Of a DNA stretch of 64,000 nucleotides, positions 1 through 64,000 are shown in pieces. The DNA comes from Actinomycetota bacterium (GTDB lineage: Bacteria > Actinomycetota > Thermoleophilia > RBG-16-64-13). Numbering within the stretch: position 1 is the first letter of the stretch; every line of letters begins with the position of its first letter. The notes beneath the pieces are model-generated. The model was not told the DNA's origin. It did no database searches and saw only the letters and a list, made by a program, of their open reading frames with translations. The stretch spans positions 69,414 through 133,413 of the forward strand of contig JADQBG010000001.1 of the NCBI GenBank assembly GCA_016278725.1, written 5' to 3'. The position numbers and the translations under genes were made by a program.

Positions 1-2
1 AG

Positions 3-314
3 ACCCGAGCCCGTCTAGCGGGGATCGCGGGAGGGTTGTTGTTGGGCGGCAGCCTGGGGAATCTGGTGGAGCGCCTTGGCTCGGGCGAGGTCACCGACTT
101 CATCCGGCTCCCCCACTGGCCCAATTTCAACTTGGCGGATGTCTTCATCGTGGCGGGGGTGGCCCTGGTGGCGACCGGTATTCTTCTTCCCCCGCGCCAG
201 GGGGAGACGGATCACGAAGGCGGATCCCCGGCCTCGGGTGCCCCGGGCGCTCCGGACGACCCCGACCCGGGGGCGGATGCGGCTTTGCCGGACGACCCCG
301 ATTATCGAGACTGA
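3..314 (+). CDS. lspA: Signal peptidase II (LspA), C-terminal part, 5' end outside window
   Basis: This is the C-terminal part of prolipoprotein signal peptidase, the inner-membrane aspartyl protease that removes signal peptides from lipidated prolipoproteins. The frame is open from base 3, so the start lies upstream of the window. The family block G-N-L-V-x-R-L, followed by GEVTDFI and then FNLADVFI, is clear, with a final membrane helix after it. The second catalytic Asp (in FNLAD) is present. The position of the first catalytic Asp (normally GNxxDR) reads Glu here, which is unusual. A hydrophilic Asp/Pro/Gly-rich tail of about 35 residues follows the last helix. rluD begins 11 nt downstream, a common lspA-rluD pairing. 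Confidence 0.9.
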   Translation, partial: TRARLAGIAGGLLLGGSLGNLVERLGSGEVTDFIRLPHWPNFNLADVFIVAGVALVATGILLPPRQGETDHEGGSPASGAPGAPDDPDPGADAALPDDPDYRD

Positions 315-325
315 TCCGGATCGGC

Positions 326-1231
326 ATGCTGCTTGAAGTCGCTTCGGAGGAGGAAGGCGTGCGCCTCGACGTCTTCGTCGGCCGCCACGCCGCGGGCAGC
401 CGCTCGCAGGCCGCCTTACTGATCGACGCCGGCAAGGTCACCGTGGACGGAATGGCTCGCGCCAAGAGCTTCCGGCTGGAGGCAGGGCAGGCGGTCCGGC
501 TCGAGGGGGCCGAAGAGGGGGCCCCGGACCCGGACGCCGGGGAACTCCTGGCGGAGGACATCCCCGTCTGGGTGCCCTACCAAGACGAATGGCTGCTCGT
601 GGTGGACAAACCCGCGGGCATGGTGGTTCACCCGGCCAAAGGTCACCGCTCCGGCACCCTGGTCAACGCTCTTGCCGGCCGCGGCATCTCCGGGGGTGAG
701 GACTTTCGTCCCGGCATCGTGCATCGACTCGACCGCGACACGAGCGGTCTGATGATGGTGGCCAAATCTCCGGCGGTCCACCGGCGCCTGCAGGAGATGA
801 TCCGCGGGCGCGAAGTCGACCGGCGCTACCTGGCGTTGGTGCACGGCGACCTCGCCAATCCCACCGGCACCATCGAGGCCCCCATCGGGCGCGATCCCAT
901 CAGGCGCAAGACCATGACCGTCGGCGGCAGCGGCTCCCGCTCCGCGGTCACTCATTTTCGTGCCCTGGAGCGGCTAGGGGACTTCACCCTGATCGAGGCC
1001 CGCCTGGAAACCGGCCGCACCCATCAGATTCGGGTGCACTTTCTGGCCATCGGCCACCCCGTGGCCGGCGATCCCGTGTACGCGCGCCGGGACCCCCTTG
1101 GCCTGGGGCGGCAGTTTCTGCACAGCCACAGCCTGCGGCTCAGCCACCCGCGCACCGGGGAGGAGCTCAGCGTGCAGTCGGAACTTCCCGCCGAGCTGGA
1201 GAGAATCCTCGGAGCCTTGCGCCGGGCTTAG
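326..1231 (+). CDS. rluD: RluA/RluD-family 23S rRNA pseudouridine synthase
   Basis: The protein has 301 aa, with an N-terminal S4-like RNA-binding domain (about residues 10-70) and a pseudouridine synthase catalytic domain. The catalytic motif HRLDRDTSG lies at residues 133-141, with the catalytic Asp at 136. The family blocks VDKPAGMVVHPA, GRTHQIRVH and GHPVAGDPVY are also present. Enzymes of this family isomerise uridines in 23S rRNA. The exact target sites cannot be read from sequence, so RluD rather than another RluA-type enzyme is inferred from the S4 domain and the lspA neighbour. ATG 326 lies 11 nt after lspA, so the two are probably cotranscribed. It converges on putA with only 3 nt between the stop codons. 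Confidence 0.92.
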   Translation: MLLEVASEEEGVRLDVFVGRHAAGSRSQAALLIDAGKVTVDGMARAKSFRLEAGQAVRLEGAEEGAPDPDAGELLAEDIPVWVPYQDEWLLVVDKPAGMVVHPAKGHRSGTLVNALAGRGISGGEDFRPGIVHRLDRDTSGLMMVAKSPAVHRRLQEMIRGREVDRRYLALVHGDLANPTGTIEAPIGRDPIRRKTMTVGGSGSRSAVTHFRALERLGDFTLIEARLETGRTHQIRVHFLAIGHPVAGDPVYARRDPLGLGRQFLHSHSLRLSHPRTGEELSVQSELPAELERILGALRRA

Positions 1232-1234
1232 GGC

Positions 1235-4231
1235 TCAGGAAGGGGCGAAGCCCCGCCGCATGGTGTTCTCGGTGATGGTCCGCGGCTCCAGGAACTGGCG
1301 CAGGTAGTCCGGGCCGCCGGCCTTGGAACCCACGCCGCTCAGCTTGAATCCCCCAAACGGCTGCCTGCCCACCATGGCGCCGGTGATGCCCCGGTTGACG
1401 TACAGGTTGCCCACCCGGAATTCGCGGTAGGCGAGCTCGATGTGTTCCGGGCTGCGCGAATAGAGCCCCCCGGTCAAAGCGTATTCCGAGTCGAGCGCCA
1501 TCCGGATCGCCTGGTCAAAACTCTGCGCCCGGAAGATGGAGAGAACCGGTCCGAAGATCTCTTCCCGGGCGATGATGCCCTCCGGGGGAACGTCGACGAA
1601 GACGTGAGGACCGACGAAGTGGCCTCCCGCGGGGGCCGGAGCGGCCAGGGCCAGGCGGGCCTCCTGCCGACCCTGCTCTATGTAGCCGTGGATCTTGTCG
1701 AGCGCCTCCTGGTTGATCACCGGGCCTACTTTCACCGCCGGGTCGCGCGGATCGCCGATCTTCAGGCTGGCCGCTGCCTCCAGCAGGCGGGGGACGAAAG
1801 AATCGTAGGCCTTCCCCACCACGATCGTGCGACTGCAGGCGGAGCACTTCTGCCCGCTGTAGAAGAAGGCCGAGGTCAGCGCGCCTTCGACGGCGACGTC
1901 CAGGTCGGCATCCTCATCCACGATGACCGCGTTCTTGCCTCCGAGTTCCGCGATCACGCGCTTGATCGCGCTCTGGCCGGGGCGGACCCGGGCGGCTTGG
2001 GCGAGGATCTCGAGGCCCGCGCTGCGGCTGCCGGTGAAGGCGATCACTTCTATGTGGGGGTGCTTGACCAGGTGCGCCCCGACCGAGGCCCCCGGCCCCG
2101 GCAGGAAGGCGAGCACCCCTTCGGGAAGGCCGGCTTCGCGAAAAGCGCGAAAGAGCTCCCAGGCGATCAGGGGCGTGGGGTTGGCCGGTTTCATGATCAC
2201 CGGGTTTCCCGCCACCAGAGCGGCGCTGGTCATTCCCGCCAGGATGGCCAGCGGGAAGTTCCAGGGCGCGATGACCGCGGCGGGCCCGCGCGGCTCGTAG
2301 AGGTAGAAATCCCACTCGCCGGGGACGTCGTGCAGCGCTTGGGGCTCGGCCAGCCGCAGCATCTCGCGGCCGTAGTACTCGAGAAAGTCGATGCCCTCGG
2401 TGACGTCGGCATCGGCTTCCCGCCAGGGCTTGCCCGCTTCGAGAATCTCGAGAGCAGACAGGTAGAAGCGGCGCCTGCGCAAGATCTCCGCGGCCCGGAA
2501 GAGCACGGCCGCCCGTTCCTGCGGCGGGGTGGCGCGCCACTCGGGAAACCGACGCCGGGCCTCCTCGACGGCATCATCGGCATCCTCCACCGAGGCGCTT
2601 CCGACCGAGCCCAGCCGTTCTGCGGGATCGGCCGGGTTGTGGGAGTGGATCAGCGCTTCGCTCTTCCGCTCCTTGCCCGCGATGATCAGCGGATGATGCT
2701 GCGGGGGAAGCCCGGCCCAGTGTTCCAGGGCCGCCTGCAGTTCGCGGCGGTTCCCCTCGACGGCGAAATCCGCGTGCGGAGTGTTGACGAAGGGGCCGGG
2801 AGGGACGGGGTCGCCTGCGTCGGTCCGGGGACGCCGCCCTGCTCCGACTCTCTTCCTCGCCGGGGGCCGCTCTACGGTCTCGGCGGTGGCCCGGGGGGAG
2901 GCCAGCAGAATTTGTTGCTCTTCGTGTTCGACGAGCGACTGGCGGAGAAAGGAATCGTTGGAGGTGTTCTCGAGCAGGCGCCGGACGAGGTAGGCCATGC
3001 CCGGAACCACCTCGCCGACGGGCACGTACTCGCGCAGCCGGTAGCCGCGCGCGACCACGGCCTCCTTGACCGGTTCGGCCATGCCGTGCAGCATCTGGAT
3101 CTCCACGGCGTCGCGGGGAACGTGTCCCTCTTCCACCCAGGCCATGGCGTGGGCCAGGCTGCGCACGTTGTGGCTGGCGATGGCCGGATGGAGTTCCTGC
3201 CAATGCTCCATCAGAAAGTCGGTCAATTCCTCGAAGCGCGCGTCGGTGGCGCGCTTCTCGGTGAAGACCGGCACCGGCCAGTGTTCCTGGGCGGCGATGA
3301 CGGTTTCGTAGTCCCAGTAGGCCCCCTTTACCAAGCGCACGGTGATCGGGGTGCCTCGGCGCCTTACCCAGGCGAGCAGAGCCTCCAGGTGCTGCCGGGA
3401 GTCGCGCAAATACGCCTGGACCACGATGCCCGCGGAGGAATAGCTGCGAAAGTCCGGTTCGAACAGCAGATTTTGGAAGATCGCCTCGGTGAGGTCACGA
3501 TAGGCGAATTGCTCCAGATCCAGGTTGAGGAAGGCGCCGGATGCGGCCGCCCGGTGAAAGATGGGCCGCAGAGCTTCGGTCACCGCCCGGCGGGAGCCCT
3601 CGAAATCGGCGGGATCCAGTTGAGAGTAGAGCGCCGTCGCCTTCAGGGAGAGGTTCAGCCGGGGTATGTCGCCCCAGGGGGCGCGGTCGAGCAGGGGGAC
3701 GGCCGGCCACTCGGCCACGCGTCGCGAGAGGCCTTCCAAGAGATCCAGATAGCGGTCCTGGTACCGGCGGGCCTCGACCTCGCTCAGCGTGGCTTCGCCC
3801 AGCACGTCCAAGGTGAAGCCCATATCCCGCCGACGCAGGTCTTTCAAAGCGGGCCAGGCGGCCTCCGCGTCGCGCCCGGCGATGAACCTCTCGGCCATGG
3901 AGCGCACCTGTCCGCTCACCAACCCGGCGGCAAGACTCGAGAGCGGGCTTCCCGGCCGGGAGAGGCGGAGCATCCAGGCCGGGGGAAACCCCTCACCATT
4001 GGCCGGGAAGTACTGCTCGACGTGCTCGGCGACCGCCTCGCGGTCGGTGAGGGTGGGGAACACGTCCACGAAGCGGAAGAGCCGGACCTTGAAGTCCTCG
4101 TCGGACATTGCCTGCTCGAGAAGACGCTCGCGCCAGCCTTCGGGCCGCCAGAGCGGCGGGCGCCTGTCCGGCAATGAACCGAACAACTCCTGCCCGATGC
4201 GCTGCGTCGCCTCCTCGAGCCTCTCCACCAT
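1235..4231 (-). CDS. putA: Bifunctional proline dehydrogenase / L-glutamate-gamma-semialdehyde dehydrogenase
   Basis: The protein has 998 aa. The N-terminal half is an FAD-dependent proline dehydrogenase barrel, with RLVKGAYWDYE, SHNVRSLAHAM and EIQMLHGMAEPVKEA. The C-terminal half is an NAD-dependent aldehyde dehydrogenase, with AELGGKNAVIVDEDAD and the nucleophile Cys at about residue 796 in GQKCSACS. Together they oxidise proline to glutamate through P5C/glutamate semialdehyde. There is no N-terminal ribbon-helix-helix DNA-binding domain and no room for one, so this is the enzymatic, non-repressor form. The gene stands alone on the minus strand. ATG 4231 is preceded by a GGGAAG-type ribosome site. 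A 125-bp divergent spacer separates it from the HAD gene. Confidence 0.95.
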   Translation of the reverse strand: MVERLEEATQRIGQELFGSLPDRRPPLWRPEGWRERLLEQAMSDEDFKVRLFRFVDVFPTLTDREAVAEHVEQYFPANGEGFPPAWMLRLSRPGSPLSSLAAGLVSGQVRSMAERFIAGRDAEAAWPALKDLRRRDMGFTLDVLGEATLSEVEARRYQDRYLDLLEGLSRRVAEWPAVPLLDRAPWGDIPRLNLSLKATALYSQLDPADFEGSRRAVTEALRPIFHRAAASGAFLNLDLEQFAYRDLTEAIFQNLLFEPDFRSYSSAGIVVQAYLRDSRQHLEALLAWVRRRGTPITVRLVKGAYWDYETVIAAQEHWPVPVFTEKRATDARFEELTDFLMEHWQELHPAIASHNVRSLAHAMAWVEEGHVPRDAVEIQMLHGMAEPVKEAVVARGYRLREYVPVGEVVPGMAYLVRRLLENTSNDSFLRQSLVEHEEQQILLASPRATAETVERPPARKRVGAGRRPRTDAGDPVPPGPFVNTPHADFAVEGNRRELQAALEHWAGLPPQHHPLIIAGKERKSEALIHSHNPADPAERLGSVGSASVEDADDAVEEARRRFPEWRATPPQERAAVLFRAAEILRRRRFYLSALEILEAGKPWREADADVTEGIDFLEYYGREMLRLAEPQALHDVPGEWDFYLYEPRGPAAVIAPWNFPLAILAGMTSAALVAGNPVIMKPANPTPLIAWELFRAFREAGLPEGVLAFLPGPGASVGAHLVKHPHIEVIAFTGSRSAGLEILAQAARVRPGQSAIKRVIAELGGKNAVIVDEDADLDVAVEGALTSAFFYSGQKCSACSRTIVVGKAYDSFVPRLLEAAASLKIGDPRDPAVKVGPVINQEALDKIHGYIEQGRQEARLALAAPAPAGGHFVGPHVFVDVPPEGIIAREEIFGPVLSIFRAQSFDQAIRMALDSEYALTGGLYSRSPEHIELAYREFRVGNLYVNRGITGAMVGRQPFGGFKLSGVGSKAGGPDYLRQFLEPRTITENTMRRGFAPS

Positions 4232-4356
4232 TGGGAGAATCTTCCCGCTGGGAGCCTTGGGGGAAACGGTCGGGGGGGCATGGCCTGGGACGGCCCCGGG
4301 ACGGAGCCTTGATTTCGATTGGGGAAGCGATGGTCCCGCCGGGTATGGTGTATGCC

Positions 4357-5100
4357 ATGACGGACGACGGGCGCCTTACGAATTCCAGAGAGACCCCGCG
4401 CGGGCCCTCCGCTTCTCGGGCGCCCGGGAGGAGCCGGCTTTTGACCGGCGATCCGCGGCCGATCGCCTTTTTCGACCTCGACGGGACCCTTGTCGCCGGG
4501 CAGACACAAAAGATGCTGGTGGCCTTCATGCGCACCCGCGGCCTGGTACCGGGCTGGTTTCTGGCGGGCACGGGCCTCTGGTTCTTGGGTTACAAACTGG
4601 GACTGGTGGAAGCCAACGACCAGGCCCGAAAGCGGGGGGCGGTCTTGTTCGCCGGCCGGACGGTGGAGGAGGTCGGCGGCCTGATGGCGGATTTCTTTGA
4701 GGAAAGGCTGGCCCCAAGGCTTTTCCCCCCGGTTCTGGCCGAACTCGAGCGCCACCTGGGCGCCGATCGGCGGGTGGTCCTGCTCTCGGCGGCCTTCACG
4801 CCTCTGGTCGAGGTGACCGCGCGGAGGCTGGGAGTCCAAGAATTCGTGGCCACCGATCTCGAGGTGGCGGACGGGCGTTTTACGGGGCGGGTCTTGGGCT
4901 CACCGGTCTACGGGGCCGAGAAGGCGGCGGTGGCCGCCGGCCTGCTAGGCGGCGGCGCGCGTGCGGAGAAGTGCTTTGCCTACGCCGACCACGATACCGA
5001 TCTGGAACTCCTGCGGCTGGTGGGCCAACCGGTGGCGGTGCGTCCGCGGGCGGGGCTCAGGCGGGCGGCCGTGATGAGCGGTTGGCGCATCCTGGAGTAG
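4357..5100 (+). CDS. HAD-superfamily IB hydrolase (SerB-like phosphatase)
   Basis: From ATG 4357 the protein has 247 aa. HAD motif I, FDLDGT, starts near residue 39. Motif II-like LLSAA and motif III/IV AYADHDTDLELL follow in order, as in subfamily IB enzymes (phosphoserine phosphatase and lyso-lipid phosphatase relatives). The first 30 residues are polar and poorly conserved, so a later start is possible. A TATGGT hexamer just upstream (4344-4349) could be a -10 box giving an almost leaderless transcript. The substrate is not evident, and the lack of serine-biosynthesis neighbours argues against calling it serB. It is followed by 148 bp before the pentose-phosphate operon. Confidence 0.8.
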   Translation: MTDDGRLTNSRETPRGPSASRAPGRSRLLTGDPRPIAFFDLDGTLVAGQTQKMLVAFMRTRGLVPGWFLAGTGLWFLGYKLGLVEANDQARKRGAVLFAGRTVEEVGGLMADFFEERLAPRLFPPVLAELERHLGADRRVVLLSAAFTPLVEVTARRLGVQEFVATDLEVADGRFTGRVLGSPVYGAEKAAVAAGLLGGGARAEKCFAYADHDTDLELLRLVGQPVAVRPRAGLRRAAVMSGWRILE

Positions 5101-5248
5101 GCAGGCCCCTGGCGGGGGTCGGCGCATCCGGGAGTAGGCGCGTGCCGGGGGGAGCCGAAGGGGCGAGCGAGATTGCGGTGAGTACTGAACTGGTGCGTTG
5201 GGAAGGTCTGACGGGTACCGCGACAATGGTTTGAGGACGGAGAGATAA

Positions 5249-7264
5249 GTGACCAGTCTGGAGAACATGAGTTTCGACGAGAAGGCGATCAACACCATCC
5301 GCATGCTTGCGGTGGACGCCGTGGAAAAGGCCAACTCGGGACACCCGGGCATGCCCATGGGCACGGCGCCGATAGCCCACCTGCTCTGGTCCAGCTACCT
5401 GAAGTTCGATCCGGGGTCGACCAACTGGCCCGACCGCGATCGCTTCGTGCTGAGCGCCGGGCACGGATCGATGTTGCTCTACTCCATGCTCTATCTGACC
5501 GGGTACGACCTCAAACTCGAGGACCTGCAGCAGTTCCGCCAGTGGGGGAGCAAGACCCCGGGGCATCCGGAAAACTTCCTGACTCCGGGTGTGGAGGTCA
5601 CGACCGGGCCGCTGGGTCAGGGCTTCGCTAACGGGGTGGGGATGGCGATGGCCGAAAGCTGGCTGGCGGCCACCTTCAACCGGCCGGGCCACGAGATCGT
5701 GGACCATCGGGTGTACGGGATCGTCAGCGACGGCGATCTGATGGAAGGTATTTCGCACGAGGCCGCTTCACTCGCCGGGCACCTGCAGTTGAGCAAGCTG
5801 ACCTATCTCTACGACAGCAACAAGATCTCGATCGATGGCTCGACCGAGCAAACCTTCACCGAGGACGTATCCCAGCGCTTCCAGGCATACGCCTGGCACG
5901 TGCAGAAGGTGGACGACGGCAATGACCTGCAGGCACTGCGCGAGGCCCTAGACCAAGCCGAGTCGGTGACGGACCGGCCCTCTTTGATCGTGGTCAGCAC
6001 TCATATCGGCTACGGCAGCCCCGCGAAACAGGATACCGCCGCGGCCCACGGCTCTCCGCTAGGTGGCGACGAAGTCAAGGCGACCAAGCGGCACCTGGGT
6101 TGGCCCGAGGATGAGACCTTCCTGGTCCCCGACGGCGTCAGGGAATTCTATGCGGCCGCGGCCGAGCGCGGCCGCCAGGCGCACACAGACTGGGAGAAGC
6201 GTTTCTCCGCCTACCGGGAGGAGTATCCCGATCTGGCGGAACTTTGGGAGCAGGCGCAGGAGCGCCGGCTCCCCCCGGGTTGGGAAGAATCGCTGCCCAA
6301 GTTCTCCCCGGAGGACGGCGGCATGGCCAGTCGGCAGGCCTCCGGCAAGGTGCTGAACGCCATCGCCGAGAAAATCCCCTTCCTCCTGGGCGGCTCGGCC
6401 GACCTCGCCGCCTCGAACAACACCTACCTCGAGGGCATGGCCGACTTTCAGCCGGGCTCCTACGAGGGCCGCAACCTGTTCTTCGGGGTGCGCGAGCACG
6501 CCATGGGGGCGATCTGTAACGGCATGGCGCTGCACGGTGGTGTGATCCCTTACGGCGCCACCTTCCTGATCTTCTCCGACTACATGCGCCCCGCGATCAG
6601 GCTGGCGGCCCTCTCCCGGGCCGGGTCTATCTTCCTCTTCACCCACGACAGCGTGGGACTGGGCGAGGACGGCCCCACTCACCAGCCCATCGAGCACCTG
6701 GCTTCGCTCCGGGCAATGCCCCGTATGGTCCTGTTGCGGCCGGCGGACGCGGCGGAGACGGCGATGGCTTGGAAGGTGGCCTTGGAACGGGGCGATGGGC
6801 CGGTCTTGCTCGCGCTCACCCGGCAGAAGCTGCCCACGCTGGACCGGGATGTCTACGCCTCGGCGGAGGGCGTGCTGAAGGGCGGCTACGTGCTCGCCGA
6901 CAGCCCTACCGGAGCGCTGGACGTAATTCTCATCGCCACAGGCTCCGAGGTCCATGTCGCCCTCGAGGCGCGGGCTCAGCTCGAGGGGGAAGGCATCGGC
7001 GCCCGCGTGGTTTCCCTCCCCAGTTGGGAGCTGTTCTCCCAGCAGGAGCAGGAGTACCGCGATGAGGTTTTGCCGCCCGGGACGGCAGCGCGGGTTGCCG
7101 TGGAAGCGGCCTCACCCTTTGGCTGGGAGCGCTGGGTGGGGGAGCGCGGAGCCATCGTGGGGATCGACCGCTTCGGCGCCTCGGCTCCCGGGGGGCTCGC
7201 CTTGGCCAAGTTGGGTATAAGCCCAGAACACGTCGTGCAGGCCGCCCGCTCGGTTATGGGCTAG
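5249..7264 (+). CDS. tkt: Transketolase
   Basis: This thiamine-diphosphate enzyme transfers two-carbon ketol units between pentose and hexose phosphates. The protein has 671 aa, normal for the family. The substrate/TPP segment [21 protein letters not shown] lies near the N-terminus. The TPP-binding motif begins at SDGDLMEG, the catalytic-Glu region is [17 protein letters not shown], and [17 protein letters not shown] follows. The start is either GTG 5249 (ribosome site GGAGAG about 5 nt upstream) or ATG 5267 (GGAG 5259-5262). The real protein core starts at about the second. It is the first gene of the operon tkt-rpiB-tal-zwf-opcA-pgl, all on the plus strand with short gaps. Confidence 0.96.
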
Positions 7265-7294
7265 GGCGGGCCGGGCGACGGGAAAGGAGCGGCG

Positions 7295-7756
7295 ATGCGG
7301 GTCGCGCTCGGAGCCGATCACGGGGGGTTCCACCTAAAGCAGTTGATCGCGGAGTACCTCACGAACCAGGGACACCAGGTTTCTGACCTGGGAGCGTTCG
7401 ACGACCTGCCCAGCGACTATCCGGATTACGCCTACGCCGTGGCGCGGGCGATCACCGAAAAACGCGTCGAGCGTGGAGTGGTCATTTGCGGTAGTGGCGT
7501 GGGGGCATGCGTAGCGGCCAACAAGGTTCCCGGGATCCGCGCGGCACTCATGCAGGATTGCTACTCGGCGCACCAGGGCGTGGAGCACGACGACGTCAAC
7601 GTGCTCTGCCTGGGGGCGCGGGTGATTGGCCCGGAGCTGGCCAAGGAACTGGTCGGCGCCTTCCTGGGAGCAAGTTTTTCCGGGGAGGAGCGGCACGTCC
7701 GCCGGCTCGAGAAGGTGAAAGAGATCGAAGAGGAATATCTCAAGGCACGCGAGTGA
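7295..7756 (+). CDS. rpiB: Ribose-5-phosphate isomerase B
   Basis: The protein has 153 aa and belongs to the RpiB/LacAB family, interconverting ribose-5-phosphate and ribulose-5-phosphate. The N-terminal ALGADHGGFHLK phosphate-binding segment is typical. So is the active-site segment VVICGSGVGACVAANKVPGIRA, with the catalytic Cys. The usual CGTGIG reads CGSGVG here, a mild variation. The C-terminal ARVIGPELAKELV is also canonical. The last 20 bp, including the stop codon, are duplicated in tandem immediately downstream (7757-7776), so a second in-frame TGA follows. It lies 30 nt after tkt and 26 nt before tal. Confidence 0.95.
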   Translation: MRVALGADHGGFHLKQLIAEYLTNQGHQVSDLGAFDDLPSDYPDYAYAVARAITEKRVERGVVICGSGVGACVAANKVPGIRAALMQDCYSAHQGVEHDDVNVLCLGARVIGPELAKELVGAFLGASFSGEERHVRRLEKVKEIEEEYLKARE

Positions 7757-7776
7757 ATCTCAAGGTACGGGAGTGA
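7737..7776 (+). repeat. 20-bp tandem duplication spanning the rpiB stop codon
   Basis: Bases 7737-7756 and 7757-7776 match at 18 of 20 positions. The first copy holds the last six codons of rpiB and its TGA. The second copy fills most of the gap to tal and repeats an in-frame TGA. This looks like a local slippage or duplication event that doubled the terminator codon without changing the protein. Confidence 0.85.
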
Positions 7777-7782
7777 ATCGTC

Positions 7783-8949
7783 ATGGCGGATAACCCACTG
7801 CTCCTTCTGCGCGAATTCGGGCAGAGTGTGTGGTACGACAACATCGAACGAGGCCTGCTGCTCTCCGGGGGGCTCGGCGAGATGGTGGAGAGGGACGGCG
7901 TGGTGGGGGTGACCTCCAATCCCACCATCTTTCAAAAGGCCGTGGCCGGCAGCGACCACTACGACGCCACCATCGAGGAACTCGCCCCCACCGAGATCTC
8001 CACCGACCGCATCGTCGACACCATCATCGTGCAGGACATAAGCATGGCGGCCGACGTGCTCAAGCCGGTGTTCGACCAGACGGACAGCCTGGACGGCTGG
8101 GTCAGCATCGAGGTGCCGGCCTCGATGGCCTTCGAAACCGACAAGACCCTGCTCGAGGTGAAGCGCCTGCGCTCTCTGGTCGACCGGCCCAACGTGCTGG
8201 TGAAGATCCCGGCAACCGCCGAGGGAGTCGAGGCCATCCGGCACTCCATTTCGCGGGGATTTAGCATCAACGTCACCCTGATCTTCTCGATCGATCGCTA
8301 TCGCGAGGTGATGGAAGCCTACCTCGCCGGGCTTGAGGAGCTCATCGAGCGCAGGAAAGCCGGTGAGGACCTGCCGGAACCGGCGTCGGTGCGCAGCGTG
8401 GCCAGCTTCTTCGTCAGCCGGGTGGACACCAAGGTCGACAAGCGCCTGGACGAGAAGCTTGCCCAAACCGAGGACGAGGAACGCCGCCGTCTTCTGCAGT
8501 CCCTCAAGGGGCACGCCGCGGTGGACAACGCTAGGCTGGCCTATCAGGCCTTCCAGGAGACCTTCGCCGGAGAGCGCTGGGAGCGTCTGGCCGCCGCCGG
8601 GGCCCGGATGCAACGTCCGTTATGGGCCAGCACCAGCACCAAGAACCCGGAGTACCGCGACGTGCTCTACGTGGAGGAGCTGATCGGTCCGCATACGGTC
8701 AACACCATGCCGCAGAACACCCTGGACGCTTTCCGCGAGCACGGCGAGGTGCGCGGGGACACGGTGCTCGAAGACGTGGACGGAGCGCAGTCGCGATTAG
8801 AAGCGCTCGCCGAGGCGGGCATCGACATGAAAGAGGTGACCGCGGAACTGGAGGTCGAGGGGGTCAAGGCCTTCGCCGACTCTCACGACGAGATGTACCG
8901 CGCGGTCGAGGAAAAGCGGCGGCAGATGGCGGAGGGCAAGTCCCGCTAG
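7783..8949 (+). CDS. tal: Transaldolase
   Basis: The protein has 388 aa, the longer transaldolase form found in actinobacteria and cyanobacteria. It transfers a dihydroxyacetone unit between sugar phosphates. GVTSNPTIFQKAV near the N-terminus and NVLVKIPATAEGVEAI, with the Schiff-base Lys, are diagnostic. TLIFSIDRYREV and the C-terminal LWASTSTKNPEYRDVLYVEEL are also typical. ATG 7783 follows the duplicated rpiB stop segment by 6 nt. zwf follows after 15 nt with a GGGGGG-type ribosome site. There is no fused phosphoglucose isomerase domain, unlike some relatives. Confidence 0.95.
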   Translation: MADNPLLLLREFGQSVWYDNIERGLLLSGGLGEMVERDGVVGVTSNPTIFQKAVAGSDHYDATIEELAPTEISTDRIVDTIIVQDISMAADVLKPVFDQTDSLDGWVSIEVPASMAFETDKTLLEVKRLRSLVDRPNVLVKIPATAEGVEAIRHSISRGFSINVTLIFSIDRYREVMEAYLAGLEELIERRKAGEDLPEPASVRSVASFFVSRVDTKVDKRLDEKLAQTEDEERRRLLQSLKGHAAVDNARLAYQAFQETFAGERWERLAAAGARMQRPLWASTSTKNPEYRDVLYVEELIGPHTVNTMPQNTLDAFREHGEVRGDTVLEDVDGAQSRLEALAEAGIDMKEVTAELEVEGVKAFADSHDEMYRAVEEKRRQMAEGKSR

Positions 8950-8964
8950 AAAAGGGGGGATTCT

Positions 8965-10506
8965 ATGGAGAGAGGGCTCCTGAACGAGAACCCCTTGCGG
9001 GCCGGATTGACGGCGCGGAGGACGCCTCCCGCCGCGGTCATGGTCATCTTCGGCGCATCCGGCGACCTGGCGCAACGCAAGCTGTTGCCCTCGCTCTACC
9101 GCTTGTCGCGGGAGGGGGCGCTTCCCGGCGGGTTCGTCGTCCTCGGCACCGGGCGGCGGGATTGGGACGACGAGGCTTTCCGGGAGGTGGTGCGCAGATC
9201 CTTCGACGAGTATCTGGGCGAGGAGCTGACTCCGCAGGTGTGGGAGGACTTCTCCGAGCGCCTGCACTTCCTCTCCGGCAGCTTCAAAGAATCCGCCTTC
9301 TACGACGAGGTCCAGACCCGGATGGGCGAACTGGACGAGGAAAAGGTGGGCACGGGCAACCTGCTCTTCTATCTCGCCGTTCCCCCGACCGCGTTCGTGC
9401 CCATCATCCAGGGCCTGGGTCGGGCGGGGCTGTCCGGCCGGCGGAGCCGCCGGGGCTGGGTCCGTATCGTGGTGGAAAAGCCCTTTGGCCGCGACCTGGA
9501 GTCCGCGCGCGACCTCAACGAGGAACTGAGCGAGTGGTTCCGCGAGGATCAGATCTACCGGATGGACCATTATCTGGGCAAGGAAACCGTCCAGAACATC
9601 CTGGTCCTTCGCTTCGCGAACACGATCTTCGAGCCGGTATGGAATCGGCAGTTCGTGGACAACGTGCAGATCACGGTGGCCGAGGAGCTGGGGGTGGAGG
9701 ACCGCGCCTCCTACTACGAAGAAGCCGGCGCGCTCCGGGACATCATTCAAAACCACGCCTTTCAGTTGTTGGCTCTGGTGGGCATGGAGCCACCGGTGGT
9801 CTTCGACGCCGATCCGGTCCGCGATGAGAAGGTGCAGGTGCTGCGCGCGCTGCGCCACGTGACCGGCACTCAGGTGGCGCGAAACGTCGTCCGCGGCCAG
9901 TACGCCGGCGGTTACGTTCGCGGCCATGGGGTCCCGGGGTACCGCGAAGAGCCACAGGTAAGCCCGGAGTCCATGACGGAGACCTATGTCGCGCTTCGGC
10001 TGTACCTCGACAGTTGGCGGTGGTCGGGTGTGCCCTTCTATCTGCGCACCGGAAAACGGCTTCCCCGCAGGCTGACCGAGATCGCGGTCGAGTTCCGCCA
10101 GCCACCGCTCGCGCTTTTCGGCGGCAACTCCGCCGAAGGCGCCGAACCCAACATCCTGGTGATCCAGATACAGCCGGAAGAAGGGGTCACTCTGCGGTTT
10201 GCTTCCAAGGCTCCGGGTGCTGCCATCCGGGTGCACCCGGTGAGCATGGATTTCCGCTATGGGACGGCCTTCGGGGCGCGGATTGCCGACGCCTACGAAC
10301 GGTTGTTGCTGGACGCGCTCCTCGGCGATTCCACGCTCTTCACCCGGGGTGACGCGGTGGAGGCCGCCTGGAGCTTCGTCAACCCCATTCTGGAATATTG
10401 GGCTTCGGAGAAGGCCGAGCCGCCTTTCCTCTACCCCGCGGGCAGCTGGGGGCCCCGGGAATCCGAAGCGCTTCTGCAGAGGGATGGCAGGAGTTGGCGG
10501 ATGTGA
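8965..10506 (+). CDS. zwf: Glucose-6-phosphate 1-dehydrogenase (operon copy)
   Basis: The protein has 513 aa and catalyses the first, NADP-reducing step of the oxidative pentose-phosphate pathway. The Rossmann dinucleotide motif is [17 protein letters not shown]. The substrate/catalytic segment [21 protein letters not shown] and [16 protein letters not shown] are clear. The C-terminal [14 protein letters not shown] is typical of Zwf partnered with OpcA. The stop TGA overlaps the opcA GTG by 4 nt, indicating translational coupling. A second, divergent G6PD gene lies at 40308-41735 on the minus strand. Confidence 0.96.
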
Positions 10507-11822
10507 GCCGCGACCGGGGAAACGAGCTTCAGCCGCCCGGCGACCCGACCGGTAACGGCGACTACGCGGAACTCGTCTTCGTGCTGGGAAGTTCTCGCCG
10601 CACCACGGTCACCCGCGCGGAGGAGGACCTGAACGCCCTTTGGCAGGACACCACCGACGAGGCCGCCGAGCGGGGTGGATCCGGTGTGCTTCGCATCCGC
10701 GAGCACAATTTGATGGTCTACGCGGGGGGGGAGAGAGCCGGGGAGCAGATCGGAGAGGTGGCGGCGCGGCTGGCGCAGTGCCATCCGGCCCGGGTGATCG
10801 TCGTTCTGGACGAGCCGCCCGACGGCGACGCCGAGACGGAGTTGCCCGCGTGGATAACGGCGGCCTGCTACCGCGGTCGGCAGGGTGGCAGGCAGGTCTG
10901 CTGGGAGCAGGTCACCGTCCCCGCCGGCGGAGTGGAGCCTGCTCAGACCGAGGCGGCAGTGGTCCCGCTGCTGGTTCCCGATCTTCCGGTTGTGCTCTGG
11001 TGGCCGGGGGAGCCGGACGTGGGCTCGGAGCTATTCTCCCGGCTGAGCTCTCTGGCGGATCGGCTGGTGATCGATTCTGCCGGCGTCGCCTCCCTGGGCC
11101 GCCAGTGGTCGGCCCTCAGAAACGAGCTTCGCTCGAAGCAGCGCCGTTTCAGCATGGAGGATCTCAGCTGGTTGCGGCTGGAACCCTGGAGAGAGTTGAT
11201 CGCCGAGCCGTTTGACGATCCTGCCCGGCGGGACTTCCTGGCAGAGGCGACCGAGGTGCAGATCGGCTTTCAGGCCGAGGAGGCCGGGGGAGAGCGTCTC
11301 GGCCATGTGGAACTTCCTCCGACCTCGGTGGCCCGGGCTCTCCTTCTCGCCGGGTGGCTCTGTGCCCTGCTCGGCTGGATGCCGGAGGGCGCCGGCTGGC
11401 GCAGGGAAGACGGCGATCTGCTTCTGGGACTGCGCCGGGAGACCGGCCGGCCCCCTTTGCGGTTGCGTCTGAAACCCATGTCGGCCCCGCCCTGCGCATT
11501 CGGCGGCGTGGTGGAATTCAAGATGTCGGCGCCGGATGCGGATTCGGCGAAGCAGACCTCCGGTGGCGGGGAAGAAGAGGAGCGTTGCCTGATCATCAAC
11601 CGCGAAGGCGAATCCTGCATTTGCGCCGCTTGGTTCTGGGCGGGGCACCGGCAGAACTTGGTGCGCACTCTCGAGATCCCCATGCCCACCGAAGATCAGC
11701 TGCTCTGCGAAATTCTGGGCAGGGGCGTGCACGACGAGGTCTACGAATTGGCCTTTTCGATCGCGACCGACCTGGCCGTGTTTCCCGGGAACGAGCTTCT
11801 CTCTGGAGCAGACCGGAATTAG
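10503..11822 (+). CDS. opcA: Glucose-6-phosphate dehydrogenase assembly protein OpcA
   Basis: The protein has 439 aa. OpcA is an allosteric/assembly partner of G6PD known from actinobacteria and cyanobacteria. The match rests on family features: the N-terminal [19 protein letters not shown], the central [17 protein letters not shown] and [11 protein letters not shown], and its position directly after zwf. GTG 10503 sits in a GTGA overlap with the zwf stop, with AGGAG at 10490-10494. In-frame sequence extends upstream into zwf but lacks a better start. A Gly/Glu-rich loop near residue 355 is probably disordered. pgl follows after 9 nt. Confidence 0.9.
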
Positions 11823-11831
11823 GAGCGCTGC

Positions 11832-12608
11832 ATGGAACAGCAGAATCGTTCGGCCGTGACCGGACGAGGGCCCATCACCGTGCGTGTCCTTCCCGACTCC
11901 GAAGCGGTGACGGCCGCCGCGGCCAAGACCCTGGCCGAGTGGCTGAGGGCGGATGTCGAGCGCAAGGGGAGGGCGGTCGTCGCCCTCAGCGGCGGCAGCA
12001 CGCCCCGGAACCTCTTTAGCGTCCTGGCCTCGGCGCCGTACGAGGGGCAGGTTCCCTGGGAATCCGTGCATCTGATCTGGGGCGACGAACGCTGTGTGCC
12101 TCCGGATCATCCCGACAGCAACTATGGAATGGCAGCCGGAACCGGTCTGCTCGACCGCCCCTTCGCCGCATTCCACCGCATGCCCGGTGAGCTCGATCCG
12201 GAAGAGGGAGCTTCCCGCTACGAGGAAATTCTGCGCGGCCTGGGCGGGGGAGGGGAGTTACCCCTTGACATCGCCCTGAACGGCATGGGCGAGGACGGCC
12301 ACACCGCTTCGCTCTTTCCCGGTTCGTCCGGCCTGGATGAGGGCGAAAGATGGGTGGTCGCGACCGAGGAGCACGGGGCCCACCGCCGGCTGACGTTGAC
12401 TCTGCCCGCCTTCCGGCAGGCTCGGCGGATTCTCTTCCTGGTAACCGGCGCGGGAAAGGCGCAGGCGGCGCATCGCGTGCTCGCAGAGTGCGACGAGGCG
12501 CTGCCTTCGACCAGGGTGATGCTCCTGGGGCCTCAGGTTCGCTGGCTGCTCGACCGCGACGCTGCCGGTGAACTGGACGGCAAGGCCGCGGAACTTCCCC
12601 TCTGCTGA
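11832..12608 (+). CDS. pgl: 6-phosphogluconolactonase
   Basis: The protein has 258 aa. It hydrolyses 6-phosphogluconolactone, the step after G6PD. The N-terminal VVALSGGSTPRNLFSVLA sugar-phosphate motif is typical. VHLIWGDERCVPPDHPDSNYGM and LNGMGEDGHTASLFPGS are diagnostic of the DevB/Pgl family, as opposed to the beta-propeller type. LFLVTGAGKAQA lies near the C-terminus. It is the last gene of the operon. No gnd gene lies in the window, so the 6-phosphogluconate dehydrogenase step must be encoded elsewhere. Confidence 0.95.
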   Translation: MEQQNRSAVTGRGPITVRVLPDSEAVTAAAAKTLAEWLRADVERKGRAVVALSGGSTPRNLFSVLASAPYEGQVPWESVHLIWGDERCVPPDHPDSNYGMAAGTGLLDRPFAAFHRMPGELDPEEGASRYEEILRGLGGGGELPLDIALNGMGEDGHTASLFPGSSGLDEGERWVVATEEHGAHRRLTLTLPAFRQARRILFLVTGAGKAQAAHRVLAECDEALPSTRVMLLGPQVRWLLDRDAAGELDGKAAELPLC

Positions 12609-12678
12609 TCTGGCCTGGTCGTCGGCTGGGACTTCGGCGGGGACTTCGGCGGGGACGCGCACGACCCGGGCCGCCTGT

Positions 12679-12691
12679 TAGAATCGCCTCC
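12679..12691 (+). promoter_or_regulatory. Candidate -10 box for pyrR, near-leaderless start
   Basis: A TAGAAT hexamer at 12679-12684 lies 7 nt before the pyrR ATG (12692), and there is no Shine-Dalgarno site. This fits a leaderless or near-leaderless transcript, which is common in actinobacteria. No good -35 box is visible. Immediately upstream, bases 12630-12655 hold a short tandem repeat of a GACTTCGGCGGG unit. I see no classical PyrR-binding attenuator hairpin in the 83-bp gap. Confidence 0.4.
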
Positions 12692-13309
12692 ATGAACGAC
12701 CAGGCAGACCGACACGAGCAGATAGACGAATCCGACGAGGCCCCGGGCCCGGTCGAGGGCGTGACCACCAAGGTCCTTTTGGAAGGGGACCGCTTCAAGC
12801 GCACGCTCACCCGAATGGCCCACGAGATCATCGAGCAGGTGCCGGCGGACGAAGACTTTGCCTTGGTGGGCATCCAGCGGCGAGGGGTGGAACTGGGAGC
12901 CAGGCTGGTGGAACTCATCGAGGAGTTCACCGGGCGGCGGCCGCTCACGGGTTCCATCGACATCACCTTCTACCGGGACGACGTCGACACCCGGGTGCCT
13001 TCCCCCGCCTACGATCAGCCCATGGTTCACTCCACCAGCCTGCCGTTCGACGTGGGGGGCAAGACCATCGTCATCGTGGACGACGTGCTCTACACCGGCA
13101 GGACCATTCGCGCCGCCATCGACGCCCTCTTCGACTACGGCCGGCCGTCCGCCGTCCGCCTCGCCGTGCTGATCGACCGCGGGCATCGGGAGCTTCCCAT
13201 CCGCCCCGATTTCGTGGGCAAGAACGTACCCACCAGCCGAAGCGAGCGTGTTACCGTGCTGCTGCAAGAAGTCGACGGCAGGGACGAAGTCATTCTCGAA
13301 AAAGGCTAA
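12692..13309 (+). CDS. pyrR: Bifunctional pyr operon regulator / uracil phosphoribosyltransferase
   Basis: The protein has 205 aa. The type I phosphoribosyltransferase PRPP loop is TIVIVDDVLYTGRTIRAAID. FALVGIQRRGVELGARL, the SIDITFYRDD segment and GKNVPTS are characteristic of PyrR, which controls pyr gene expression by RNA binding and has weak UPRT activity. The N-terminus carries about 25 extra acidic residues. It is the first gene of the pyrimidine cluster, 9 nt before pyrB. Because no attenuator is visible upstream and the transcript may be leaderless, how this PyrR regulates is open. Confidence 0.94.
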   Translation: MNDQADRHEQIDESDEAPGPVEGVTTKVLLEGDRFKRTLTRMAHEIIEQVPADEDFALVGIQRRGVELGARLVELIEEFTGRRPLTGSIDITFYRDDVDTRVPSPAYDQPMVHSTSLPFDVGGKTIVIVDDVLYTGRTIRAAIDALFDYGRPSAVRLAVLIDRGHRELPIRPDFVGKNVPTSRSERVTVLLQEVDGRDEVILEKG

Positions 13310-13318
13310 GGGGGAAGC

Positions 13319-14260
13319 TTGGACCTGATCTCGATCGACGACCTCTCCGCCGAGGAAATCGAGAATCTCCTCGCGCTCAGCGACGGTTTCCTGGAGATCG
13401 CCAGCCGGCCGATCAAGAAGGTTCCCACCCTGCGCGGCCGCACGCAGATCAACATGTTCTTCGAGGCTTCGACGCGCACCCAATCTTCCTTCGAGTTGGC
13501 CGGCAAGCGCCTTTCGGCCGACGTGATCAACATCAAGGGCTCGTCCTCGAGCGTCTCCAAAGGAGAGAGCCTCAAGGACACGATCCTCACCCTGGAGAGC
13601 TATCGGCCCGACATCATCGTGATGCGCCATCCCCAGGTGGGAGCGGCGCGCATGGCCACCCGCTACACCAACGCGAGCGTGATCAACGCCGGAGACGGCG
13701 CCGGCGAGCACCCGACCCAGTGTCTCTTGGACATCTACAGCCTGCGCCGCACCGTGGGCGAGCTTCGCGGGCTCAAGGTGGCGATAGTGGGCGACGTGCT
13801 GCGCAGCCGCGTCGCCAGGTCGAACATCTTCGGCTTCCGCAAGATGGGCATGGACGTCCGCCTGGTGGGCCCGCCGACGCTGATGCCTCCGGGCATCGAG
13901 GCCTGGGACGTGCCGGTCCATTACGATCTCGAAGCGCTCGAAGACGTCGATGTGGTCTATCTGCTCCGCATGCAGATGGAGCGGGCCAAGGGGGTGGTGC
14001 CTCCGGTCCCCAGCCTTCGCGAGTACTCCCGGGTTTGGGGGCTATCCCCCTACGACCTGCGCCCGGAGCAATGGGTCATGCACCCGGGCCCGATCAACCG
14101 GGGCGTCGAACTGACCGCGGACCTGGCCGACCACGGCCGCTCCTTGATTCTGCAGCAGGTGGAGTCCGGTCTGGCCCTGAGAATGGCGATTCTCTACCAC
14201 GTGTTGGTTCCGTCGGCGCAAGAAGAGGACGAGCTGGCGTTCAGCAGCCGGGGCGAGTAG
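13319..14260 (+). CDS. pyrB: Aspartate carbamoyltransferase catalytic subunit
   Basis: The protein has 313 aa and catalyses the committed step of pyrimidine synthesis. The carbamoyl-phosphate loop FFEASTRTQSSFELAGKRL is diagnostic, as are HPTQCLLDIYSLR and HPGPINRGVELT. The start is TTG 13319, with GGGGGAAG just upstream. No ATG or GTG lies nearby in frame before the first conserved residues. There is no pyrI regulatory subunit. In many actinobacteria pyrC and carA follow directly. Here they resume only about 3 kb later. Confidence 0.95.
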   Translation: MDLISIDDLSAEEIENLLALSDGFLEIASRPIKKVPTLRGRTQINMFFEASTRTQSSFELAGKRLSADVINIKGSSSSVSKGESLKDTILTLESYRPDIIVMRHPQVGAARMATRYTNASVINAGDGAGEHPTQCLLDIYSLRRTVGELRGLKVAIVGDVLRSRVARSNIFGFRKMGMDVRLVGPPTLMPPGIEAWDVPVHYDLEALEDVDVVYLLRMQMERAKGVVPPVPSLREYSRVWGLSPYDLRPEQWVMHPGPINRGVELTADLADHGRSLILQQVESGLALRMAILYHVLVPSAQEEDELAFSSRGE

Positions 14261-14405
14261 ACGGTTGCGATTGCTCCTTCGGTGGAGCGCCAATGAAGGT
14301 GCCAGCAGGTGCCCCGGACTTTGGGGGAGCGCCTTCCGCGCCGGTCTACGCGGCGGCTCACCAGAGGTCAGAAGCTTGATCGGCGTCGGCTCAATGACCT
14401 CTTTC

Positions 14406-14423
14406 GGTGCTATATTTAGCACC
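14406..14423. promoter_or_regulatory. Inverted repeat upstream of antitoxin gene, candidate operator
   Basis: This is a perfect inverted repeat: GGTGCTA at 14406-14412 and TAGCACC at 14417-14423, with a 4-nt A/T spacer. It overlaps a TATATT sequence that could be a -10 box, 29 nt before the antitoxin ATG. Autoregulated toxin-antitoxin modules commonly have such an operator at this position. The role is inferred from placement. Confidence 0.5.
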
Positions 14424-14451
14424 ACTATTCTGGCACTCTTTGGAGGTCCAT

Positions 14452-14754
14452 ATGTCTGGTCCCGTCAAGTTTTCCGAGGATGTCGTTCCCCTTGGGGACC
14501 TCAAGCTCAACCCGGGCAAGGTCGTGCGCCGGGCCGATGAAACCGGGCGGCCCGTCCTGCTGACCAGCCACGGACGGGGAGTGGCCGTGGTTCAGGGCCT
14601 GGCGGACTTCGAAGCCGCTCAGGAGGAGCGGGAATTCATGCGGGCCGTGGTGCTGGGCCTCGCCGATCTCGACGAGGGCATGGAGTTCTCGCCAGATCCG
14701 CAATTGGTACGCCTCCCAGTCTGCCGACGAGGCAGGGGCGGATGTGGTTGCTGA
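14452..14754 (+). CDS. Type II antitoxin, Phd/YefM-like
   Basis: The protein has 100 aa. The N-terminal half (DVVPLGDLKLNPGKVVRRAD, then RPVLLTSHGRGVAVVQ) is the Phd/YefM DNA-binding fold that neutralises a partner toxin and represses its own promoter. ATG 14452 has a GGAGG ribosome site at 14442-14446. The expected short helical tail is missing: after about residue 82 the frame runs into sequence that in another frame encodes a ParE-type toxin. A deletion that removed the antitoxin end and the toxin start would explain this. Confidence 0.75.
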   Translation: MSGPVKFSEDVVPLGDLKLNPGKVVRRADETGRPVLLTSHGRGVAVVQGLADFEAAQEEREFMRAVVLGLADLDEGMEFSPDPQLVRLPVCRRGRGGCGC

Positions 14755-14950
14755 TATCTTCCGCCGACTAGAACATGCCGCGGAATTTCCTGAGAGCGGG
14801 AGAGTCGTACCCGAGTTCGAGTTGCCGTGGCTGCGGGAACTCGTCCAGCCGCCCTTCCGGATCGTCTATCGTGTGGACCGGGAGCAGATACGCGTGGTTC
14901 GTATCTGGAGGAGCGAACGTCTAATGGGGGAACCGCCGGAAGACGCTTAG
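14744..14950 (+). CDS. RelE/ParE-family toxin, N-terminally truncated
   Basis: The recognisable toxin core (RRLEHAAEFPESGRVVPEF, then LRELVQPPFRIVYRVD and IRVVRIWRSER) is typical of ParE/RelE ribonuclease or gyrase toxins. In the same frame ParE-like sequence continues upstream to about 14681 (RQIRNWYASQSADEAGAD). No ATG, GTG or TTG precedes it, so the first usable start is GTG 14744. That leaves 68 aa and removes the first strand and helix. It overlaps the antitoxin by 11 nt. It is probably inactive, or reached only through a frame change. Confidence 0.65.
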   Translation: MVADIFRRLEHAAEFPESGRVVPEFELPWLRELVQPPFRIVYRVDREQIRVVRIWRSERLMGEPPEDA

Positions 14951-15009
14951 CGGGAAGCGTCCCTCTGCGCAGGTGAACTCGATCACTTGGACTGCAGGCC
15001 GTCGCATAC

Positions 15010-15738
15010 CTACTTTCGCGCCACCGCCAGAGTAACCAGTCCGCCCACGCGGGTTTCCAAGCGCTGAACTTCGAGTCCGGCTCCCAGCAGCAGATGGGCG
15101 ATCCCGCCCGGTGATTCCCCCGCCCCGGAGGAATCGCGGAGGTACTCGTAGAGCTCGCGTTCCCCGGTCAATCGGTGGGCCAGGCCGGGAAGAATCTGGC
15201 GGAAGTAGAAGCGGGAGAGCCGGTCGATGGGGGACTTGGCTGCCGGGGGCATGGTGAACTCGAGCAGTCCCAGCCTGCCTCCCGGGCGAAGGAAAGCGCC
15301 CAGCCGGCGGAGGGCGAGCGCCGGGTCTGCGGTGTAGCGCAGGCCGAAGCCGTAGAGCACCGCGTCGAAGGGCGCCTCGAGCTCTTCGGGCAATCCTCCG
15401 GGTTCGAGCAGATCGGCCGTGACGAAGTGCGTTTCCGCGGACAGCGCGGCCCCGGGGGCCTGCCGCGCCGCCTGGGCGAGCATGCGGGGGCTGAGGTCGG
15501 CAAAAACCACCGTGCCTCCCGGCGCCACCAAAGGCAGCGCCCGCCGCCCCAGGTCGCCCGGTCCGCTGAAGGCGTCGAGGACCCGCTCGCCTGCCCGCAA
15601 CTCGAGGAGAGCGATCAGCTTTCGCCGCCAGAGGCGGACCTGGCCGAAGCTGAGGAGCGGGTTGACGCGGTCGTAGCTCTGCGCATTTCGCTCGAAGAGC
15701 ATGCGCAGGTATTGGGGATCTTTTGGCTCTCGCCCCAA
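15010..15738 (-). CDS. menG: Demethylmenaquinone methyltransferase (UbiE/MenG family)
   Basis: The protein has 242 aa and is a class I SAM-dependent methyltransferase. VLDAFSGPGDLGRRALPLV is the SAM loop. The N-terminal block FERNAQSYDRVNPLLSFGQ matches UbiE/MenG, and LRYTADPALALRRLGAFLRPGG and LGLLEFTMPP follow in order. The step is C-methylation of demethylmenaquinone, the last step of menaquinone synthesis. The start is inferred as TTG 15738, which has purine-rich sequence upstream. menA ends 17 nt upstream, so the two form a men pair. Confidence 0.85.
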   Translation of the reverse strand: MGREPKDPQYLRMLFERNAQSYDRVNPLLSFGQVRLWRRKLIALLELRAGERVLDAFSGPGDLGRRALPLVAPGGTVVFADLSPRMLAQAARQAPGAALSAETHFVTADLLEPGGLPEELEAPFDAVLYGFGLRYTADPALALRRLGAFLRPGGRLGLLEFTMPPAAKSPIDRLSRFYFRQILPGLAHRLTGERELYEYLRDSSGAGESPGGIAHLLLGAGLEVQRLETRVGGLVTLAVARK

Positions 15739-15755
15739 GCCGTCCCCAGATCTCC

Positions 15756-16682
15756 TTAGACCCCGAGAGACAGGGTGATGGCGGCGGCGGCAAACGCGAG
15801 CGCGGGGTAGAGGCTCGCCCGGTTGAAGTACATCTGCGCTTGGGCTTCCGAGGTGGCGAGCTTCAGCCGCAGGGCGGGGACAGTCATCAGCGCAACCGCT
15901 CCGGCCGCCAGCGAGAGCCGGAGCAGGAGCCCACCGGGCTGGAGGACGGCGAGCAGGGGCATGGCCACCGCTCCCAAGAGGATCCAGTTGGCCGAGGTTG
16001 CTGGACCGAAGATGGTGGCCACCGTGGTGATGCCCACCGCTCCGTCTCCCGAGAGGTCGGCCAGGTCGTTCGACAGATTGCGTCCGGCGATCTCCCAGGT
16101 GGTGAGCAAAAGGAAGAAGGCGAGCGCCCCCCAACTGGGCCCGGCCACGGCGAACCATCCGGCGAGACCCCCGAGGCCGACCATGATGCCGGCGGGAATG
16201 GTCTTGCCCCAGGAGCGCTTCCGAAGCGAGCAGTAGATGAACTCCAACAGGTTGCAGGCCAGGAACACCAGGGCGCAGAGGGGACGGAGGGCCCACGCCG
16301 CGGCGAAGCCGGCCAGTCCCAGGCCGGCGACCCAGGTGATCCCCAGCCAGAGCGGCAGTTGACCGGTCGCCAGGGGATGTCTAACGCTCACCACGTCCAC
16401 GTCGAAGGACTTGGCGGAGGGTCCAGCGTCAGGACGGCCGGCCCGGAGGGAGACCTCGACCGCGTCCGCCCTGCGGTCGTAGAGATCGTTGGCGGCAAAA
16501 ACGCTCAAGAAACCCGCACCGGCGGCGACCAAGCCGAGCCCGATCACCCTCCACGAGGGTAGGCCACCCGCGGCCAGCAGCGCTCCGAGCGCGGGCTGGG
16601 TCACGGAAAGCAGGGCCTGCCGCCCGCGGGAGAAGTCAAACAGGAGAAGAGCAGTGCGGGGTAGGCCGGCTGGTGGGTGCAT
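15756..16682 (-). CDS. menA: UbiA-family prenyltransferase (MenA-like)
   Basis: The protein is a 308-aa polytopic membrane protein. The two Asp-rich prenyl-diphosphate motifs are present: NDLYDRRADAVE and NDLADLSGD. Eight or so hydrophobic segments separate them. This family attaches a prenyl chain to an aromatic acceptor. With menG directly downstream the likely acceptor is 1,4-dihydroxy-2-naphthoate. ATG 16682 has a GGGGGGA ribosome site. The men pair lies opposite in direction to, and within, the pyrimidine gene cluster. Confidence 0.82.
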   Translation of the reverse strand: MHPPAGLPRTALLLFDFSRGRQALLSVTQPALGALLAAGGLPSWRVIGLGLVAAGAGFLSVFAANDLYDRRADAVEVSLRAGRPDAGPSAKSFDVDVVSVRHPLATGQLPLWLGITWVAGLGLAGFAAAWALRPLCALVFLACNLLEFIYCSLRKRSWGKTIPAGIMVGLGGLAGWFAVAGPSWGALAFFLLLTTWEIAGRNLSNDLADLSGDGAVGITTVATIFGPATSANWILLGAVAMPLLAVLQPGGLLLRLSLAAGAVALMTVPALRLKLATSEAQAQMYFNRASLYPALAFAAAAITLSLGV

Positions 16683-16784
16683 CTCAAATCCCCCCGGGTG
16701 AAGTGCCACTCACAGGTGGGCTACCCCCGAAATCCCGGAGGGAATCCTGTCGCCCTACACCTCGTCGCCGGCTTAGGCGACCGC

Positions 16785-17180
16785 CTAGCGGGAGTCGTCG
16801 GGATGCTGGCGCTGCTGGGTTAGCCGCGGCCGGCACATCTGGTCCCGCACCAGGTCGGCGAGTTCCTCCGGGTTGTCCAGCAGGCATTGCTGGTCGTCCC
16901 CGTCCTTGACCAAGAGGTGGACGCAGCCTTCCTCGACCTTTACCTCATAGATGGTGTCCAGCGGCACCACGTCGGGCTCGTCGGTGTTCATGCCGATCAG
17001 AACCGCTTCGGTGGTGACCTGGATGTGGCCGTTGTCCCAAAGGACGCGTTCCTGCGACTGGCCGCCCTGTATTCCGGTGCGGTTCAGTGACCCGACGCTG
17101 CGCAGATCCGCTCCGCAGTTGCGGCAGAACTGGCTGGCCTCGGCGTTCTCGGTGCCGCAGTTGTAGCAGGTCTTGCTCAC
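16785..17180 (-). CDS. Zinc-ribbon domain protein of unknown function
   Basis: The protein has 131 aa. The N-terminus is a zinc ribbon with two CxxC pairs (CYNCG and FCRNCG). A linker leads to a small beta-rich domain (IQVTTEAVLIGM to VHLLVKDGDDQQC). The C-terminus is polar. No enzymatic residues are apparent. It starts at GTG 17180 and is divergent from pyrC, with a 138-bp spacer. The function cannot be inferred. A role in protein or nucleic-acid binding is only a guess from the ribbon. Confidence 0.7.
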   Translation of the reverse strand: MSKTCYNCGTENAEASQFCRNCGADLRSVGSLNRTGIQGGQSQERVLWDNGHIQVTTEAVLIGMNTDEPDVVPLDTIYEVKVEEGCVHLLVKDGDDQQCLLDNPEELADLVRDQMCRPRLTQQRQHPDDSR

Positions 17181-17318
17181 ACGGGCCTCCTTTTCGCTTC
17201 CCTATCCCTACCCGGGTTCCGCCCCCGGCCACTCGCGAAAGAGTAGAACATCGTCCTCGGGCACGGTACCATAAGGCCCGCCTTTAAACGTGTCCTGAGA
17301 GGCCGAAAGGAAACCCAC

Positions 17319-18752
17319 GTGAGCACCCCAACCTCGCCGCGGGGAAGACCGCGGACGGCGTCCGTCCTCGGTCCCCGTCTGGCCTGTCGCGAAATCCTCC
17401 CCGAGACCCTGCTGCTGCCCGCGGTCCGCGTCTTCGATCCTGTGACGGAACTCGACCGGCAGGCGGATCTGCTGCTGTCAGACGGCCGCATCGCTGCCTT
17501 CGATCCTTCCGCCTCGCAGAGACAGGGCGCGGAGACCCTCGCCGCACTGGAGGGTTGCCACGTGTTCTGCGGCTTCATCGATCCGCACGTCCACCTGCGC
17601 ACGCCGGGGTACGAGTACAAGGAAGATGTCGAGTCCGGCAGCCGGGCCGCGGCCGCCGGAGGATTCACCACGGTGGTGGCCATGGCCAACACCGACCCCG
17701 TGGTCGATGGTGGGCCGCTGGTCGGTTGGGTGCTCGAACAGGCGCAGAAAACCGCCTGGGTGCGCGTCGGTCAGGTCGGCGCGGTGACCCGGGGCCTGCG
17801 CGGGCAGGAGCTCGCCGAACTCAGAGAACTGCTGGACGCGGGAGTGGTGGGCTTCTCCGACGACGGACACCCGGTCAAAGACACCGATTTGCTGCTGCAC
17901 GCCCTCCGCTACCTGCGGGACTGTGATCGCCCCCTGCTGCTTCACCTGGAGGACTCGAGCGCGGCGCTTGACGGCGTGATGCACGAGGGAGCCTGGTCGG
18001 CGCGTCTGGGGCTGCGGGGGGTTCCCGCGGTGGCGGAGACCGGCCCGCTGGGTCAGGCCCTCGATGGCTTGGCCTACGCCTCGGCCGAGGCGGAGCGGCT
18101 GGGGAAGCGGCCCACACCGATGCACCTGCAGCATCTCTCGGCGGGGGCCAGCCTCGCGCGGCTACGGCTGGCGAAAGAGGCCGGTTTGCCGGTCACGGCC
18201 GAGGTCACCCCGCATCACCTGCTCCTCGTGGACCAAGAGGTGCGTTCCTTCGATCAGAATCTAAAGGTGAACCCCCCGCTGCGCTCGGAGGCCGATCGCC
18301 TCGAGCTCATCCGGGGTCTGGCTGAGGGCTGGGTTGACTGTATAGGCACCGACCACGCGCCTCACGCACCGCACGAAAAGGAAGTGCCTTTCGAGCAGGC
18401 CGCCTTCGGCACGGTGGGGCTGGAGAGCGCGTTCCCCGCCCTGTACGCCGGCCTGGTTGCCCCCGGCGAACTATCCCTGGAGCGGCTGGTGGAGGCCATG
18501 ACCGCGGGGGCGGCCAAGGCCCTGCGCCTGCCCGTTCCCCGGCTGGAAGTCGGGGCCGTCGCGGATCTGACCGTGATCGACCTGGCCGAAGAGTGGGCCC
18601 TCACCGAGGGCGACCTGGCCGGCAAGAGCCGTAATTCGGCCTTCCTGGGGAGACCCATGCAGGGCAGGATCAAAGAGACCATCGTTGCAGGCGCCCGGCG
18701 GCTGAGCGCGTCCCGCCTCCAGGATGCCCGCGCCGCGGGCGAGCGGGATTAG
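17319..18752 (+). CDS. pyrC: Dihydroorotase
   Basis: The protein has 477 aa, a class I amidohydrolase. It cyclises carbamoyl-aspartate to dihydroorotate. DPHVHLRTPGYEYKED carries the first metal ligands. TTVVAMANTDPVV, the metal-ligand histidine in MHLQHLS, EVTPHHLLL and IGTDHAPHAPHEK are all present in order. GTG 17319 gives about 30 N-terminal residues before the conserved core, so a later start is possible. carA begins 8 nt after the stop. Together with pyrR and pyrB upstream this is a split pyr operon. Confidence 0.93.
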   Translation: MSTPTSPRGRPRTASVLGPRLACREILPETLLLPAVRVFDPVTELDRQADLLLSDGRIAAFDPSASQRQGAETLAALEGCHVFCGFIDPHVHLRTPGYEYKEDVESGSRAAAAGGFTTVVAMANTDPVVDGGPLVGWVLEQAQKTAWVRVGQVGAVTRGLRGQELAELRELLDAGVVGFSDDGHPVKDTDLLLHALRYLRDCDRPLLLHLEDSSAALDGVMHEGAWSARLGLRGVPAVAETGPLGQALDGLAYASAEAERLGKRPTPMHLQHLSAGASLARLRLAKEAGLPVTAEVTPHHLLLVDQEVRSFDQNLKVNPPLRSEADRLELIRGLAEGWVDCIGTDHAPHAPHEKEVPFEQAAFGTVGLESAFPALYAGLVAPGELSLERLVEAMTAGAAKALRLPVPRLEVGAVADLTVIDLAEEWALTEGDLAGKSRNSAFLGRPMQGRIKETIVAGARRLSASRLQDARAAGERD

Positions 18753-18760
18753 GAGGCCGG

Positions 18761-19924
18761 ATGTACCGTAACGAGCTACCGGGTTACGTCATCCTCAAGG
18801 ACGGCACCATTTTTCGGGGCTTCGGCTTCGCCTCGCCGGGCAAGGTGTTCGGAGAGATCTGCTTCAACACGGGGATGACCGGCTATCAGGAAGTGACCAC
18901 CGATCCTTCCTACTACGGACAGATCGTCACCTTCACCTATCCCATGATCGGCAACTATGGGGCTTCGGACTACCTGTTGGAATCCGATCGCGTGCACTCC
19001 CAGGGCATCGTGGTCCGCGAGGTGAAGAACACGAACTACAATCACAACTGCCCGCAGGGCTGGATCGACTGGTTGCAGGAGCGAGGTGTGGTCGGCGTGG
19101 GCGGGGTGGACACCCGGGCGCTCACCCGGCGAATCCGCGAGCACGGGGCCATGACCGCCTGCGTCGCCGCCGGCGAGAACCTGTCTCTCGAGGGACTGCT
19201 CGAGGAGACCCGCGAGCACCCCTCGTTGTCCGGCCGGGACCTGGTCCATGCGGTGACCTGCGCGGAGCCATACCGGGTCTCGACCACGGGCGGTCGCCAT
19301 CACGTCGTCGCCTTTGACTACGGGATGAAGCGCTCCATTCTCAAGAATCTGCTGGAAGTGGGTTGCACGGTAACCGTGGTGCCCTCGACCTACACGGCCG
19401 AGCAGGTGCTGGCACTCGAACCGGACGGGGTCTTTCTCTCCAACGGGCCCGGCGATCCGGCTCCCGTGGAGTACGCGGTCGACTGCATCCGCCATCTCTT
19501 CGGCCGGGTCCCCATCTTCGGCATCTGCCTGGGTCACCAACTGATGGCGCTGGCCCTGGGACTCGCCACCTACAAGCTGAAATTCGGCCATCGCGGCATA
19601 AATCATCCGGTGAAGAACTACCTGCGGGACGCGATCGAGATCACCAGCCAGAACCATGGTTTTGCCGTGGAGCCTCCGGCCGCGGTGACCCGCACGCTCG
19701 AGAGGGGAGAGGACCTCTCCGCCATCAAACCAGGAGAGATGGTGCTCGATTCGGAATTCGGCCCGGTCGAAGTCAGCCATCTCAATCTGAACGACGGGAC
19801 GGTCGAGGGCCTGCGCGTGCCCGAGCAGAAGGCTTTTTGCGTGCAGTATCATCCGGAGGCGGGTCCCGGGCCGCACGACAGCTACTACCTGTTCCGGGAG
19901 TTCGTCGAAATGCTGGAGGGCTGA
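18761..19924 (+). CDS. carA: Carbamoyl-phosphate synthase small (glutaminase) subunit
   Basis: The protein has 387 aa. It supplies ammonia from glutamine to CarB for carbamoyl phosphate. The N-terminal GEICFNTGMTGYQEVTTDPS block and the C-terminal class I glutaminase are canonical. The nucleophile Cys is at about residue 256 in FGICLGHQLMAL, and the catalytic His/Glu pair lies in QYHPEAGPGPHD. carB does not follow: the next gene is the UGA-containing peroxiredoxin. The large subunit must therefore lie elsewhere. Confidence 0.95.
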   Translation: MYRNELPGYVILKDGTIFRGFGFASPGKVFGEICFNTGMTGYQEVTTDPSYYGQIVTFTYPMIGNYGASDYLLESDRVHSQGIVVREVKNTNYNHNCPQGWIDWLQERGVVGVGGVDTRALTRRIREHGAMTACVAAGENLSLEGLLEETREHPSLSGRDLVHAVTCAEPYRVSTTGGRHHVVAFDYGMKRSILKNLLEVGCTVTVVPSTYTAEQVLALEPDGVFLSNGPGDPAPVEYAVDCIRHLFGRVPIFGICLGHQLMALALGLATYKLKFGHRGINHPVKNYLRDAIEITSQNHGFAVEPPAAVTRTLERGEDLSAIKPGEMVLDSEFGPVEVSHLNLNDGTVEGLRVPEQKAFCVQYHPEAGPGPHDSYYLFREFVEMLEG

Positions 19925-19928
19925 TTCC

Positions 19929-19990
19929 GGAGGCCGCCGGGCGCAGCACCTAACCCAGCGACGCCCCGAGGGGCAGGGTTGCCGGCCTCC
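19929..19990 (+). terminator. Structured hairpin region after carA
   Basis: GGAGGCCG at 19929-19936 pairs perfectly with CGGCCTCC at 19983-19990. A smaller GCCC/GGGC hairpin (19963-19974) sits inside the loop. There is no real T-tract after it, only TTTG 8 nt later, so it is at best a weak or factor-dependent terminator. It could equally be a leader structure for the next gene. Confidence 0.35.
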
Positions 19991-20065
19991 TCGCGTTTGT
20001 CGGCCCGCCCGCCCGGCTACCTATCGGGCAGTATCTCTTGAATCTCGGCAAATCGGAGGCAGGCC

Positions 20066-20506
20066 ATGCTCGAGGTTGGTTCCCAGGCTCCGAACTTCAC
20101 CACCCAGAGCACCGCCGGTCCTCTGGAGTTGGCGGAGTTGCTGCAGCGGGGACGGGTAGTTCTCTATTTCTTCCCCAAGGCCTTCACCGCGGGCTGAACC
20201 ACCGAAACGGTTGAGTTCAGCCAACTGTTCCCCGAGTTCCATGCCCAGGCTGCCCAGTTAGTGGGCGTCTCGGCCGACAGGCCCGAGGTGATGGAGCGGT
20301 TCGCCCGCGAGAAGGGCGGCCCGTTTGCCATGGTGGGGGATCCCGAAGGGGAGTTGATCCGTCTTTATGACGTGATCAGAGATTCGGGCAAGGCCGAGCG
20401 TTCCACCTACGTGATCGGCCGGGACGGTCTGATCGAGAAGACCTATCACGCCGTCAAGGCGAAGGGACACGCCGCGAAGGTGCTGGCGGACCTGCAGAGT
20501 CTCTGA
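20066..20506 (+). CDS. Selenocysteine-containing peroxiredoxin (BCP/AhpC-TSA family), in-frame UGA at codon 44
   Basis: The gene reads as 146 codons from ATG 20066 (ribosome site CGGAGG) to TGA 20504, with an in-frame TGA at 20195-20197 (codon 44). The N-terminus VGSQAPNFTTQSTAGPLEL, the strand VVLYFFPKAFTAG before the TGA, and TTETVEFSQL after it match the peroxiredoxin active site. The UGA falls exactly on the peroxidatic Cys, within the Pro/Thr-x-x-x-U motif. The downstream part keeps the thioredoxin fold (LVGVSADRPEVMERF, STYVIGRDGLIEKTY). No other Cys is present, so it would be a 1-Sec enzyme that depends on an external thiol. A hairpin at 20206-20229 fits a SECIS. Expression needs SelA/B/C/D encoded elsewhere. 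Confidence 0.9.
20195..20229 (+). promoter_or_regulatory. Candidate SECIS element of the peroxiredoxin
   Basis: An 8-bp stem forms between 20206-20213 and 20222-20229 (one G-U pair), with the loop AGUUCAGC. The loop starts 16 nt after the UGA and has G at its second position, as in bacterial SECIS elements read by SelB. A competing hairpin pairs CUGAAC (20194-20199, containing the UGA) with GUUCAG (20215-20220). Either fold lies wholly inside the coding sequence. Identification rests on spacing and loop composition. Confidence 0.7.
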
Positions 20507-21045
20507 TGGCCAGGCGCGGCGCCACCCGATACCTGGAGATCGTGCTTGGCGCCTTTCTGGCGGTGCTGGGCGCGGCCTTCCTGCTCTCCAATATCTTCGG
20601 TCTGGACCTGACCTCGCGCCTCTGGCCGCTGTGGGTCTTGGTGCCGGGACTGGTTCTTCTGACCCTGGCCTTTTCCGCACGTCTGTTGGCGGGACTCGCC
20701 GTCCCCGGCAGCGTCGTGGCGATGGCCGGGGTGATCCTTCTCCTCCTGAACGCGACCGGTCAGTGGCAGGCTTGGGCCTACGCGTGGACTTTGGTCGCGC
20801 CGACCGCGGTCGGAGCCGGACTGATGATCTATGGACGGGTGAGCATCCGGCCGGCCAGTCATCGGGTGGGAATCTCCCTGGTCCTTTTCGGCATGGTTCT
20901 CTTTCTGCTTCTCTTGACTTTCTTCGAACTGATCATCGGGCTCAGCGGATTCACCGAACTGCGGTTCATGTGGCCCATGGTGTTGATCCTGGCGGGCGTC
21001 CTGGTCCTGCTCGGCCCCTACCTTTGGCGGCGGCGGCGCCTCTAG
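20506..21045 (+). CDS. LiaF-like/DUF5668-type multi-pass membrane protein
   Basis: The protein has 179 aa with about five or six hydrophobic segments. It begins with a short basic N-terminus and a helix containing GAFLAVLGAAFLLSN, then LTSRLWPLWVLVPGLVLL. This short-helix, Trp-Pro pattern is seen in LiaF/DUF5668 N-terminal domains. The C-terminus ends in a basic WRRRRRL cluster. ATG 20506 overlaps the peroxiredoxin TGA by 1 nt, so translation is probably coupled to readthrough of the selenoprotein. No catalytic motif is seen. Confidence 0.65.
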   Translation: MARRGATRYLEIVLGAFLAVLGAAFLLSNIFGLDLTSRLWPLWVLVPGLVLLTLAFSARLLAGLAVPGSVVAMAGVILLLLNATGQWQAWAYAWTLVAPTAVGAGLMIYGRVSIRPASHRVGISLVLFGMVLFLLLLTFFELIIGLSGFTELRFMWPMVLILAGVLVLLGPYLWRRRRL

Positions 21046-21086
21046 ACGGCGGCGCCTCTAGACCTTTCGTCGGCCTCTAGACCTTT
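21032..21086 (+). repeat. Three short direct repeats of GCCTCTAGAC
   Basis: The 10-mer GCCTCTAGAC occurs at 21038-21047, 21054-21063 and 21073-21082, preceded each time by GGCG/CGGC-rich sequence. The first copy contains the stop codon of the preceding membrane-protein gene. This looks like local duplication. No function is evident. Confidence 0.7.
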
Positions 21087-21228
21087 TGGTTTAATTGGGC
21101 GGCCAATGCAGATTTTTGGGTGGAAGAACCGGCTTCGGCTGATAGGGTGTACGCGGACCTCGGCGAGGAAAGACTAGGACGAAAGCCTGTCTGCAAAGGG
21201 CCAGGATAGACCGACCAGGAGGCAGGGA

Positions 21229-23331
21229 ATGCTCGAATCGCTATTTACCCCCGGGACCGTAGCCGTCATCGGAGCTTCGGCCACTCCGGGCAAAGTGGGT
21301 TACGCCGTCATGAGCAATCTAGTGAACGGCGGCTTTGACGGTACCATCGTCCCGGTCAATCCCAGGGGTGGCGACATCCTGGGCATCAAGGCCTACAAGG
21401 CTCTGGACGAGTATCCCTCCACGGTCGAACTGAGCGTGATCACGGTTCCTCAGAAGTTCGTCAAGGAAGCCGTCAGCGACTCGCTCAACGCCGGGGCCAA
21501 ATCGATCATCGTCATCACCGCCGGCTTCAAAGAGGTCGGAGCCGAAGGGGCGCGCGCGGAAGAGGAACTGGTCGAGATGGTGCGTCACCGCGGGGTCCGC
21601 ATGCTGGGACCCAATTGTCTGGGCGTGATCAACACCCACCATAGCTTCAATGCCTCATTCGCCGAGGGAATTCCCAAAGAGGGTGGGATCTCGGTGGTCT
21701 CGCAATCGGGGGCCCTCTTGGCGGCGCTGCTGGATTTCGCCGCGGAGCGGAGTCTGGGACTGGCCAAGCTGGTGAGTATCGGCAACAAGGCGGACATCAA
21801 CGAGGTGGATCTCTTCGCGGCCCTCGCCGACGACGAGGAGACCAAGGTGCTGGTCGCCTATCTGGAGAGCATCAGCTCGGGTGACGAATTCATCCGGGTC
21901 GCCGAGAACGTCGCCGAGAAGAAGCCGCTGGTGGTGCTGAAGTCGGGCACCAGTACGGCGGGGGTCAAAGCGGCCTCCAGCCACACGGGCAGCTTGGCCG
22001 GGGCCGATATCGCCTACGGCGCCGCCTTCCGGCGGGCCGGGGTCATACGCGCCGATTCTTTTGAGCAAATCATCGACTTCGCCACGGCGCTTGCCACCCA
22101 ACCCCTTCCCGGAGGGAACCGGGTGGCCATCATCACCAACGCCGGCGGCCCGGGAATCATGGCCGCCGACGCGGTGGAGCACGCCGGGCTGGAGGTGGCT
22201 TCGCTCGATTCCTTCACCGCGTCGGCGCTCAAGGCGAAGTTGCCGGACGCCGCCAGTGTCGGGAATCCCATCGACGTGCTGGGCGACGCCGACCCCGAGC
22301 GCTACAAAGCGGCGGTAGAAGCCAGCCTGCAGGACAACACGGTGGATGCCGTCATGGTGATCCTGACCCCGCAGGCCATGACCAAGCCGGCCGAGACGGC
22401 CCGCGCCATCGGCGAGGCCCACGATGGGAAGAAGCCCATTCTGGCCGTCTTCATGGGCGGGCAGGACGTGCTCCCCGGGCGCTCCGAGCTCGTGGCGCAG
22501 AGCCTTCCCGACTACCCCGATCCCGAGCGGGCGGTCAGCGCCCTTCGGGCGATGGTGGACTACGTGGAGTGGAAGCGCCGGCCCCAGCGGGTGGTCACGC
22601 GCTTCCCGGTAAACCGCCGGCGGGTAGAGCGCATCATCAGCCAGCACGTGCGCACCGGGCGCCTGCAGGTGAGCGAGGTAAAGGCCAAGGCCATTCTGGG
22701 AGCTTACGATTTCGTGGTTCCCGAGGGAGGAATTGCCCGCAGCGGGGACGAGGCGGTGGAGATCGGCGAGCGCCTGGGTTTCCCGGTTGCCATGAAGATC
22801 CTCTCCCCGGACATCATTCATAAATCCGATGTCGGCGGGGTCAAGATCAACCTGACCAACAAGCAGCAGGTGAGAGATGCCTACGATCTGATGATGCTGC
22901 GCATCCCGCAATTGGCACCGGATGCCCACATTGACGGCGCCTATATCGAGCAGATGGCCCATCCGGGGCTCGAGGTGATCCTGGGGATGACCCGGGACCC
23001 GCAGTTCGGGCCCATGCTGATGTTCGGCTTGGGAGGCATTTTCGTCGAGGTGATGAAGGACGTGACCTTCCACCTTGCGCCCATCACCGCCGAGGAAGCC
23101 ATGCAGATGCTGCGCTCCACGCGCTCCTACGCCCTGCTCGAGGGAGCCAGGGGCGAAACCGGGGTCGACCTTTCCGGGATTGCCGGGGGGCTACAGCGCA
23201 TCAGCCAGTTGGTCACGGACTTCCCGCAGGTCGCGGAACTGGATATCAACCCCTTCATCGTCGGCGAGGTCGGCACCGACCCGGTGGCCGCCGACGCCCG
23301 CATAACCTTGAGCGAAGCAGGTGAGAGCTAA
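21229..23331 (+). CDS. ADP-forming acyl/acetyl-CoA synthetase, fused alpha and beta subunits
   Basis: The protein has 700 aa. Residues 1-460 form the alpha part: a CoA-binding domain (VAVIGASATPGKVGY), then two succinyl-CoA-ligase-like domains with the phosphorylated His at 252 in SSHTGSLAG. Residues 475-700 form an ATP-grasp beta part (VAMKILSPDIIHKSDVGGV and LMFGLGGIFVEVMKDV). Such enzymes convert acyl-CoA, ADP and Pi to acid, CoA and ATP, and are also found acting in the acetate-activating direction. ATG 21229 has an AGGAGG site. The next gene starts immediately after its stop, so the pair forms an acetyl-CoA/acetate unit. Confidence 0.9.
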   Translation: MLESLFTPGTVAVIGASATPGKVGYAVMSNLVNGGFDGTIVPVNPRGGDILGIKAYKALDEYPSTVELSVITVPQKFVKEAVSDSLNAGAKSIIVITAGFKEVGAEGARAEEELVEMVRHRGVRMLGPNCLGVINTHHSFNASFAEGIPKEGGISVVSQSGALLAALLDFAAERSLGLAKLVSIGNKADINEVDLFAALADDEETKVLVAYLESISSGDEFIRVAENVAEKKPLVVLKSGTSTAGVKAASSHTGSLAGADIAYGAAFRRAGVIRADSFEQIIDFATALATQPLPGGNRVAIITNAGGPGIMAADAVEHAGLEVASLDSFTASALKAKLPDAASVGNPIDVLGDADPERYKAAVEASLQDNTVDAVMVILTPQAMTKPAETARAIGEAHDGKKPILAVFMGGQDVLPGRSELVAQSLPDYPDPERAVSALRAMVDYVEWKRRPQRVVTRFPVNRRRVERIISQHVRTGRLQVSEVKAKAILGAYDFVVPEGGIARSGDEAVEIGERLGFPVAMKILSPDIIHKSDVGGVKINLTNKQQVRDAYDLMMLRIPQLAPDAHIDGAYIEQMAHPGLEVILGMTRDPQFGPMLMFGLGGIFVEVMKDVTFHLAPITAEEAMQMLRSTRSYALLEGARGETGVDLSGIAGGLQRISQLVTDFPQVAELDINPFIVGEVGTDPVAADARITLSEAGES

Positions 23332-25209
23332 ATGGCAGTCAAGACGCAGAGCTACGACTCCGAGTGGCAGGTGAAATACGCGTCCCAGGTGGCGACGGCC
23401 GAGGAAGCCGTCTCCCACATCAAACCCGGCCAGCGGGTCTTTCTCGGCACCGGGGCAGCGGTTCCTCAGGAGCTGGTGCGGGCGCTCATCGCCCGGGCCG
23501 GACAACTGCCCGACGTGCAGATCGTCAACCTGCTGATGGTGGGCGGCCCGGAGGACCAGTACATGGAACTGGCCGAGCACTTCGACGTCAATGCCTTCTT
23601 CGTCTCCTCGACCATTCGCGGCGCCGATCAGGAGGGCTTGGTCGACTACACGCCGATCCTGGTATCGGACGTCCCCCGCCTGTTCTCCTCCGGCGAGCTG
23701 CCTCTGGACGTGGCCCTGATCCACGTGACGCCCCCCGATGATCGGGGGCTCTGCTCGTTCGGGGTTTCGGTGGACATAGTGAAGAGCGCCGCCGCCAACG
23801 CAGGCTGGGTAATCGCCCAGGTCAACCCGCAGATGCCGCGCCTGCTGGGCAACAGCTTCATCGACGTCTACGACATCGATACCCTGGTGCCGGCGGACGT
23901 GCCCATTCTCCAGGCGGAACAGTACGTGCCCGACGAGGTCAGTTCCACCATCGGCCAGTACGTATCCGCCCTCATCGACGACGGGGCCACCCTCGAGATC
24001 GGCATCGGCCGCACGCCGCCGGCCGTGCTCGACCATCTGGGAGACAAGAAGGATCTGGGCATCCACACCGAAAGCATGTTCGACGGCTTTATCGATCTGA
24101 TCCAGCAGGGCGTCATCACCGGGTTGCGCAAGAGCCACGACCGGGGCAAACACGTGGCCAGTTTCTGCTTGGGCACGCAAAGGCTCTATGACTTCATGGA
24201 CAACAATCCGGACTTCGCGATGCACCCCACCGAGTACGTCAATGACCCTTCGCTGATCGCCGAGCAGCACAAGATGATCGCCGTGAACGCCGCCCTCGAG
24301 GTGGATCTCACGGGACAGGTGTGCGCCGATTCGATCGGCACCCGCTTTTTCTCGGGAATCGGAGGACAGGCCGACTTCAACCGCGGGGCCGCCCGCTCCG
24401 AAGACGGCAAGGCGATCATCGTGATGCCCTCGACCGCGAAGAACGGCACCATTTCGAGGATCGTGACCACCCTGAGCCCGGGTGCGGGCGTGGTCACCAC
24501 GCGCGGGGACGTCCACTACGTTGTCACCGAGTACGGCGTGGCCTATCTGCGCGGTAAGAGCGTGCAGGAGAGGGCGCTCGCCCTGATAAGCATCGCCCAT
24601 CCCGATTACCGCGCGGAGCTACTGCGCCAGGCCATCGAGACCCATTACATTCGTCCCGAACTGGCCGACGTCGAAGGGCGCATCGCCATCGGTCCGCGAG
24701 AGCTGAGCACCAGCATGGTGCTGAGAGACGGCACTCAGATCAACGTGCGCCCGATCAACCCCATGGATGCCCCCCAGATGAAGAACCTCTTCTACGCGCT
24801 CTCCCAGCAGAGCGTGTACTTCCGCTTCATGCAGTACCTGAATAAGATGCCGCAGAAGCAGATCCAGGACTTCGTCTACATCGACCACCGCAACGAGGTC
24901 TCCCTGGTGGCCACACTCCCCGAGGCCTACGGCGAGGACATCATCGCCGTGGGAGGGTACTACCTGGATCCCAAGACCAACCGCGCGGAGGTCGCTTTCC
25001 TGGTCGAGGACGCCTGGCAGAACAAGGGGCTGGGGAGCTTCCTGCTCAAGCACCTGATCGAGATCGCCAAGCGCAACGGTATCGCCGGTTTCTACGGCGA
25101 GGCCTTGCAGAACAACCAGGCGATGCAGGCGGTGCTGCGCAAGAGCGGGCACAAGATGCAAAGCCGGATCGCCGACGGCATCTTCGAGTTTCAGATCGAC
25201 TTCGTATAG
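23332..25209 (+). CDS. Acetyl-CoA hydrolase/transferase fused to a C-terminal GNAT acetyltransferase
   Basis: The protein has 625 aa. Residues about 1-440 are a class I CoA-transferase of the acetyl-CoA hydrolase / 4-hydroxybutyrate CoA-transferase type. The catalytic Glu is at about 247 in GIHTESMFDG, and the C-terminal lobe has FFSGIGGQADFNRGAA and VVTEYGVAYLRGKSVQERA. Residues about 465-625 are a GNAT N-acetyltransferase (VRPINPMDAPQMKNLF, and the acetyl-CoA site LVEDAWQNKGLGSFLLKHL). The two domains share acetyl-CoA as ligand. The fusion beside an acyl-CoA synthetase suggests local control of acetyl-CoA enzymes by lysine acetylation. That last step is inference. Confidence 0.88.
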   Translation: MAVKTQSYDSEWQVKYASQVATAEEAVSHIKPGQRVFLGTGAAVPQELVRALIARAGQLPDVQIVNLLMVGGPEDQYMELAEHFDVNAFFVSSTIRGADQEGLVDYTPILVSDVPRLFSSGELPLDVALIHVTPPDDRGLCSFGVSVDIVKSAAANAGWVIAQVNPQMPRLLGNSFIDVYDIDTLVPADVPILQAEQYVPDEVSSTIGQYVSALIDDGATLEIGIGRTPPAVLDHLGDKKDLGIHTESMFDGFIDLIQQGVITGLRKSHDRGKHVASFCLGTQRLYDFMDNNPDFAMHPTEYVNDPSLIAEQHKMIAVNAALEVDLTGQVCADSIGTRFFSGIGGQADFNRGAARSEDGKAIIVMPSTAKNGTISRIVTTLSPGAGVVTTRGDVHYVVTEYGVAYLRGKSVQERALALISIAHPDYRAELLRQAIETHYIRPELADVEGRIAIGPRELSTSMVLRDGTQINVRPINPMDAPQMKNLFYALSQQSVYFRFMQYLNKMPQKQIQDFVYIDHRNEVSLVATLPEAYGEDIIAVGGYYLDPKTNRAEVAFLVEDAWQNKGLGSFLLKHLIEIAKRNGIAGFYGEALQNNQAMQAVLRKSGHKMQSRIADGIFEFQIDFV

Positions 25210-25265
25210 AGCCTTGCCCGGGCAGGCGCGGCTCGTAAGGCGAACCCGGGCCAGGCAAGCGCGGC

Positions 25266-25946
25266 TTAGAGCCCCAGTCGCCGCCTGATTGCCGGTGAGG
25301 TCAGCTCGCGGAAGGCGTCGGCGCCCACCCAGCGGGCGCCGGGGTCGGGGGCCGACTTGAGTGTGCGGGCGGTCTCGACGGCCGCCCGGTTGAGTTCGGC
25401 GTTGCGCTTACCGATGTTGCGCAGCGCCCAACTGACCGCCTTCTTGACGTAGGGGCGGCCGTCCGCGGCGCCCGTTTCGATCAGGGGGAGGAGAGCGCGG
25501 AAGACCCGGTCCGGGGCCTCCTTGTCCCGGACGGCCCGCTGCGCCATCAGCGCGTAAGCCGCCCGCTTGACGAACTCTTCCCGGCGGGTGCTCCACTGCA
25601 CGGCCAACTGGTAGTTGTAGCGGCTGTGGTCGAAGAGGTTCATCACCATCTGGTCGCAGACTTCCCAGGAATCGAACTCTTTGGCCCAGGAGAGCATCAG
25701 TGGGGGGCTCATCCGTTCGGGGTCGGCGATGAGCCCGGCAAGGATCCTCGTTTCCCGGCAGGGGAGTTCCCAGAGGTCGAGGGCCAGTTCGTGCGAAGTG
25801 CCCAGCTCTTTGGCCAACCGCCGGAGCGCCGGCATTTTGACGCCGTAGACGCAGCTTCCGGTGATGCCGTATCGGGCCATCGCTGCGGAGGCCTCTGGGT
25901 CCCGTAACTCTTCGAGTCTGACTACTACGTCGGCGCTGGATGTCAT
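25266..25946 (-). CDS. AlkD-like DNA alkylation repair protein
   Basis: The protein has 226 aa, almost entirely helical, with HEAT-like repeats as in the AlkD/AlkC DNA glycosylase family. These excise alkylated bases such as 3- and 7-methylpurines. KMPALRRLAKEL, LWELPCRETRILAGLIAD, FDSWEVCDQMVMNLF and YVKKAVSWALRNIGKRN are typical blocks. ATG 25946 begins the conserved region directly. It is a single gene with no obvious operon partners. The gap to 25209 holds a GC-rich TGCCCGGGCA palindrome (25214-25223) that may end the upstream transcript. Confidence 0.85.
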   Translation of the reverse strand: MTSSADVVVRLEELRDPEASAAMARYGITGSCVYGVKMPALRRLAKELGTSHELALDLWELPCRETRILAGLIADPERMSPPLMLSWAKEFDSWEVCDQMVMNLFDHSRYNYQLAVQWSTRREEFVKRAAYALMAQRAVRDKEAPDRVFRALLPLIETGAADGRPYVKKAVSWALRNIGKRNAELNRAAVETARTLKSAPDPGARWVGADAFRELTSPAIRRRLGL

Positions 25947-26016
25947 GTTTGCCCTCGTGATGTTTGCCCTGGTGTCGGCATCGTGGTGATTCTCTAATGG
26001 CTTTCAGCAGGCTCTA

Positions 26017-27304
26017 GTGGGTAGGCTGACCGTCGTTCCCTACCCGAGAGGACCCCAAGTGAGACTACCCGAGGACGTGCAAAGGCGGATAAAGGCCCGC
26101 GTGGAAGGCTACCGCGAAGAGATGATCGAGTTCCAGCGCCGGCTGACCGCGATCTCGGGATTGGGACCGGATAATGGAGGAGAGGGGGAGGAGCCCCGGG
26201 CCCAGTTCCTCGAGAACTACCTGCGGGAAGCCGGTCTGCCCGCACCCCGCCGGGTCGATGCCCCTGATCCCCGAGTCCCCGCCGGCCGGCGCCCTAATCT
26301 GGTGTTGCGGGTGCCGGGGGGCGACGCTCCTGCCCTCTGGGTGCTCTGCCACCTGGACACGGTGCCTCCCGGGGATCTCGGCGCCTGGTCCGGGGATCCG
26401 CTCGAGATGAGAGTGGAGGGCGACCGCCTGATCGGGCGAGGGGTGGAAGACAATCAGCAGGGGCTGACCGCTTCGCTTTTCGGCCTGCGGGCGCTGCACG
26501 AGGAAGGCCTTCGCCCTCCCGGGGACGTGGGACTGCTTCTGGTGGCGGACGAAGAGAGCGGAAACCGCTACGGCATCGACTTCCTGCTCAGCACCGAGCC
26601 CGAACTGGTGAAACCGAGCGACCTGGTGGTGGTACCCGACTTCGGCCTGCCCGCGGGCGACGTCATCGAGACGGCGGAAAAAGGCATCCTTCTCATGCGG
26701 GCGGACGTGCACGGACGGCAGGTGCACGGCTCGATGCCCCATCTGGGGGCGAACGCGCATCGGGCCGCCGCTCATCTGGTGGTGCGGGTCGACCAAGCCC
26801 TCCACGAAGCCTTCCCCGCGAGTGACCCGCGTTTTGATCCCCCGGCCTCGACCTTCGAACCCACCAAGCGCCTGGCGAACGTCCCCAACATCAACACCAT
26901 TCCCGGGGAAGAGAGACTCTGGTTCGATTGCCGGGTCCTGCCCCGTTATCCGCTCGAGGACGTGCTGCGGGTGGCCCGCGAGGCGGCGGCGGGGTTGGAA
27001 GCGGAATTCGGCGTCTGCGTGGCGCTGGAGAGCGAAGCATCCTTTCCCGCCCCGCCCGCGACCTCCGACGATGCGCCGGTGGTGCGGCTGCTGGGGGACG
27101 CCCTCCGAGAGCTTCGCGGGGTGGAAGCCAGGACCATCGGAATCGGCGGCGGCACCGTGGGCCTTTCGGGCGCGCGGTGTGCCCGCCGCCGTGTGGTCCA
27201 CCATGGAAGACAGCGCCCACCAACCGGAGGAGTACGCCCTGATCTCCAACCTGGTGGCGGACGCCCAGGTCTTCGCCTACCTATTTGCCGCGCCCCGACC
27301 GTAG
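26017..27304 (+). CDS. M20-family metallohydrolase (peptidase/deacylase), frameshifted near the 3' end
   Basis: The protein is a zinc M20 peptidase-family hydrolase. LWVLCHLDTVPPGD (metal His/Asp), GRGVEDNQQGLTASLFGL, LLLVADEESGN and the dimerisation-domain HGSMPHLGANAHRAA are in one frame. From 27162 the conserved C-terminus (GVPAAVWSTMEDSAHQPEEY, ending FAYLFAAPRP) is in the +1 frame. One extra G in the run 27159-27161 explains it: deleting it restores Gly-Thr-Val-Ala-Phe-Arg. The corrected product is about 428 aa ending at 27304. Read as is, the first frame runs on to 27321 with unrelated sequence. GTG 26059 is an alternative start. The substrate is unknown. Confidence 0.82.
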
Positions 27305-27325
27305 GGGTTGGAGGGGGCTAAGCGC

Positions 27326-28297
27326 ATGGCTCGTACGCCGGGAGGTCGAGGGCGGCAGCTCGTCCGGTCTGGTTCGCGTCTTCTCGAGGCCCTCCCCGGA
27401 GGCTCTCTTTTTTCAGATCGCCGCGCCCCTCTGCTGCTGATTGGTGCGCCGCTTCTGGCGGCGATGGGCCTTCTGCTGCTGGCCGCAATCCCTCTGCTCG
27501 TCTCGGCCGATCCCGAAGGCCTGCGCTTCACCCCCTTGGCCTTTGCCGAGGGGATAGGCCGGCAAATCGTCGCCTTGTTCACCGGGGAAGCCTTCAGCTA
27601 CACCGCGGGCTTCCGGCAACGCTCTCTCCTGCAGGACCTTCCCGGCTTTCTCTGGACCTCTCTGCGCTACGCGCTGCCGGCGGCGTTGGTCGGCTCCTTC
27701 CTGGGGATAGCGGTGGCCCTGCTCACCTTTCGCGGGCGCAGGTCGGTCAAAGACCTCGTCGCCGCCGGCGGACTTCTTCCCGACTTTCTGCTGATCTTCG
27801 CGTTGCAGTTGGGCACCGTGTGGATTTCACGCACCACCGGAGTGCGCATCGCCCGCATAGCCACACTCACAGAGGAGCAGGTTGCCGTGGGATTGCCGCT
27901 CACCGCCCTGACCCTCCCGGTGTTGGTGATAGCGGCTCGTCTGGGCGCCTCGGCGCTCGACACCGCCTGGGCCGCGGACTTCACCAGGCACGCCAGGGCC
28001 CGCGGGATCGGCGGCCTGCGCCTGCTGCTCGTCCACATCCTTCCTCACGGCCTGGTGGCCTTGCGCGGCAGCCTACACCGGCTCACCGCGCTCGTGATCG
28101 CCGATTTGTTCATAGCCGAGTACCTCTTCAACCTACCGGGGGTGACCCGGCTCGTGCTTTCCTGGGGGGAGGTGGGCGATTACCAACTCGGCCTGGTCTT
28201 CGCCGGCTTTGTGGCCCTGGCTCTGGTTTACCTGGCCGTCTACGGGCTTCTCCGACTCCTTCTGAGTTCGCTGGGAGCGAGTGTTGTCCACTTCTGA
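27326..28297 (+). CDS. ABC transporter permease, DppB/OppB-type
   Basis: From ATG 27326 (GGAGGGG at 27310) the protein has 323 aa. It has six or so membrane segments and the binding-protein-dependent permease loop HARARGIGGLRLLLVHILPHG, which contacts the ATPase. The LFIAEYLFNLPGVTRLVL end is typical of the DppB side of peptide/nickel importers. The stretch after TM1 is periplasmic. It overlaps the next permease gene by 17 nt. Neither ATPases nor a binding protein are encoded beside the pair, so they either use subunits from elsewhere or serve another role. Confidence 0.78.
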   Translation: MARTPGGRGRQLVRSGSRLLEALPGGSLFSDRRAPLLLIGAPLLAAMGLLLLAAIPLLVSADPEGLRFTPLAFAEGIGRQIVALFTGEAFSYTAGFRQRSLLQDLPGFLWTSLRYALPAALVGSFLGIAVALLTFRGRRSVKDLVAAGGLLPDFLLIFALQLGTVWISRTTGVRIARIATLTEEQVAVGLPLTALTLPVLVIAARLGASALDTAWAADFTRHARARGIGGLRLLLVHILPHGLVALRGSLHRLTALVIADLFIAEYLFNLPGVTRLVLSWGEVGDYQLGLVFAGFVALALVYLAVYGLLRLLLSSLGASVVHF

Positions 28298-29192
28298 TTC
28301 GCCGGATCTGCGCCTGGTGCTGGGTTCGCTCCTGGTACTCGCCCTGCTCGTCCTGGCGGTCGCCGGCCCGGCACTGGCTCCCTACGGGCCCGACGAGGCG
28401 GAGCGCGTGCTGAGCAAGATCGTGGACGGAGAAGAGGTAACGCTCTACCCTCCGCAACCTCCATCCCAGGCTCACTGGTTCGGGACCGACGTGTGGGGTT
28501 ACGACATTCTCTCGAGCATGCTCCGCGGGCTCCGCTTCACCGTGCTCGCGGCGTTAGGAGTGGCCCTGTCCCGGGTCTTTCTGGGCCTTGCTCTGGGGGT
28601 GCCGCTCGGACTTGGGCGGCGCCGTTTGTTGGTGCTGGGCTTAGGTGCGGGCGGGGGCATGCCGGCCTTCATCGTCGTTTACCTCGCCCTGCACCGCTCG
28701 ACCATCAACAGCCCTCTTTCGGTCGAATCTCTCTTCCTGGTGCAGTTGCTGGTGCTGGTATTCGTGGGAGTCCCGCCTCTGAGCGTCTCGCTGGCCGCGC
28801 GGATCGAGGCGCTCTCGGCCTCGCCCACCTTGATCGCGGCGGAGTCGCTGGGGGCCCGGCGGCTTCACCTGACCCGCCGCCACCTGGTGCCGCTGCTGCG
28901 CGAGGAACTGCTGGTTCTCTTTCTGACCGAGTTGGTCCTGGTGCTCAATCTGATCGGTCAGCTGGGCATCTTCCACGTCTTCCTGGGTGGGACCATCTGG
29001 TACCCGGAAACCGGAGCTTACCTGTCGCGGACCCAGGAGTGGGCGGGGCTTCTTGGCCAGTCCCGGGACGCTCTTCTCGCTCACCCCTGGCTGCCCGCCT
29101 TTCCCCTGCTTGGCTTTCTCCTGCTGGTGGTGTCGGTCATGTTGCTCCTCCGCGGCTTGGAGGGCCGGTGGCGGAGGCGTCAGCAGGGCTAA
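28281..29192 (+). CDS. ABC transporter permease, DppC/OppC-type
   Basis: The protein has 303 aa, starting at GTG 28281 (or TTG 28284) inside the end of the previous gene. The N-terminal HWFGTDVWGYDILSSMLRG is the classical DppC/OppC signature (normally H-x-x-G-T-D-x-x-G-R-D). An EAA-type loop, AAESLGARRLHLTRRHLVPLL, precedes the last helices. It forms a heterodimer with the upstream permease in the known families. The usual partner genes are missing nearby. Confidence 0.8.
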   Translation: MLSTSDSPDLRLVLGSLLVLALLVLAVAGPALAPYGPDEAERVLSKIVDGEEVTLYPPQPPSQAHWFGTDVWGYDILSSMLRGLRFTVLAALGVALSRVFLGLALGVPLGLGRRRLLVLGLGAGGGMPAFIVVYLALHRSTINSPLSVESLFLVQLLVLVFVGVPPLSVSLAARIEALSASPTLIAAESLGARRLHLTRRHLVPLLREELLVLFLTELVLVLNLIGQLGIFHVFLGGTIWYPETGAYLSRTQEWAGLLGQSRDALLAHPWLPAFPLLGFLLLVVSVMLLLRGLEGRWRRRQQG

Positions 29193-29272
29193 TCACTCAT
29201 CCCGGCGCGCCCGCCGAAAAGACCGCGCCATGTTTCTACTCAAGGGATAATTTGGTAGCGTCCTGAGTATGC

Positions 29273-29286
29273 ATTTGCTCGCAAAT
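29273..29286. promoter_or_regulatory. Short inverted repeat in the 110-bp gap before the DUF5658 gene
   Basis: ATTTGC at 29273-29278 and GCAAAT at 29281-29286 form a perfect inverted repeat with a TC spacer, 17 nt before GTG 29303. A GATAAT hexamer at 29245-29250 could be a -10 box. The placement suggests an operator or 5'-UTR hairpin. No matching regulator is evident. Confidence 0.35.
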
Positions 29287-29302
29287 CAGAAAGCGCACCC
29301 CG

Positions 29303-29752
29303 GTGATTGATCGCGGAGCGATCGACCGCCGCCGGCGGGATCGCCGCAAAAAGCTTTCGTTTCGTCTGCGGGAGCGCCGCACCGGCTTTGACCGTCGGAA
29401 CCCATCGCCGGGGTCTCACTGGTACACGCAAGCCCTGCGCGGGCTCCGCTGCGAGCCTCAGGCCCTCCTGGTGATGTTGGCCGCGGTGAATCTGCTCAAC
29501 TTGGCCGACTTCGTACTCACCCTGGATGCCCTGCAAAAGGGCGCCGGTGAGGCAAATCCGGTGATGCGCGCCCTGTTTGGTTATGGCCCTGTGCTGGCCG
29601 GGTTCTTCAAGATATCCATCATCGCGGGGGTCTCGCTGGTCATCTGGAGGCTGCGGCGCTTCCGGCGCCCCTTGGAGGCCGGCGTGCTTGCGTTGCTTGT
29701 CTTCGGTTTGGTCTTTGCCTACCACATCGCGGGCAGGGTGTTTCTCGGTTAG
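29303..29752 (+). CDS. DUF5658-like small membrane protein
   Basis: The protein has 149 aa. A very basic cytoplasmic N-terminus (RRRRDRRKKLSFRLRERRTG, then FDRR) is followed by three hydrophobic segments: LLVMLAAVNLLNLADFVLTL, a second around VLAGFFKISIIAGVSLVIW, and a C-terminal helix. The RRTGFDRR motif followed by NLxDxxLT is the DUF5658 pattern. The function is unknown. GTG 29303 is the first start before the conserved basic region. Confidence 0.7.
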   Translation: MIDRGAIDRRRRDRRKKLSFRLRERRTGFDRRNPSPGSHWYTQALRGLRCEPQALLVMLAAVNLLNLADFVLTLDALQKGAGEANPVMRALFGYGPVLAGFFKISIIAGVSLVIWRLRRFRRPLEAGVLALLVFGLVFAYHIAGRVFLG

Positions 29753-29833
29753 ACTCGGCCGCCCGGTTCCTGTCTGCCGCTGATGGGCGCCTCATCCGGC
29801 CGCCCGGTTCCGGGGCAGCACCCGGACCGGCGA

Positions 29834-30991
29834 CTATCCGGAGATATTGAGCACCGGGAAGGGATTGACGGGGCCGCCTCCGCCCGGATGAATTTGGAAG
29901 TGGAGGTGAGGCGCTCCCCCGGCGGCGTTCCCGCTGCTACCCACCCGGCCGATGAGCATCCCGGGCAATACCCGCATGCCTCCCCGTGTCCCCGGGGCGA
30001 TCGATTGCAGATGCGCGTAGTAGTAGCGGTGACCGTTGTCGCCCCTCAGCCAGATGACCACGCCACCGAGGTTCTGATCGTGGTCGATGGAGTCGACCAC
30101 TCCGGCCACGCACGCCACCAGCGGAGTGCCGGAGGGCGCCATTATGTCGGTGCCCCTGTGGCTGCGCTCCCCGTCGTCGCGGGGGAAACCCCAATCGTTG
30201 ATGAACGAGTAGGTGCCGTCGACCGGGAAGGTGAAGCCCTGCGCCAGGCGCCAGGTGCTCGAGGAAACGCGCCCGCGCCACTGGGCCCGCTGTCTCTCCG
30301 CCTTGACCTCGAGGGCGCGCATGCTCTCGAGCAGCTCCACTTCCGACGCCAGCACGGCGCGCGCGGCCTGAGCTTCCTCCAATAGGGCAACCAAACGGAT
30401 TTTGGCTTCTTCCAGGAGGCGAATGAGATGCTCCAGCCGTTGTTGCTCGCGCGCGAGTTCTTTCTGCTGCAAAGCCAGCCCCGTCGCCAGGGCGGCCACC
30501 CTCTCGATGAGTTCCTTGTCGTCTTGGGCTATGCGTATCAACTGAGGAGCCAACTGGACGATGTCCTGAAGCGCGTCTTCGCTGGCCATTATCTGCAGGA
30601 TCACGGGGAAGGTAGCGTGATTCTCCTTGTAGAGCGCAATCAGGCGTTGCGAGAGGGCGACCCGCGAGTCCTCCAGTTCCAGCATGGTCTGAAGCTCCGC
30701 GGCACGCGCGTCCTCTATCTGTTGGCGCAGTTCGGCAACGTCCGCCTGCCGGCGGGCGTGCTCCTCGGTGGCCGCTTCTATCTGGGCCTCGGTATCAAGG
30801 ATATGGGCGTCGGCCGCGGCCAGAGCGCCGCGCTTTTCCTCCAAAAGCCCGGCATCGGCAGCCGTGACTCCCGGTCCTGCCGCAAACAGCAGCAAGAGCA
30901 ACCCGGCGAGCCCGAACGCGTAGCCCGCCCGCCGGCGGCGTTTGGTTTTGCCTGAGTCATGCCGCGAGGAATGTTGGTCGGTCCACCACAC
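29834..30991 (-). CDS. Exported murein hydrolase activator-like protein: coiled coil plus M23 peptidase domain
   Basis: The protein has 385 aa. A basic N-terminus leads to a signal helix (GYAFGLAGLLLLLFAAGPGV), then a long coiled coil (about residues 45-245) and a LytM/M23 domain (about 255-385). The metal-site motifs HRGTDIMAP and HLHFQIH are intact, and YYYAHLQSI is conserved. The layout resembles EnvC/NlpD and actinobacterial RipA-associated cell-division hydrolase regulators. Because both His motifs are present, it may be an active endopeptidase rather than only an activator. It is transcribed away from the stress cluster at 31.2 kb. Confidence 0.85.
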   Translation of the reverse strand: MWWTDQHSSRHDSGKTKRRRRAGYAFGLAGLLLLLFAAGPGVTAADAGLLEEKRGALAAADAHILDTEAQIEAATEEHARRQADVAELRQQIEDARAAELQTMLELEDSRVALSQRLIALYKENHATFPVILQIMASEDALQDIVQLAPQLIRIAQDDKELIERVAALATGLALQQKELAREQQRLEHLIRLLEEAKIRLVALLEEAQAARAVLASEVELLESMRALEVKAERQRAQWRGRVSSSTWRLAQGFTFPVDGTYSFINDWGFPRDDGERSHRGTDIMAPSGTPLVACVAGVVDSIDHDQNLGGVVIWLRGDNGHRYYYAHLQSIAPGTRGGMRVLPGMLIGRVGSSGNAAGGAPHLHFQIHPGGGGPVNPFPVLNISG

Positions 30992-31202
30992 GCTCTCACT
31001 CTAGATGCCCTTTGCGTGAAGAGGACCGGCCTCAGGTCCAGTCTTGGTCACGCACCCTCCCCGACTCTCGGTCCTGAAGGCGGTGCATTCGCGGGTCTTG
31101 GCCTTTCGCCGGGTGTAGCTCGGGTAGGCAAAGGGGAACTTATATCTAGAAATCAAGCTCGAGGAGTGCGTGCGGCCCGAAGCCGCGCTTGGAGGGAGTG
31201 AC

Positions 31203-31625
31203 ATGGCTGAGATTCGGCATTTGGAGGATCAGCGACAACACAGCATCGGGGAACTCGTCAAAGACCTGTCGCGCGAGACTTCCACACTGGTTCGCCAAGA
31301 GGTCGAGTTGGCGAAGGTCGAGGTCACCGAGACGGCGCGGGAGTACGCCACGGGGGCCGGCCTTATCGCCGTGGCCGCGGTATTGGCCCTTTTTGCCTTC
31401 GGCGCCTTGACCGCCGCGGCGATCGCGGCGCTTGCGCTGGTATTCGAGCTCTGGCTCGCGGCCCTCATCGTCGCTGGGGCGTATCTGTTGGTCGGGGGCA
31501 TCATGGGGGCGGTTGGCTACAGCCGGTTCAAGCGTAGCGGCACGCCGGTGCCCGACGAAACCGTGGAGACTATCCGGGAGGATGTCAAGTGGCTAAAGGA
31601 AAAGACGAAATCCGCGACGAGATAG
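31203..31625 (+). CDS. Phage-holin-like (DUF1469 family) membrane protein
   Basis: The protein has 140 aa. An amphipathic N-terminal half (IGELVKDLSRETSTLVRQEV, then ELAKVEV) precedes two long hydrophobic helices (about residues 55-75 and 80-103). The C-terminus is charged. This is the pattern of the putative actinobacteriophage holin superfamily III. In bacteria it is usually a chromosomal envelope protein, not a phage gene, and nothing else phage-like is nearby. It overlaps the DUF3618 gene by 37 nt, a common pairing. Upstream, CTTT at 31103-31106 and GGGTAG at 31122-31127 resemble a SigB-type promoter. Confidence 0.75.
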   Translation: MAEIRHLEDQRQHSIGELVKDLSRETSTLVRQEVELAKVEVTETAREYATGAGLIAVAAVLALFAFGALTAAAIAALALVFELWLAALIVAGAYLLVGGIMGAVGYSRFKRSGTPVPDETVETIREDVKWLKEKTKSATR

Positions 31626-31912
31626 AGGAAACGCGGCGGCAGATGGGAGACACCATCGAGGCCTTGGCCTATAAGGCCGACGTCAAATCGCGGGCGAAGG
31701 AATCCCTCCACGACGCCGGCGAGGAAGGCAAGCGCGCTTTGCGGGACGTGCGTCAGCGGATCTTCGATGGGGGATCGGCGGACACCCAGGCGGATTACGG
31801 TTACGAGAGCGGGAGCCTGGCCGGCGAAGCGGAGAATGAGAGTCTCAAGCCGGTTTACTTCATCGCCGGGGGGTTCGTGCTGGGAGGCCTGCTGCTTCTG
31901 TTCTCCCGCTAG
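31589..31912 (+). CDS. DUF3618 membrane-anchored protein
   Basis: The protein has 107 aa. The N-terminus DEIRDEIEETRRQMGDTIEA is the DUF3618 signature and is followed by ADVKSRAKESL. A charged middle leads to one C-terminal membrane helix (VYFIAGGFVLGGLLLLFS). It starts at GTG 31589, inside the preceding gene. Such proteins are found with DUF1469 partners in envelope or stress regions. Their molecular role is not established. Confidence 0.75.
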   Translation: MAKGKDEIRDEIEETRRQMGDTIEALAYKADVKSRAKESLHDAGEEGKRALRDVRQRIFDGGSADTQADYGYESGSLAGEAENESLKPVYFIAGGFVLGGLLLLFSR

Positions 31913-31961
31913 GCCGGCGATTTCCATGGGGTAGGAATGGACGGGGCAGGGATGGATTTGA

Positions 31962-31986
31962 GTTTACGGTCCTGCCGCCCGGGTAT
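31962..31986 (+). promoter_or_regulatory. SigB/SigF-type stress promoter
   Basis: GTTT at 31962-31965 and GGGTAT at 31981-31986 are separated by 15 nt. This matches the general-stress sigma factor consensus (GTTT-N14-17-GGGTAT) known from SigB of Bacillus and SigF of mycobacteria. It lies 45 nt before the ATG of a 22-codon membrane peptide and after the DUF3618 gene. Confidence 0.6.
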
Positions 31987-32031
31987 CTAATTTATAGTGT
32001 CAATTACCAGGACATAAGGAGTGAGGCCACT

Positions 32032-32100
32032 ATGTATTGGGGTCTTGGTACCATACTTACGATCATCATCATAATCGTCCTGCTGGCGTGGCTGCTCTAG
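32032..32100 (+). CDS. Very small hydrophobic membrane peptide (22 aa)
   Basis: ATG 32032 to TAG 32100 encodes 22 residues. These are a short MYWGLG start followed by one Ile/Leu-rich membrane helix ending AWLL. AAGGAG at 32016-32021 is a good ribosome site. A SigB-type promoter lies upstream and a strong hairpin downstream, so the unit looks like a real monocistronic gene. It resembles the small Lmo0937-type or other stress-linked one-helix peptides, but it is too short for confident assignment. Confidence 0.55.
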   Translation: MYWGLGTILTIIIIIVLLAWLL

Positions 32101-32127
32101 CAGCCAAATGAACCAGCGGCAATAGCG

Positions 32128-32153
32128 AGGGCGGCCCCAGGGCCGCCCTTATT
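32128..32153. terminator. Bidirectional hairpin terminator
   Basis: AGGGCGGCCC at 32128-32137 pairs with GGGCCGCCCT at 32140-32149, a perfect 10-bp stem with a CA spacer, followed by TATT. It sits between the 22-aa peptide gene and the convergent nitronate monooxygenase gene, and could end both transcripts. The T-tract is short. Confidence 0.6.
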
Positions 32154-32159
32154 CGTGCG

Positions 32160-33140
32160 CTAGCCGCTGCTGGCGGCCTCTTCTGCCACCGGTGTGGCCT
32201 CGGCCTCGCGCACCAAGCGCTCCATCAGGTCGGCCACCGGGGGGGTGTCCTCGCAGCGCCAGACGTTCTCGCCGGTGAAGACCAGGCCCTCGTCGACCTC
32301 GCCCAGCCGCGCCCGCTCGAGCCGGTCGTTTATGCAGAAAGAGCGGCTGCATTTCTTGAGGCAAACCCACGGGCAGCGGTCGCGGATAGTCTCCCCAGCC
32401 TCGAGGCGCTCTATCAGCCGGTTCCGGATGGCTCTGCCCGGCAGTCCGACGGGCGAATCCATCAGCACGATGTCTTCCGCCTTTGCGTTCAGATAGGCCT
32501 GTTTGTAGGAATCGGCCACGTCGCATTCCTCGGTGAGCACGAAACGCGTGGCCATCTGCACTCCATCGGCGCCGTATTTGAAGATCATCTCCGCGATTTC
32601 CCGGCCTTCGGTGATGCCTCCCGCGGCGATCAGCGGAACCTTGCTCACCACCTTGCGCACCTCCGGGAACAGGTCGCGCAGCCGCTCCATGGTACCCAGG
32701 TGTCCGCCGGCTTCGACCGACTCGACCACGATCGCGTCGGCCCCGCTCTTCTCGGCCAGGCGGGCGAATTGCGGCGAGGAGACAATCGAAATGATGGGAA
32801 CCCCGGCGTCGCGTCCCACCTTGAAGACGTCGCGGGAGAAGCCGGCCCCGGTGGCGATCATGTCCACGCCCGCTTCGATCGAGGCGGTGACGAGCTCGGC
32901 GAAGTTGCGCACCGCGAACATGATGTTGACCGCGATTATGCCTTTGGTCATCTCCTTGGCCCGGCGAATGTCGGCCGCGAGTTCCTCCACCGGGATCCCC
33001 GAGCCGCCAATCGTGCCGATTCCGCCCGCGTCGGCAACCGCCGCGGCCAGACTCGAGGTGGAAAGGCGAACGGACATGCCTCCCTGAATGATCGGGACGG
33101 GGGCCACAAAGGGGCCGATCTGTAACTGTGGTAAGCGCAT
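32160..33140 (-). CDS. Nitronate monooxygenase family flavoprotein
   Basis: The protein has 326 aa, a TIM-barrel FMN enzyme of the 2-nitropropane dioxygenase / FabK-like family. PIIQGGMSVRLSTSSLAAAV, GIGTIGGSGI, VESVEAGGHLG, PLIAAGGITEGREIAEM and GADGVQMATRFVLTEEC are in family order. The active-site region AGGHLG has the usual His. A Cys-rich segment near residue 265 (CPWVCLKKC, then CIND) is less common and might bind metal. ATG 33140 is used. It is a single gene. Whether it acts on nitronates or as an enoyl reductase cannot be told. Confidence 0.82.
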   Translation of the reverse strand: MRLPQLQIGPFVAPVPIIQGGMSVRLSTSSLAAAVADAGGIGTIGGSGIPVEELAADIRRAKEMTKGIIAVNIMFAVRNFAELVTASIEAGVDMIATGAGFSRDVFKVGRDAGVPIISIVSSPQFARLAEKSGADAIVVESVEAGGHLGTMERLRDLFPEVRKVVSKVPLIAAGGITEGREIAEMIFKYGADGVQMATRFVLTEECDVADSYKQAYLNAKAEDIVLMDSPVGLPGRAIRNRLIERLEAGETIRDRCPWVCLKKCSRSFCINDRLERARLGEVDEGLVFTGENVWRCEDTPPVADLMERLVREAEATPVAEEAASSG

Positions 33141-33317
33141 GGAGACCTTTCGCGCAGAAGGGTTTGCGGACGCCCTATCCCGCTTTGCGTGCCAAATGTG
33201 TCTTGAGATTATAGCCGCTGAGCCGACCGCACGGAAAGTCGGCGGCAGGCGGCCGGAGGAAGGGGCCGCCGCCGCGGGCCCCGAGGCACGTCTGGCCCCG
33301 TGGCGCGGGGTGCCTTC

Positions 33318-33779
33318 TTACTCCCCGATTACCTTGATGACCAGGCGCTTGTCGCGCCTTCCATCGAACTCGGTGTAGAAGACGGCCTGCCAGGGACCCA
33401 GGTCCAGTCGTCCGTTGGTAATGGGAAGCACCACCTGCTGGTGTACGAGCAGGTTCTTGAGATGCGCGTCCCCGTTGTCCTCGCCGCCGCGGTGATGCCG
33501 GTAGTCTCCCGGGTCCGGCAGCAGTGCCTGGGCGACCTCGTTGGCCGGCGGTTTCCAGGTTGGCGGCGCCAACTTGTCCAACCACTCCAGGGCGTCCGCC
33601 TGGATGCCGGGCTCGTCGTCGTTGACCCAGACTCCCGCGGTGATGTGCATGGCCGAGACCAGCACCATGCCTTCGTGTACACCGGACTCGTCCACCGCCT
33701 CTTGCACGTCGGCCGTGATCCGGACGAATTCCCGACGGTTATCGGTGTGGAAGGTCTTGTAGACCGTGTGCGCTTTCAC
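33318..33779 (-). CDS. YjbQ/UPF0047 family protein
   Basis: The protein has 153 aa from GTG 33779, with a GGGAG site. The family signature spans [20 protein letters not shown] and a His-rich loop near residue 95 ([19 protein letters not shown]), ending [19 protein letters not shown]. The conserved His residues are thought to bind metal. Some members show thiamine-phosphate synthase-like activity, but the physiological role is unsettled. The gene is divergent from the cyclophilin lipoprotein gene, with a 148-bp spacer. Confidence 0.85.
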
Positions 33780-33927
33780 TGGAGACTCCCTGGTAGCCCG
33801 CGCCGTCACCGGGTATCGTTCCTCCGGCCCGCGTTGGGGCAAACGTTCCCTCGAGCGCGGGCCATTCGGCAGTGGGTCATTCTTGCCCCCGGCAACTTTC
33901 GTCCAGGATCGTCTAGGAGGTACCTGC

Positions 33928-34629
33928 GTGTTCCGTCCAGCCCCCAATACCCGGCCGTCACTGGGCATGCCGCTTGGCGTGGTGTCAGTCGTCGTCCTGC
34001 TCCTCTCCCTGCTGGTTTTCTCCCTCGCTGGGTGCGGGGAGGGTGAGGAAGAACCAGATGCGACGGTTACGTCGCCGACCGCGCTCGAAGAATCGGGCGC
34101 CGATACAGGGGAGAGCAACGTGCAGGAGCAACCGCAGGTAAGGCTGGAGACCAACCAGGGAGAGATTCTCGTGAAGCTCTTCCCGGACAAGGCCCCGGCG
34201 AGCGTGGAGAACTTCCTGGAGTACGTCCGCAGTGGATTCTACGACGGCACGGTCTTTCACCGGGTGATTCCCGGTTTCATGATCCAGGGCGGGGGTTTCA
34301 CCCCCGACATGAAACAGAAGCAAACCAACGCGCCCATCAAGAACGAAGCCGGCAACGGGCTGAAGAACGCCCGGGGGACGCTCGCCATGGCTCGGACCCA
34401 GGTGGTGGACAGCGCCACCGCGCAGTTCTTCATCAACCTGACCGACAACGACTTTCTCGATCAACGAGACGAGTCAGTCGCCGGCTACGGCTACGCCGTA
34501 TTCGGCGAGGTGGTCGAAGGCATGGACGTCGTGGATAAGATCGCCGCCGTCCCCACCGGGACTTCCGGCCAATTCCAGGACGTTCCCAACGAGCCGGTGA
34601 TCATCCAGAGCGCGAGCGTGGTGGAGTAG
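33928..34629 (+). CDS. Cyclophilin-type peptidyl-prolyl isomerase, lipoprotein
   Basis: The protein has 233 aa from GTG 33928 (AGGAGG at 33915-33920). The signal helix ends in the lipobox FSLAGC, so the mature protein is a lipid-anchored exported protein. An acidic linker of about 35 residues leads to a cyclophilin domain (about 70-233). [35 protein letters not shown] and [17 protein letters not shown] are present, including the catalytic Arg/Phe region. It catalyses proline cis-trans isomerisation of exported proteins. Its end overlaps the convergent glycosylase gene by 29 nt. Confidence 0.92.
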
Positions 34630-35386
34630 CCGGGAGGACCAGTCCCAGCGCGGAGAGCTCCTCTTCGACCTGAATGCTCCAACGGGCGTTGGCCACGGGG
34701 TTGGCCGGGCTGGGGTGGAGGATGCGCCCGATCCGGACGTCCGTCCCTGCGAGGGCCCGGCGGGCGCGTTCCTCGGCGAACCGGCCGATGCCGATGACCA
34801 GCGGGGCCCCGAGCACCGCCAGGGTCTCCGCGAGGGCGCGGTCACACGAGTCGAAGAGGGCTTCCCGCTCGGCCCGCTTCAGGCGGTCCGGCGTGCGGTT
34901 GCGGCCGCTCTCCTCCAGGAAGATCAGCGGACAGTAGTTTGCGACGAAGAAACGTCCGAAGAAGGCCTCGGCGCTGCCGAAGCGGCTGCGCGCCCAGCCC
35001 CATAACCGGCTCCCGCTCACCTCGCTGCGCGTACACTCGAAGCCCAGGACCGGGCGTTTGGGGTGCTCAATTGCCGGACGCCCGACCTCACCGCGTATCC
35101 CCATCCAACCGCTGACGGCGGAGACGTCGCCGAAGGGTACGCCGGTTTGCGCCATCCCGAAGGGCCCTGGGTTCATGCCCAGGAAAACCGCCTCCTTGGG
35201 GGGGTGTCCAAATCGGGCGAGGTATTGCTGGTAGGGGCCCCGGGCGTACTCCAGCGGGTTGTAGACATGGGTCACCGGTGGGGCGAATCTCAGGGCGCCC
35301 ACTTCCGCCGCCAGCTCGGCGGTTATCTTCGTCAAGTCCTCCAGCCATCGTGGGGCGGGGGTGGCGCGCTCGAACGGGTCCGTCAT
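34601..35386 (-). CDS. SMUG1-like uracil-DNA glycosylase family protein
   Basis: From ATG 35386 the protein has 261 aa. A start at ATG 35419 would add 11 residues but has no ribosome site. [20 protein letters not shown], then [18 protein letters not shown] and [20 protein letters not shown], and later HPSPANP match the SMUG1-type glycosylase family. This family is well known from animals and found patchily in bacteria. It removes uracil and oxidised pyrimidines from DNA. The catalytic Asn (GMNPG) and the C-terminal His (HPSPANP) are present. The last residues overlap the end of the cyclophilin gene on the other strand. Confidence 0.85.
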
Positions 35387-35444
35387 CTCTCTAGGACTCT
35401 CTTTTCGGCTCGGGTTCATCCGGCGTCGCTTACCGTTTTTGGAG

Positions 35445-36167
35445 CTACCAGGGAAGCGGAGAGCCGTCGTGGTTGAAGAAGGCTCCGCTGTCTTTCTCGC
35501 TCAGGGCGGACACCAAGCGGATGAGGGCGGCCGCGGACTTCTCCGGCGGCAGGGTGGCGTGGCTTCCGCCCATGTCGGTTTGCACCCAACCGGGGTGAAC
35601 CACGATGGTGACGATGCCCTCCGGGCTTAGTTCGCGGGACAGGATCTTGTTGACCATGTTGAGGGCGGCTTTGCTCGCGGAGTAGCTGTAGTAGCCCGTG
35701 CTCGACTTGTCTTCGATCGACCCCATGCGCGAGGTGATGTTGACCACCCGGGGCGCCTTGGCTCTCGCGAGCAGGCCCCTGTAGGCCTGCACCATGAGCA
35801 GCGGTCCCACCGTGTTCACGGCGAAGACCTGCAACGAGTTCCGCTGCTCGACCCGGCCCAAGGGCTCCGGCGCGGTGCTCGAGTTTCCTCCATGTTCGCC
35901 GGCGATACCCGCGTTGTTGATCAGGAGATCGAGCTTGTCGGTGTGCTTGCGGACCTCGCCGACCGAGTCGCTGATGGACTGAGGGTCGGCGACGTCCAGG
36001 GCAATGGGCATAAGGGAGTCGGGGTGGGCGCGCTTCGATTCCCGTAGCGCTTCGCGCTCGGAACCGCCCCTTGCGGCTGCGAAGACCCGGTCTCCTCTAT
36101 CCAGTAGTTGGCGGACGAGGGCCAAACCCAAGCCTCTCGCCGCTCCGGTCACCAATGCATCTGCCAC
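35445..36167 (-). CDS. Short-chain dehydrogenase/reductase
   Basis: The protein has 240 aa from GTG 36167, which has a GAGGG ribosome site. An upstream start (36224) would add residues unlike the family. The nucleotide-binding motif is VTGAARGLGLALVRQL. LLINNAGIAG, the catalytic Ser in NITSRMGS, and YYSYSASKAALN with the YxxxK dyad are all present. VHPGWVQTDMGG follows. This is the C-factor/csgA-like SDR group. The substrate is unknown. It is divergent from the flavin reductase gene. Confidence 0.88.
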   Translation of the reverse strand: MADALVTGAARGLGLALVRQLLDRGDRVFAAARGGSEREALRESKRAHPDSLMPIALDVADPQSISDSVGEVRKHTDKLDLLINNAGIAGEHGGNSSTAPEPLGRVEQRNSLQVFAVNTVGPLLMVQAYRGLLARAKAPRVVNITSRMGSIEDKSSTGYYSYSASKAALNMVNKILSRELSPEGIVTIVVHPGWVQTDMGGSHATLPPEKSAAALIRLVSALSEKDSGAFFNHDGSPLPW

Positions 36168-36292
36168 CTGAGTTCCCTCTTTTCCGGCCGGCGCTCCGAC
36201 GTCGCTATGGTTTTGGATCCACACGGATTCTTAGTATCCGCCTCCGGTTTGTTGTACCTTCGTGCGACGGATCAGCAACGCGGAGGTTGAAT

Positions 36293-36868
36293 ATGAAGCG
36301 GTCGATCGGCGCCAAGCCCGTGCTCTACCCGACCCCAACCCTGGTGGTGGGCACCTACGACGCGCAGGGGAAAGCGAATGCGATGACCGCTGCCTGGGGC
36401 GGGATCTGCTGCTCCAAGCCTCCGTGCGTGGCCGTCTCGCTGCGGGCCGCCACCTACTCCCATGGGAACATAGTGGCGCGCGGGGCGTTCACCGTCAGCG
36501 TGCCTTCGCGGGACCATGTTCGCGAGGTGGACTACTTCGGTGTGGCTTCGGGCCGCGATCAGGACAAGTTCAGTCAGGCGGGTCTGACCGCGGCCGCCTC
36601 TGAGGTGGTGGACGCCCCTTACGTCTCCGAGTTTCCTCTGATCCTGCAATGTTCCCTGTTGAAGCAGGTGGAGATTGGCCTGCACACCCAGTTCATCGGC
36701 GAGATCGTCGATATCCTCGCAGAAGAGGACTGCCTGGACGAGCGGGGCCGGGTCGACGTGCTCAAACTAAGGCCTTTCGTTTACGCGCCCGAGAACATGA
36801 GCTACTTTGCACTCGGCGAGGATCTCGGCCGAGCGTTCTCCATCGGCAAGGAGTTGCGCGGCGACTGA
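36293..36868 (+). CDS. Flavin reductase-like FMN-binding protein
   Basis: The protein has 191 aa from ATG 36293 (CGGAGG at 36281-36286). It has a split-barrel FMN-binding fold. The N-terminal LYPTPTLVVGTYDAQGKANA, then MTAAWGGICCSKPPCVAVSL and the NIVARGAFTVSVPS segment are typical of flavin-reductase-domain proteins that bind FMN tightly. It has two adjacent Cys residues (ICC) and a nearby PPC. A redox partner for another enzyme is plausible. It is divergent from the SDR gene. Confidence 0.85.
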   Translation: MKRSIGAKPVLYPTPTLVVGTYDAQGKANAMTAAWGGICCSKPPCVAVSLRAATYSHGNIVARGAFTVSVPSRDHVREVDYFGVASGRDQDKFSQAGLTAAASEVVDAPYVSEFPLILQCSLLKQVEIGLHTQFIGEIVDILAEEDCLDERGRVDVLKLRPFVYAPENMSYFALGEDLGRAFSIGKELRGD

Positions 36869-36925
36869 GCGGGACACGCCGAAGGCTGGTGTCCTAACCG
36901 AATCACCGAACCAAGGGGATATACC

Positions 36926-37255
36926 TTGCAAGAGATCGCAGACGCTCTAGGAGTGGGAGTAGGCGCCGCCGTGGTCGTCGGGCTGTTGGTGCTGCTCCAA
37001 CTCGCCATCCAGATCTTCGCTGTGGTGGACGTCATCCGCCGGCCGGTCGTGACGGGAGGGAGCAAGCTGCTCTGGCTGCTCGTCATCCTGCTGGGCGGAG
37101 TACTCGGAACCATCATCTATCTGGCCCTGGGTAGAGGGACGCCCACCGTGACCGAGCAGCCTGAGGCGGCCAGGGAGCGGTCGGCCGCGGCCGGCGACCG
37201 TGCCGAGAGGGCCGCCGACCTGCTCTATGGGCGCCGGGGTCAGGGGGAGGAGTGA
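36926..37255 (+). CDS. Small membrane protein with PLDc_N domain, upstream of ABC exporter
   Basis: The protein has 109 aa with two membrane helices. The pattern LLVLLQLAIQIFAVVDVIRR, then KLLWLLVILLGGVLGTIIYL, is the PLDc_N (phospholipase D nuclease N-terminal) motif. This is only a membrane anchor and carries no HKD catalytic site here. The tail is charged. The start is TTG 36926. It overlaps the ABC ATPase gene by 4 nt and so belongs to the exporter operon. Its role there, perhaps an accessory or immunity-like protein, is unknown. Confidence 0.75.
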   Translation: MQEIADALGVGVGAAVVVGLLVLLQLAIQIFAVVDVIRRPVVTGGSKLLWLLVILLGGVLGTIIYLALGRGTPTVTEQPEAARERSAAAGDRAERAADLLYGRRGQGEE

Positions 37256-38259
37256 GCCCATCTTCCGCGGGCACGCCTCCTGCCATCGAGACTCGGGGGC
37301 TGACGAAGCAATTCGATGAGGTTCGGGCGCTCGACGGAGTAGACATGAGCGTTCCTCGGGGCTCGGTCTACGGGTTTCTCGGACCCAACGGCGCGGGCAA
37401 GACCACCGCTCTACGCATCCTCGCCGGCCTCGCCCGGCCCACGTCGGGCTCGGCCTTCATACTCGGCCGGGACGTGGTGGCCGCCACCAACGAAGTCCGT
37501 TCCCTGCTCGGTTTCCTGCCGGACGTCCCCGGCTTCTATCCCTGGATGACGGCGCCCGAGTTTCTGCGCTTTTCCGGCGAGCTCTTCGGTTTGGGAGGAG
37601 CCGAGCTGGAGGATCGGGTCGGTGCCCTCCTTGGTCTCAGCGGCCTCGAAGGGGTGAACAACAAGATCGGCGGCTACTCCCGAGGTATGAAGCAACGGCT
37701 GGGGATCGCTCAGGCGCTGATCAATGCGCCGGAGCTCTTGATGTTGGACGAACCCACCAGCGCTCTGGATCCCATCGGACGCAAGGAAGTACTCGAGATG
37801 ATCGGGGCTCTGGGCGGCCGGACCACGGTCTTCTTCTCGACCCATATCCTCTCCGACGTGGAGCGGGTTTGCGATCACGTGGCCATCCTGAACAAGGGCC
37901 GCATCGTGACCCAGGCCTCCATCGCCGAGCTCAAGGAAAGCCGGGGTGAGGACCGGGTGGTCCTCGAGGTCGAAGGCCCATCGGGCGACGGCCTATCGGG
38001 CGACGGCCGTGCGGGCGACGGCGCTCAGGTTGATGGCGCACCGCGGTTGGCCGGCCTCCTGAAGGGTTCCTCCTGGCTGCTCAATATCGAGCAGACGGGC
38101 CATGGCCGTCTGCTGCTCGCCGTCGCGGATCTGCCCGCCGCGCAGCGGGCGATTCCTCAGGCCGTGGCCGAGCTGGAACTGGGGCTACGCCGCATGGAGA
38201 TCGAAGAGGCCAGTCTGGAAAACGTCTTTGTCGAACTGGTGGGGGAGTCCGCCGTATGA
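37252..38259 (+). CDS. ABC transporter ATP-binding protein (exporter type)
   Basis: The protein has 335 aa. Walker A is GPNGAGKTTALRILAGL, the signature is YSRGMKQRLGIAQAL, and Walker B is LLMLDEPTSALDP, followed by the H-loop FFSTHILSDVERV. The single-ATPase, CcmA/DrrA-like type pairs with the permease encoded next. A run of GDG repeats around residue 250 (from three tandem copies of a TCGGGCGACGGC-like unit near 37980-38025) lengthens the linker to the C-terminal domain. The start is GTG 37252. It overlaps the permease ATG by 4 nt. Confidence 0.93.
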   Translation: MSPSSAGTPPAIETRGLTKQFDEVRALDGVDMSVPRGSVYGFLGPNGAGKTTALRILAGLARPTSGSAFILGRDVVAATNEVRSLLGFLPDVPGFYPWMTAPEFLRFSGELFGLGGAELEDRVGALLGLSGLEGVNNKIGGYSRGMKQRLGIAQALINAPELLMLDEPTSALDPIGRKEVLEMIGALGGRTTVFFSTHILSDVERVCDHVAILNKGRIVTQASIAELKESRGEDRVVLEVEGPSGDGLSGDGRAGDGAQVDGAPRLAGLLKGSSWLLNIEQTGHGRLLLAVADLPAAQRAIPQAVAELELGLRRMEIEEASLENVFVELVGESAV

Positions 38260-39023
38260 GGGGCTTCAGCGTTTTCTTGAAGAAGGAGCTTCGTGAGGTG
38301 CGCAAAACCTGGCGGCTCTGGGTGCTGCCCGGTATCGCGCTCTTCTTGGGGATAACCTCTCCGGTGCTGGCGAAGCTCACGCCCATGCTGGTGGAGCAGG
38401 CCGGGCAGAGTCAGCCCGGGGTGGTCATCGAATTTCCCGATCCGACCTACGTCGATGCGTACACTCAGTTCGGGTCTCAGCTGAATCAACTCATGATCAT
38501 CGCCGTGATCATCGCCACTGCCGGGTTGATCAGTTCGGAGATCCGGCGGGGGACGGCCATTCTCGTGCTGACCAAGCCGCTGTCCCGGGTGGCATTCTTT
38601 CTGGCCAAGGTCGTCAGTCAGACGTTGGTTCTGCTGGGCGCCACGGTGGTGGGTACGCTGGCCGCCTTTTCTTTGACGGCGATCCTCTTCGGACAGGCAC
38701 CGCTGCTCGACCTGTTGCTGGGTGCGGGGTTCTGGTTTGCCTTTGCCTGGCTGACGTTGGCGATCATGGCGCTGCTCTCGGTTGTCTTCAACTCCCAGGG
38801 CGGCGCGGCGGGCGTGGGCATAGCCCTGCTCTTTGGGGTGATTCTGGTGGTCTCCACCTGGAGCGCGATCGAGGATTACTCACCCGCCGCCCTGACCATG
38901 GCCTCCATGAACGCCTTCCGCGGAGAGGAATATCAGGCGGTCATTCCCTTGCTCAGCACTATCTTGGTGGGCGGCCTGGCCTTAGCGGCGGGAGCCTGGG
39001 CGCTTCAGCGCAAGGAGATTTGA
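38256..39023 (+). CDS. ABC-2 type transporter permease
   Basis: The protein has 255 aa with about six hydrophobic segments. An N-terminal KKELREVRKTWRLWVLPGIA leads into TM1, then a large external loop. After TM2, SSEIRRGTAILVLTKPLSRVAFF is the characteristic ABC-2 permease cytoplasmic loop that contacts the ATPase. It overlaps the ATPase stop. It probably exports a hydrophobic drug or lipid, or serves an envelope function. The substrate is not readable. Confidence 0.88.
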   Translation: MRGFSVFLKKELREVRKTWRLWVLPGIALFLGITSPVLAKLTPMLVEQAGQSQPGVVIEFPDPTYVDAYTQFGSQLNQLMIIAVIIATAGLISSEIRRGTAILVLTKPLSRVAFFLAKVVSQTLVLLGATVVGTLAAFSLTAILFGQAPLLDLLLGAGFWFAFAWLTLAIMALLSVVFNSQGGAAGVGIALLFGVILVVSTWSAIEDYSPAALTMASMNAFRGEEYQAVIPLLSTILVGGLALAAGAWALQRKEI

Positions 39024-39054
39024 GCGCGCCGGGCCCGGCTGCCGGGGGAGCGCC

Positions 39055-40404
39055 TTGAACGGCTACGCCCTCTTCGTGCTGATCGGCACCGTGGGAGTCT
39101 TCTCGTTGGAGCGGGTGGCTGAGTTCCTCAACCTTCGGTCGGTGCCGCCCTCGCCGCCAGACCCGCTGGCCGGAGCCTACCAGCCCGGCGAGTATGCGAG
39201 ACTGCGCCCGTATCTGACCGCGCGCACGCATTTGGCTTGGATCCGCGAAACCGCCGGCCTGGGCGCGCTGCTCGGTTTCTGGTTCCTGGGAGGCTTTGCC
39301 TGGCTGGTTCGGTTGGCGCAGGAATCTCCGGGGGGCACCGTGGGGGAAGGGCTGGTCTTCTTTGCGGTCCTGTTCCTGCTGCGGGCGCTTTTCGGATTGC
39401 CGTTCTCGCTCTACTCCACCTTCGTCATCGAGGAGCGCTTCGGCTTCAACCGGACCACCGCCCGCGTGTTCGTGACGGACCTGCTCAAAGGCCTCGCCCT
39501 GGCGGGGGTGCTCGGCGCTCCCCTGCTCGCGGGATTCCTGGTTCTCTTCAGCCAAGGCGGCGACCGCGCTTGGCTGTGGGCGTGGGCCGTGCTCGCCGTC
39601 TTCCTGGTGCTGCTTCAGTTGGCCGTGCCCCGCTGGATCATGCCGCTCTTCAACCGCTTCACCCCGCTCGGCGAGGGCCCGCTGCGCGAGGCCATCATGG
39701 AATACACGCGCTCGGTAGGATTTGCCGTGCGGGATGTCTTCATCATGGATGCTTCGAAGCGCTCCACCAAAGGAAACGCCTTCTTCACCGGCATCGGCCG
39801 GCAGAGGCGGATCGCCCTATTCGACACCCTGGTCGAGCGGCAGACGCCCGAACAGATTCTGGGCGTGGTGGCGCACGAGGTCGGACACTACAAAGGCCGC
39901 CACGTGTCCCTCGGTCTTGCCCTTACCCTGCTGCACATCGGACTGATGCTGGCCGCCTTCTCCGGGTTTCGCACGCAGGAAGCCCTGTACGAAGCCTTTC
40001 TGGTGGACGCGCCAAAGCTCTACGCGGGGCTGGTCTTCTTTGCGCTCCTGATCGGGCCGGTCGAATTTTTGCTAGGCCTCGGGCTACAGGCCCTGTCCCG
40101 CCGCCACGAATACCAGGCCGACCGGTTCGCCGCGCTCACGACCGGCGCGCCTGCGGCTCTGGGCACCGCTCTGCTTCGGCTCTCCGCCGACAACCTGGCG
40201 CACCCCGACCCGCATCCGTTGTACGTGGCGCTCAACTACTCGCATCCGCCGCTGTTGGAACGCCTGCGCGCCCTCGGGCTTGGCCGCACCGAGACGTCCG
40301 GGGGGCCTCAGCAGCCGCTTTCGTCTTCGGGAGGCTCCGGCCTTGCCGGCACGCCCATTTCGGGCTCGCGCAGTTCCACCGGCCCGGACGATCCCGCTCG
40401 GTAG
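39055..40404 (+). CDS. M48-family membrane metalloprotease (Ste24-like)
   Basis: The protein has 449 aa and is polytopic. The zinc site is VVAHEVGHYKGRH, with the third ligand in RRHEYQADRFAAL. FGFNRTTARVFVTDLLKGLA and KRSTKGNAFFTGIGRQRRIALFDTL are typical of the CAAX-prenyl-protease (Ste24) branch. In bacteria such proteins act in membrane-protein quality control. The start is TTG 39055, 31 nt after the ABC permease. The last 30 or so codons, low-complexity Ser/Gly/Pro, overlap the 3' end of the convergent zwf by 97 nt. Confidence 0.9.
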   Translation: MNGYALFVLIGTVGVFSLERVAEFLNLRSVPPSPPDPLAGAYQPGEYARLRPYLTARTHLAWIRETAGLGALLGFWFLGGFAWLVRLAQESPGGTVGEGLVFFAVLFLLRALFGLPFSLYSTFVIEERFGFNRTTARVFVTDLLKGLALAGVLGAPLLAGFLVLFSQGGDRAWLWAWAVLAVFLVLLQLAVPRWIMPLFNRFTPLGEGPLREAIMEYTRSVGFAVRDVFIMDASKRSTKGNAFFTGIGRQRRIALFDTLVERQTPEQILGVVAHEVGHYKGRHVSLGLALTLLHIGLMLAAFSGFRTQEALYEAFLVDAPKLYAGLVFFALLIGPVEFLLGLGLQALSRRHEYQADRFAALTTGAPAALGTALLRLSADNLAHPDPHPLYVALNYSHPPLLERLRALGLGRTETSGGPQQPLSSSGGSGLAGTPISGSRSSTGPDDPAR

Positions 40405-41735
40405 TCCTCGAGGGGAACCAGGTCCCGCTCCCAAGCGGCAAGCACCGGTTCCACTATGCGCCAGGCCTCTTCGGCTTCGTCATCCCGAATCGAAAGCACG
40501 GGGTCTCCCTCGATCACGTCGAGCAGCAGGCGGCCGTACGCGGGAATCGATTGGGGGGCCAGCACGGTTTGCAGGCGTATGCACTCGAGCGAGAAGGGGT
40601 CGCCGGGGCCGTTGATGTTGACCGTCGCCGCGACGGTGTCCGGGTCCATCCCCAGGACGATGGCGTTTCCCGGCTGGCGTGGGCGCGAGGTCTGGTCGAA
40701 GGCCATATGCGGCACTTTGCGCAGATGCACCACCATCTCCCGGCGGTCGCGCCCCAGCGCCTTTCCCGAGCGCAGGGTGAAGGGCACATCGGCCCAACGC
40801 CAATTGTCGATGGTGAGGGTCACCTGGGCGAAAGTCTCGGTGTTCCGGGTGGGATCCACGCCTTGTTCGTCGGTGTACGAGGGCACCTGCCGTCCACTTA
40901 TCTCTCCCGCGGTATAGCGTCCGCGAACGGTGCCGGCGCTGACCTCCTGCTCGGTCATGGTATGCACCGCCCGCATCAACTCGGCCTTGCGGTCGCGCAG
41001 ATCGCGTTCGTCCATGGTGGCGGGAGGTTCCATGGCCAGGAGGGCGGTCAGTTGCAGGAGGTGGTTCTGGAGCATGTCCCTGGCGGCCCCGGTGGCGTCG
41101 TAGTATCCGGCCCGGCCCTCGAGGGCGATGGTCTCGTCCCACACGATGTCGACCCGCTCCACGTGATTTCGATTCCAAATCGGTTCGAAGATGCGGTTGG
41201 CAAAGCGCAGACCCAGCACATTCTGCACTGTTTGTTTTCCCAGGAAGTGGTCAAGCCGGAAGACCACCGACTCGCGAAAGCTCTGCCGGATCAACCGGTT
41301 CAGCTCCCGGGCCGATTCCAGATCCTCACCAAACGGTTTCTCGACCACTATTCGGCTGCCATCGGCCAGACCCGCGGCCGCCAGGGCTTTGATGGTGGGC
41401 GCGAACACGGCAGGAGGCAGGGCGAGATACGCCACGATGGGTTCATCGGTGGGAAGCAAGGGCCGGAGCGAGTCCGGGTCGGTGATGTCGCCCGATGCGT
41501 AGCTTAGCCGGGAGAGCAGGGCGTCGCGGGACTCCGGGGCCACGTCCGTCGCGTTCTGGGCAAACTTCTCGCGCACGTGCTCCCGGAACTCTTCCTGCGA
41601 CCAGTCCGAGCGGGCGATTCCCTCGATGGATAGATCGGCGGGCAGCCGCCCGCATTCGAGCAGACGAGCAAGGGCGGGGAGCAAGTATCGGGAGGTCAGA
41701 TCTCCCGACGCTCCGAAGATGACGAACTTACGCAC
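40308..41735 (-). CDS. zwf: Glucose-6-phosphate 1-dehydrogenase, second copy
   Basis: The protein has 475 aa from GTG 41735, which has a perfect AGGAGG site 7 nt upstream. Longer readings start before the conserved nucleotide motif [60 protein letters not shown] and PFTLRSGKAL are conserved. It differs substantially from the operon copy (8965-10506) and lacks an opcA neighbour. It may therefore have a different cofactor preference or regulation. It stands alone and converges on the M48 protease gene. Confidence 0.93.
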   Translation of the reverse strand: MRKFVIFGASGDLTSRYLLPALARLLECGRLPADLSIEGIARSDWSQEEFREHVREKFAQNATDVAPESRDALLSRLSYASGDITDPDSLRPLLPTDEPIVAYLALPPAVFAPTIKALAAAGLADGSRIVVEKPFGEDLESARELNRLIRQSFRESVVFRLDHFLGKQTVQNVLGLRFANRIFEPIWNRNHVERVDIVWDETIALEGRAGYYDATGAARDMLQNHLLQLTALLAMEPPATMDERDLRDRKAELMRAVHTMTEQEVSAGTVRGRYTAGEISGRQVPSYTDEQGVDPTRNTETFAQVTLTIDNWRWADVPFTLRSGKALGRDRREMVVHLRKVPHMAFDQTSRPRQPGNAIVLGMDPDTVAATVNINGPGDPFSLECIRLQTVLAPQSIPAYGRLLLDVIEGDPVLSIRDDEAEEAWRIVEPVLAAWERDLVPLEDYRAGSSGPVELREPEMGVPARPEPPEDESGC

Positions 41736-41926
41736 GGTTAGTCCTCCTGCGTAGGGTTTGTCCCGCTGCGGTTCCGGTTGATCATCGTGGGCAAAACCCA
41801 TGTGAATGGTCACATCCACTCATACCCGGACGGGGGAGAGGCAATCGGGAGAGATCCGTCCCAAGCGCTTGGCCAACTGGCGGCGGGGCGCGCGCCTGCG
41901 CCTGCCGGCCGAGGCGCCTTGGCAGC

Positions 41927-41960
41927 GCCGACGGCTTCTCCCTGAGCCGACGGCTTCTCC
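41927..41960 (+). repeat. Two perfect 15-bp direct repeats upstream of the glutamate dehydrogenase gene
   Basis: GCCGACGGCTTCTCC occurs at 41927-41941 and 41946-41960, with a 4-nt spacer. The copies are 75 nt before the gdh start and could be tandem binding sites for a regulator or a local duplication. The rest of the 300-bp gap between zwf and gdh shows no gene. Confidence 0.7.
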
Positions 41961-42034
41961 TGTCCTTCAGGTGATAGGTTATTCCCATCGCCGGAGGGGT
42001 GACCAGGCATGACCAAGAGGACGAGGAGGGCGTG

Positions 42035-43306
42035 ATGGCGGTCGACTACAAACTCTACGATGAGTCTCGGTTGGCCGACGTTGCCCGGCTGAACCTCGAC
42101 CTGGCCGCGGAGCACCTGGATCTCGAGGAGGGGCTGCGCGACATCCTGCGCTCCGGGCAACGCGAGTTCATCGTGCATTTTCCCGTGGAGATGGACGACG
42201 GCCGTCTCAAGATGTTCACCGGCTACCGGGTCCAGCACTCTCTCTACCGGGGCCCGGCCAAAGGCGGCCTGCGCTACTACCCCACCCTGGATCTCGAGGA
42301 CGTGCGCGCCCTGGCGGCGCTCATGACTTGGAAGTGCGCCGTCATGAACCTCCCGTTCGGCGGCGCCAAGGGCGGAGTTCAGTGCGATACCAAGCAACTG
42401 TCCCAAGAGGAATTGGAGCGCCTCACGCGGCGCCTGACCTGGGAGATCGCCCCGATAATCGGTCCGAACGCGGATATTCCCGCCCCCGACCTCTATACCG
42501 ACGCCCAGACGATGGCGTGGATCATGGACACCTACTCGATGTTCAAGGGCTACACCGTACCCGGCGTGGTAACGGGCAAGCCGGTGGAGCTGGGGGGGAG
42601 CCTGGGCCGCGACACCGCAACCGCGCAAGGTTGCGTATACGCGATTCGCGAGGCTATCGAGGTCCTCGGTATGCAGGAGGGCGCCCACACCGTGGCCGTG
42701 CAGGGGTTCGGCAAAGTCGGCTACCACGTGGCCCGGCTGGCGCAGAAGTGTCTGGGGCTAAAGGTCGTCGCCATAAGTGACACCGGAGGCGGTGTCTACA
42801 ACCGGTCGGGACTGGACCTCGAACTGGTCTTGGGTCACAAGTTGGAGACCGGCAGCGTGACGGGTACGCCGGGTACCGACCGGATCACCAACGAGGAGTT
42901 GCTCGAGTTGCCGGTCGAAGTGCTGGTCCCCGCGGCCATCGAGAACCAGATACGGGCGGACAATGCCGAACGCATCAACGCCCGCATCGTGGCCGAAGCG
43001 GCCAACGCTCCCACGACAGCGACCGCCGGCAAGATCCTGGACGAGCGCGACATCTTCGTCATCCCCGACATTCTGGCCAACGGCGGCGGAGTGACCGTCA
43101 GTTACTTCGAGTGGGTGCAGAACACGCAGAAGTTGTTCTGGAGCGAGGATGACATCAACCGTCGACTGGACAGCATCATGACCCGCGCATTCCACGAGGT
43201 CCTGCAGACCGCCCGCCAGAACAAGGCGCGCCTGCGCATCGGGGCATACATCCTGGGCGTGCAGCGGGTGGCGCGGGCCAAGCAACTGCGAGGGATCTTC
43301 CCCTAG
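42035..43306 (+). CDS. Glu/Leu/Phe/Val dehydrogenase (probable glutamate dehydrogenase)
   Basis: The protein has 423 aa from ATG 42035 (GAGGAGGG at 42023-42030). It catalyses reversible oxidative deamination of an amino acid with NAD(P). The glycine-rich substrate loop with catalytic Lys (LPFGGAKGGVQCDTKQL), the GPNADIPAPDLYTDAQTMAW segment and the dinucleotide motif VAVQGFGKVGYHVARLA are all present. ILANGGGVTVSYFEWVQN is typical of glutamate dehydrogenases. It could feed glutamate from the putA pathway into 2-oxoglutarate. The stop overlaps the next gene's GTG by 1 nt. Confidence 0.92.
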   Translation: MAVDYKLYDESRLADVARLNLDLAAEHLDLEEGLRDILRSGQREFIVHFPVEMDDGRLKMFTGYRVQHSLYRGPAKGGLRYYPTLDLEDVRALAALMTWKCAVMNLPFGGAKGGVQCDTKQLSQEELERLTRRLTWEIAPIIGPNADIPAPDLYTDAQTMAWIMDTYSMFKGYTVPGVVTGKPVELGGSLGRDTATAQGCVYAIREAIEVLGMQEGAHTVAVQGFGKVGYHVARLAQKCLGLKVVAISDTGGGVYNRSGLDLELVLGHKLETGSVTGTPGTDRITNEELLELPVEVLVPAAIENQIRADNAERINARIVAEAANAPTTATAGKILDERDIFVIPDILANGGGVTVSYFEWVQNTQKLFWSEDDINRRLDSIMTRAFHEVLQTARQNKARLRIGAYILGVQRVARAKQLRGIFP

Positions 43307-44247
43307 TGGCTGCCCCCGACAGGCCTTCCATAGTCGTCCTCGGCGGGGCCAACACCGACTATCTCATCCGCGGGCCCGAGCTCCCCGTTCCGGGGCAGAC
43401 CCTCGAGGGAGACATGTTCCTGAGTTCGGCCGGCGGCAAAGGCGCCAACCAGGCGGTGGCCGCCGCCCGGCTGGGGGCGGAGGTGGCTTTCTTGGCCAGA
43501 CTGGGCAGCGAAGACCGCGCCGACGAACTCTTGGCTCAGCTGAGAGTCGAGGGAGTCAACACGCGTCACGTGGCGCGTGACGCCAAGCAGCCCACCGGGG
43601 CCGCCCTGGTGATGGTCGACGGCCGGGGGCGCAAGCAGATATTCGCGGCGCCCGGTGCCAATCTGCACATGTCCGGACTCGACGTGCAATCGGCCGGCCG
43701 GGCCATCGCGGAGGCCCGGGTTCTCTCCTGCGCCTTGGAAGTTCCTACCGAGGCAATCGAGCGGGCGGCGAGGTTGGCCCGGAATGCCGGGGTAAAGGTC
43801 CTGCTGGATCCCGCCCCCGCGCACCGCCTGGGGAAAGAGCTATTGAGCATGATCGACCTGATAAAACCGAACGCCCACGAGGCCGAGGCGCTCACCGGGC
43901 TGCCGGTCGAGGACCGGGATTCGGCGGGCGCGGCGGGAAGACGATTGCTCGAGATGGGCGTCGGTGCGGCGGTGGTCAGCGCGCCTTCAGGGGTGCTGCT
44001 CGTCTCGGATGAGGGGGAAGAATGGGTGCCGCACTTCGCGGTGGACGTGGTAGATAAGACCGGCGCCGGGGATGCCCTTGCGGCGGCGCTCGCCGTCATC
44101 CTGAGTCAGGACGGGAGTCTCTTCGAGGAGTTGCCCTTTGCGGTCGCCGTCTCCGCTCTCGCCACCACCGGGTTTGGCGCGCAGGCGGCGCTTCCGGCGC
44201 GACGGACGGCGGAGGAATTCCTGCGTTCTCATTCAAGCGGAGGATAG
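43306..44247 (+). CDS. PfkB-family sugar kinase (ribokinase-like)
   Basis: The protein has 313 aa. The N-terminal VVLGGANTDYLIRGPELPVPGQT and SSAGGKGANQAVAAARLGA form the ribokinase substrate-binding region. The C-terminal DKTGAGDALAAALAV holds the catalytic Asp and anion hole. ILLDPAPA-like and LIKPNAHEAEALTG segments are also typical of ribokinase. It phosphorylates a sugar or nucleoside. Ribose is the best guess, and the pentose-phosphate operon would use the product. The start is GTG 43306, overlapping the gdh stop. Confidence 0.88.
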   Translation: MAAPDRPSIVVLGGANTDYLIRGPELPVPGQTLEGDMFLSSAGGKGANQAVAAARLGAEVAFLARLGSEDRADELLAQLRVEGVNTRHVARDAKQPTGAALVMVDGRGRKQIFAAPGANLHMSGLDVQSAGRAIAEARVLSCALEVPTEAIERAARLARNAGVKVLLDPAPAHRLGKELLSMIDLIKPNAHEAEALTGLPVEDRDSAGAAGRRLLEMGVGAAVVSAPSGVLLVSDEGEEWVPHFAVDVVDKTGAGDALAAALAVILSQDGSLFEELPFAVAVSALATTGFGAQAALPARRTAEEFLRSHSSGG

Positions 44248-44984
44248 CCTTCCATGAGTTCGGCCACCCGGGGCTCCACGTAGCCGAGAAACTCCGCGAA
44301 GGTTGCCTCCACATCGGCGGCGCACTCCTCGAGGAGCTCCGCCGCCCCGGCGAGGTCTATCTCCTGGACCTCGTGGCGGTGCCGCACCTGGCGTTCGTAA
44401 GCCACGGCCAAGTTTTCCGGTGTCACCTCTTCCAGTACGAGAAAGGGGAGCATCCGGGGGAAGCTCTCGAGGATGAACTCCGGCGGGCCCAGCTCGAGTT
44501 CCCGCGACATCAGACCGATCACCCCGCGCAGGGGTTCCGGGTCGGCGAGAAGTCGGGAGGCCGCGCTACCCAACTCCGGCCACGAGCGCGCCAACACCAA
44601 CTCGGTTCCCATCTCGACGAAGTTGTGCGCCTTCCACCAGCCCAGCGCGGTGGGCAAGCGGCAGATCTCGGCCGCGCGCTCGGCGTAGGGGCGGGCCAGT
44701 TCGAAGCTGTAGCCGCGCTCCAGTCCCCGGTACGCCTCGTCGCTGTAGTAGTCGAGGGCGGGGGGGTCGACGCCGTGGGTGAGGGCCCCGCGGGCGAACT
44801 CGGCGAGCTTTCGCCGGTCCTCGCCCGGTGCCATATCTTGGGCCAAAGAATAGAGCCGGTCGCCACTGCCGTGGGTCACGTCCCGATCGCCCCCGATTAA
44901 CAACCCGTTGTCGGGGAATAGGGCACCCAAGCGGGCCTCAGAAGAAAGCTCTCCAAGTATTCGTGAGGCGAAGAATTGGTGCAT
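44229..44984 (-). CDS. Conserved hypothetical protein with His-rich motifs (possible zinc-dependent phospholipase C/nuclease-like fold)
   Basis: The protein has 251 aa from ATG 44984. A longer reading begins at TTG 45002, but its AAGGAGG site would then touch the start. The protein is helical and acidic. GALFPDNGLLIGGDRDVTHG, ALTHGVDPPALDYYSDEAY and GWWKAHNFVEMGTEL place His, Asp and Glu residues like the metal ligands of zinc-dependent phospholipase C or related helical proteins. That likeness is by pattern only. There is no signal peptide, so it is cytosolic. Its 3' end overlaps the kinase gene by 19 nt. Confidence 0.5.
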   Translation of the reverse strand: MHQFFASRILGELSSEARLGALFPDNGLLIGGDRDVTHGSGDRLYSLAQDMAPGEDRRKLAEFARGALTHGVDPPALDYYSDEAYRGLERGYSFELARPYAERAAEICRLPTALGWWKAHNFVEMGTELVLARSWPELGSAASRLLADPEPLRGVIGLMSRELELGPPEFILESFPRMLPFLVLEEVTPENLAVAYERQVRHRHEVQEIDLAGAAELLEECAADVEATFAEFLGYVEPRVAELMEGYPPLE

Positions 44985-45206
44985 CAACGAGAAGATGACC
45001 AACCTCCTTGCTCAGTAGGGCAGATCATCGTTATCGCGGGAATTGCCCGACCTCCTCCGCACCTTCCCCGCGAAGCTCCAAAGCTTCGATTAGAACCGTC
45101 GCTTTGCATCGGGGGATTAGCACGGTTTATCAAGTGTATACGGTTGGGCACTTTCTAATCATTCCCAAGAGGTGCGACGGAGGACCCGAGAGAAGGAAGG
45201 TTACTC

Positions 45207-46595
45207 ATGAAGAGACCGCGTTTTAGCATCATCTTGGTCGGGCTGCTCGTCCTTGTGCTTGCCGTTTTCGTGGTTGCGTGCGGCGACGACAACGGCACGT
45301 CGGACACGACGGAGGCTGCGACCGAGGATACGTCCATGGGCACGGAATCCACCATGGGCGATACCGCATCGACCGAGGCGGCGGACATCAGTGGCGAGAC
45401 GGTCAACGTACTAGGCGTTTGGGGCGGCCCCGAACTCGAGGCCTTCCAGGCCGTCGTTGCCGGCTGGGAAGAACAGACCGGCGCGAGCTTGGCCTTCGAG
45501 GGCACTCGTGACCTCACCGCCACTCTTCGCACGCGCGTCGGCGGCAACAATCCGCCCGACCTGGCCATTCTGCCGAACCCGGCTCTGATGAACGAGTTCG
45601 CTCAGCAGGGCGTTCTTGTCCCCTTGGGGGATGTCATCGACACCGTGAAATTGGCCGAGGACTATGCGCCGACCTGGGTGGACCTGGGCACGGTGAATGA
45701 GGAGTTGTACGGCATCTGGGTGAAAGCGGCTGCCAAGAGCACGGTTTGGTACGATCCCGTTCAGTTCGACCAGAACGGCTACGAGATACCCCAAACTTGG
45801 GACGACATGATCGCCCTGTCGGATCAGATCGCCGGAGCCGGCGATATCACTCCCTGGTCTGTCGGACTGCAAGACGGCGCAGCCAGCGGATGGGCAGGAA
45901 CGGACTGGATCCAGGAAATCCTTCTGCACGAATCAGGCGGCGACGTATACGACCAATGGGTGAACCACGAGATTCCGTGGACCGACCCTGCGATCAAGTC
46001 GGCGTGGGAGAAATTCGGCAAGATACTCCACACGGAAGGTTACCTCCCCGGTGGAGCGCAGTTCGCCATCTCGACCTCGCCTCAGGACGCTAGTTATCTA
46101 CCCTTCCAGGATCCGCCCAAGGCTTACATGTACTTCCTGGGCGCCTTCACCGAAGGCTTCATCGCGGCGCAGTTCCCCGATCAGGTGGCGTCAGAAGACT
46201 ACGACTTCTTCCGCTTCCCTGACATCGCAGAGGACTATGCCGGAGCGGTAACCGGCAGCGGTGACATCCTGAGTATGTTCAACGACACTCCGGCAGCCAG
46301 GTCTCTCGTGATTTACCTGGCCGATGCCTCAAACTGGGCACCGTGGGCAGAACTAGGTGGCTATACCTCACCGAGCACAGCCCTCGATCCTTCGGCGTAT
46401 CCCTCCGAGCTCGCGGCGAAGACCGCCGAGCAGCTGACCGAGGCGTCGATCTTCCGCTTCGACGCGGATGACATGATGCCCGCCGAACTGCAACAGGCTT
46501 ACTTCCAAGCGGTAATGACCTACGCGCAGAGCCCAGATCAGCTTGACAGTATTCTCCAGTCGCTAGAAGACACCGCGGCGGGGGCATACCAGTAA
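45207..46595 (+). CDS. Carbohydrate ABC transporter substrate-binding lipoprotein
   Basis: The protein has 462 aa. The N-terminus is a lipoprotein signal (basic MKRPR, hydrophobic helix, lipobox VVAC, with Cys at residue 25). A Thr/Glu/Ser-rich linker to about residue 60 follows. The mature domain is a type I extracellular solute-binding fold: VNVLGVWGGPELEAFQAVVA, PPDLAILPNPALM, and aromatic-rich sugar-contact segments such as YGIWVKAAAKSTVWYDP. It resembles alpha-glucoside (AglE-like) binding proteins. ATG 45207 has a GAAGGAAGG site. It is the first gene of the importer operon and is followed by a strong terminator. Confidence 0.9.
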   Translation: MKRPRFSIILVGLLVLVLAVFVVACGDDNGTSDTTEAATEDTSMGTESTMGDTASTEAADISGETVNVLGVWGGPELEAFQAVVAGWEEQTGASLAFEGTRDLTATLRTRVGGNNPPDLAILPNPALMNEFAQQGVLVPLGDVIDTVKLAEDYAPTWVDLGTVNEELYGIWVKAAAKSTVWYDPVQFDQNGYEIPQTWDDMIALSDQIAGAGDITPWSVGLQDGAASGWAGTDWIQEILLHESGGDVYDQWVNHEIPWTDPAIKSAWEKFGKILHTEGYLPGGAQFAISTSPQDASYLPFQDPPKAYMYFLGAFTEGFIAAQFPDQVASEDYDFFRFPDIAEDYAGAVTGSGDILSMFNDTPAARSLVIYLADASNWAPWAELGGYTSPSTALDPSAYPSELAAKTAEQLTEASIFRFDADDMMPAELQQAYFQAVMTYAQSPDQLDSILQSLEDTAAGAYQ

Positions 46596-46606
46596 CGTAG
46601 CAGCAC

Positions 46607-46641
46607 CAGGGGGCGGCCGTTCAGCCGCCCCCTGCGTTTTT
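46607..46641 (+). terminator. Rho-independent terminator between binding-protein and permease genes
   Basis: The perfect 11-bp stem CAGGGGGCGGC (46607-46617) / GCCGCCCCCTG (46624-46634) has the 6-nt loop CGTTCA and is followed by CG and TTTTT at 46637-46641. Its place inside the operon suggests partial termination, so the binding protein is made in excess of the membrane subunits. Confidence 0.9.
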
Positions 46642-46705
46642 GCCGAACCGGTCGTCCAGCCGCTGTTCGGTGGCGGATAGGACCTTTGACGCAAGGAAGC
46701 CAGCC

Positions 46706-47566
46706 ATGCGTAACCGGATGCAAATCGTGGCATGGATATACGTTCTCCCCGCATTCATACTCCTTGGAGCCTTTCTGGTCTATCCGGTGTTGCGCACCAT
46801 TTACTGGAGTTTCTTCGGGCGCAACTCCGAGACCTACGTGGGCTTGGACAACTATCAGTACCTCTTCACTCAGCAAGACGTCCTCATAGTCTTTCGCAAC
46901 AACTTGCTGTGGCTCGTGCTCTTCACAGGAGTGACGGTCGGCCTCGGACTCATTCTCGCGGTGCTCACGAATCTGGTGCGCTACGAGGCGGTGGCCAAGG
47001 CCATAATCTTCGTCCCCATGGCGATCTCCTTCACGGCGGCCGCAGTTATTTGGCGCTTCATGTACATATGGAATCCCCCGAGCTTCAAACAGACAGGCGT
47101 GCTGAACGCGGTGATCACGACTTTTGGCGCGGAGCCCGTGGCCTGGATCACGAATACAGCGGTGAACAACTATGCTCTCATTGTCGCGGGGATTTGGATG
47201 TGGACCGGGTTCTCGCTGGTCGTCATCTCGGCGGGGCTCAAAGGCATTAGTTCGGAGATCCTGGAGGCGGCTCGGGTTGACGGAGCCAACGAGTTTCAGA
47301 TCTTCCGTCATATCCTATTGCCGATGCTGAAGCCGGTGCTGGTAGTGGTCACCGTTACCCTGGTGATCAACTCGCTCAAGGTTTTCGACTTGGTCTACGT
47401 TATGACTTTCGGCAACTTTGACACCGACGTCATTGCCAACCGCATGTTCAAGGAGATGTTCCAGTTCGGACAGTTCGGCCGGGCAAGCGCCATCGCCGTG
47501 ATACTGCTGGTGGCTATCGTGCCATTTATGCTTTTCAATATCCGCCGGTTCTTGGCTGAGCGGTAG
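46706..47566 (+). CDS. Sugar ABC transporter permease, MalF/UgpA type
   Basis: The protein has 286 aa from ATG 46706 with six membrane segments. The N-terminal AWIYVLPAFILLGAFLVYPV and SFFGRN are typical of the group. The ATPase-contact EAA loop is LEAARVDGANEFQIFRHILLP. The LVYVMTFGNFDTDVIANRMF region matches alpha-glucoside permeases (AglF-like). It pairs with the MalG-type permease encoded 14 nt downstream. Longer in-frame readings upstream start inside the terminator and are unlikely. Confidence 0.9.
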   Translation: MRNRMQIVAWIYVLPAFILLGAFLVYPVLRTIYWSFFGRNSETYVGLDNYQYLFTQQDVLIVFRNNLLWLVLFTGVTVGLGLILAVLTNLVRYEAVAKAIIFVPMAISFTAAAVIWRFMYIWNPPSFKQTGVLNAVITTFGAEPVAWITNTAVNNYALIVAGIWMWTGFSLVVISAGLKGISSEILEAARVDGANEFQIFRHILLPMLKPVLVVVTVTLVINSLKVFDLVYVMTFGNFDTDVIANRMFKEMFQFGQFGRASAIAVILLVAIVPFMLFNIRRFLAER

Positions 47567-47580
47567 GAGGAGGTGAGGGC

Positions 47581-48579
47581 GTGAAGCGTGGACCGTACCC
47601 AGCGGGCCCCGAAGATGATAGCCGGGGGAACCTGCAGGAAGAGGCCCTCGAGGAGGAGGAGGTTCGCGACGAGAAGGAGGGGTCGCCGGAGTATCCCTTC
47701 GGCCCGAGGGTGGCCGGGGAGGAAGGCACCGCCGCCCGTCTGGTCCGCGCGGTGGGCCGTGGGCCACTGCATGCGGTGATCATTGGGATCAGCATCTTGT
47801 GGATGGTCCCCGCCTTGGGACTCCTGGTCAGTTCTTTTAGGGAGCGCCAGGCGATCACCCGCACCGGCTGGTGGGAGGCCTTCACCACACCGACCGAGTT
47901 CACCATTCAAAACTACCAGGACGTGCTCACCGGACAGGGGATGGGCACCGCTTTCATCAATAGCGTCATCATCACGGTTCCGGCCACCATCCTCACCGTC
48001 ATGGTGGCTGCGCTCGCGGCCTACGCTTTTGCCTGGATGCCCCTGCCCGGCCGCAACTGGTGGTTCCTGCTGGTGGTGGCCCTGATGGTGGTGCCCCTCC
48101 AGCTGACCCTGATTCCGGTGCTCCGGCTCTTCGCCGACCTGGGGTTGACCGGGACCTACTGGGGCATCTGGCTGGCTCACGCGGCCTACGGGCTCCCGCT
48201 GGGGGTGTTTCTGCTGCGCAACTTCTTTGTCGCGTTGCCCAAGGACCTGCTGGAGTCGGCCTTTCTCGAGGGAGCGAGCCACACCACGGCCTTCTTCCGC
48301 ATCGTGCTTCCCCTTTCGGTGCCCTCGCTGGCGGCTCTCGGGATCTTCCAGTTTCTCTGGGTCTGGAACGATCTGCTCATTGCGCTGGTCTACCTCGGCG
48401 GCACCCGGGACGTGGCACCGATGACGGTGGTCATCAGCAACCTGGTCAGTTCTTTCGGGACGGAGTGGCACCTGTTGACGGCGGCCGCCTTTGTTTCGGT
48501 GATATTGCCGCTCACCATCTTCTTTGCGCTTCAACGATACTTCGTCCAGGGTCTTCTGGCCGGAGCGGTCAAGGGATAG
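47581..48579 (+). CDS. Sugar ABC transporter permease, MalG/UgpE type, with acidic N-terminal extension
   Basis: The protein has 332 aa from GTG 47581. The first 55 residues are charged (EEALEEEEVRDEKEG) and precede TM1 (AVIIGISILWMVPALGLLVS). Most relatives begin close to TM1, so this extension is unusual. The rest is canonical: the AAYAFAWM helix, LVVALMVVPLQLTLIPVLRL, and the EAA loop LESAFLEGASHTTAFFRIVLP. An in-frame start after the extension is not obvious. It is the partner of the MalF-type gene, followed 10 nt later by the ATPase. Confidence 0.9.
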   Translation: MKRGPYPAGPEDDSRGNLQEEALEEEEVRDEKEGSPEYPFGPRVAGEEGTAARLVRAVGRGPLHAVIIGISILWMVPALGLLVSSFRERQAITRTGWWEAFTTPTEFTIQNYQDVLTGQGMGTAFINSVIITVPATILTVMVAALAAYAFAWMPLPGRNWWFLLVVALMVVPLQLTLIPVLRLFADLGLTGTYWGIWLAHAAYGLPLGVFLLRNFFVALPKDLLESAFLEGASHTTAFFRIVLPLSVPSLAALGIFQFLWVWNDLLIALVYLGGTRDVAPMTVVISNLVSSFGTEWHLLTAAAFVSVILPLTIFFALQRYFVQGLLAGAVKG

Positions 48580-48589
48580 GGGGTACGCG

Positions 48590-49924
<1,335 letters not shown>

Positions 49925-49927
49925 CCT

Positions 49928-50758
49928 GTGGCCGCCAAGGGCAGCGAGGCGCCGACCGTCCGCCTGAGCAATGGACTGGAGATGCCCGTCCTCGGGCTGG
50001 GAACCTACCGTTCCCGGGGAGAGGAGTGTGTCCAGGCCGTTCGCTGGGCCCTGGGTGAAGGCTACCGGCTAATCGACACCTCGCTGGCCTACTGGAACGA
50101 GCCGGAAGTCGCGCGCGGGATCGAGGAGAGCGGGGTCCCGCGCGATCAGGTCTTCATCACCTCGAAGCTGGAGAACGACGACCATGGCTACGATTCGACC
50201 CAGGCGGCCATCGAACGGACGCTCTCCAACCTTCGGACCGACTACCTCGATCTCTACCTGATTCACTGGCCGGTTTCCGACCTGCGCGCGGACACCTGGC
50301 GGGCGATGGAAGAGCTTTATCGCCAGGGCAAGGCGAAGGCGATCGGGGTGAGCAACTACACCATCCGCCATCTGCGGGAGATGAAGGATTACGCCGAGGT
50401 GACCCCGGCGGTGAACCAGTGCGAGTTTCACCCGTTTCTCTACCAGCGTGAGTTGCTCGACTACTGCACCGCTAAGGGAATTCAGTTCGAGTGCTACAGC
50501 CCTCTGGCCAAGGCGAGCCGTTTGGACGATCCCACGCTAAATGAGATCGGTCACGCTCACGAACGCACCGCCGCTCAAGTGATGTTGCGCTGGGAGACCC
50601 AGTTGGGCTGTGTCGCCATTCCCAAGTCCGTTCACCGAGAGTGGATCGCCGAGAACCTCTCGATCTTCGATTTCGAGCTCTCCGCCGAGGAGATGGAGCG
50701 GATCTCAGTCCTGGACGAGGATCGTCACCTGGATTGGGATCCGCGCTCAGTGGAGTGA
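49928..50758 (+). CDS. Aldo/keto reductase (AKR5-like)
   Basis: The protein has 276 aa from GTG 49928. The NADPH-dependent (alpha/beta)8 barrel has the catalytic Asp/Tyr in IDTSLAYWNEPEV, the Lys in FITSKLEND and the His in YLIHWPV. The cofactor segment VAIPKSVHREWIAENL is typical. Such enzymes reduce aldehydes and sugar ketones, for example 2,5-diketogluconate. As the last gene of the sugar-import operon it may process the imported sugar. Its 3' end overlaps the convergent glycosyltransferase gene by 34 nt. Confidence 0.9.
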   Translation: MAAKGSEAPTVRLSNGLEMPVLGLGTYRSRGEECVQAVRWALGEGYRLIDTSLAYWNEPEVARGIEESGVPRDQVFITSKLENDDHGYDSTQAAIERTLSNLRTDYLDLYLIHWPVSDLRADTWRAMEELYRQGKAKAIGVSNYTIRHLREMKDYAEVTPAVNQCEFHPFLYQRELLDYCTAKGIQFECYSPLAKASRLDDPTLNEIGHAHERTAAQVMLRWETQLGCVAIPKSVHREWIAENLSIFDFELSAEEMERISVLDEDRHLDWDPRSVE

Positions 50759-51465
50759 CGGCGGCTGACGGCCGCCACGGTCCGCCGGGCACGAAGCGTC
50801 ACTCGGACGAAGCTGGTCAGATGAGTCCAGGGCCTGATGTGGCTTCGCTCACCCACCGAGTAAATGGTGCGGATGGGTATCCAGTAGATGGGCCAGCCCC
50901 GGCCAATGGCGCGGGCGATCACTTCCACCTCGAAGGCGAAGCCTTTCTCCTTGCTTTCCAGGACATCCTCGACCAACGGGCGGCTGAGTAAGCGGTAGCC
51001 CGACTGGTTGTCGGGAATCCGGCGCCCCACCGCCCAGGAGAATATCCACCGCGCCGCGCCGTTGGTCAGAGTGCGTTGCAGAGGCATCTGGGCGAAACGG
51101 CGGTAGCCGATGATGAGGAGCGCGGGCTCCGTGGCATGCTCGCCAAAGACCTCGAGAAAGGCGGGGATTTCGCGGGGGTCGTGCTGTCCGTCGGCGTCGA
51201 GGGTCACGACCGCCCGCGCGCCCTCTCGCAGCGCCCAGGCGAGTCCCGCCTTGAGGGCGGCACCCTTGCCCTGATTGGGGGAGAGGCTCAGCACCTCTGC
51301 GCCGTGGCGGCGGGCCTCTTCGGCGGTGGTGTCCGTCGATCCGTCGTCGACCACGAGCACCGGCAGATGACGGCGGGTGGCGGTGACCACCGGCCCGATC
51401 CGGCCGGCTTCGTTATGCGCCGGAATCACGGCCAGAACGGTCTGCGTGGAGGAACCCATGCACAA
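50725..51465 (-). CDS. Family 2 glycosyltransferase (DPM1/DPG synthase-like)
   Basis: The protein has 246 aa from ATG 51465 (or ATG 51459). The GT-A fold has TVLAVIPAHNEAGRIGPVV, PVLVVDDGSTDTTAEEARRH and the DxD-type metal motif VTLDADGQHDPREI. PDNQSGYRLLSRPLV follows. This is the polyprenyl-phosphate sugar transferase-like group without membrane segments. It probably acts on a lipid-linked sugar or in cell-envelope glycan synthesis. The acceptor is not known. It overlaps the aldo/keto reductase end. Confidence 0.88.
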   Translation of the reverse strand: MCMGSSTQTVLAVIPAHNEAGRIGPVVTATRRHLPVLVVDDGSTDTTAEEARRHGAEVLSLSPNQGKGAALKAGLAWALREGARAVVTLDADGQHDPREIPAFLEVFGEHATEPALLIIGYRRFAQMPLQRTLTNGAARWIFSWAVGRRIPDNQSGYRLLSRPLVEDVLESKEKGFAFEVEVIARAIGRGWPIYWIPIRTIYSVGERSHIRPWTHLTSFVRVTLRARRTVAAVSRRHSTERGSQSR

Positions 51466-51559
51466 ATGGTATTACCTCGGGCGGGTGCTTTTCCATCTGC
51501 CGCCCATCTGCCGCCCATAGGCTGCCCATCTGGCGCTCGGGCGCATATTTGGTATTCTG

Positions 51560-51575
51560 ATTCCGATTTAGGAAT
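51560..51575. promoter_or_regulatory. Inverted repeat over the Rrf2 gene start, candidate autoregulatory operator
   Basis: ATTCC at 51560-51564 and GGAAT at 51571-51575 form an inverted repeat with a 6-nt A/T-rich spacer. It covers the start region of the Rrf2 gene (ATG 51574 or 51583). A TATTCT (51552-51557) upstream could be the -10 box. Rrf2 regulators commonly repress their own promoters from such sites. The function is inferred. Confidence 0.45.
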
Positions 51576-52026
51576 GCGCACCATGCTGAACATCTCCGAA
51601 GCCACTTCTCTGGCTTTTCACGCGCTGGCTGTGCTTGCCCGAGAACCTGGGCGCAGGCGCTCCAATACGGAACTCGCCGCATCGCTGGGGGCCTCCGAGG
51701 CCCATCTGGCCAAGGTCCTCTCGCGCTTGGCCCGGGCCGGGCTGGTGCTTTCCTCGCGGGGGCGGGGAGGGGGCGTGGCGCTCACCGGCGAGGCCTCACG
51801 AATCTCCCTGTGGCAGGTCTACGAACTCCTGGAAGGCCCGCCTGAGGTGAGGGCCTGTCTGGCCGGCCCGCAAGGGGGGCGACCCTGTGGCCCTGACTGC
51901 ATTCTGGGAGATCTCCTGCACTCCGTGCAGGAGCAGGTCCGGGACAAGTTCGAGCAAACCTACCTGACGGATCTGGCCGCCGCGCCGCTCGACGGTCTGC
52001 GCGCTCGGGCCGGGGCTACCGCTTGA
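51574..52026 (+). CDS. Rrf2-family transcriptional regulator, probably Fe-S binding
   Basis: The protein has 150 aa from ATG 51574, or 147 from ATG 51583. The winged-helix region SEATSLAFHALAVLARE, then AASLGASEAHLAKVLSRLAR and RGRGGGVALTGEASRISLWQ, is the Rrf2 signature. Three Cys follow in a loop (RACLAGPQGGRPCGPDC), where IscR and NsrR bind an iron-sulfur cluster, though the spacing is different. This suggests a redox, NO or Fe-S sensor. The stop overlaps the next gene's TTG, so it is cotranscribed with the Fe-S membrane protein, its likely target. Confidence 0.85.
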   Translation: MRTMLNISEATSLAFHALAVLAREPGRRRSNTELAASLGASEAHLAKVLSRLARAGLVLSSRGRGGGVALTGEASRISLWQVYELLEGPPEVRACLAGPQGGRPCGPDCILGDLLHSVQEQVRDKFEQTYLTDLAAAPLDGLRARAGATA

Positions 52027-53051
52027 GCGCGCCCGCCGAGGCGATGGAGGGGCGCTTGCTCGGGAGTCGAGGCGGGGGAAGGAGCGCCGCTCTTCCCGCC
52101 GCCGCTTTCTTGTTGGTTCTGCTGCTCCTGGTGCCGGTTCAGCTGGTGGTGGATCCCCCCGGTCTACTGCTCGAACGCTTCCTGCCGGGCGCCGGCTGGC
52201 TCGAGTTGGTTTTGGCCGGCCTCTATGCCGCTTGGCTGACGCGGAAGATGCTCGATCCACGGCTGGCCCCTCGGTGGCGGCACCGGCTCTGGACGATTTT
52301 CACGGTGGTTTTCTTTGCCCAACTGATCATCGGCCTTTTGGGCGCCGAGCGCTTTCTGATGACCGGTGACTTGCATCTGCCCATACCGGCGTTGATTATC
52401 GCCGGTCCGCTTTTCCGCGGGGGCGGGCTCTTCATGCCCATCCTGTTCGGGGCGACGGTGCTCCTGGTGGGCCCGGCCTGGTGCAGTCATCTCTGCTACA
52501 TCGGCGCCTGGGATCACTGGGCCGCTCGTCTGGGTCGCCGCAGGCCGGGGACGCCGGCGGGTAATCGGCACCGAGTGCAGTGGGCCGTCCTGCTGCTGGT
52601 GGTGGGTGCGGCCCTGCTCCTAAGGTTACTCGGAGTCTCCGGCATGGCCGCCGGTGTACTCGCCGCGGCCTTTGGGCTGTTCTCGGTGGGAGTCATGCTG
52701 GCCGTTTCCCGCAGGCGGGGACAGATGGCGCACTGCAGCGGATTTTGCCCTTTGGGCTTGGTTGCGACCTGGGCGGGGCGCATCAACCCCTTCCGGGTCA
52801 AGCTCGGACCCGGCTGCACCCGCTGCGGGGCCTGCACCTCAGCCTGCCGCTACGGCGCCCTGCAGGACGAGGACCTCGCCGCCGGCGGCCCGGGTAGGGG
52901 CTGCACCCTTTGCGGGGATTGTCTGCAGCGCTGCCGCGAGGGTCACCTCGGCTATGCCTTTCCCGGCTTGGGCGCGGGCGCTTCGCGCAGTCTCTTCATC
53001 GTCATGGTCGTTGTCCTGCACGCTTCTTTCCTCGTGGTGGCCCGGATGTAG
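52023..53051 (+). CDS. Polytopic membrane protein with two 4Fe-4S clusters (NapH/NosR/CcoG-like)
   Basis: The protein has 342 aa with about six membrane segments. The membrane-proximal Cys motifs WCSHLCYIGAWD and CSGFCPLG are those of the NapH/NosR/RdxA group. Two ferredoxin-type cluster motifs follow: CTRCGACTSACR and CTLCGDCLQRCREG. These proteins pass electrons from quinol to reductases or help metal assembly. No reductase partner lies beside it. The start is TTG 52023, overlapping the Rrf2 stop by 4 nt. A final helix follows the clusters. Confidence 0.85.
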   Translation: MSAPAEAMEGRLLGSRGGGRSAALPAAAFLLVLLLLVPVQLVVDPPGLLLERFLPGAGWLELVLAGLYAAWLTRKMLDPRLAPRWRHRLWTIFTVVFFAQLIIGLLGAERFLMTGDLHLPIPALIIAGPLFRGGGLFMPILFGATVLLVGPAWCSHLCYIGAWDHWAARLGRRRPGTPAGNRHRVQWAVLLLVVGAALLLRLLGVSGMAAGVLAAAFGLFSVGVMLAVSRRRGQMAHCSGFCPLGLVATWAGRINPFRVKLGPGCTRCGACTSACRYGALQDEDLAAGGPGRGCTLCGDCLQRCREGHLGYAFPGLGAGASRSLFIVMVVVLHASFLVVARM

Positions 53052-53111
53052 GCCGGCGCGCCGAGAATGGGTAACCCCGAAAGAGTTGGATGACGCGAAG
53101 ATAGGGGTCTG

Positions 53112-54104
53112 ATGAAGCGACGTAAGTTGGGCAGCGAGGGGCTCGAGGTTTCCGCGATCGGCCTGGGTTGCATGGGCATGTCGGCTTTCTACACCGGCGG
53201 ACAGGACCGCGACGAGGCGCTCGCCACCATAGACCATGCTCTCGACATGGGCATCGACCTGATCGATACGGCCGACATGTACGGCCGCGGGGAGAACGAG
53301 CGTTTGGTGGGCGAGGTGGTACGTAAGCGCCGCGACGAAGTGGTGCTCGCAACCAAGTTCGGCCACGTGTACGAGGGAGAGCGGCTGGCCGGGGTCAATG
53401 GGCGCCCCGAATACGTGCGCCAGGCCTGCGATGCGAGTCTCGGCCGTCTGGGAATCGACACTATCGATCTCTATTACCTGCACCGCGTGGATCCGCAGGT
53501 GCCCATCGAAGAGACCGTGGGCGCCATGGCCGAGTTGGTCGAGGCCGGCAAGGTGAGGTATCTCGGGCTATCCGAGGCGGCTCCGGGGACACTGCGCCGG
53601 GCCGCCGCCGTTCATCCCATAAGCGCCCTGCAGACGGAATACTCCCTTTGGACCCGCGATCCCGAGGGCGAACTGTTGGGCGCCACGAGGGAACTGGGCA
53701 TCGGATTCGTCCCGTACGCTCCCCTGGGCCGCGGCTTTCTGGCCGGGAGATTCCATGGCCCGGATGAGCTAGAGCCGGATGACACCCGGCGGGATCACCC
53801 GCGTTTTCAGGGGGAGAATCTTCGGCAGAACCAAGCGCTGGCCGAGAGGGTGCGCCGGCTCGCCCAGGAAAAGGGGTGGACCCCGGCTCAACTGGCCCTG
53901 GCCTGGCTGCTGCACCAAGGCGAGGACATCGTGCCCATTCCCGGGACAAAGCGCCGGGAGCGGTTGGAAGAGAATGCGGGGGCGGTCGACATCAGGCTCT
54001 CCGCGGAGGATTTGGGGCGGCTCGAGGAGGAGGTTCCCCCCGGAGCCGCCGCGGGCCAACGTTATCCGGACTCAGCGATGTCGCGAATAGACCGGGACGA
54101 CTGA
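53112..54104 (+). CDS. Aldo/keto reductase (AKR13-like)
   Basis: The protein has 330 aa from ATG 53112. [20 protein letters not shown] and [20 protein letters not shown] (catalytic Asp and Tyr), [10 protein letters not shown] (Lys), and [20 protein letters not shown] (His) are canonical. [18 protein letters not shown] closes the cofactor site. It uses NADPH to reduce carbonyls. The family includes plant-like and stress-induced enzymes. It converges with the YbhB-type gene with 4 nt between stops. Confidence 0.93.
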
Positions 54105-54108
54105 GGAC

Positions 54109-54582
54109 TCAGCGCTCGAAGGTGCCGAGCAATTGGGCCTCTTCGATGACGTGGCCCTCCATCTCTTCGAGCAGCGCAGCTCGGTCCAGGCCCAGATTGA
54201 CCTCCAACTGAGTATCCAGCGCGAAAAGCCTGAAGTAGTAGCGATGCGGCCCATGCCCCACCGGCGGCTTGGGCCCTTCGTACTTCTTGGCACCATAAGT
54301 GTTGTCCCCGTGGTAGGCGCCGGGCGGAGTCCCTGGGGAGGCTCCTTCGGGGATGCCCTCGGGCAGCCGGGTCACGCCGGCCGGGATTTTGTAGAGCACC
54401 CAGTGCACGAACGGGTGGTGGTTCGGTGCGTCGGGATCCTCCATGATCAGAGCGTACTCCTGGGTGTTCGCCGGCTCTCCCTGCCAGTAGAGGTTGGGTG
54501 AGAGGTTCTCGCCCACCTGAGTAAACCTTTCCGGAATGGGCCCGTTGGGTTCAAAACTCTCGGTGTTTATTGCCAGCGCCAA
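54109..54582 (-). CDS. YbhB/YbcL-type Raf-kinase-inhibitor-like (PEBP) protein
   Basis: The protein has 157 aa from TTG 54582, with the purine-rich AAAGGGGGAAA before it. The PEBP fold has NLSPNLYWQGEPANTQEYAL, EDPDAPNHHPFVHWVLYKIP, GAYHGDNTYGAKKYEGPKPP and GPHRYYFRLFALD. These are the ligand-pocket motifs of the family, whose bacterial function is unknown. It has no signal peptide. The in-frame region upstream of the chosen start is unlike the family. Confidence 0.9.
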   Translation of the reverse strand: MALAINTESFEPNGPIPERFTQVGENLSPNLYWQGEPANTQEYALIMEDPDAPNHHPFVHWVLYKIPAGVTRLPEGIPEGASPGTPPGAYHGDNTYGAKKYEGPKPPVGHGPHRYYFRLFALDTQLEVNLGLDRAALLEEMEGHVIEEAQLLGTFER

Positions 54583-54886
54583 GATTTCCCCCTTTGCTCG
54601 GTGATTGGTGGCTCGTTGCAGGAATGCTTCACCGCATACTCGTATGCGGTTTCCCGGCGGTGGCCTGCCTGAATCATGGGGCTGCACCTGGAAGCCGCGC
54701 GGTTTGCCTTTATGCATAAGTCTGAGCAGTTTCAGCGCCATGGGGTCGCTAGAGTGCGGGCAGACCGGCCCCTTCAGCCCCTCGCTATGCATCCGAATAT
54801 ACGCACGAGGGTATAAGAAGCCACACAAAAGAGTCTATTTCGGGTGGATCTGCGACCCGGTGATGAGGCCCGGAGGAGTGAGAGCA
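54583..54886. promoter_or_regulatory. 304-bp divergent intergenic region with palindromes
   Basis: No gene is visible here. The region holds a perfect inverted repeat with 9-bp arms, ACCGCATAC at 54631-54639 and GTATGCGGT at 54642-54650 (2-nt spacer). It also has a TTATGCATAA palindrome at 54710-54719. The first is typical of an operator for a homodimeric regulator such as a TetR-type repressor. It lies between the divergent YbhB-type gene and the threonine-rich exported protein, so it may control either. Confidence 0.45.
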
Positions 54887-56230
54887 GTGAGAGGTTCCCC
54901 AATGAAATATGGCGTCGTCTGGGGAGGCTTCTTGCTGGCGTTGGCGGCGGCCTTGGTGCTTATCGCTCTGGTCTTTCGCCTCGATGCAGGGAACGGCGCG
55001 GAACCTGATCCTTTGGCTTTCGAGGGCCAAACCCAGCAGGATGTAACCGAGGATGGGACTGTTCCCAGTTCTTACCGCGAATCTGCGGGGGGCGATACCG
55101 CCGGGTCCACGACCACCATCCCAGCCCAGGAGGCGGCGGAAGAACCGGCGGCCCTGCAGAGCCCGCCTGAGAGTTCGCCCCAAAACCCGAGCCCGATAGT
55201 CGAAGCCGCCCAGGAACGCAAACCGGCAACCGTTCGCGGTCTTGTCAGCGACGCTAACGGGCACCCGGTGGGCGGCCTGGTGGTGGGCGTCTATGACCTA
55301 GAGGGATACCTCGCCGGCGACGCCCTGACCGCCGGCGACGGCAGGTACAGCGTGGGCGAACTCGACCCGGGACGCTACAAGGTCATCGTCTACGGGGACG
55401 GGCGCTTCCCGGATGAGTGGTACCAGGATGCGCAGCTGTTCGAGCGGGCAAGGGCGCTTAGCGTGGATTCCTCCGTCGCTTCGGCGGACTTCATCCTGGA
55501 CGGATTTCCTACCCCCACGACCATCGCGGTGGCCACAACTACGACCACAGTGGCGCCAACCACGACCACCGCGGCGCCGACTACCACGACGACCGCGCCC
55601 ATAACCACGACGACAGTGGCGCCCACCACGACGGTGCCGCCGGAAACCACTACAACCGTGGCGTCGACTACGACCAGCACCGCGCCTCCGGAAACCACCA
55701 CGACCACAGCGGCTCCTGTGACCACCACCACCGCGTCGACCACCACGACGACGCTGCAGCCTGCCGCCACAACGACAACCACGGTGCCGCCTCAAACTAC
55801 GACGACGGCAGTGGCGCCCACCGCCAGCACCACAACCACGACGATGGCGCCCACAACCACGACCATGGCGATGACTACCACCACGACCGTGGCGATGACT
55901 ACCACCACAGTGACGACGACGAGTACCCCGCCGGCTCAGCCGGTATTGCTCGGTCTCGAGGAGCTACCGCTCGCCGACGGAGTCCCGGTGCCTGAGTCCT
56001 GTGTGCTGCTGGACGCCCAGGGACGGATCCTGGAGGCTACCGAGGAGCAACTGGCCCTGCTCGAACCCGGACCAGAGTTAACCCAGGAAGCGCTCCTGCT
56101 GCTTAGCGCCACCGTGGACGACGAAGGTGTCCGGGTGCTCTGTCCTCTGCCCGATGGTGAGCAGTTCGCGGTCTATCGGCTTCCTGAAATGCCCGGGCAG
56201 GAACGGCTGGAGACGCTATTTCCGGGTTGA
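54887..56230 (+). CDS. Exported/anchored protein with carboxypeptidase-regulatory-like domain and threonine-rich stalk
   Basis: From GTG 54887 (GGAGGAG at 54872-54878) the protein has 447 aa. ATG 54902 is an alternative. One N-terminal helix (GVVWGGFLLALAAALVLIAL) anchors or exports the protein. A disordered Ser/Pro/Gln-rich part leads to a small beta domain (about residues 115-205: VRGLVSDANGHPVGGLVVGV, GRYSVGELDPGRYKVIV), like a Cna-B or carboxypeptidase regulatory domain. Then comes a stalk of Thr with Ala/Pro/Val (about 213-350). A compact acidic C-terminal domain follows. There is no sortase signal. It is probably a surface-exposed protein. Confidence 0.7.
   Translation: MRGSPMKYGVVWGGFLLALAAALVLIALVFRLDAGNGAEPDPLAFEGQTQQDVTEDGTVPSSYRESAGGDTAGSTTTIPAQEAAEEPAALQSPPESSPQNPSPIVEAAQERKPATVRGLVSDANGHPVGGLVVGVYDLEGYLAGDALTAGDGRYSVGELDPGRYKVIVYGDGRFPDEWYQDAQLFERARALSVDSSVASADFILDGFPTPTTIAVATTTTTVAPTTTTAAPTTTTTAPITTTTVAPTTTVPPETTTTVASTTTSTAPPETTTTTAAPVTTTTASTTTTTLQPAATTTTTVPPQTTTTAVAPTASTTTTTMAPTTTTMAMTTTTTVAMTTTTVTTTSTPPAQPVLLGLEELPLADGVPVPESCVLLDAQGRILEATEEQLALLEPGPELTQEALLLLSATVDDEGVRVLCPLPDGEQFAVYRLPEMPGQERLETLFPG
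55524..55927 (+). repeat. Low-complexity threonine-codon repeat
   Basis: About 400 bp of imperfect ACC/ACG/ACT codon repeats encode Thr-rich sequence with interspersed Ala, Pro, Val and Met. No fixed period is kept, so it evolves as a low-complexity stalk. It is not CRISPR: there are no distinct spacers and the reading frame is preserved throughout. Confidence 0.85.
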
Positions 56231-56339
56231 CATGGAGCTCTCTACGTCGTCAAATGTAGGTACCGGTGCCACCACCGTCAACTCCCGGCCGCGAAGGCCC
56301 TGGAGCGCGGTATAGAGAGTGGGCGCCTGCCTTTCGAGA

Positions 56340-56378
56340 ACGGCGCCCCGGGCGCCGTCCCCACGCTTTTCCTCTATT
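56340..56378. terminator. GC-rich hairpin, possible terminator
   Basis: ACGGCGCCC at 56340-56348 pairs with GGGCGCCGT at 56350-56358. TTTT follows 10 nt later on the plus strand. It lies in the 196-bp gap between the threonine-rich protein and the convergent molybdoenzyme gene, and may serve both. No gene is visible in the gap. Confidence 0.4.
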
Positions 56379-56426
56379 GGGTCACGTGCGCGCTGGTCAC
56401 AGCCGGCGCTCGGGGGCTCTTTCGAA

Positions 56427-58142
56427 TCAACCCTCGGGAAAGACGTAATCCGCCGGGATCCTGAAAGCGTGCAGGCCTGTGGCGCCATCCGGATAGGTGT
56501 CTGAGGATTCCGCCACCTGCCAGTTGCCCTCTCCGTCGCGGCAGCGCACGTACAGCGTGTGCTGCCCGGGCTGGAAGGGCCAGGAGTAGCGCCAGATCAC
56601 CCAGGTCAATCCGGACAGCGGCTCTCGTAACTCTGCCTGCTCCCATGGCCCATCGTCCATGCGCACGACCACTTCCGAGATGCCCCGGTCGCCGGCGTAG
56701 GCGATACCTCCAACCGGGACCACGGGGCTGCCGTACTTGCGTTCGAGTCCGTCGGCGTAGACGGTGTCGATCACCGAGGTTGCGTTGACGATGGCCTCGC
56801 GGCTCCAGCCGCGCTCGACCCAGTACCCCGGCTGGAAATCAGCGGTCAACTCGATGCCGACTATCCACTTGGGCTGCTTCATCCCGTAGTGGTTCGGGAT
56901 GTACACGCGCAGTGGCGAACCGTGACCCTGGGGCAGAGGCTGACGGTCGAAGCTGTAGGTGAGCATGATCCGGGGGTCGTTGCGGATGACGTCCAGCGCC
57001 GCGGTCTCGTGAAAACCGTCCTCCGAAGTGATGTGGACGAATTTGGCCTCCGGGAGGACGCCCGCCGTCTCCAACACCTGGGAGAGCCGGGCGCCGGTCC
57101 AGAGCGTCGTGCTGATCAGGGGTCCGCCAACCGGATTGGAGATGCAGGAGAGGGTAACGAACTCCTCCTGCGGCGGGTAATCGGTTTGCAGTTGTTCGAG
57201 AGACAGATCGAGCGGCTCCTGCACCAGGCCGCGGATCTCCAGTCGCCAATCCTCGATGTCTATATCGGGAGGAATCGTGTTGATGTCGATGCGGTAGTGC
57301 TCGGGAACCGGGGTGTATTCGAGACGGGTGCCGGGCACGGGTTGGATGCGCGCGTCGGCGTTGGGCAGGGGGAAGGAGGGACCGACGTAAGGTTCCTCCT
57401 TGGTGAGCCGCAGATAGGTGGCCACGCCTGCGCCGCTTGCCGTGATCACCGCGGCCGCTCCTCCGACCCGCAGGATGAACTTGCGCCGGCTGATGGTCTC
57501 GGCAAAGATCGGAACCGCCGCCGGCCCGGCCGAGGGTGCCGTCTCGACAGGCCTGGGTACGGTTGCCGTCTCAGCCGACCCCGGTTCTTCGGCGGCCGGA
57601 GCGGGTTCGCCGTAGCGCCCCTGGGGACGAACCCACACGTGAACGAGCCCAAGCGCAGCTCCCCACGCAGTGTGCGCCAGGAGTATCCAGAGCACGCTCA
57701 CCAGGCGTCCCACCTCCGGGGTGGTGTAGACGGAGAGCACGACGGGCACCAGCAGGATCCCAGCGAGTAACCCCACAGCGGCGCCAAAGAGCGGGCCGCG
57801 GCGCCCGATACGCAGAGGCACCAGCATCAGAAAGGCCGTCGCCATCAGCCATAGGGTGACCAGGTAGCCGGCAACCGCCATCATCTGTTCGGCGAGCTTG
57901 GCCGTGTCCTTCAGATCGAAGCCCAGGGCGACCAGGGTCTGGACCATGGTGTCGATACCGAAGGTGATGAGTCCGCCGGGAAGGACGCGGGTCATCCAGT
58001 CGAAGACATCGAATGGGACGAACGGCAGTCCGAAAACCAACCAGGCAAGGTAGATCAGCGAAATCAGCGGCGCCGCCAATGCCAGAGCAATACCAAGGGC
58101 GTCGCGTAGGGATCGGCGCTGAGGTGAAGTGGCCGGCATCAT
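56427..58142 (-). CDS. Membrane-anchored molybdopterin-dependent oxidoreductase (sulfite oxidase family)
   Basis: The protein has 571 aa from ATG 58142, or 570 from ATG 58139; AGGAAGG lies just upstream. Residues 1-200 hold about four or five membrane helices. A linker follows, then TISRRKFILRVGGAAAVI, a Tat-like SRRKF motif placed internally just before a fifth or sixth helix. The catalytic domain (about 270-480) has the Moco Cys at about 333 in VTLSCISNPVGG and GSPLRVYIPNHYGMKQPKWI. A C-terminal Mo-co dimerisation domain (about 480-571) completes the sulfite-oxidase layout. There is no heme domain. The substrate is unknown. The SRPBCC gene ends 7 nt upstream. Confidence 0.88.
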   Translation of the reverse strand: MMPATSPQRRSLRDALGIALALAAPLISLIYLAWLVFGLPFVPFDVFDWMTRVLPGGLITFGIDTMVQTLVALGFDLKDTAKLAEQMMAVAGYLVTLWLMATAFLMLVPLRIGRRGPLFGAAVGLLAGILLVPVVLSVYTTPEVGRLVSVLWILLAHTAWGAALGLVHVWVRPQGRYGEPAPAAEEPGSAETATVPRPVETAPSAGPAAVPIFAETISRRKFILRVGGAAAVITASGAGVATYLRLTKEEPYVGPSFPLPNADARIQPVPGTRLEYTPVPEHYRIDINTIPPDIDIEDWRLEIRGLVQEPLDLSLEQLQTDYPPQEEFVTLSCISNPVGGPLISTTLWTGARLSQVLETAGVLPEAKFVHITSEDGFHETAALDVIRNDPRIMLTYSFDRQPLPQGHGSPLRVYIPNHYGMKQPKWIVGIELTADFQPGYWVERGWSREAIVNATSVIDTVYADGLERKYGSPVVPVGGIAYAGDRGISEVVVRMDDGPWEQAELREPLSGLTWVIWRYSWPFQPGQHTLYVRCRDGEGNWQVAESSDTYPDGATGLHAFRIPADYVFPEG

Positions 58143-58149
58143 AGCCTTC

Positions 58150-58653
58150 CTATCCGCCCCCGGGTTGCCCCGGATAGAGTTCCTCGATGCGTCTCTTCCG
58201 AAAGCCAAAAATCGCGATCAACTGCAGGGCGACCAGGGGCGCCGCCAGCAGTCCCAACGGTCCGAAGGGCAGACGGTAATCCACCCGGTCCTCCATCAGC
58301 AAGCCCTGAGGGTCTCCGCCCGACCGGCCGCCCGAGCCTTCTCCCCAGAGAGGGCGGAAGCTGTGCGTGTGCACCCACTCTGCGTAAGGGCCCCGCCGCT
58401 GGACGTCGACGAATCCCCAGGGAGGATCGATGCGGACTATCTCCGTGTGCCATCTGAGCGGCAGGCCGAAGAGACGCAGGCGATAGGTGATCCGGCTTCC
58501 CCGCACCAGCGGTGGTTCCGGCGCCGAAAGAATCTGAAAGCCCAGCCAGCTCGGGGTGAGCGCCGCGAGATTCTCGGCGGACTCGAAGAAGGGAAACACC
58601 TCCTGCGGCCGGCGCGGGATGAGCTGCGACCGATAGAGCCGGCGCCGAAACAT
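58150..58653 (-). CDS. SRPBCC-fold (polyketide cyclase/CYP-like) protein
   Basis: The protein has 167 aa. The N-terminal SQLIPRRPQEVFPFFESAEN, LTPSWLGFQIL and the ITYRLRLFGLPLRWHTEI segment are typical of the START/SRPBCC cell-division-inhibitor-like (COG4276) group. It should form a hydrophobic ligand cavity. DRVDYRLPFGPLGLLAAPLV near the C-terminus is also characteristic. ATG 58653 is used. It is probably cotranscribed with the molybdoenzyme. The ligand is unknown. Confidence 0.82.
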   Translation of the reverse strand: MFRRRLYRSQLIPRRPQEVFPFFESAENLAALTPSWLGFQILSAPEPPLVRGSRITYRLRLFGLPLRWHTEIVRIDPPWGFVDVQRRGPYAEWVHTHSFRPLWGEGSGGRSGGDPQGLLMEDRVDYRLPFGPLGLLAAPLVALQLIAIFGFRKRRIEELYPGQPGGG

Positions 58654-58698
58654 CGCTGGTAAGCCTTTCGCTCGCTCGGGTAGCCATCGAAAGCCCGG

Positions 58699-59439
58699 TC
58701 ATGCGGCGCCGCCGGCAGCCACCAGGCCGCGAAGCGTGCGTGCGTTCTTCACGGCGTAGCCGCCCGGGTCATTGTTGAAGTATACGAAAACGTCCCGGCC
58801 TTCGCTCCGCCAGTTCGCGATCGGTTCGACCCATGAGGCAAGATCGCGGTCGGGGTAATCCCCCTGATAGTCCTTGCCCGGACCGTGGAAGCGGACGTAG
58901 ACCAATCCGGAGGTGAGGAGCTGCGGCGCGGGGGCGTTCTCGCTGTCGTGCAGGACGAGGGCCACATCATGGCGTTCGAGCAGTTCGTAGACCTCAGACG
59001 CGTACCAACTGGCGTCGCGAAACTCGAGGGCGTAGTGGTGGGAGGTGGGGAGCAGTTCGAGGAAGGCCTCCAGACGTTCGCGGTTGACACGGAAGCGCGG
59101 GGGCAGCTGAAAGAGGATGGGCCCCAGCTTCTCCTCGAGCAGATCGGCCTTTTGCAGGAAGCGGTCGAGCGGCTCTTCCGGATCCAGCAGCCGCTTCATG
59201 TGAGTGAGAAAGCGGCTGGCCTTTACGGCGTAGAGGAAACCATCGGGTGCCTGCTCACGCCAACCTTCGACAACACCGTCTCCCGGAAGCCGGTAGAAGG
59301 TGTTGTTGACCTCCACCGTATCGAACTCCTTCTGATAGAAGTCGAGGCGCCGGCTCTTGGGAAGATCGGACGGGTAGAAGACGTCTTGCCAATGGTCGTA
59401 AGCCCAACCCGAGGTGCCGATGCGAAGGTCGCCCCCCAA
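58699..59439 (-). CDS. DUF72 (YecE-like) protein
   Basis: The protein has 246 aa. RIGTSGWAYDHWQDVFYPSD, EFDTVEVNNTFYRLP, LGPILFQLPPRF, ALEFRDASWYASEVYELL and VYVRFHGPGKDYQGDY are the ordered DUF72 blocks, a TIM-barrel family of uncertain function. The start is TTG 59439, 1 nt after the LapA-type stop, so translation is probably coupled. No other start lies before the conserved RIGTSGW. Confidence 0.88.
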   Translation of the reverse strand: MGGDLRIGTSGWAYDHWQDVFYPSDLPKSRRLDFYQKEFDTVEVNNTFYRLPGDGVVEGWREQAPDGFLYAVKASRFLTHMKRLLDPEEPLDRFLQKADLLEEKLGPILFQLPPRFRVNRERLEAFLELLPTSHHYALEFRDASWYASEVYELLERHDVALVLHDSENAPAPQLLTSGLVYVRFHGPGKDYQGDYPDRDLASWVEPIANWRSEGRDVFVYFNNDPGGYAVKNARTLRGLVAAGGAA

Positions 59440-59440
59440 A

Positions 59441-59815
59441 TTAGGGTTCGCGGTATTCGCGCCCGCGCTTGGGCGGCAACTCCGGACCCTCCTGTTCGGT
59501 CTCGGTGGCCGGCTCCGCTTTCGCCGCGTTGGCGGGCTCGGGGCCAGTTGAGGTGGCCGGTTCCTTCGGGGCCTTCCGTTCCTGCTTGAGCTCCTTTCGG
59601 GTTCCCCGGAGCCGGCGTCTCGAGCGGACGTAATAGGGCATCATTCCAAAGATCCCGGCGATCACGCCAAGGCCGAAGGCCGCCAGAGTCACCAGCAGCA
59701 GCGAGAGTTCTCCCTGGAGAGTGAGAAACTCGACCTGCACGGCTCCGGGGTTTTGCACGGCGAAGATCACGACCAGGACCAGCAGGGCAATCATCATGAG
59801 CAGGATGAGGCGCAC
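59441..59815 (-). CDS. LapA-domain (DUF1049) membrane protein
   Basis: The protein has 124 aa from GTG 59815. Two helices (LILLMMIALLVLVVIFAVQN and LSLLLVTLAAFGLGVIAGIF) carry the LapA pattern Q-N-x-x-x-V-x-V-x-F-L. After them comes a basic RSRRRLRGTRKELKQERK segment and a Pro/Ala/Glu tail. In enteric bacteria LapA proteins help lipopolysaccharide assembly. In this organism the role is unknown. It is divergent from the UGA-containing small membrane genes, with a 179-bp spacer. Confidence 0.82.
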   Translation of the reverse strand: MRLILLMMIALLVLVVIFAVQNPGAVQVEFLTLQGELSLLLVTLAAFGLGVIAGIFGMMPYYVRSRRRLRGTRKELKQERKAPKEPATSTGPEPANAAKAEPATETEQEGPELPPKRGREYREP

Positions 59816-59951
59816 GTCTTCTCCCTTGCCACGGGTACCGTCCTGTCTGCTCTACCCAGGCTCGGCGGAATCCACTTAGCCGCTGTAAACCCGCCTACCG
59901 TCCACCTCCCAGACTCCCCATCCGGCGGGGACCAAGCGCACCGTCGGATCC

Positions 59952-59957
59952 TAGAAT
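59952..59957 (+). promoter_or_regulatory. Candidate -10 box of the small selenoprotein operon
   Basis: TAGAAT at 59952-59957 is 38 nt upstream of ATG 59995 and identical to the hexamer before pyrR. No convincing -35 is seen. The rest of the 179-bp divergent spacer shows no gene. Confidence 0.35.
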
Positions 59958-59994
59958 CTAAAGCAGGATGAAATTGCGTTCAGGAGGTGCAGCC

Positions 59995-60177
59995 ATGTTC
60001 TGGTGGATCAGTGCGTTTGTCGTCTGGGCGATCTCGGCCGCCTGAATAATCGCCATTCTCGCGGAGGTCTTCCGCGGAAAATCGGCGGCCCTGAGCCCCA
60101 AGCTGCTGCCGGGTTACGGCTTTCACGGCGTAACCGCTATTTTGTCGCTGTGGCTGTTCATGAAGGCGCTTTCCTAA
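59995..60177 (+). CDS. Putative small membrane selenoprotein A (in-frame UGA at codon 17)
   Basis: ATG 59995 (AGGAGG at 59982-59987) to TAA 60175 gives 60 codons with one in-frame TGA at 60043-60045. The protein would have two helices: residues 3-25, containing the UGA (AISAA, U17, IIAILAEVF), and 43-59 (GFHGVTAILSLWLFMK). The linker is KSAALSPKLLPGY. The second gene of the pair has UGA at the equivalent place and the same FH[GA]VT motif. A 6-bp hairpin with loop GGUCU starts 20 nt after the UGA. The residue is therefore predicted to be selenocysteine, not stop or Trp. I recognise no known family. ATG 59968 is a weaker alternative start. Confidence 0.75.
60043..60087 (+). promoter_or_regulatory. 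Candidate SECIS element of membrane selenoprotein A
   Basis: The upper stem CGCGGA (60060-60065) / UCCGCG (60071-60076) closes the loop GGUCU. A lower stem pairs CGCC (60051-60054) with GGCG (60084-60087), and AUU with AAU inside it. The loop begins 20 nt after the UGA. With its closing A it reads AGGUCU, which as I recall is also the apical loop of the E. coli fdhF SECIS. No other stretch in the gene competes clearly. Confidence 0.75.
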
Positions 60178-60187
60178 GGAGGTTGTG

Positions 60188-60442
60188 ATGAGGGTTTTCG
60201 TGCGGATCAGCGGGTACGTGCTGCTGGCCATCGGCTTGGTCTGAATCGTGACCATCACGGGAGGGGTTCTCTCCCACGGTGAGACTTTCGATACGATGGG
60301 CGAGCTTTGGGGCGGCCTTGCCTTTCACGCCGTCACGACTTCGCTGGGTGCCTATTTGATTCAGCGCGGCAAGGCACCCAACAGGCAACGCGGAACCGAA
60401 GCGGCAGAAGCCGGCCTCAACCGGGCGCCGCTCGCGCAGTAG
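60188..60442 (+). CDS. Putative small membrane selenoprotein B (in-frame UGA at codon 19), paralogue of A
   Basis: ATG 60188 (AAGGAGG at 60176-60182) to TAG 60440 gives 84 codons with an in-frame TGA at 60242-60244. The first helix is ISGYVLLAIGLV, U19, IVTITGGVL. The second is LWGGLAFHAVTTSLGAYLIQ, followed by a basic, polar tail of 24 residues. Aligned with the upstream gene it shares the A-I-x-x-x-U-I-[IV]-x-I core and F-H-[AG]-V-T, with UGA-to-His distances of 28 and 27 residues. The pair thus looks like tandem paralogues. A hairpin starting 19 nt after the UGA fits a SECIS. The gap between genes is 10 nt. Confidence 0.75.
60242..60282 (+). promoter_or_regulatory. Candidate SECIS element of membrane selenoprotein B
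   Basis: The upper stem GGGAG (60259-60263) / CUCCC (60271-60275) closes the loop GGGUUCU. A lower stem pairs UCAC (60255-60258) with GUGA (60279-60282) across a 3-nt bulge. The loop starts 19 nt after the UGA. Loop sequence and spacing resemble the element in the adjacent gene. Confidence 0.7.
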
Positions 60443-60473
60443 GTCCCGCTCGGTTATTGGTGGGGAGGAGAAT

Positions 60474-61163
60474 GTGCCCAGGCCGTATGTGGTGGTCCAC
60501 AACGAGGTCAGCCTCGATGGCCGGCTCGATCATCTGAATCCGGACCTGGGCCGCTTCTACTCGTTGGCCCGCCGTTGGCACGAGGATGCCACCCTGGTCG
60601 GGGCGGACACCATTCTGGCCATGGAGGAGGAACTGGGCCGGGAGGTGGCCGCGGATGATTCTCCGCAGGAGGCCGCCGAGCCCGCCGAGTCCGCCGAGTC
60701 CGCCGACCTCCCCTTCCTCGTGGTGGTGGATAGCCGCGGCAGGGTCGAGCGCTGGCGGGAGCTGCGGGACCAGCCGTACTGGGGGCGCTCCCTGGTCCTC
60801 TGCTCTGAGAGAACTCCGGCGGAATACCGGGCGAAGCTCGCCGATCTGGATATCGACGCCGTGGTCGCCGGTGGGGAACGGGTCGATCTGCGCCTGGCGC
60901 TGGAGGAACTCAACCGGCTTTACGGCGTCCAGACGTTACGAGTGGACAGCGGGGGAAGCTTGAACGGGGCCTTGCTCCGCGCCGATCTGGTCGACGAGGT
61001 CAGTGTCCTATTCGAGCCGCGGCTGGTCGGGGGGGAGACTCCCCGCTCCCTCATGCGCGCCGCCGCTGTCTCCGGCCCGCAAGAAATCGTCGAGTTGCGA
61101 CTTATGGCCATGGAGGCCTTCGCGGACGACGTCGTCTGGCTTCGCTATCGGGTACTTCGCTAG
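60474..61163 (+). CDS. RibD C-terminal-domain reductase (dihydrofolate-reductase fold)
   Basis: The protein has 229 aa from GTG 60474 (GGGGAGGAG at 60462-60470). PRPYVVVHNEVSLDGRLD, ATLVGADTIL, LRVDSGGSLNGALLRADLVD and VSVLFEPRLVGGETPRSL are the NADPH-binding and substrate segments of RibD_C proteins, which include riboflavin-pathway and folate-type reductases. There is no deaminase domain, so it is not the bifunctional RibD. An Ala/Glu/Ser insert near residue 65 is odd. It lies 31 nt after selenoprotein B and is likely in the same transcript. Confidence 0.85.
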   Translation: MPRPYVVVHNEVSLDGRLDHLNPDLGRFYSLARRWHEDATLVGADTILAMEEELGREVAADDSPQEAAEPAESAESADLPFLVVVDSRGRVERWRELRDQPYWGRSLVLCSERTPAEYRAKLADLDIDAVVAGGERVDLRLALEELNRLYGVQTLRVDSGGSLNGALLRADLVDEVSVLFEPRLVGGETPRSLMRAAAVSGPQEIVELRLMAMEAFADDVVWLRYRVLR

Positions 61164-61200
61164 GATAGGGAGTGGCCGACCCGGCCAGGGAACCTGAACG

Positions 61201-61803
61201 ATGGAGGCAGACATGGGGCTCTGGGAAGACTTTCGCGAAATCGTGCTCTGCAACCGGAGCTACCGCCGCTTCGACGAAAGCGTCGAGTTGGACGAGGCCA
61301 CCCTGCGCGAATTGGTCGATCTCGCCCGGCTCAGTCCTTCCGCGGCCAACCTCCAACCCCTGAAGTACGTGCTGGTCACCTCCGCCGAAGCCCGCGCGGC
61401 GGTCTTTCCCTGCCTCAAGTGGGCGGCCGCGCTGCGCGATTGGGAGGGACCGGAGGAAGGCGAGCGCCCCAGCGCCTACCTCGTGCTCCTGGGGGACACC
61501 GAAGCCGCGAAGAGCTTTGCCTACGATCAGGGGATCGCGGCGCAGACCATCATGCTCGGGGCAGTCGCCCGCGGACTGGGCGGTTGCATCATCGCCTCCA
61601 TCACCCGGGGAAGGCTGAGCGAGGCGCTCGAGTTGGACGAGAGGTTCGAGATCCTGCTGGTTCTCGCCCTAGGAAAGCCGGTCGAGCAGGTGAAGCTGGA
61701 GCCGGTGGGCGAGGACGGCTCGCTGACCTACTGGCGAGACGAGGACCAGGTTCACCACGTGCCCAAACGCGACCTGTCCGAACTGGTGCTCTCGGTGCGC
61801 TAG
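61201..61803 (+). CDS. Nitroreductase-family FMN protein
   Basis: The protein has 200 aa from ATG 61201. The N-terminal NRSYRRFDESVELDEATLRE and LARLSPSAANLQPLKYVLV form the FMN phosphate and ring contacts. AYDQGIAAQTIMLGAVARGL, then GGCIIASI and LVLALGKPVEQ, are typical. It reduces nitroaromatics, quinones or related substrates with NAD(P)H. It lies 37 nt after the RibD_C reductase, closing a four-gene redox cluster with the two small selenoproteins. The substrate is not predictable. Confidence 0.88.
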   Translation: MEADMGLWEDFREIVLCNRSYRRFDESVELDEATLRELVDLARLSPSAANLQPLKYVLVTSAEARAAVFPCLKWAAALRDWEGPEEGERPSAYLVLLGDTEAAKSFAYDQGIAAQTIMLGAVARGLGGCIIASITRGRLSEALELDERFEILLVLALGKPVEQVKLEPVGEDGSLTYWRDEDQVHHVPKRDLSELVLSVR

Positions 61804-61818
61804 GCAAACCTTCGGGCC

Positions 61819-61852
61819 GCTCGGGGTAACCGCGCGCCGGAGGCCCCGAGGC
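61819..61852. terminator. GC-rich hairpin between convergent genes
   Basis: CTCGGGG at 61820-61826 pairs with CCCCGAG at 61844-61850, with a CCG/CGG pairing inside. It lies in the 52-bp gap between the nitroreductase and thymidylate-synthase-like genes. There is no T-tract, so it is a weak candidate for a bidirectional terminator. Confidence 0.35.
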
Positions 61853-61855
61853 GTA

Positions 61856-62569
61856 CTATCTTCGGCCGGTGCGCGCCTCCACCAACTCGTGTTGGTAGCC
61901 GTAGATGTGGGCGCCCGATGAGAAAGCGTTGAGCGTTCCCGTCTCGTAGCCGGTCTCCATGGCCACGTACTCGTTCAGCAACTGCAGGCCCCCGAGATTC
62001 TCGGGAAGTCCGGCGAAGAGGTCCCAGCTGCGCCAGAAGGTGTAGAGGTGCAGCCGCCCTTCGGTGTAGATCCACTGCAGGCAGCGCAGGCAGGGAGGAT
62101 GCTCGTAGACGTGGGCCTGGGCGGGTATGTCGATCCCGGCCTCCGCGTCCCTTGTGGAGTAGTCCAGGGAATCGCCCACGTTGATCACCGCGTGATTCGT
62201 GTGCGGCGTCTTCTGGAGCATTTCGATGACCACCGGCAGGTGGGGGACGATGAACTGCGAGTAGGTGTACTCCTCGTTGATTCCCGGCTCCGGATTCATC
62301 AGCTTGTCGGCGAAGTATTTCTCGATGTTGTCGTCGCTGGTGGGGGCGGTGAAGCCTTCGGGGACCATCGGAGAAAGTGGCCGAGTCTCGGGATACTCGA
62401 TCTGGATGGCAAGGGAGTAGAGTTGCCGCCTTACGCCCTGGCCCTCGAAGCTGCCTTTCTGGATCTGATAGGAAAAGGCGTGCTCGTCGTCGAGCGTGGC
62501 CTTGATCGCCTGGAACCAAGCCTCGTCGATGGTCTTTGCCTCGATCAGAATCGGCTTCATCTCTCGCAT
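61856..62569 (-). CDS. Thymidylate synthase family protein, archaeal-type
   Basis: The protein has 237 aa from ATG 62569, or 234 from ATG 62560. The C-terminal half has the thymidylate-synthase landmarks: nucleophile Cys in HPPCLRCLQWIYTEGRLHLY, phosphate Arg in WRSWDLF, GLPENLGGLQLLNEYVA and GAHIYGY. The PPCLR (not PCH) form and the RSWD..G.PENLGGLQLL block resemble the distinct thymidylate synthases of methanogenic archaea more than bacterial ThyA. The N-terminal half is helical and variable. It might make dTMP or hydroxymethylate a pyrimidine. The exact activity is uncertain. Confidence 0.72.
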   Translation of the reverse strand: MREMKPILIEAKTIDEAWFQAIKATLDDEHAFSYQIQKGSFEGQGVRRQLYSLAIQIEYPETRPLSPMVPEGFTAPTSDDNIEKYFADKLMNPEPGINEEYTYSQFIVPHLPVVIEMLQKTPHTNHAVINVGDSLDYSTRDAEAGIDIPAQAHVYEHPPCLRCLQWIYTEGRLHLYTFWRSWDLFAGLPENLGGLQLLNEYVAMETGYETGTLNAFSSGAHIYGYQHELVEARTGRR

Positions 62570-62673
62570 CCTGTCCGGTTTTGCGTTTGACGGGCCCCGA
62601 ACCGGCGGAGAAACGCCGGGGCGGTCCAAGGCGCGGTCCCTGGAGAGGCGATCATAGCAACGAGACGCGGGGT

Positions 62674-63687
62674 ATGCTCGCGTCGCGAAGACACCAGACA
62701 CAGCGGCGGGGAGGGGAATTGCCCGGAGGTTTTGATCCGCTCGTTCACGGATTCGGCTTTCCGAACCGCTACCACAACCTGGTTCTCGCGCGGCCGCGGG
62801 TTGTCACCGCGGGCCGGTGCGGCGGCATGGCTTTCGCCTCCCTGGACTACTACCTTTCGAGCCGGCCGGTGCCTCGGTTCGAGTGCGAGGAGTTTCCCCC
62901 GCGGAACGCGCATCCGCTCTCCCGTTACCTTTTCCGCCGTCAGTTGGACAGCTTTGCCCGTCCCGCCGCCCTGCGCTTTGTCTGGGAGACGCTGCGGCCC
63001 ACCCCGTTTCCGCCACTCGGGCCGTCGTTCCAGCGTCTGCGGCTTTCACTCAGGGGCGGCGCACCCTTGGTGCTCGGCCTGGTGCGGGCGCGTTCGTGGA
63101 AGGCTTTGGGGAGCAATCATCAGTTGGTGGCCTACGCCACGGAAGGGCTGGACCCCGAACTCGAGGATTGCGTGATTCGCGCCTACGATCCCAACTTCCC
63201 CGGCCGGGTGAGCGAGCTTCTGCTGGGTCCGGGACGAGAGGGTCTGAAGCACGCGGAATCCGGGACCGTCTGGAGGAGCTTCTTCGTGCAGAGCTACCGG
63301 GTCAAGACTCCTCCTGCGCCTGCATCCTTGGAGCGTGCGGCGGAGGACCTCGCCGGGCTGAGAGGCGTGCCCCTGCGCCCGCACCGTCCCCTGCTGGTTG
63401 CGCGGGGAAACCAGACCGTGTTGACGTGGCGGGCGGGAGGGGACCGGGCGGCCGGTTACTTGATCGAGCGGGCAGAACCCCGGCTGCGGGCGGGCGGAGA
63501 ATTCACCGTGGTCGCCCGGGTGCGCTCGCCAGAGGTGGAAACGCTGCTGGTGCGGGCGGTGGCTTCCTCATCGCCGGGAACGGCCTACCGCCTGCGTGCG
63601 GTCAACGAGGAGGGCATGGGCCCCCCTTCCGAACCGGTTTACCTTCGGGCCCGATCCCACATCTCAGGGACCACCGCACAGAAGTAG
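62674..63687 (+). CDS. Hypothetical protein with a papain-like Cys/His/Asp arrangement and C-terminal Fn3-like domain
   Basis: The protein has 337 aa from ATG 62674. TTG 62719, just after GGGGAGGGG, is an alternative. The segment GRCGGMAFASLDYYLSSRPV places a Cys at a helix start. NHQLVAYATEG and IRAYDPNFPGRV supply His and Asp in the order of C39/papain-like peptidases or transglutaminase-like proteins. The last 80-90 residues (NQTVLTWRAGGDRAAGYLIE to YRLRAVNEEGMGPPSEPV) form a fibronectin-type-III-like domain. There is no signal peptide. The function is inferred only from motif order. Confidence 0.5.
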   Translation: MLASRRHQTQRRGGELPGGFDPLVHGFGFPNRYHNLVLARPRVVTAGRCGGMAFASLDYYLSSRPVPRFECEEFPPRNAHPLSRYLFRRQLDSFARPAALRFVWETLRPTPFPPLGPSFQRLRLSLRGGAPLVLGLVRARSWKALGSNHQLVAYATEGLDPELEDCVIRAYDPNFPGRVSELLLGPGREGLKHAESGTVWRSFFVQSYRVKTPPAPASLERAAEDLAGLRGVPLRPHRPLLVARGNQTVLTWRAGGDRAAGYLIERAEPRLRAGGEFTVVARVRSPEVETLLVRAVASSSPGTAYRLRAVNEEGMGPPSEPVYLRARSHISGTTAQK

Positions 63688-63872
63688 CCGTCCGCGAGAC
63701 CGAACTGCCGGTAGATCGGGCAGGTGGTGCAAATGCAGCCTACGGTCTGCACTCGGACCTCACTCACTCCTCGTGCGCAGTACAGCCCGGCCTGCCCGTC
63801 GTCCGGATTGCTCGGGCAACCGGGGCAATTACAGCGGTCCAGGTTCTCCTGCCTGTCGGGGACGTCCGTCAT
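63639..63872 (-). CDS. Cys-rich DUF2769-like protein
   Basis: The protein has 77 aa from ATG 63872. TTG 63905 gives 11 more residues. The sequence DRCNCPGCPSNPDDGQAGLYC and CICTTCPIYRQFGLADGYFC places nine Cys in pairs typical of DUF2769, likely a metal- or Fe-S-binding small protein known mainly from anaerobes and methanogens. It converges with and overlaps the preceding gene by 49 nt. Nothing identifiable follows it in the last 95 bases of the window. Confidence 0.72.
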   Translation of the reverse strand: MTDVPDRQENLDRCNCPGCPSNPDDGQAGLYCARGVSEVRVQTVGCICTTCPIYRQFGLADGYFCAVVPEMWDRARR

Positions 63873-64000
63873 GGCCTCCGGATGCCCGCCGCAGCCGAGT
63901 ATCAATCAACCGCGCGCTCTGAGTGCGGCCGGTTCCCGCAGACGCGGTGCAGCCAGGGCGGAGTGGGGTAAAGGACTCGGGTAGGGGAGAAGTCAGACAC

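Follow-up and report, generated by a model that had tools for sequence, protein, structure and literature searches.

Two adjacent small membrane-protein genes with in-frame UGA codons probably read as selenocysteine in an Actinomycetota genome

Two adjacent short genes on this contig are each interrupted once by a TGA, which raises the question of whether these codons are read as selenocysteine (Sec) and, if so, what the resulting proteins might do. The window analysed here is the whole stretch of 64,000 nucleotides. Gene 1 (59995..60177, +) would encode a two-helix membrane selenoprotein of 60 residues (MFWWISAFVVWAISAAUIIAILAEVFRGKSAALSPKLLPGYGFHGVTAILSLWLFMKALS), with the in-frame UGA at codon 17 (Sec17; 60043..60045, +) and its ribosome-binding site region, AGGAGGTG, at 59982..59994 (+). 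Gene 2 (60188..60442, +) is a paralogue of 84 residues (MRVFVRISGYVLLAIGLVUIVTITGGVLSHGETFDTMGELWGGLAFHAVTTSLGAYLIQRGKAPNRQRGTEAAEAGLNRAPLAQ), with the UGA at codon 19 (Sec19; 60242..60244, +). The two are separated by a 10-nt gap (60178..60187, +) with the gene 2 ribosome-binding site GGAGGT, which overlaps the end of gene 1; this arrangement is conserved in a sister species of the same genus. Read through the UGA, both products are hydrophobic two-helix hairpins that share the motifs A-I-x-x-x-U-I-[IV]-x-I and F-H-[GA]-V-T. Re-reading of the sequence agreed with the sequence-only reading on the lengths, frames, UGA codons and good Shine-Dalgarno sites, on the motif around the UGA, and on the position of the His of F-H-[GA]-V-T, 27 and 28 residues past the U.

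The same locus was found in the sister species (contig JAGXFV010000011.1, MAG LH_M23; genus g1), with both UGAs retained. Between the two species, gene 1 past the UGA showed 7 synonymous and 0 non-synonymous changes, and gene 2 showed 17 synonymous and 11 non-synonymous changes (dN/dS 0.18). For the remaining frames, most ratios exceeded 1, or the changes were few and nearly all non-synonymous. This pattern indicates that the sequence beyond the UGA is translated and selected, and the purifying selection bears out the earlier remark that the frame stays protein-like on both sides of the codon.

Homologues were then sought more widely. A single-protein search of 61 relatives and a profile search of genome contigs matched the sister species alone, a first profile run against 399 genomes of the class recovered the pair in genus g1 only, and viral contigs and plasmids gave no match. 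A pair profile searched against 396 genomes of the phylum added one further genome, G677, which belongs to another class; none of the 36 genomes searched from that class was another carrier. Weak profile matches (e.g. G340, G158) aligned poorly, lacked the pair and were taken as chance, and G719, a candidate with one TGA, was rejected. In G677 both genes stand in tandem, with UGAs at positions 17 and 19 as in the host genome. Its gene 1 product (MGWWIGSALALLVGVAUGLQLCAAVGRDGKSVLSFSIWPWFVFHGGFGAAALWMAMKAVG) has the same length as that of the host, and its gene 2 product reads MARALGILGWTLRAVALIUIVSVGLSVATAAEGYRTMLEIAPGIAFHAVTAVAGIQLVATSKRMRTGAVEPTTS. Six columns, U, F and H included, are invariant across the six proteins of the host, the sister species and G677. 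One interruption per frame could also arise from sequencing errors or from independent nonsense mutations in two genes undergoing decay; this explanation is refuted by the presence of both UGAs in two species whose genomes were assembled separately, and a further time in G677, and with dN/dS well below 1 past the UGA we regard its probability as negligible. The earlier argument that two independent nonsense mutations would be unlikely is thus upheld by the retained UGAs and by the recurrence of the tandem UGA pair.

A third lineage with the pair was found in genus g217 (G589, G706), where the first gene has Phe at the Sec column and the second gene, directly downstream, has an in-frame TGA at codon 19. 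Past this TGA, the second genes of the two genomes differed by 9 synonymous changes and 1 non-synonymous change, which again points to purifying selection. The four g217 proteins scored 18.1–21.7 bits against a profile built without them, compared with a maximum of 17.2 among 4669 background open frames, and among 2000 shuffles of each protein 0 reached that protein's score. A tree could not match the g217 partners to gene 1 or gene 2. Met1 and the His of helix 2 are the sole invariant residues across the ten proteins of the five genomes. Sec occurs in 8/10 proteins; no pair in the lineages found lacks it altogether, and the His is present in both partners. The Phe in one g217 partner, together with the invariant His, suggests that one Sec per pair can suffice. 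The pair is known from five genomes in three genera, among several hundred genomes of the phylum sampled in partly overlapping searches. The sequence-only reading had proposed looking for homologues with TGA or TGC at the UGA column: TGA was found (in the sister species, in another class and in one g217 partner), but TGC was not, and no homologue with Cys at this column appeared in profile searches across the sampled phylum genomes. Such Cys forms are the customary comparative evidence for a selenoprotein, though they are not indispensable, and their absence counts against the Sec reading. The counter-evidence it had named did not turn up, since no homologue terminates at the Sec codon and none has TGG there, and selB is present in the host, the sister species and G677.

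The host genome has the full Sec set, with selA, selB, selD and tRNA-Sec; selA and selB are adjacent, and selD has an in-frame TGA of its own, as it does in the sister species. Elsewhere in this genome UGA is an ordinary stop. Within the family, selB was found in 14/18 genomes and the pair in genus g1 only, which means that Sec decoding extends beyond the genomes with the pair. As separate observations, SelD of the host and sister species (L072:1531, G000:C26; L073) is a UGA selenoprotein with a U-A-C-K-L motif and a hairpin in the same register as those of the pair, and there seem to be two selB genes in G677, a complete copy and another that is divided between contigs (L106; L107/L113; C116, C23, C94).

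Downstream of each UGA we identified a SECIS-type hairpin, whose register was counted with the U of the UGA as nt 1, so that an apical G 21 nt past the UGA falls at nt 24. In gene 1 the hairpin is UCGCGGA[GGUCU]UCCGCGG (60059..60077, +) and in gene 2 GGGAGG[GGUUC]UCUCCC (60259..60275, +), both with the loop GG at nt 24–25. The same position of the loop GG was found in G677 gene 1 (CGCGGC[GGUCG]GCCGCG), in G677 gene 2 (GGCUGUC[GGUUGC]GACAGCC) and in host SelD, which served as an internal control (CCCCAA[GGAC]UUGGGG). The G589 and G706 hairpins have an AGUUC or AGUUU loop, with its G at nt 24, on a stem interrupted by one bulge. Host SelD and the eight UGA genes thus all share an apical G at nt 24. 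The published bSECIS model specifies a loop of 3–9 nt, a stem of 4–16 bp and a G at loop position 1 or 2, located 16–37 nt after the UGA with an MFE of at most -7.5 kcal/mol (PMC13188914). The hairpins of the pair fall within this definition; the gene 2 element reaches the energy limit when taken whole (-15.6), whereas its minimal hairpin alone gave -3.9 in one pairing. A hairpin of this kind with GGU at a similar position follows only 23 of the 1419 TGA triplets of the window. Shuffling of synonymous codons reproduced the register exactly in 4.8% of cases for gene 1, 3.1% for gene 2, 3.3% for G677 gene 1 and 0.2% for G677 gene 2. An Rfam scan returned no SECIS family and chance matches only. 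Since the folding z-scores are modest, it is the register, the loop and their recurrence, and not stability alone, that carry the case for SECIS elements.

The conserved TGA column, the full Sec machinery and the hairpins in one fixed register strongly support the earlier proposal of a coded selenocysteine at both UGAs. In principle the same codons could be read by a suppressor tRNA or through near-cognate insertion of Trp, so that peptides of 16 and 18 residues would be extended at a low, programmed level; a frame that continues past the UGA under selection would be expected then too, and the Phe at the Sec column of one g217 partner is likewise aromatic. We consider this very improbable, given that TGG occurs in no homologue, that the hairpin register equals that of host SelD and that the Sec machinery of the host is complete.

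Selenocysteine decoding leaves the question of what such proteins would do in the membrane. Positive charges lie in the loop of the gene 1 protein and at the ends of the gene 2 protein, whose loop is acidic. This opposite K/R bias is clear in the host and sister species and weaker in G677, and under the positive-inside rule, applied to few charges, it suggests that the two proteins are inserted with opposite topologies. AlphaFold models gave two helices with low confidence. A rough depth estimate from the loop-side helix ends placed the Sec at 9–17 angstrom and the His at 6–11 angstrom, and therefore a putative Sec/His membrane site is geometrically possible. In the model we propose, a small operon made up of these two genes would specify paralogous helical hairpins of the inner membrane, both with a single selenocysteine close to the midpoint of helix 1. 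SelB with Sec-tRNA-Sec would read the UGA because the ribosome encounters a SECIS hairpin whose apical G follows 21 nt later. The two proteins would assemble as a heteromer, for which opposite topologies would favour an antiparallel heterodimer, and the helix-1 Sec and the invariant helix-2 His, at similar depth, would form an intramembrane redox or metal site, with a selenol peroxidase or reductase activity or an electron relay as examples. We hold the core of this proposal, an operon of paired membrane selenoproteins with SelB/SECIS decoding, to be highly probable. Its functional part, the heteromer with an intramembrane Sec/His site, perhaps applies in exactly that form, with a likelihood that we put a little short of even.

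The tandem arrangement is kept in three lineages despite different neighbours. A stricter version, in which the pair is obligate, a bilayer-buried Sec and a His of the neighbouring helix form the redox or metal site, no Cys counterpart exists and Sec defines the family, is put forward tentatively, and we lean somewhat against it. The His, a cytochrome b-type trait present in the membrane part of all ten proteins, could instead be the centre of the site, with one membrane His per partner on a shared putative heme or metal that the Sec tunes or reduces, comparable to the heme held jointly by two small subunits in cytochrome b559. Besides Met1 it is the sole invariant residue of the ten proteins while Sec varies, and gene 2 gave a weak Sdh_cyt match (E 0.014, below cut-off). 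That match is at chance level, however, and the opposite predicted topologies would place the two His on opposite membrane sides, which makes a His-centred selenoprotein pair unlikely in our view.

The neighbouring genes differ between lineages but hint at redox. In the host genome a RibD_C-type reductase lies 31 nt downstream of the pair, followed by a nitroreductase, and a divergent LapA-domain protein is encoded upstream. In G589 and G706 an Fe-S protein with weak QueG/reductive-dehalogenase similarity is encoded directly upstream (L117:8611-9951; L118:8046-9410). None of the neighbours from the host or from g217 is present at the G677 locus. We also considered a small antiparallel transporter, SMR- or MerT-like, that would move a metal, a metalloid or a compound of selenium and use Sec as a ligand. 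SMR subunits have four helices, and the present proteins are smaller; the MerT and SMR models gave no match, and a metal-resistance gene is absent beside the pair. Tandem paralogous hairpins with opposite charge bias would nevertheless suit such a transporter, and a Sec-containing mercuric transport protein has been catalogued (PMC13188914). On balance we judge a transporter to be distinctly improbable, and the Sec/His heteromer remains our working model.

Several other features of these loci were recorded. The g217 Fe-S protein is a possible functional partner of the pair, and the start of the G677 contig falls within a gene for formate dehydrogenase alpha, some 3 kb ahead of the pair (L094:44-1402). 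In the sister species the start of a DUF72-like gene is joined to an SRPBCC-like gene (L028:3543-4148 vs window 58150-59439), which looks like a deletion of about 0.7 kb or an assembly join. The protein encoded at positions 54605-56230 of the window has a long Thr-rich TTTT/APTTTT linker and is predicted to be secreted or located at the cell surface.

The sequence-only reading did not recognise the family, and our searches concur. Neither gene matched a Pfam or NCBIfam model at cut-off, a PDB sequence search gave no meaningful match, and nothing comparable to this small two-helix pair is named among the 119 prokaryotic selenoprotein families and subfamilies catalogued in 2026 (PMC13188914). 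By domain models and catalogue listing, the pair is a new family of predicted SelB-decoded selenoproteins, with an unusual combination of Sec within a membrane helix, paired tiny paralogues and no Cys counterpart among the homologues found. Gene callers would end both genes at the UGA, and methods based on Sec/Cys pairs, a reliance that the deep-Sep authors state as their own limit (PMC12013277), would miss the family. The pair therefore suggests that more small selenoproteins are hidden, and it raises the testable question of selenium chemistry inside the bilayer.

Thioredoxin-like folds, or other folds of the thiol-redox type, are found in most of the selenoproteins catalogued. The pair has no sequence relation to the catalogued proteins and, unlike them, would have its Sec in a transmembrane helix. 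With SelB/bSECIS selenoproteins such as host SelD and E. coli FdhF it shares the in-frame UGA, the hairpin just downstream and the apical G, but it differs from known members in having neither a UxxC/CxxU-type motif nor a Cys form among the homologues found. Cytochrome b559 (PsbE/PsbF) likewise consists of adjacent small membrane proteins with an invariant membrane His in each; its subunits have one helix each, share a heme and lack Sec, whereas a heme in the pair is only putative. Dual-topology and paired small membrane proteins, including SMR family pairs (PMC9574504, PMC4560821), are comparable as tandem small paralogues; the opposite charge bias expected of antiparallel heterodimers is clear here in the host and sister species and weaker in G677. 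SMR subunits are larger, and the present pair has no sequence match to SMR models and would contain Sec. As in the reviewed selenoprotein operons grdA-grdB, Tso and SAO, adjacent selenoprotein genes probably act jointly, but those operons mostly encode unrelated, larger proteins, whereas the pair described here consists of two tiny paralogues (PMC13188914).
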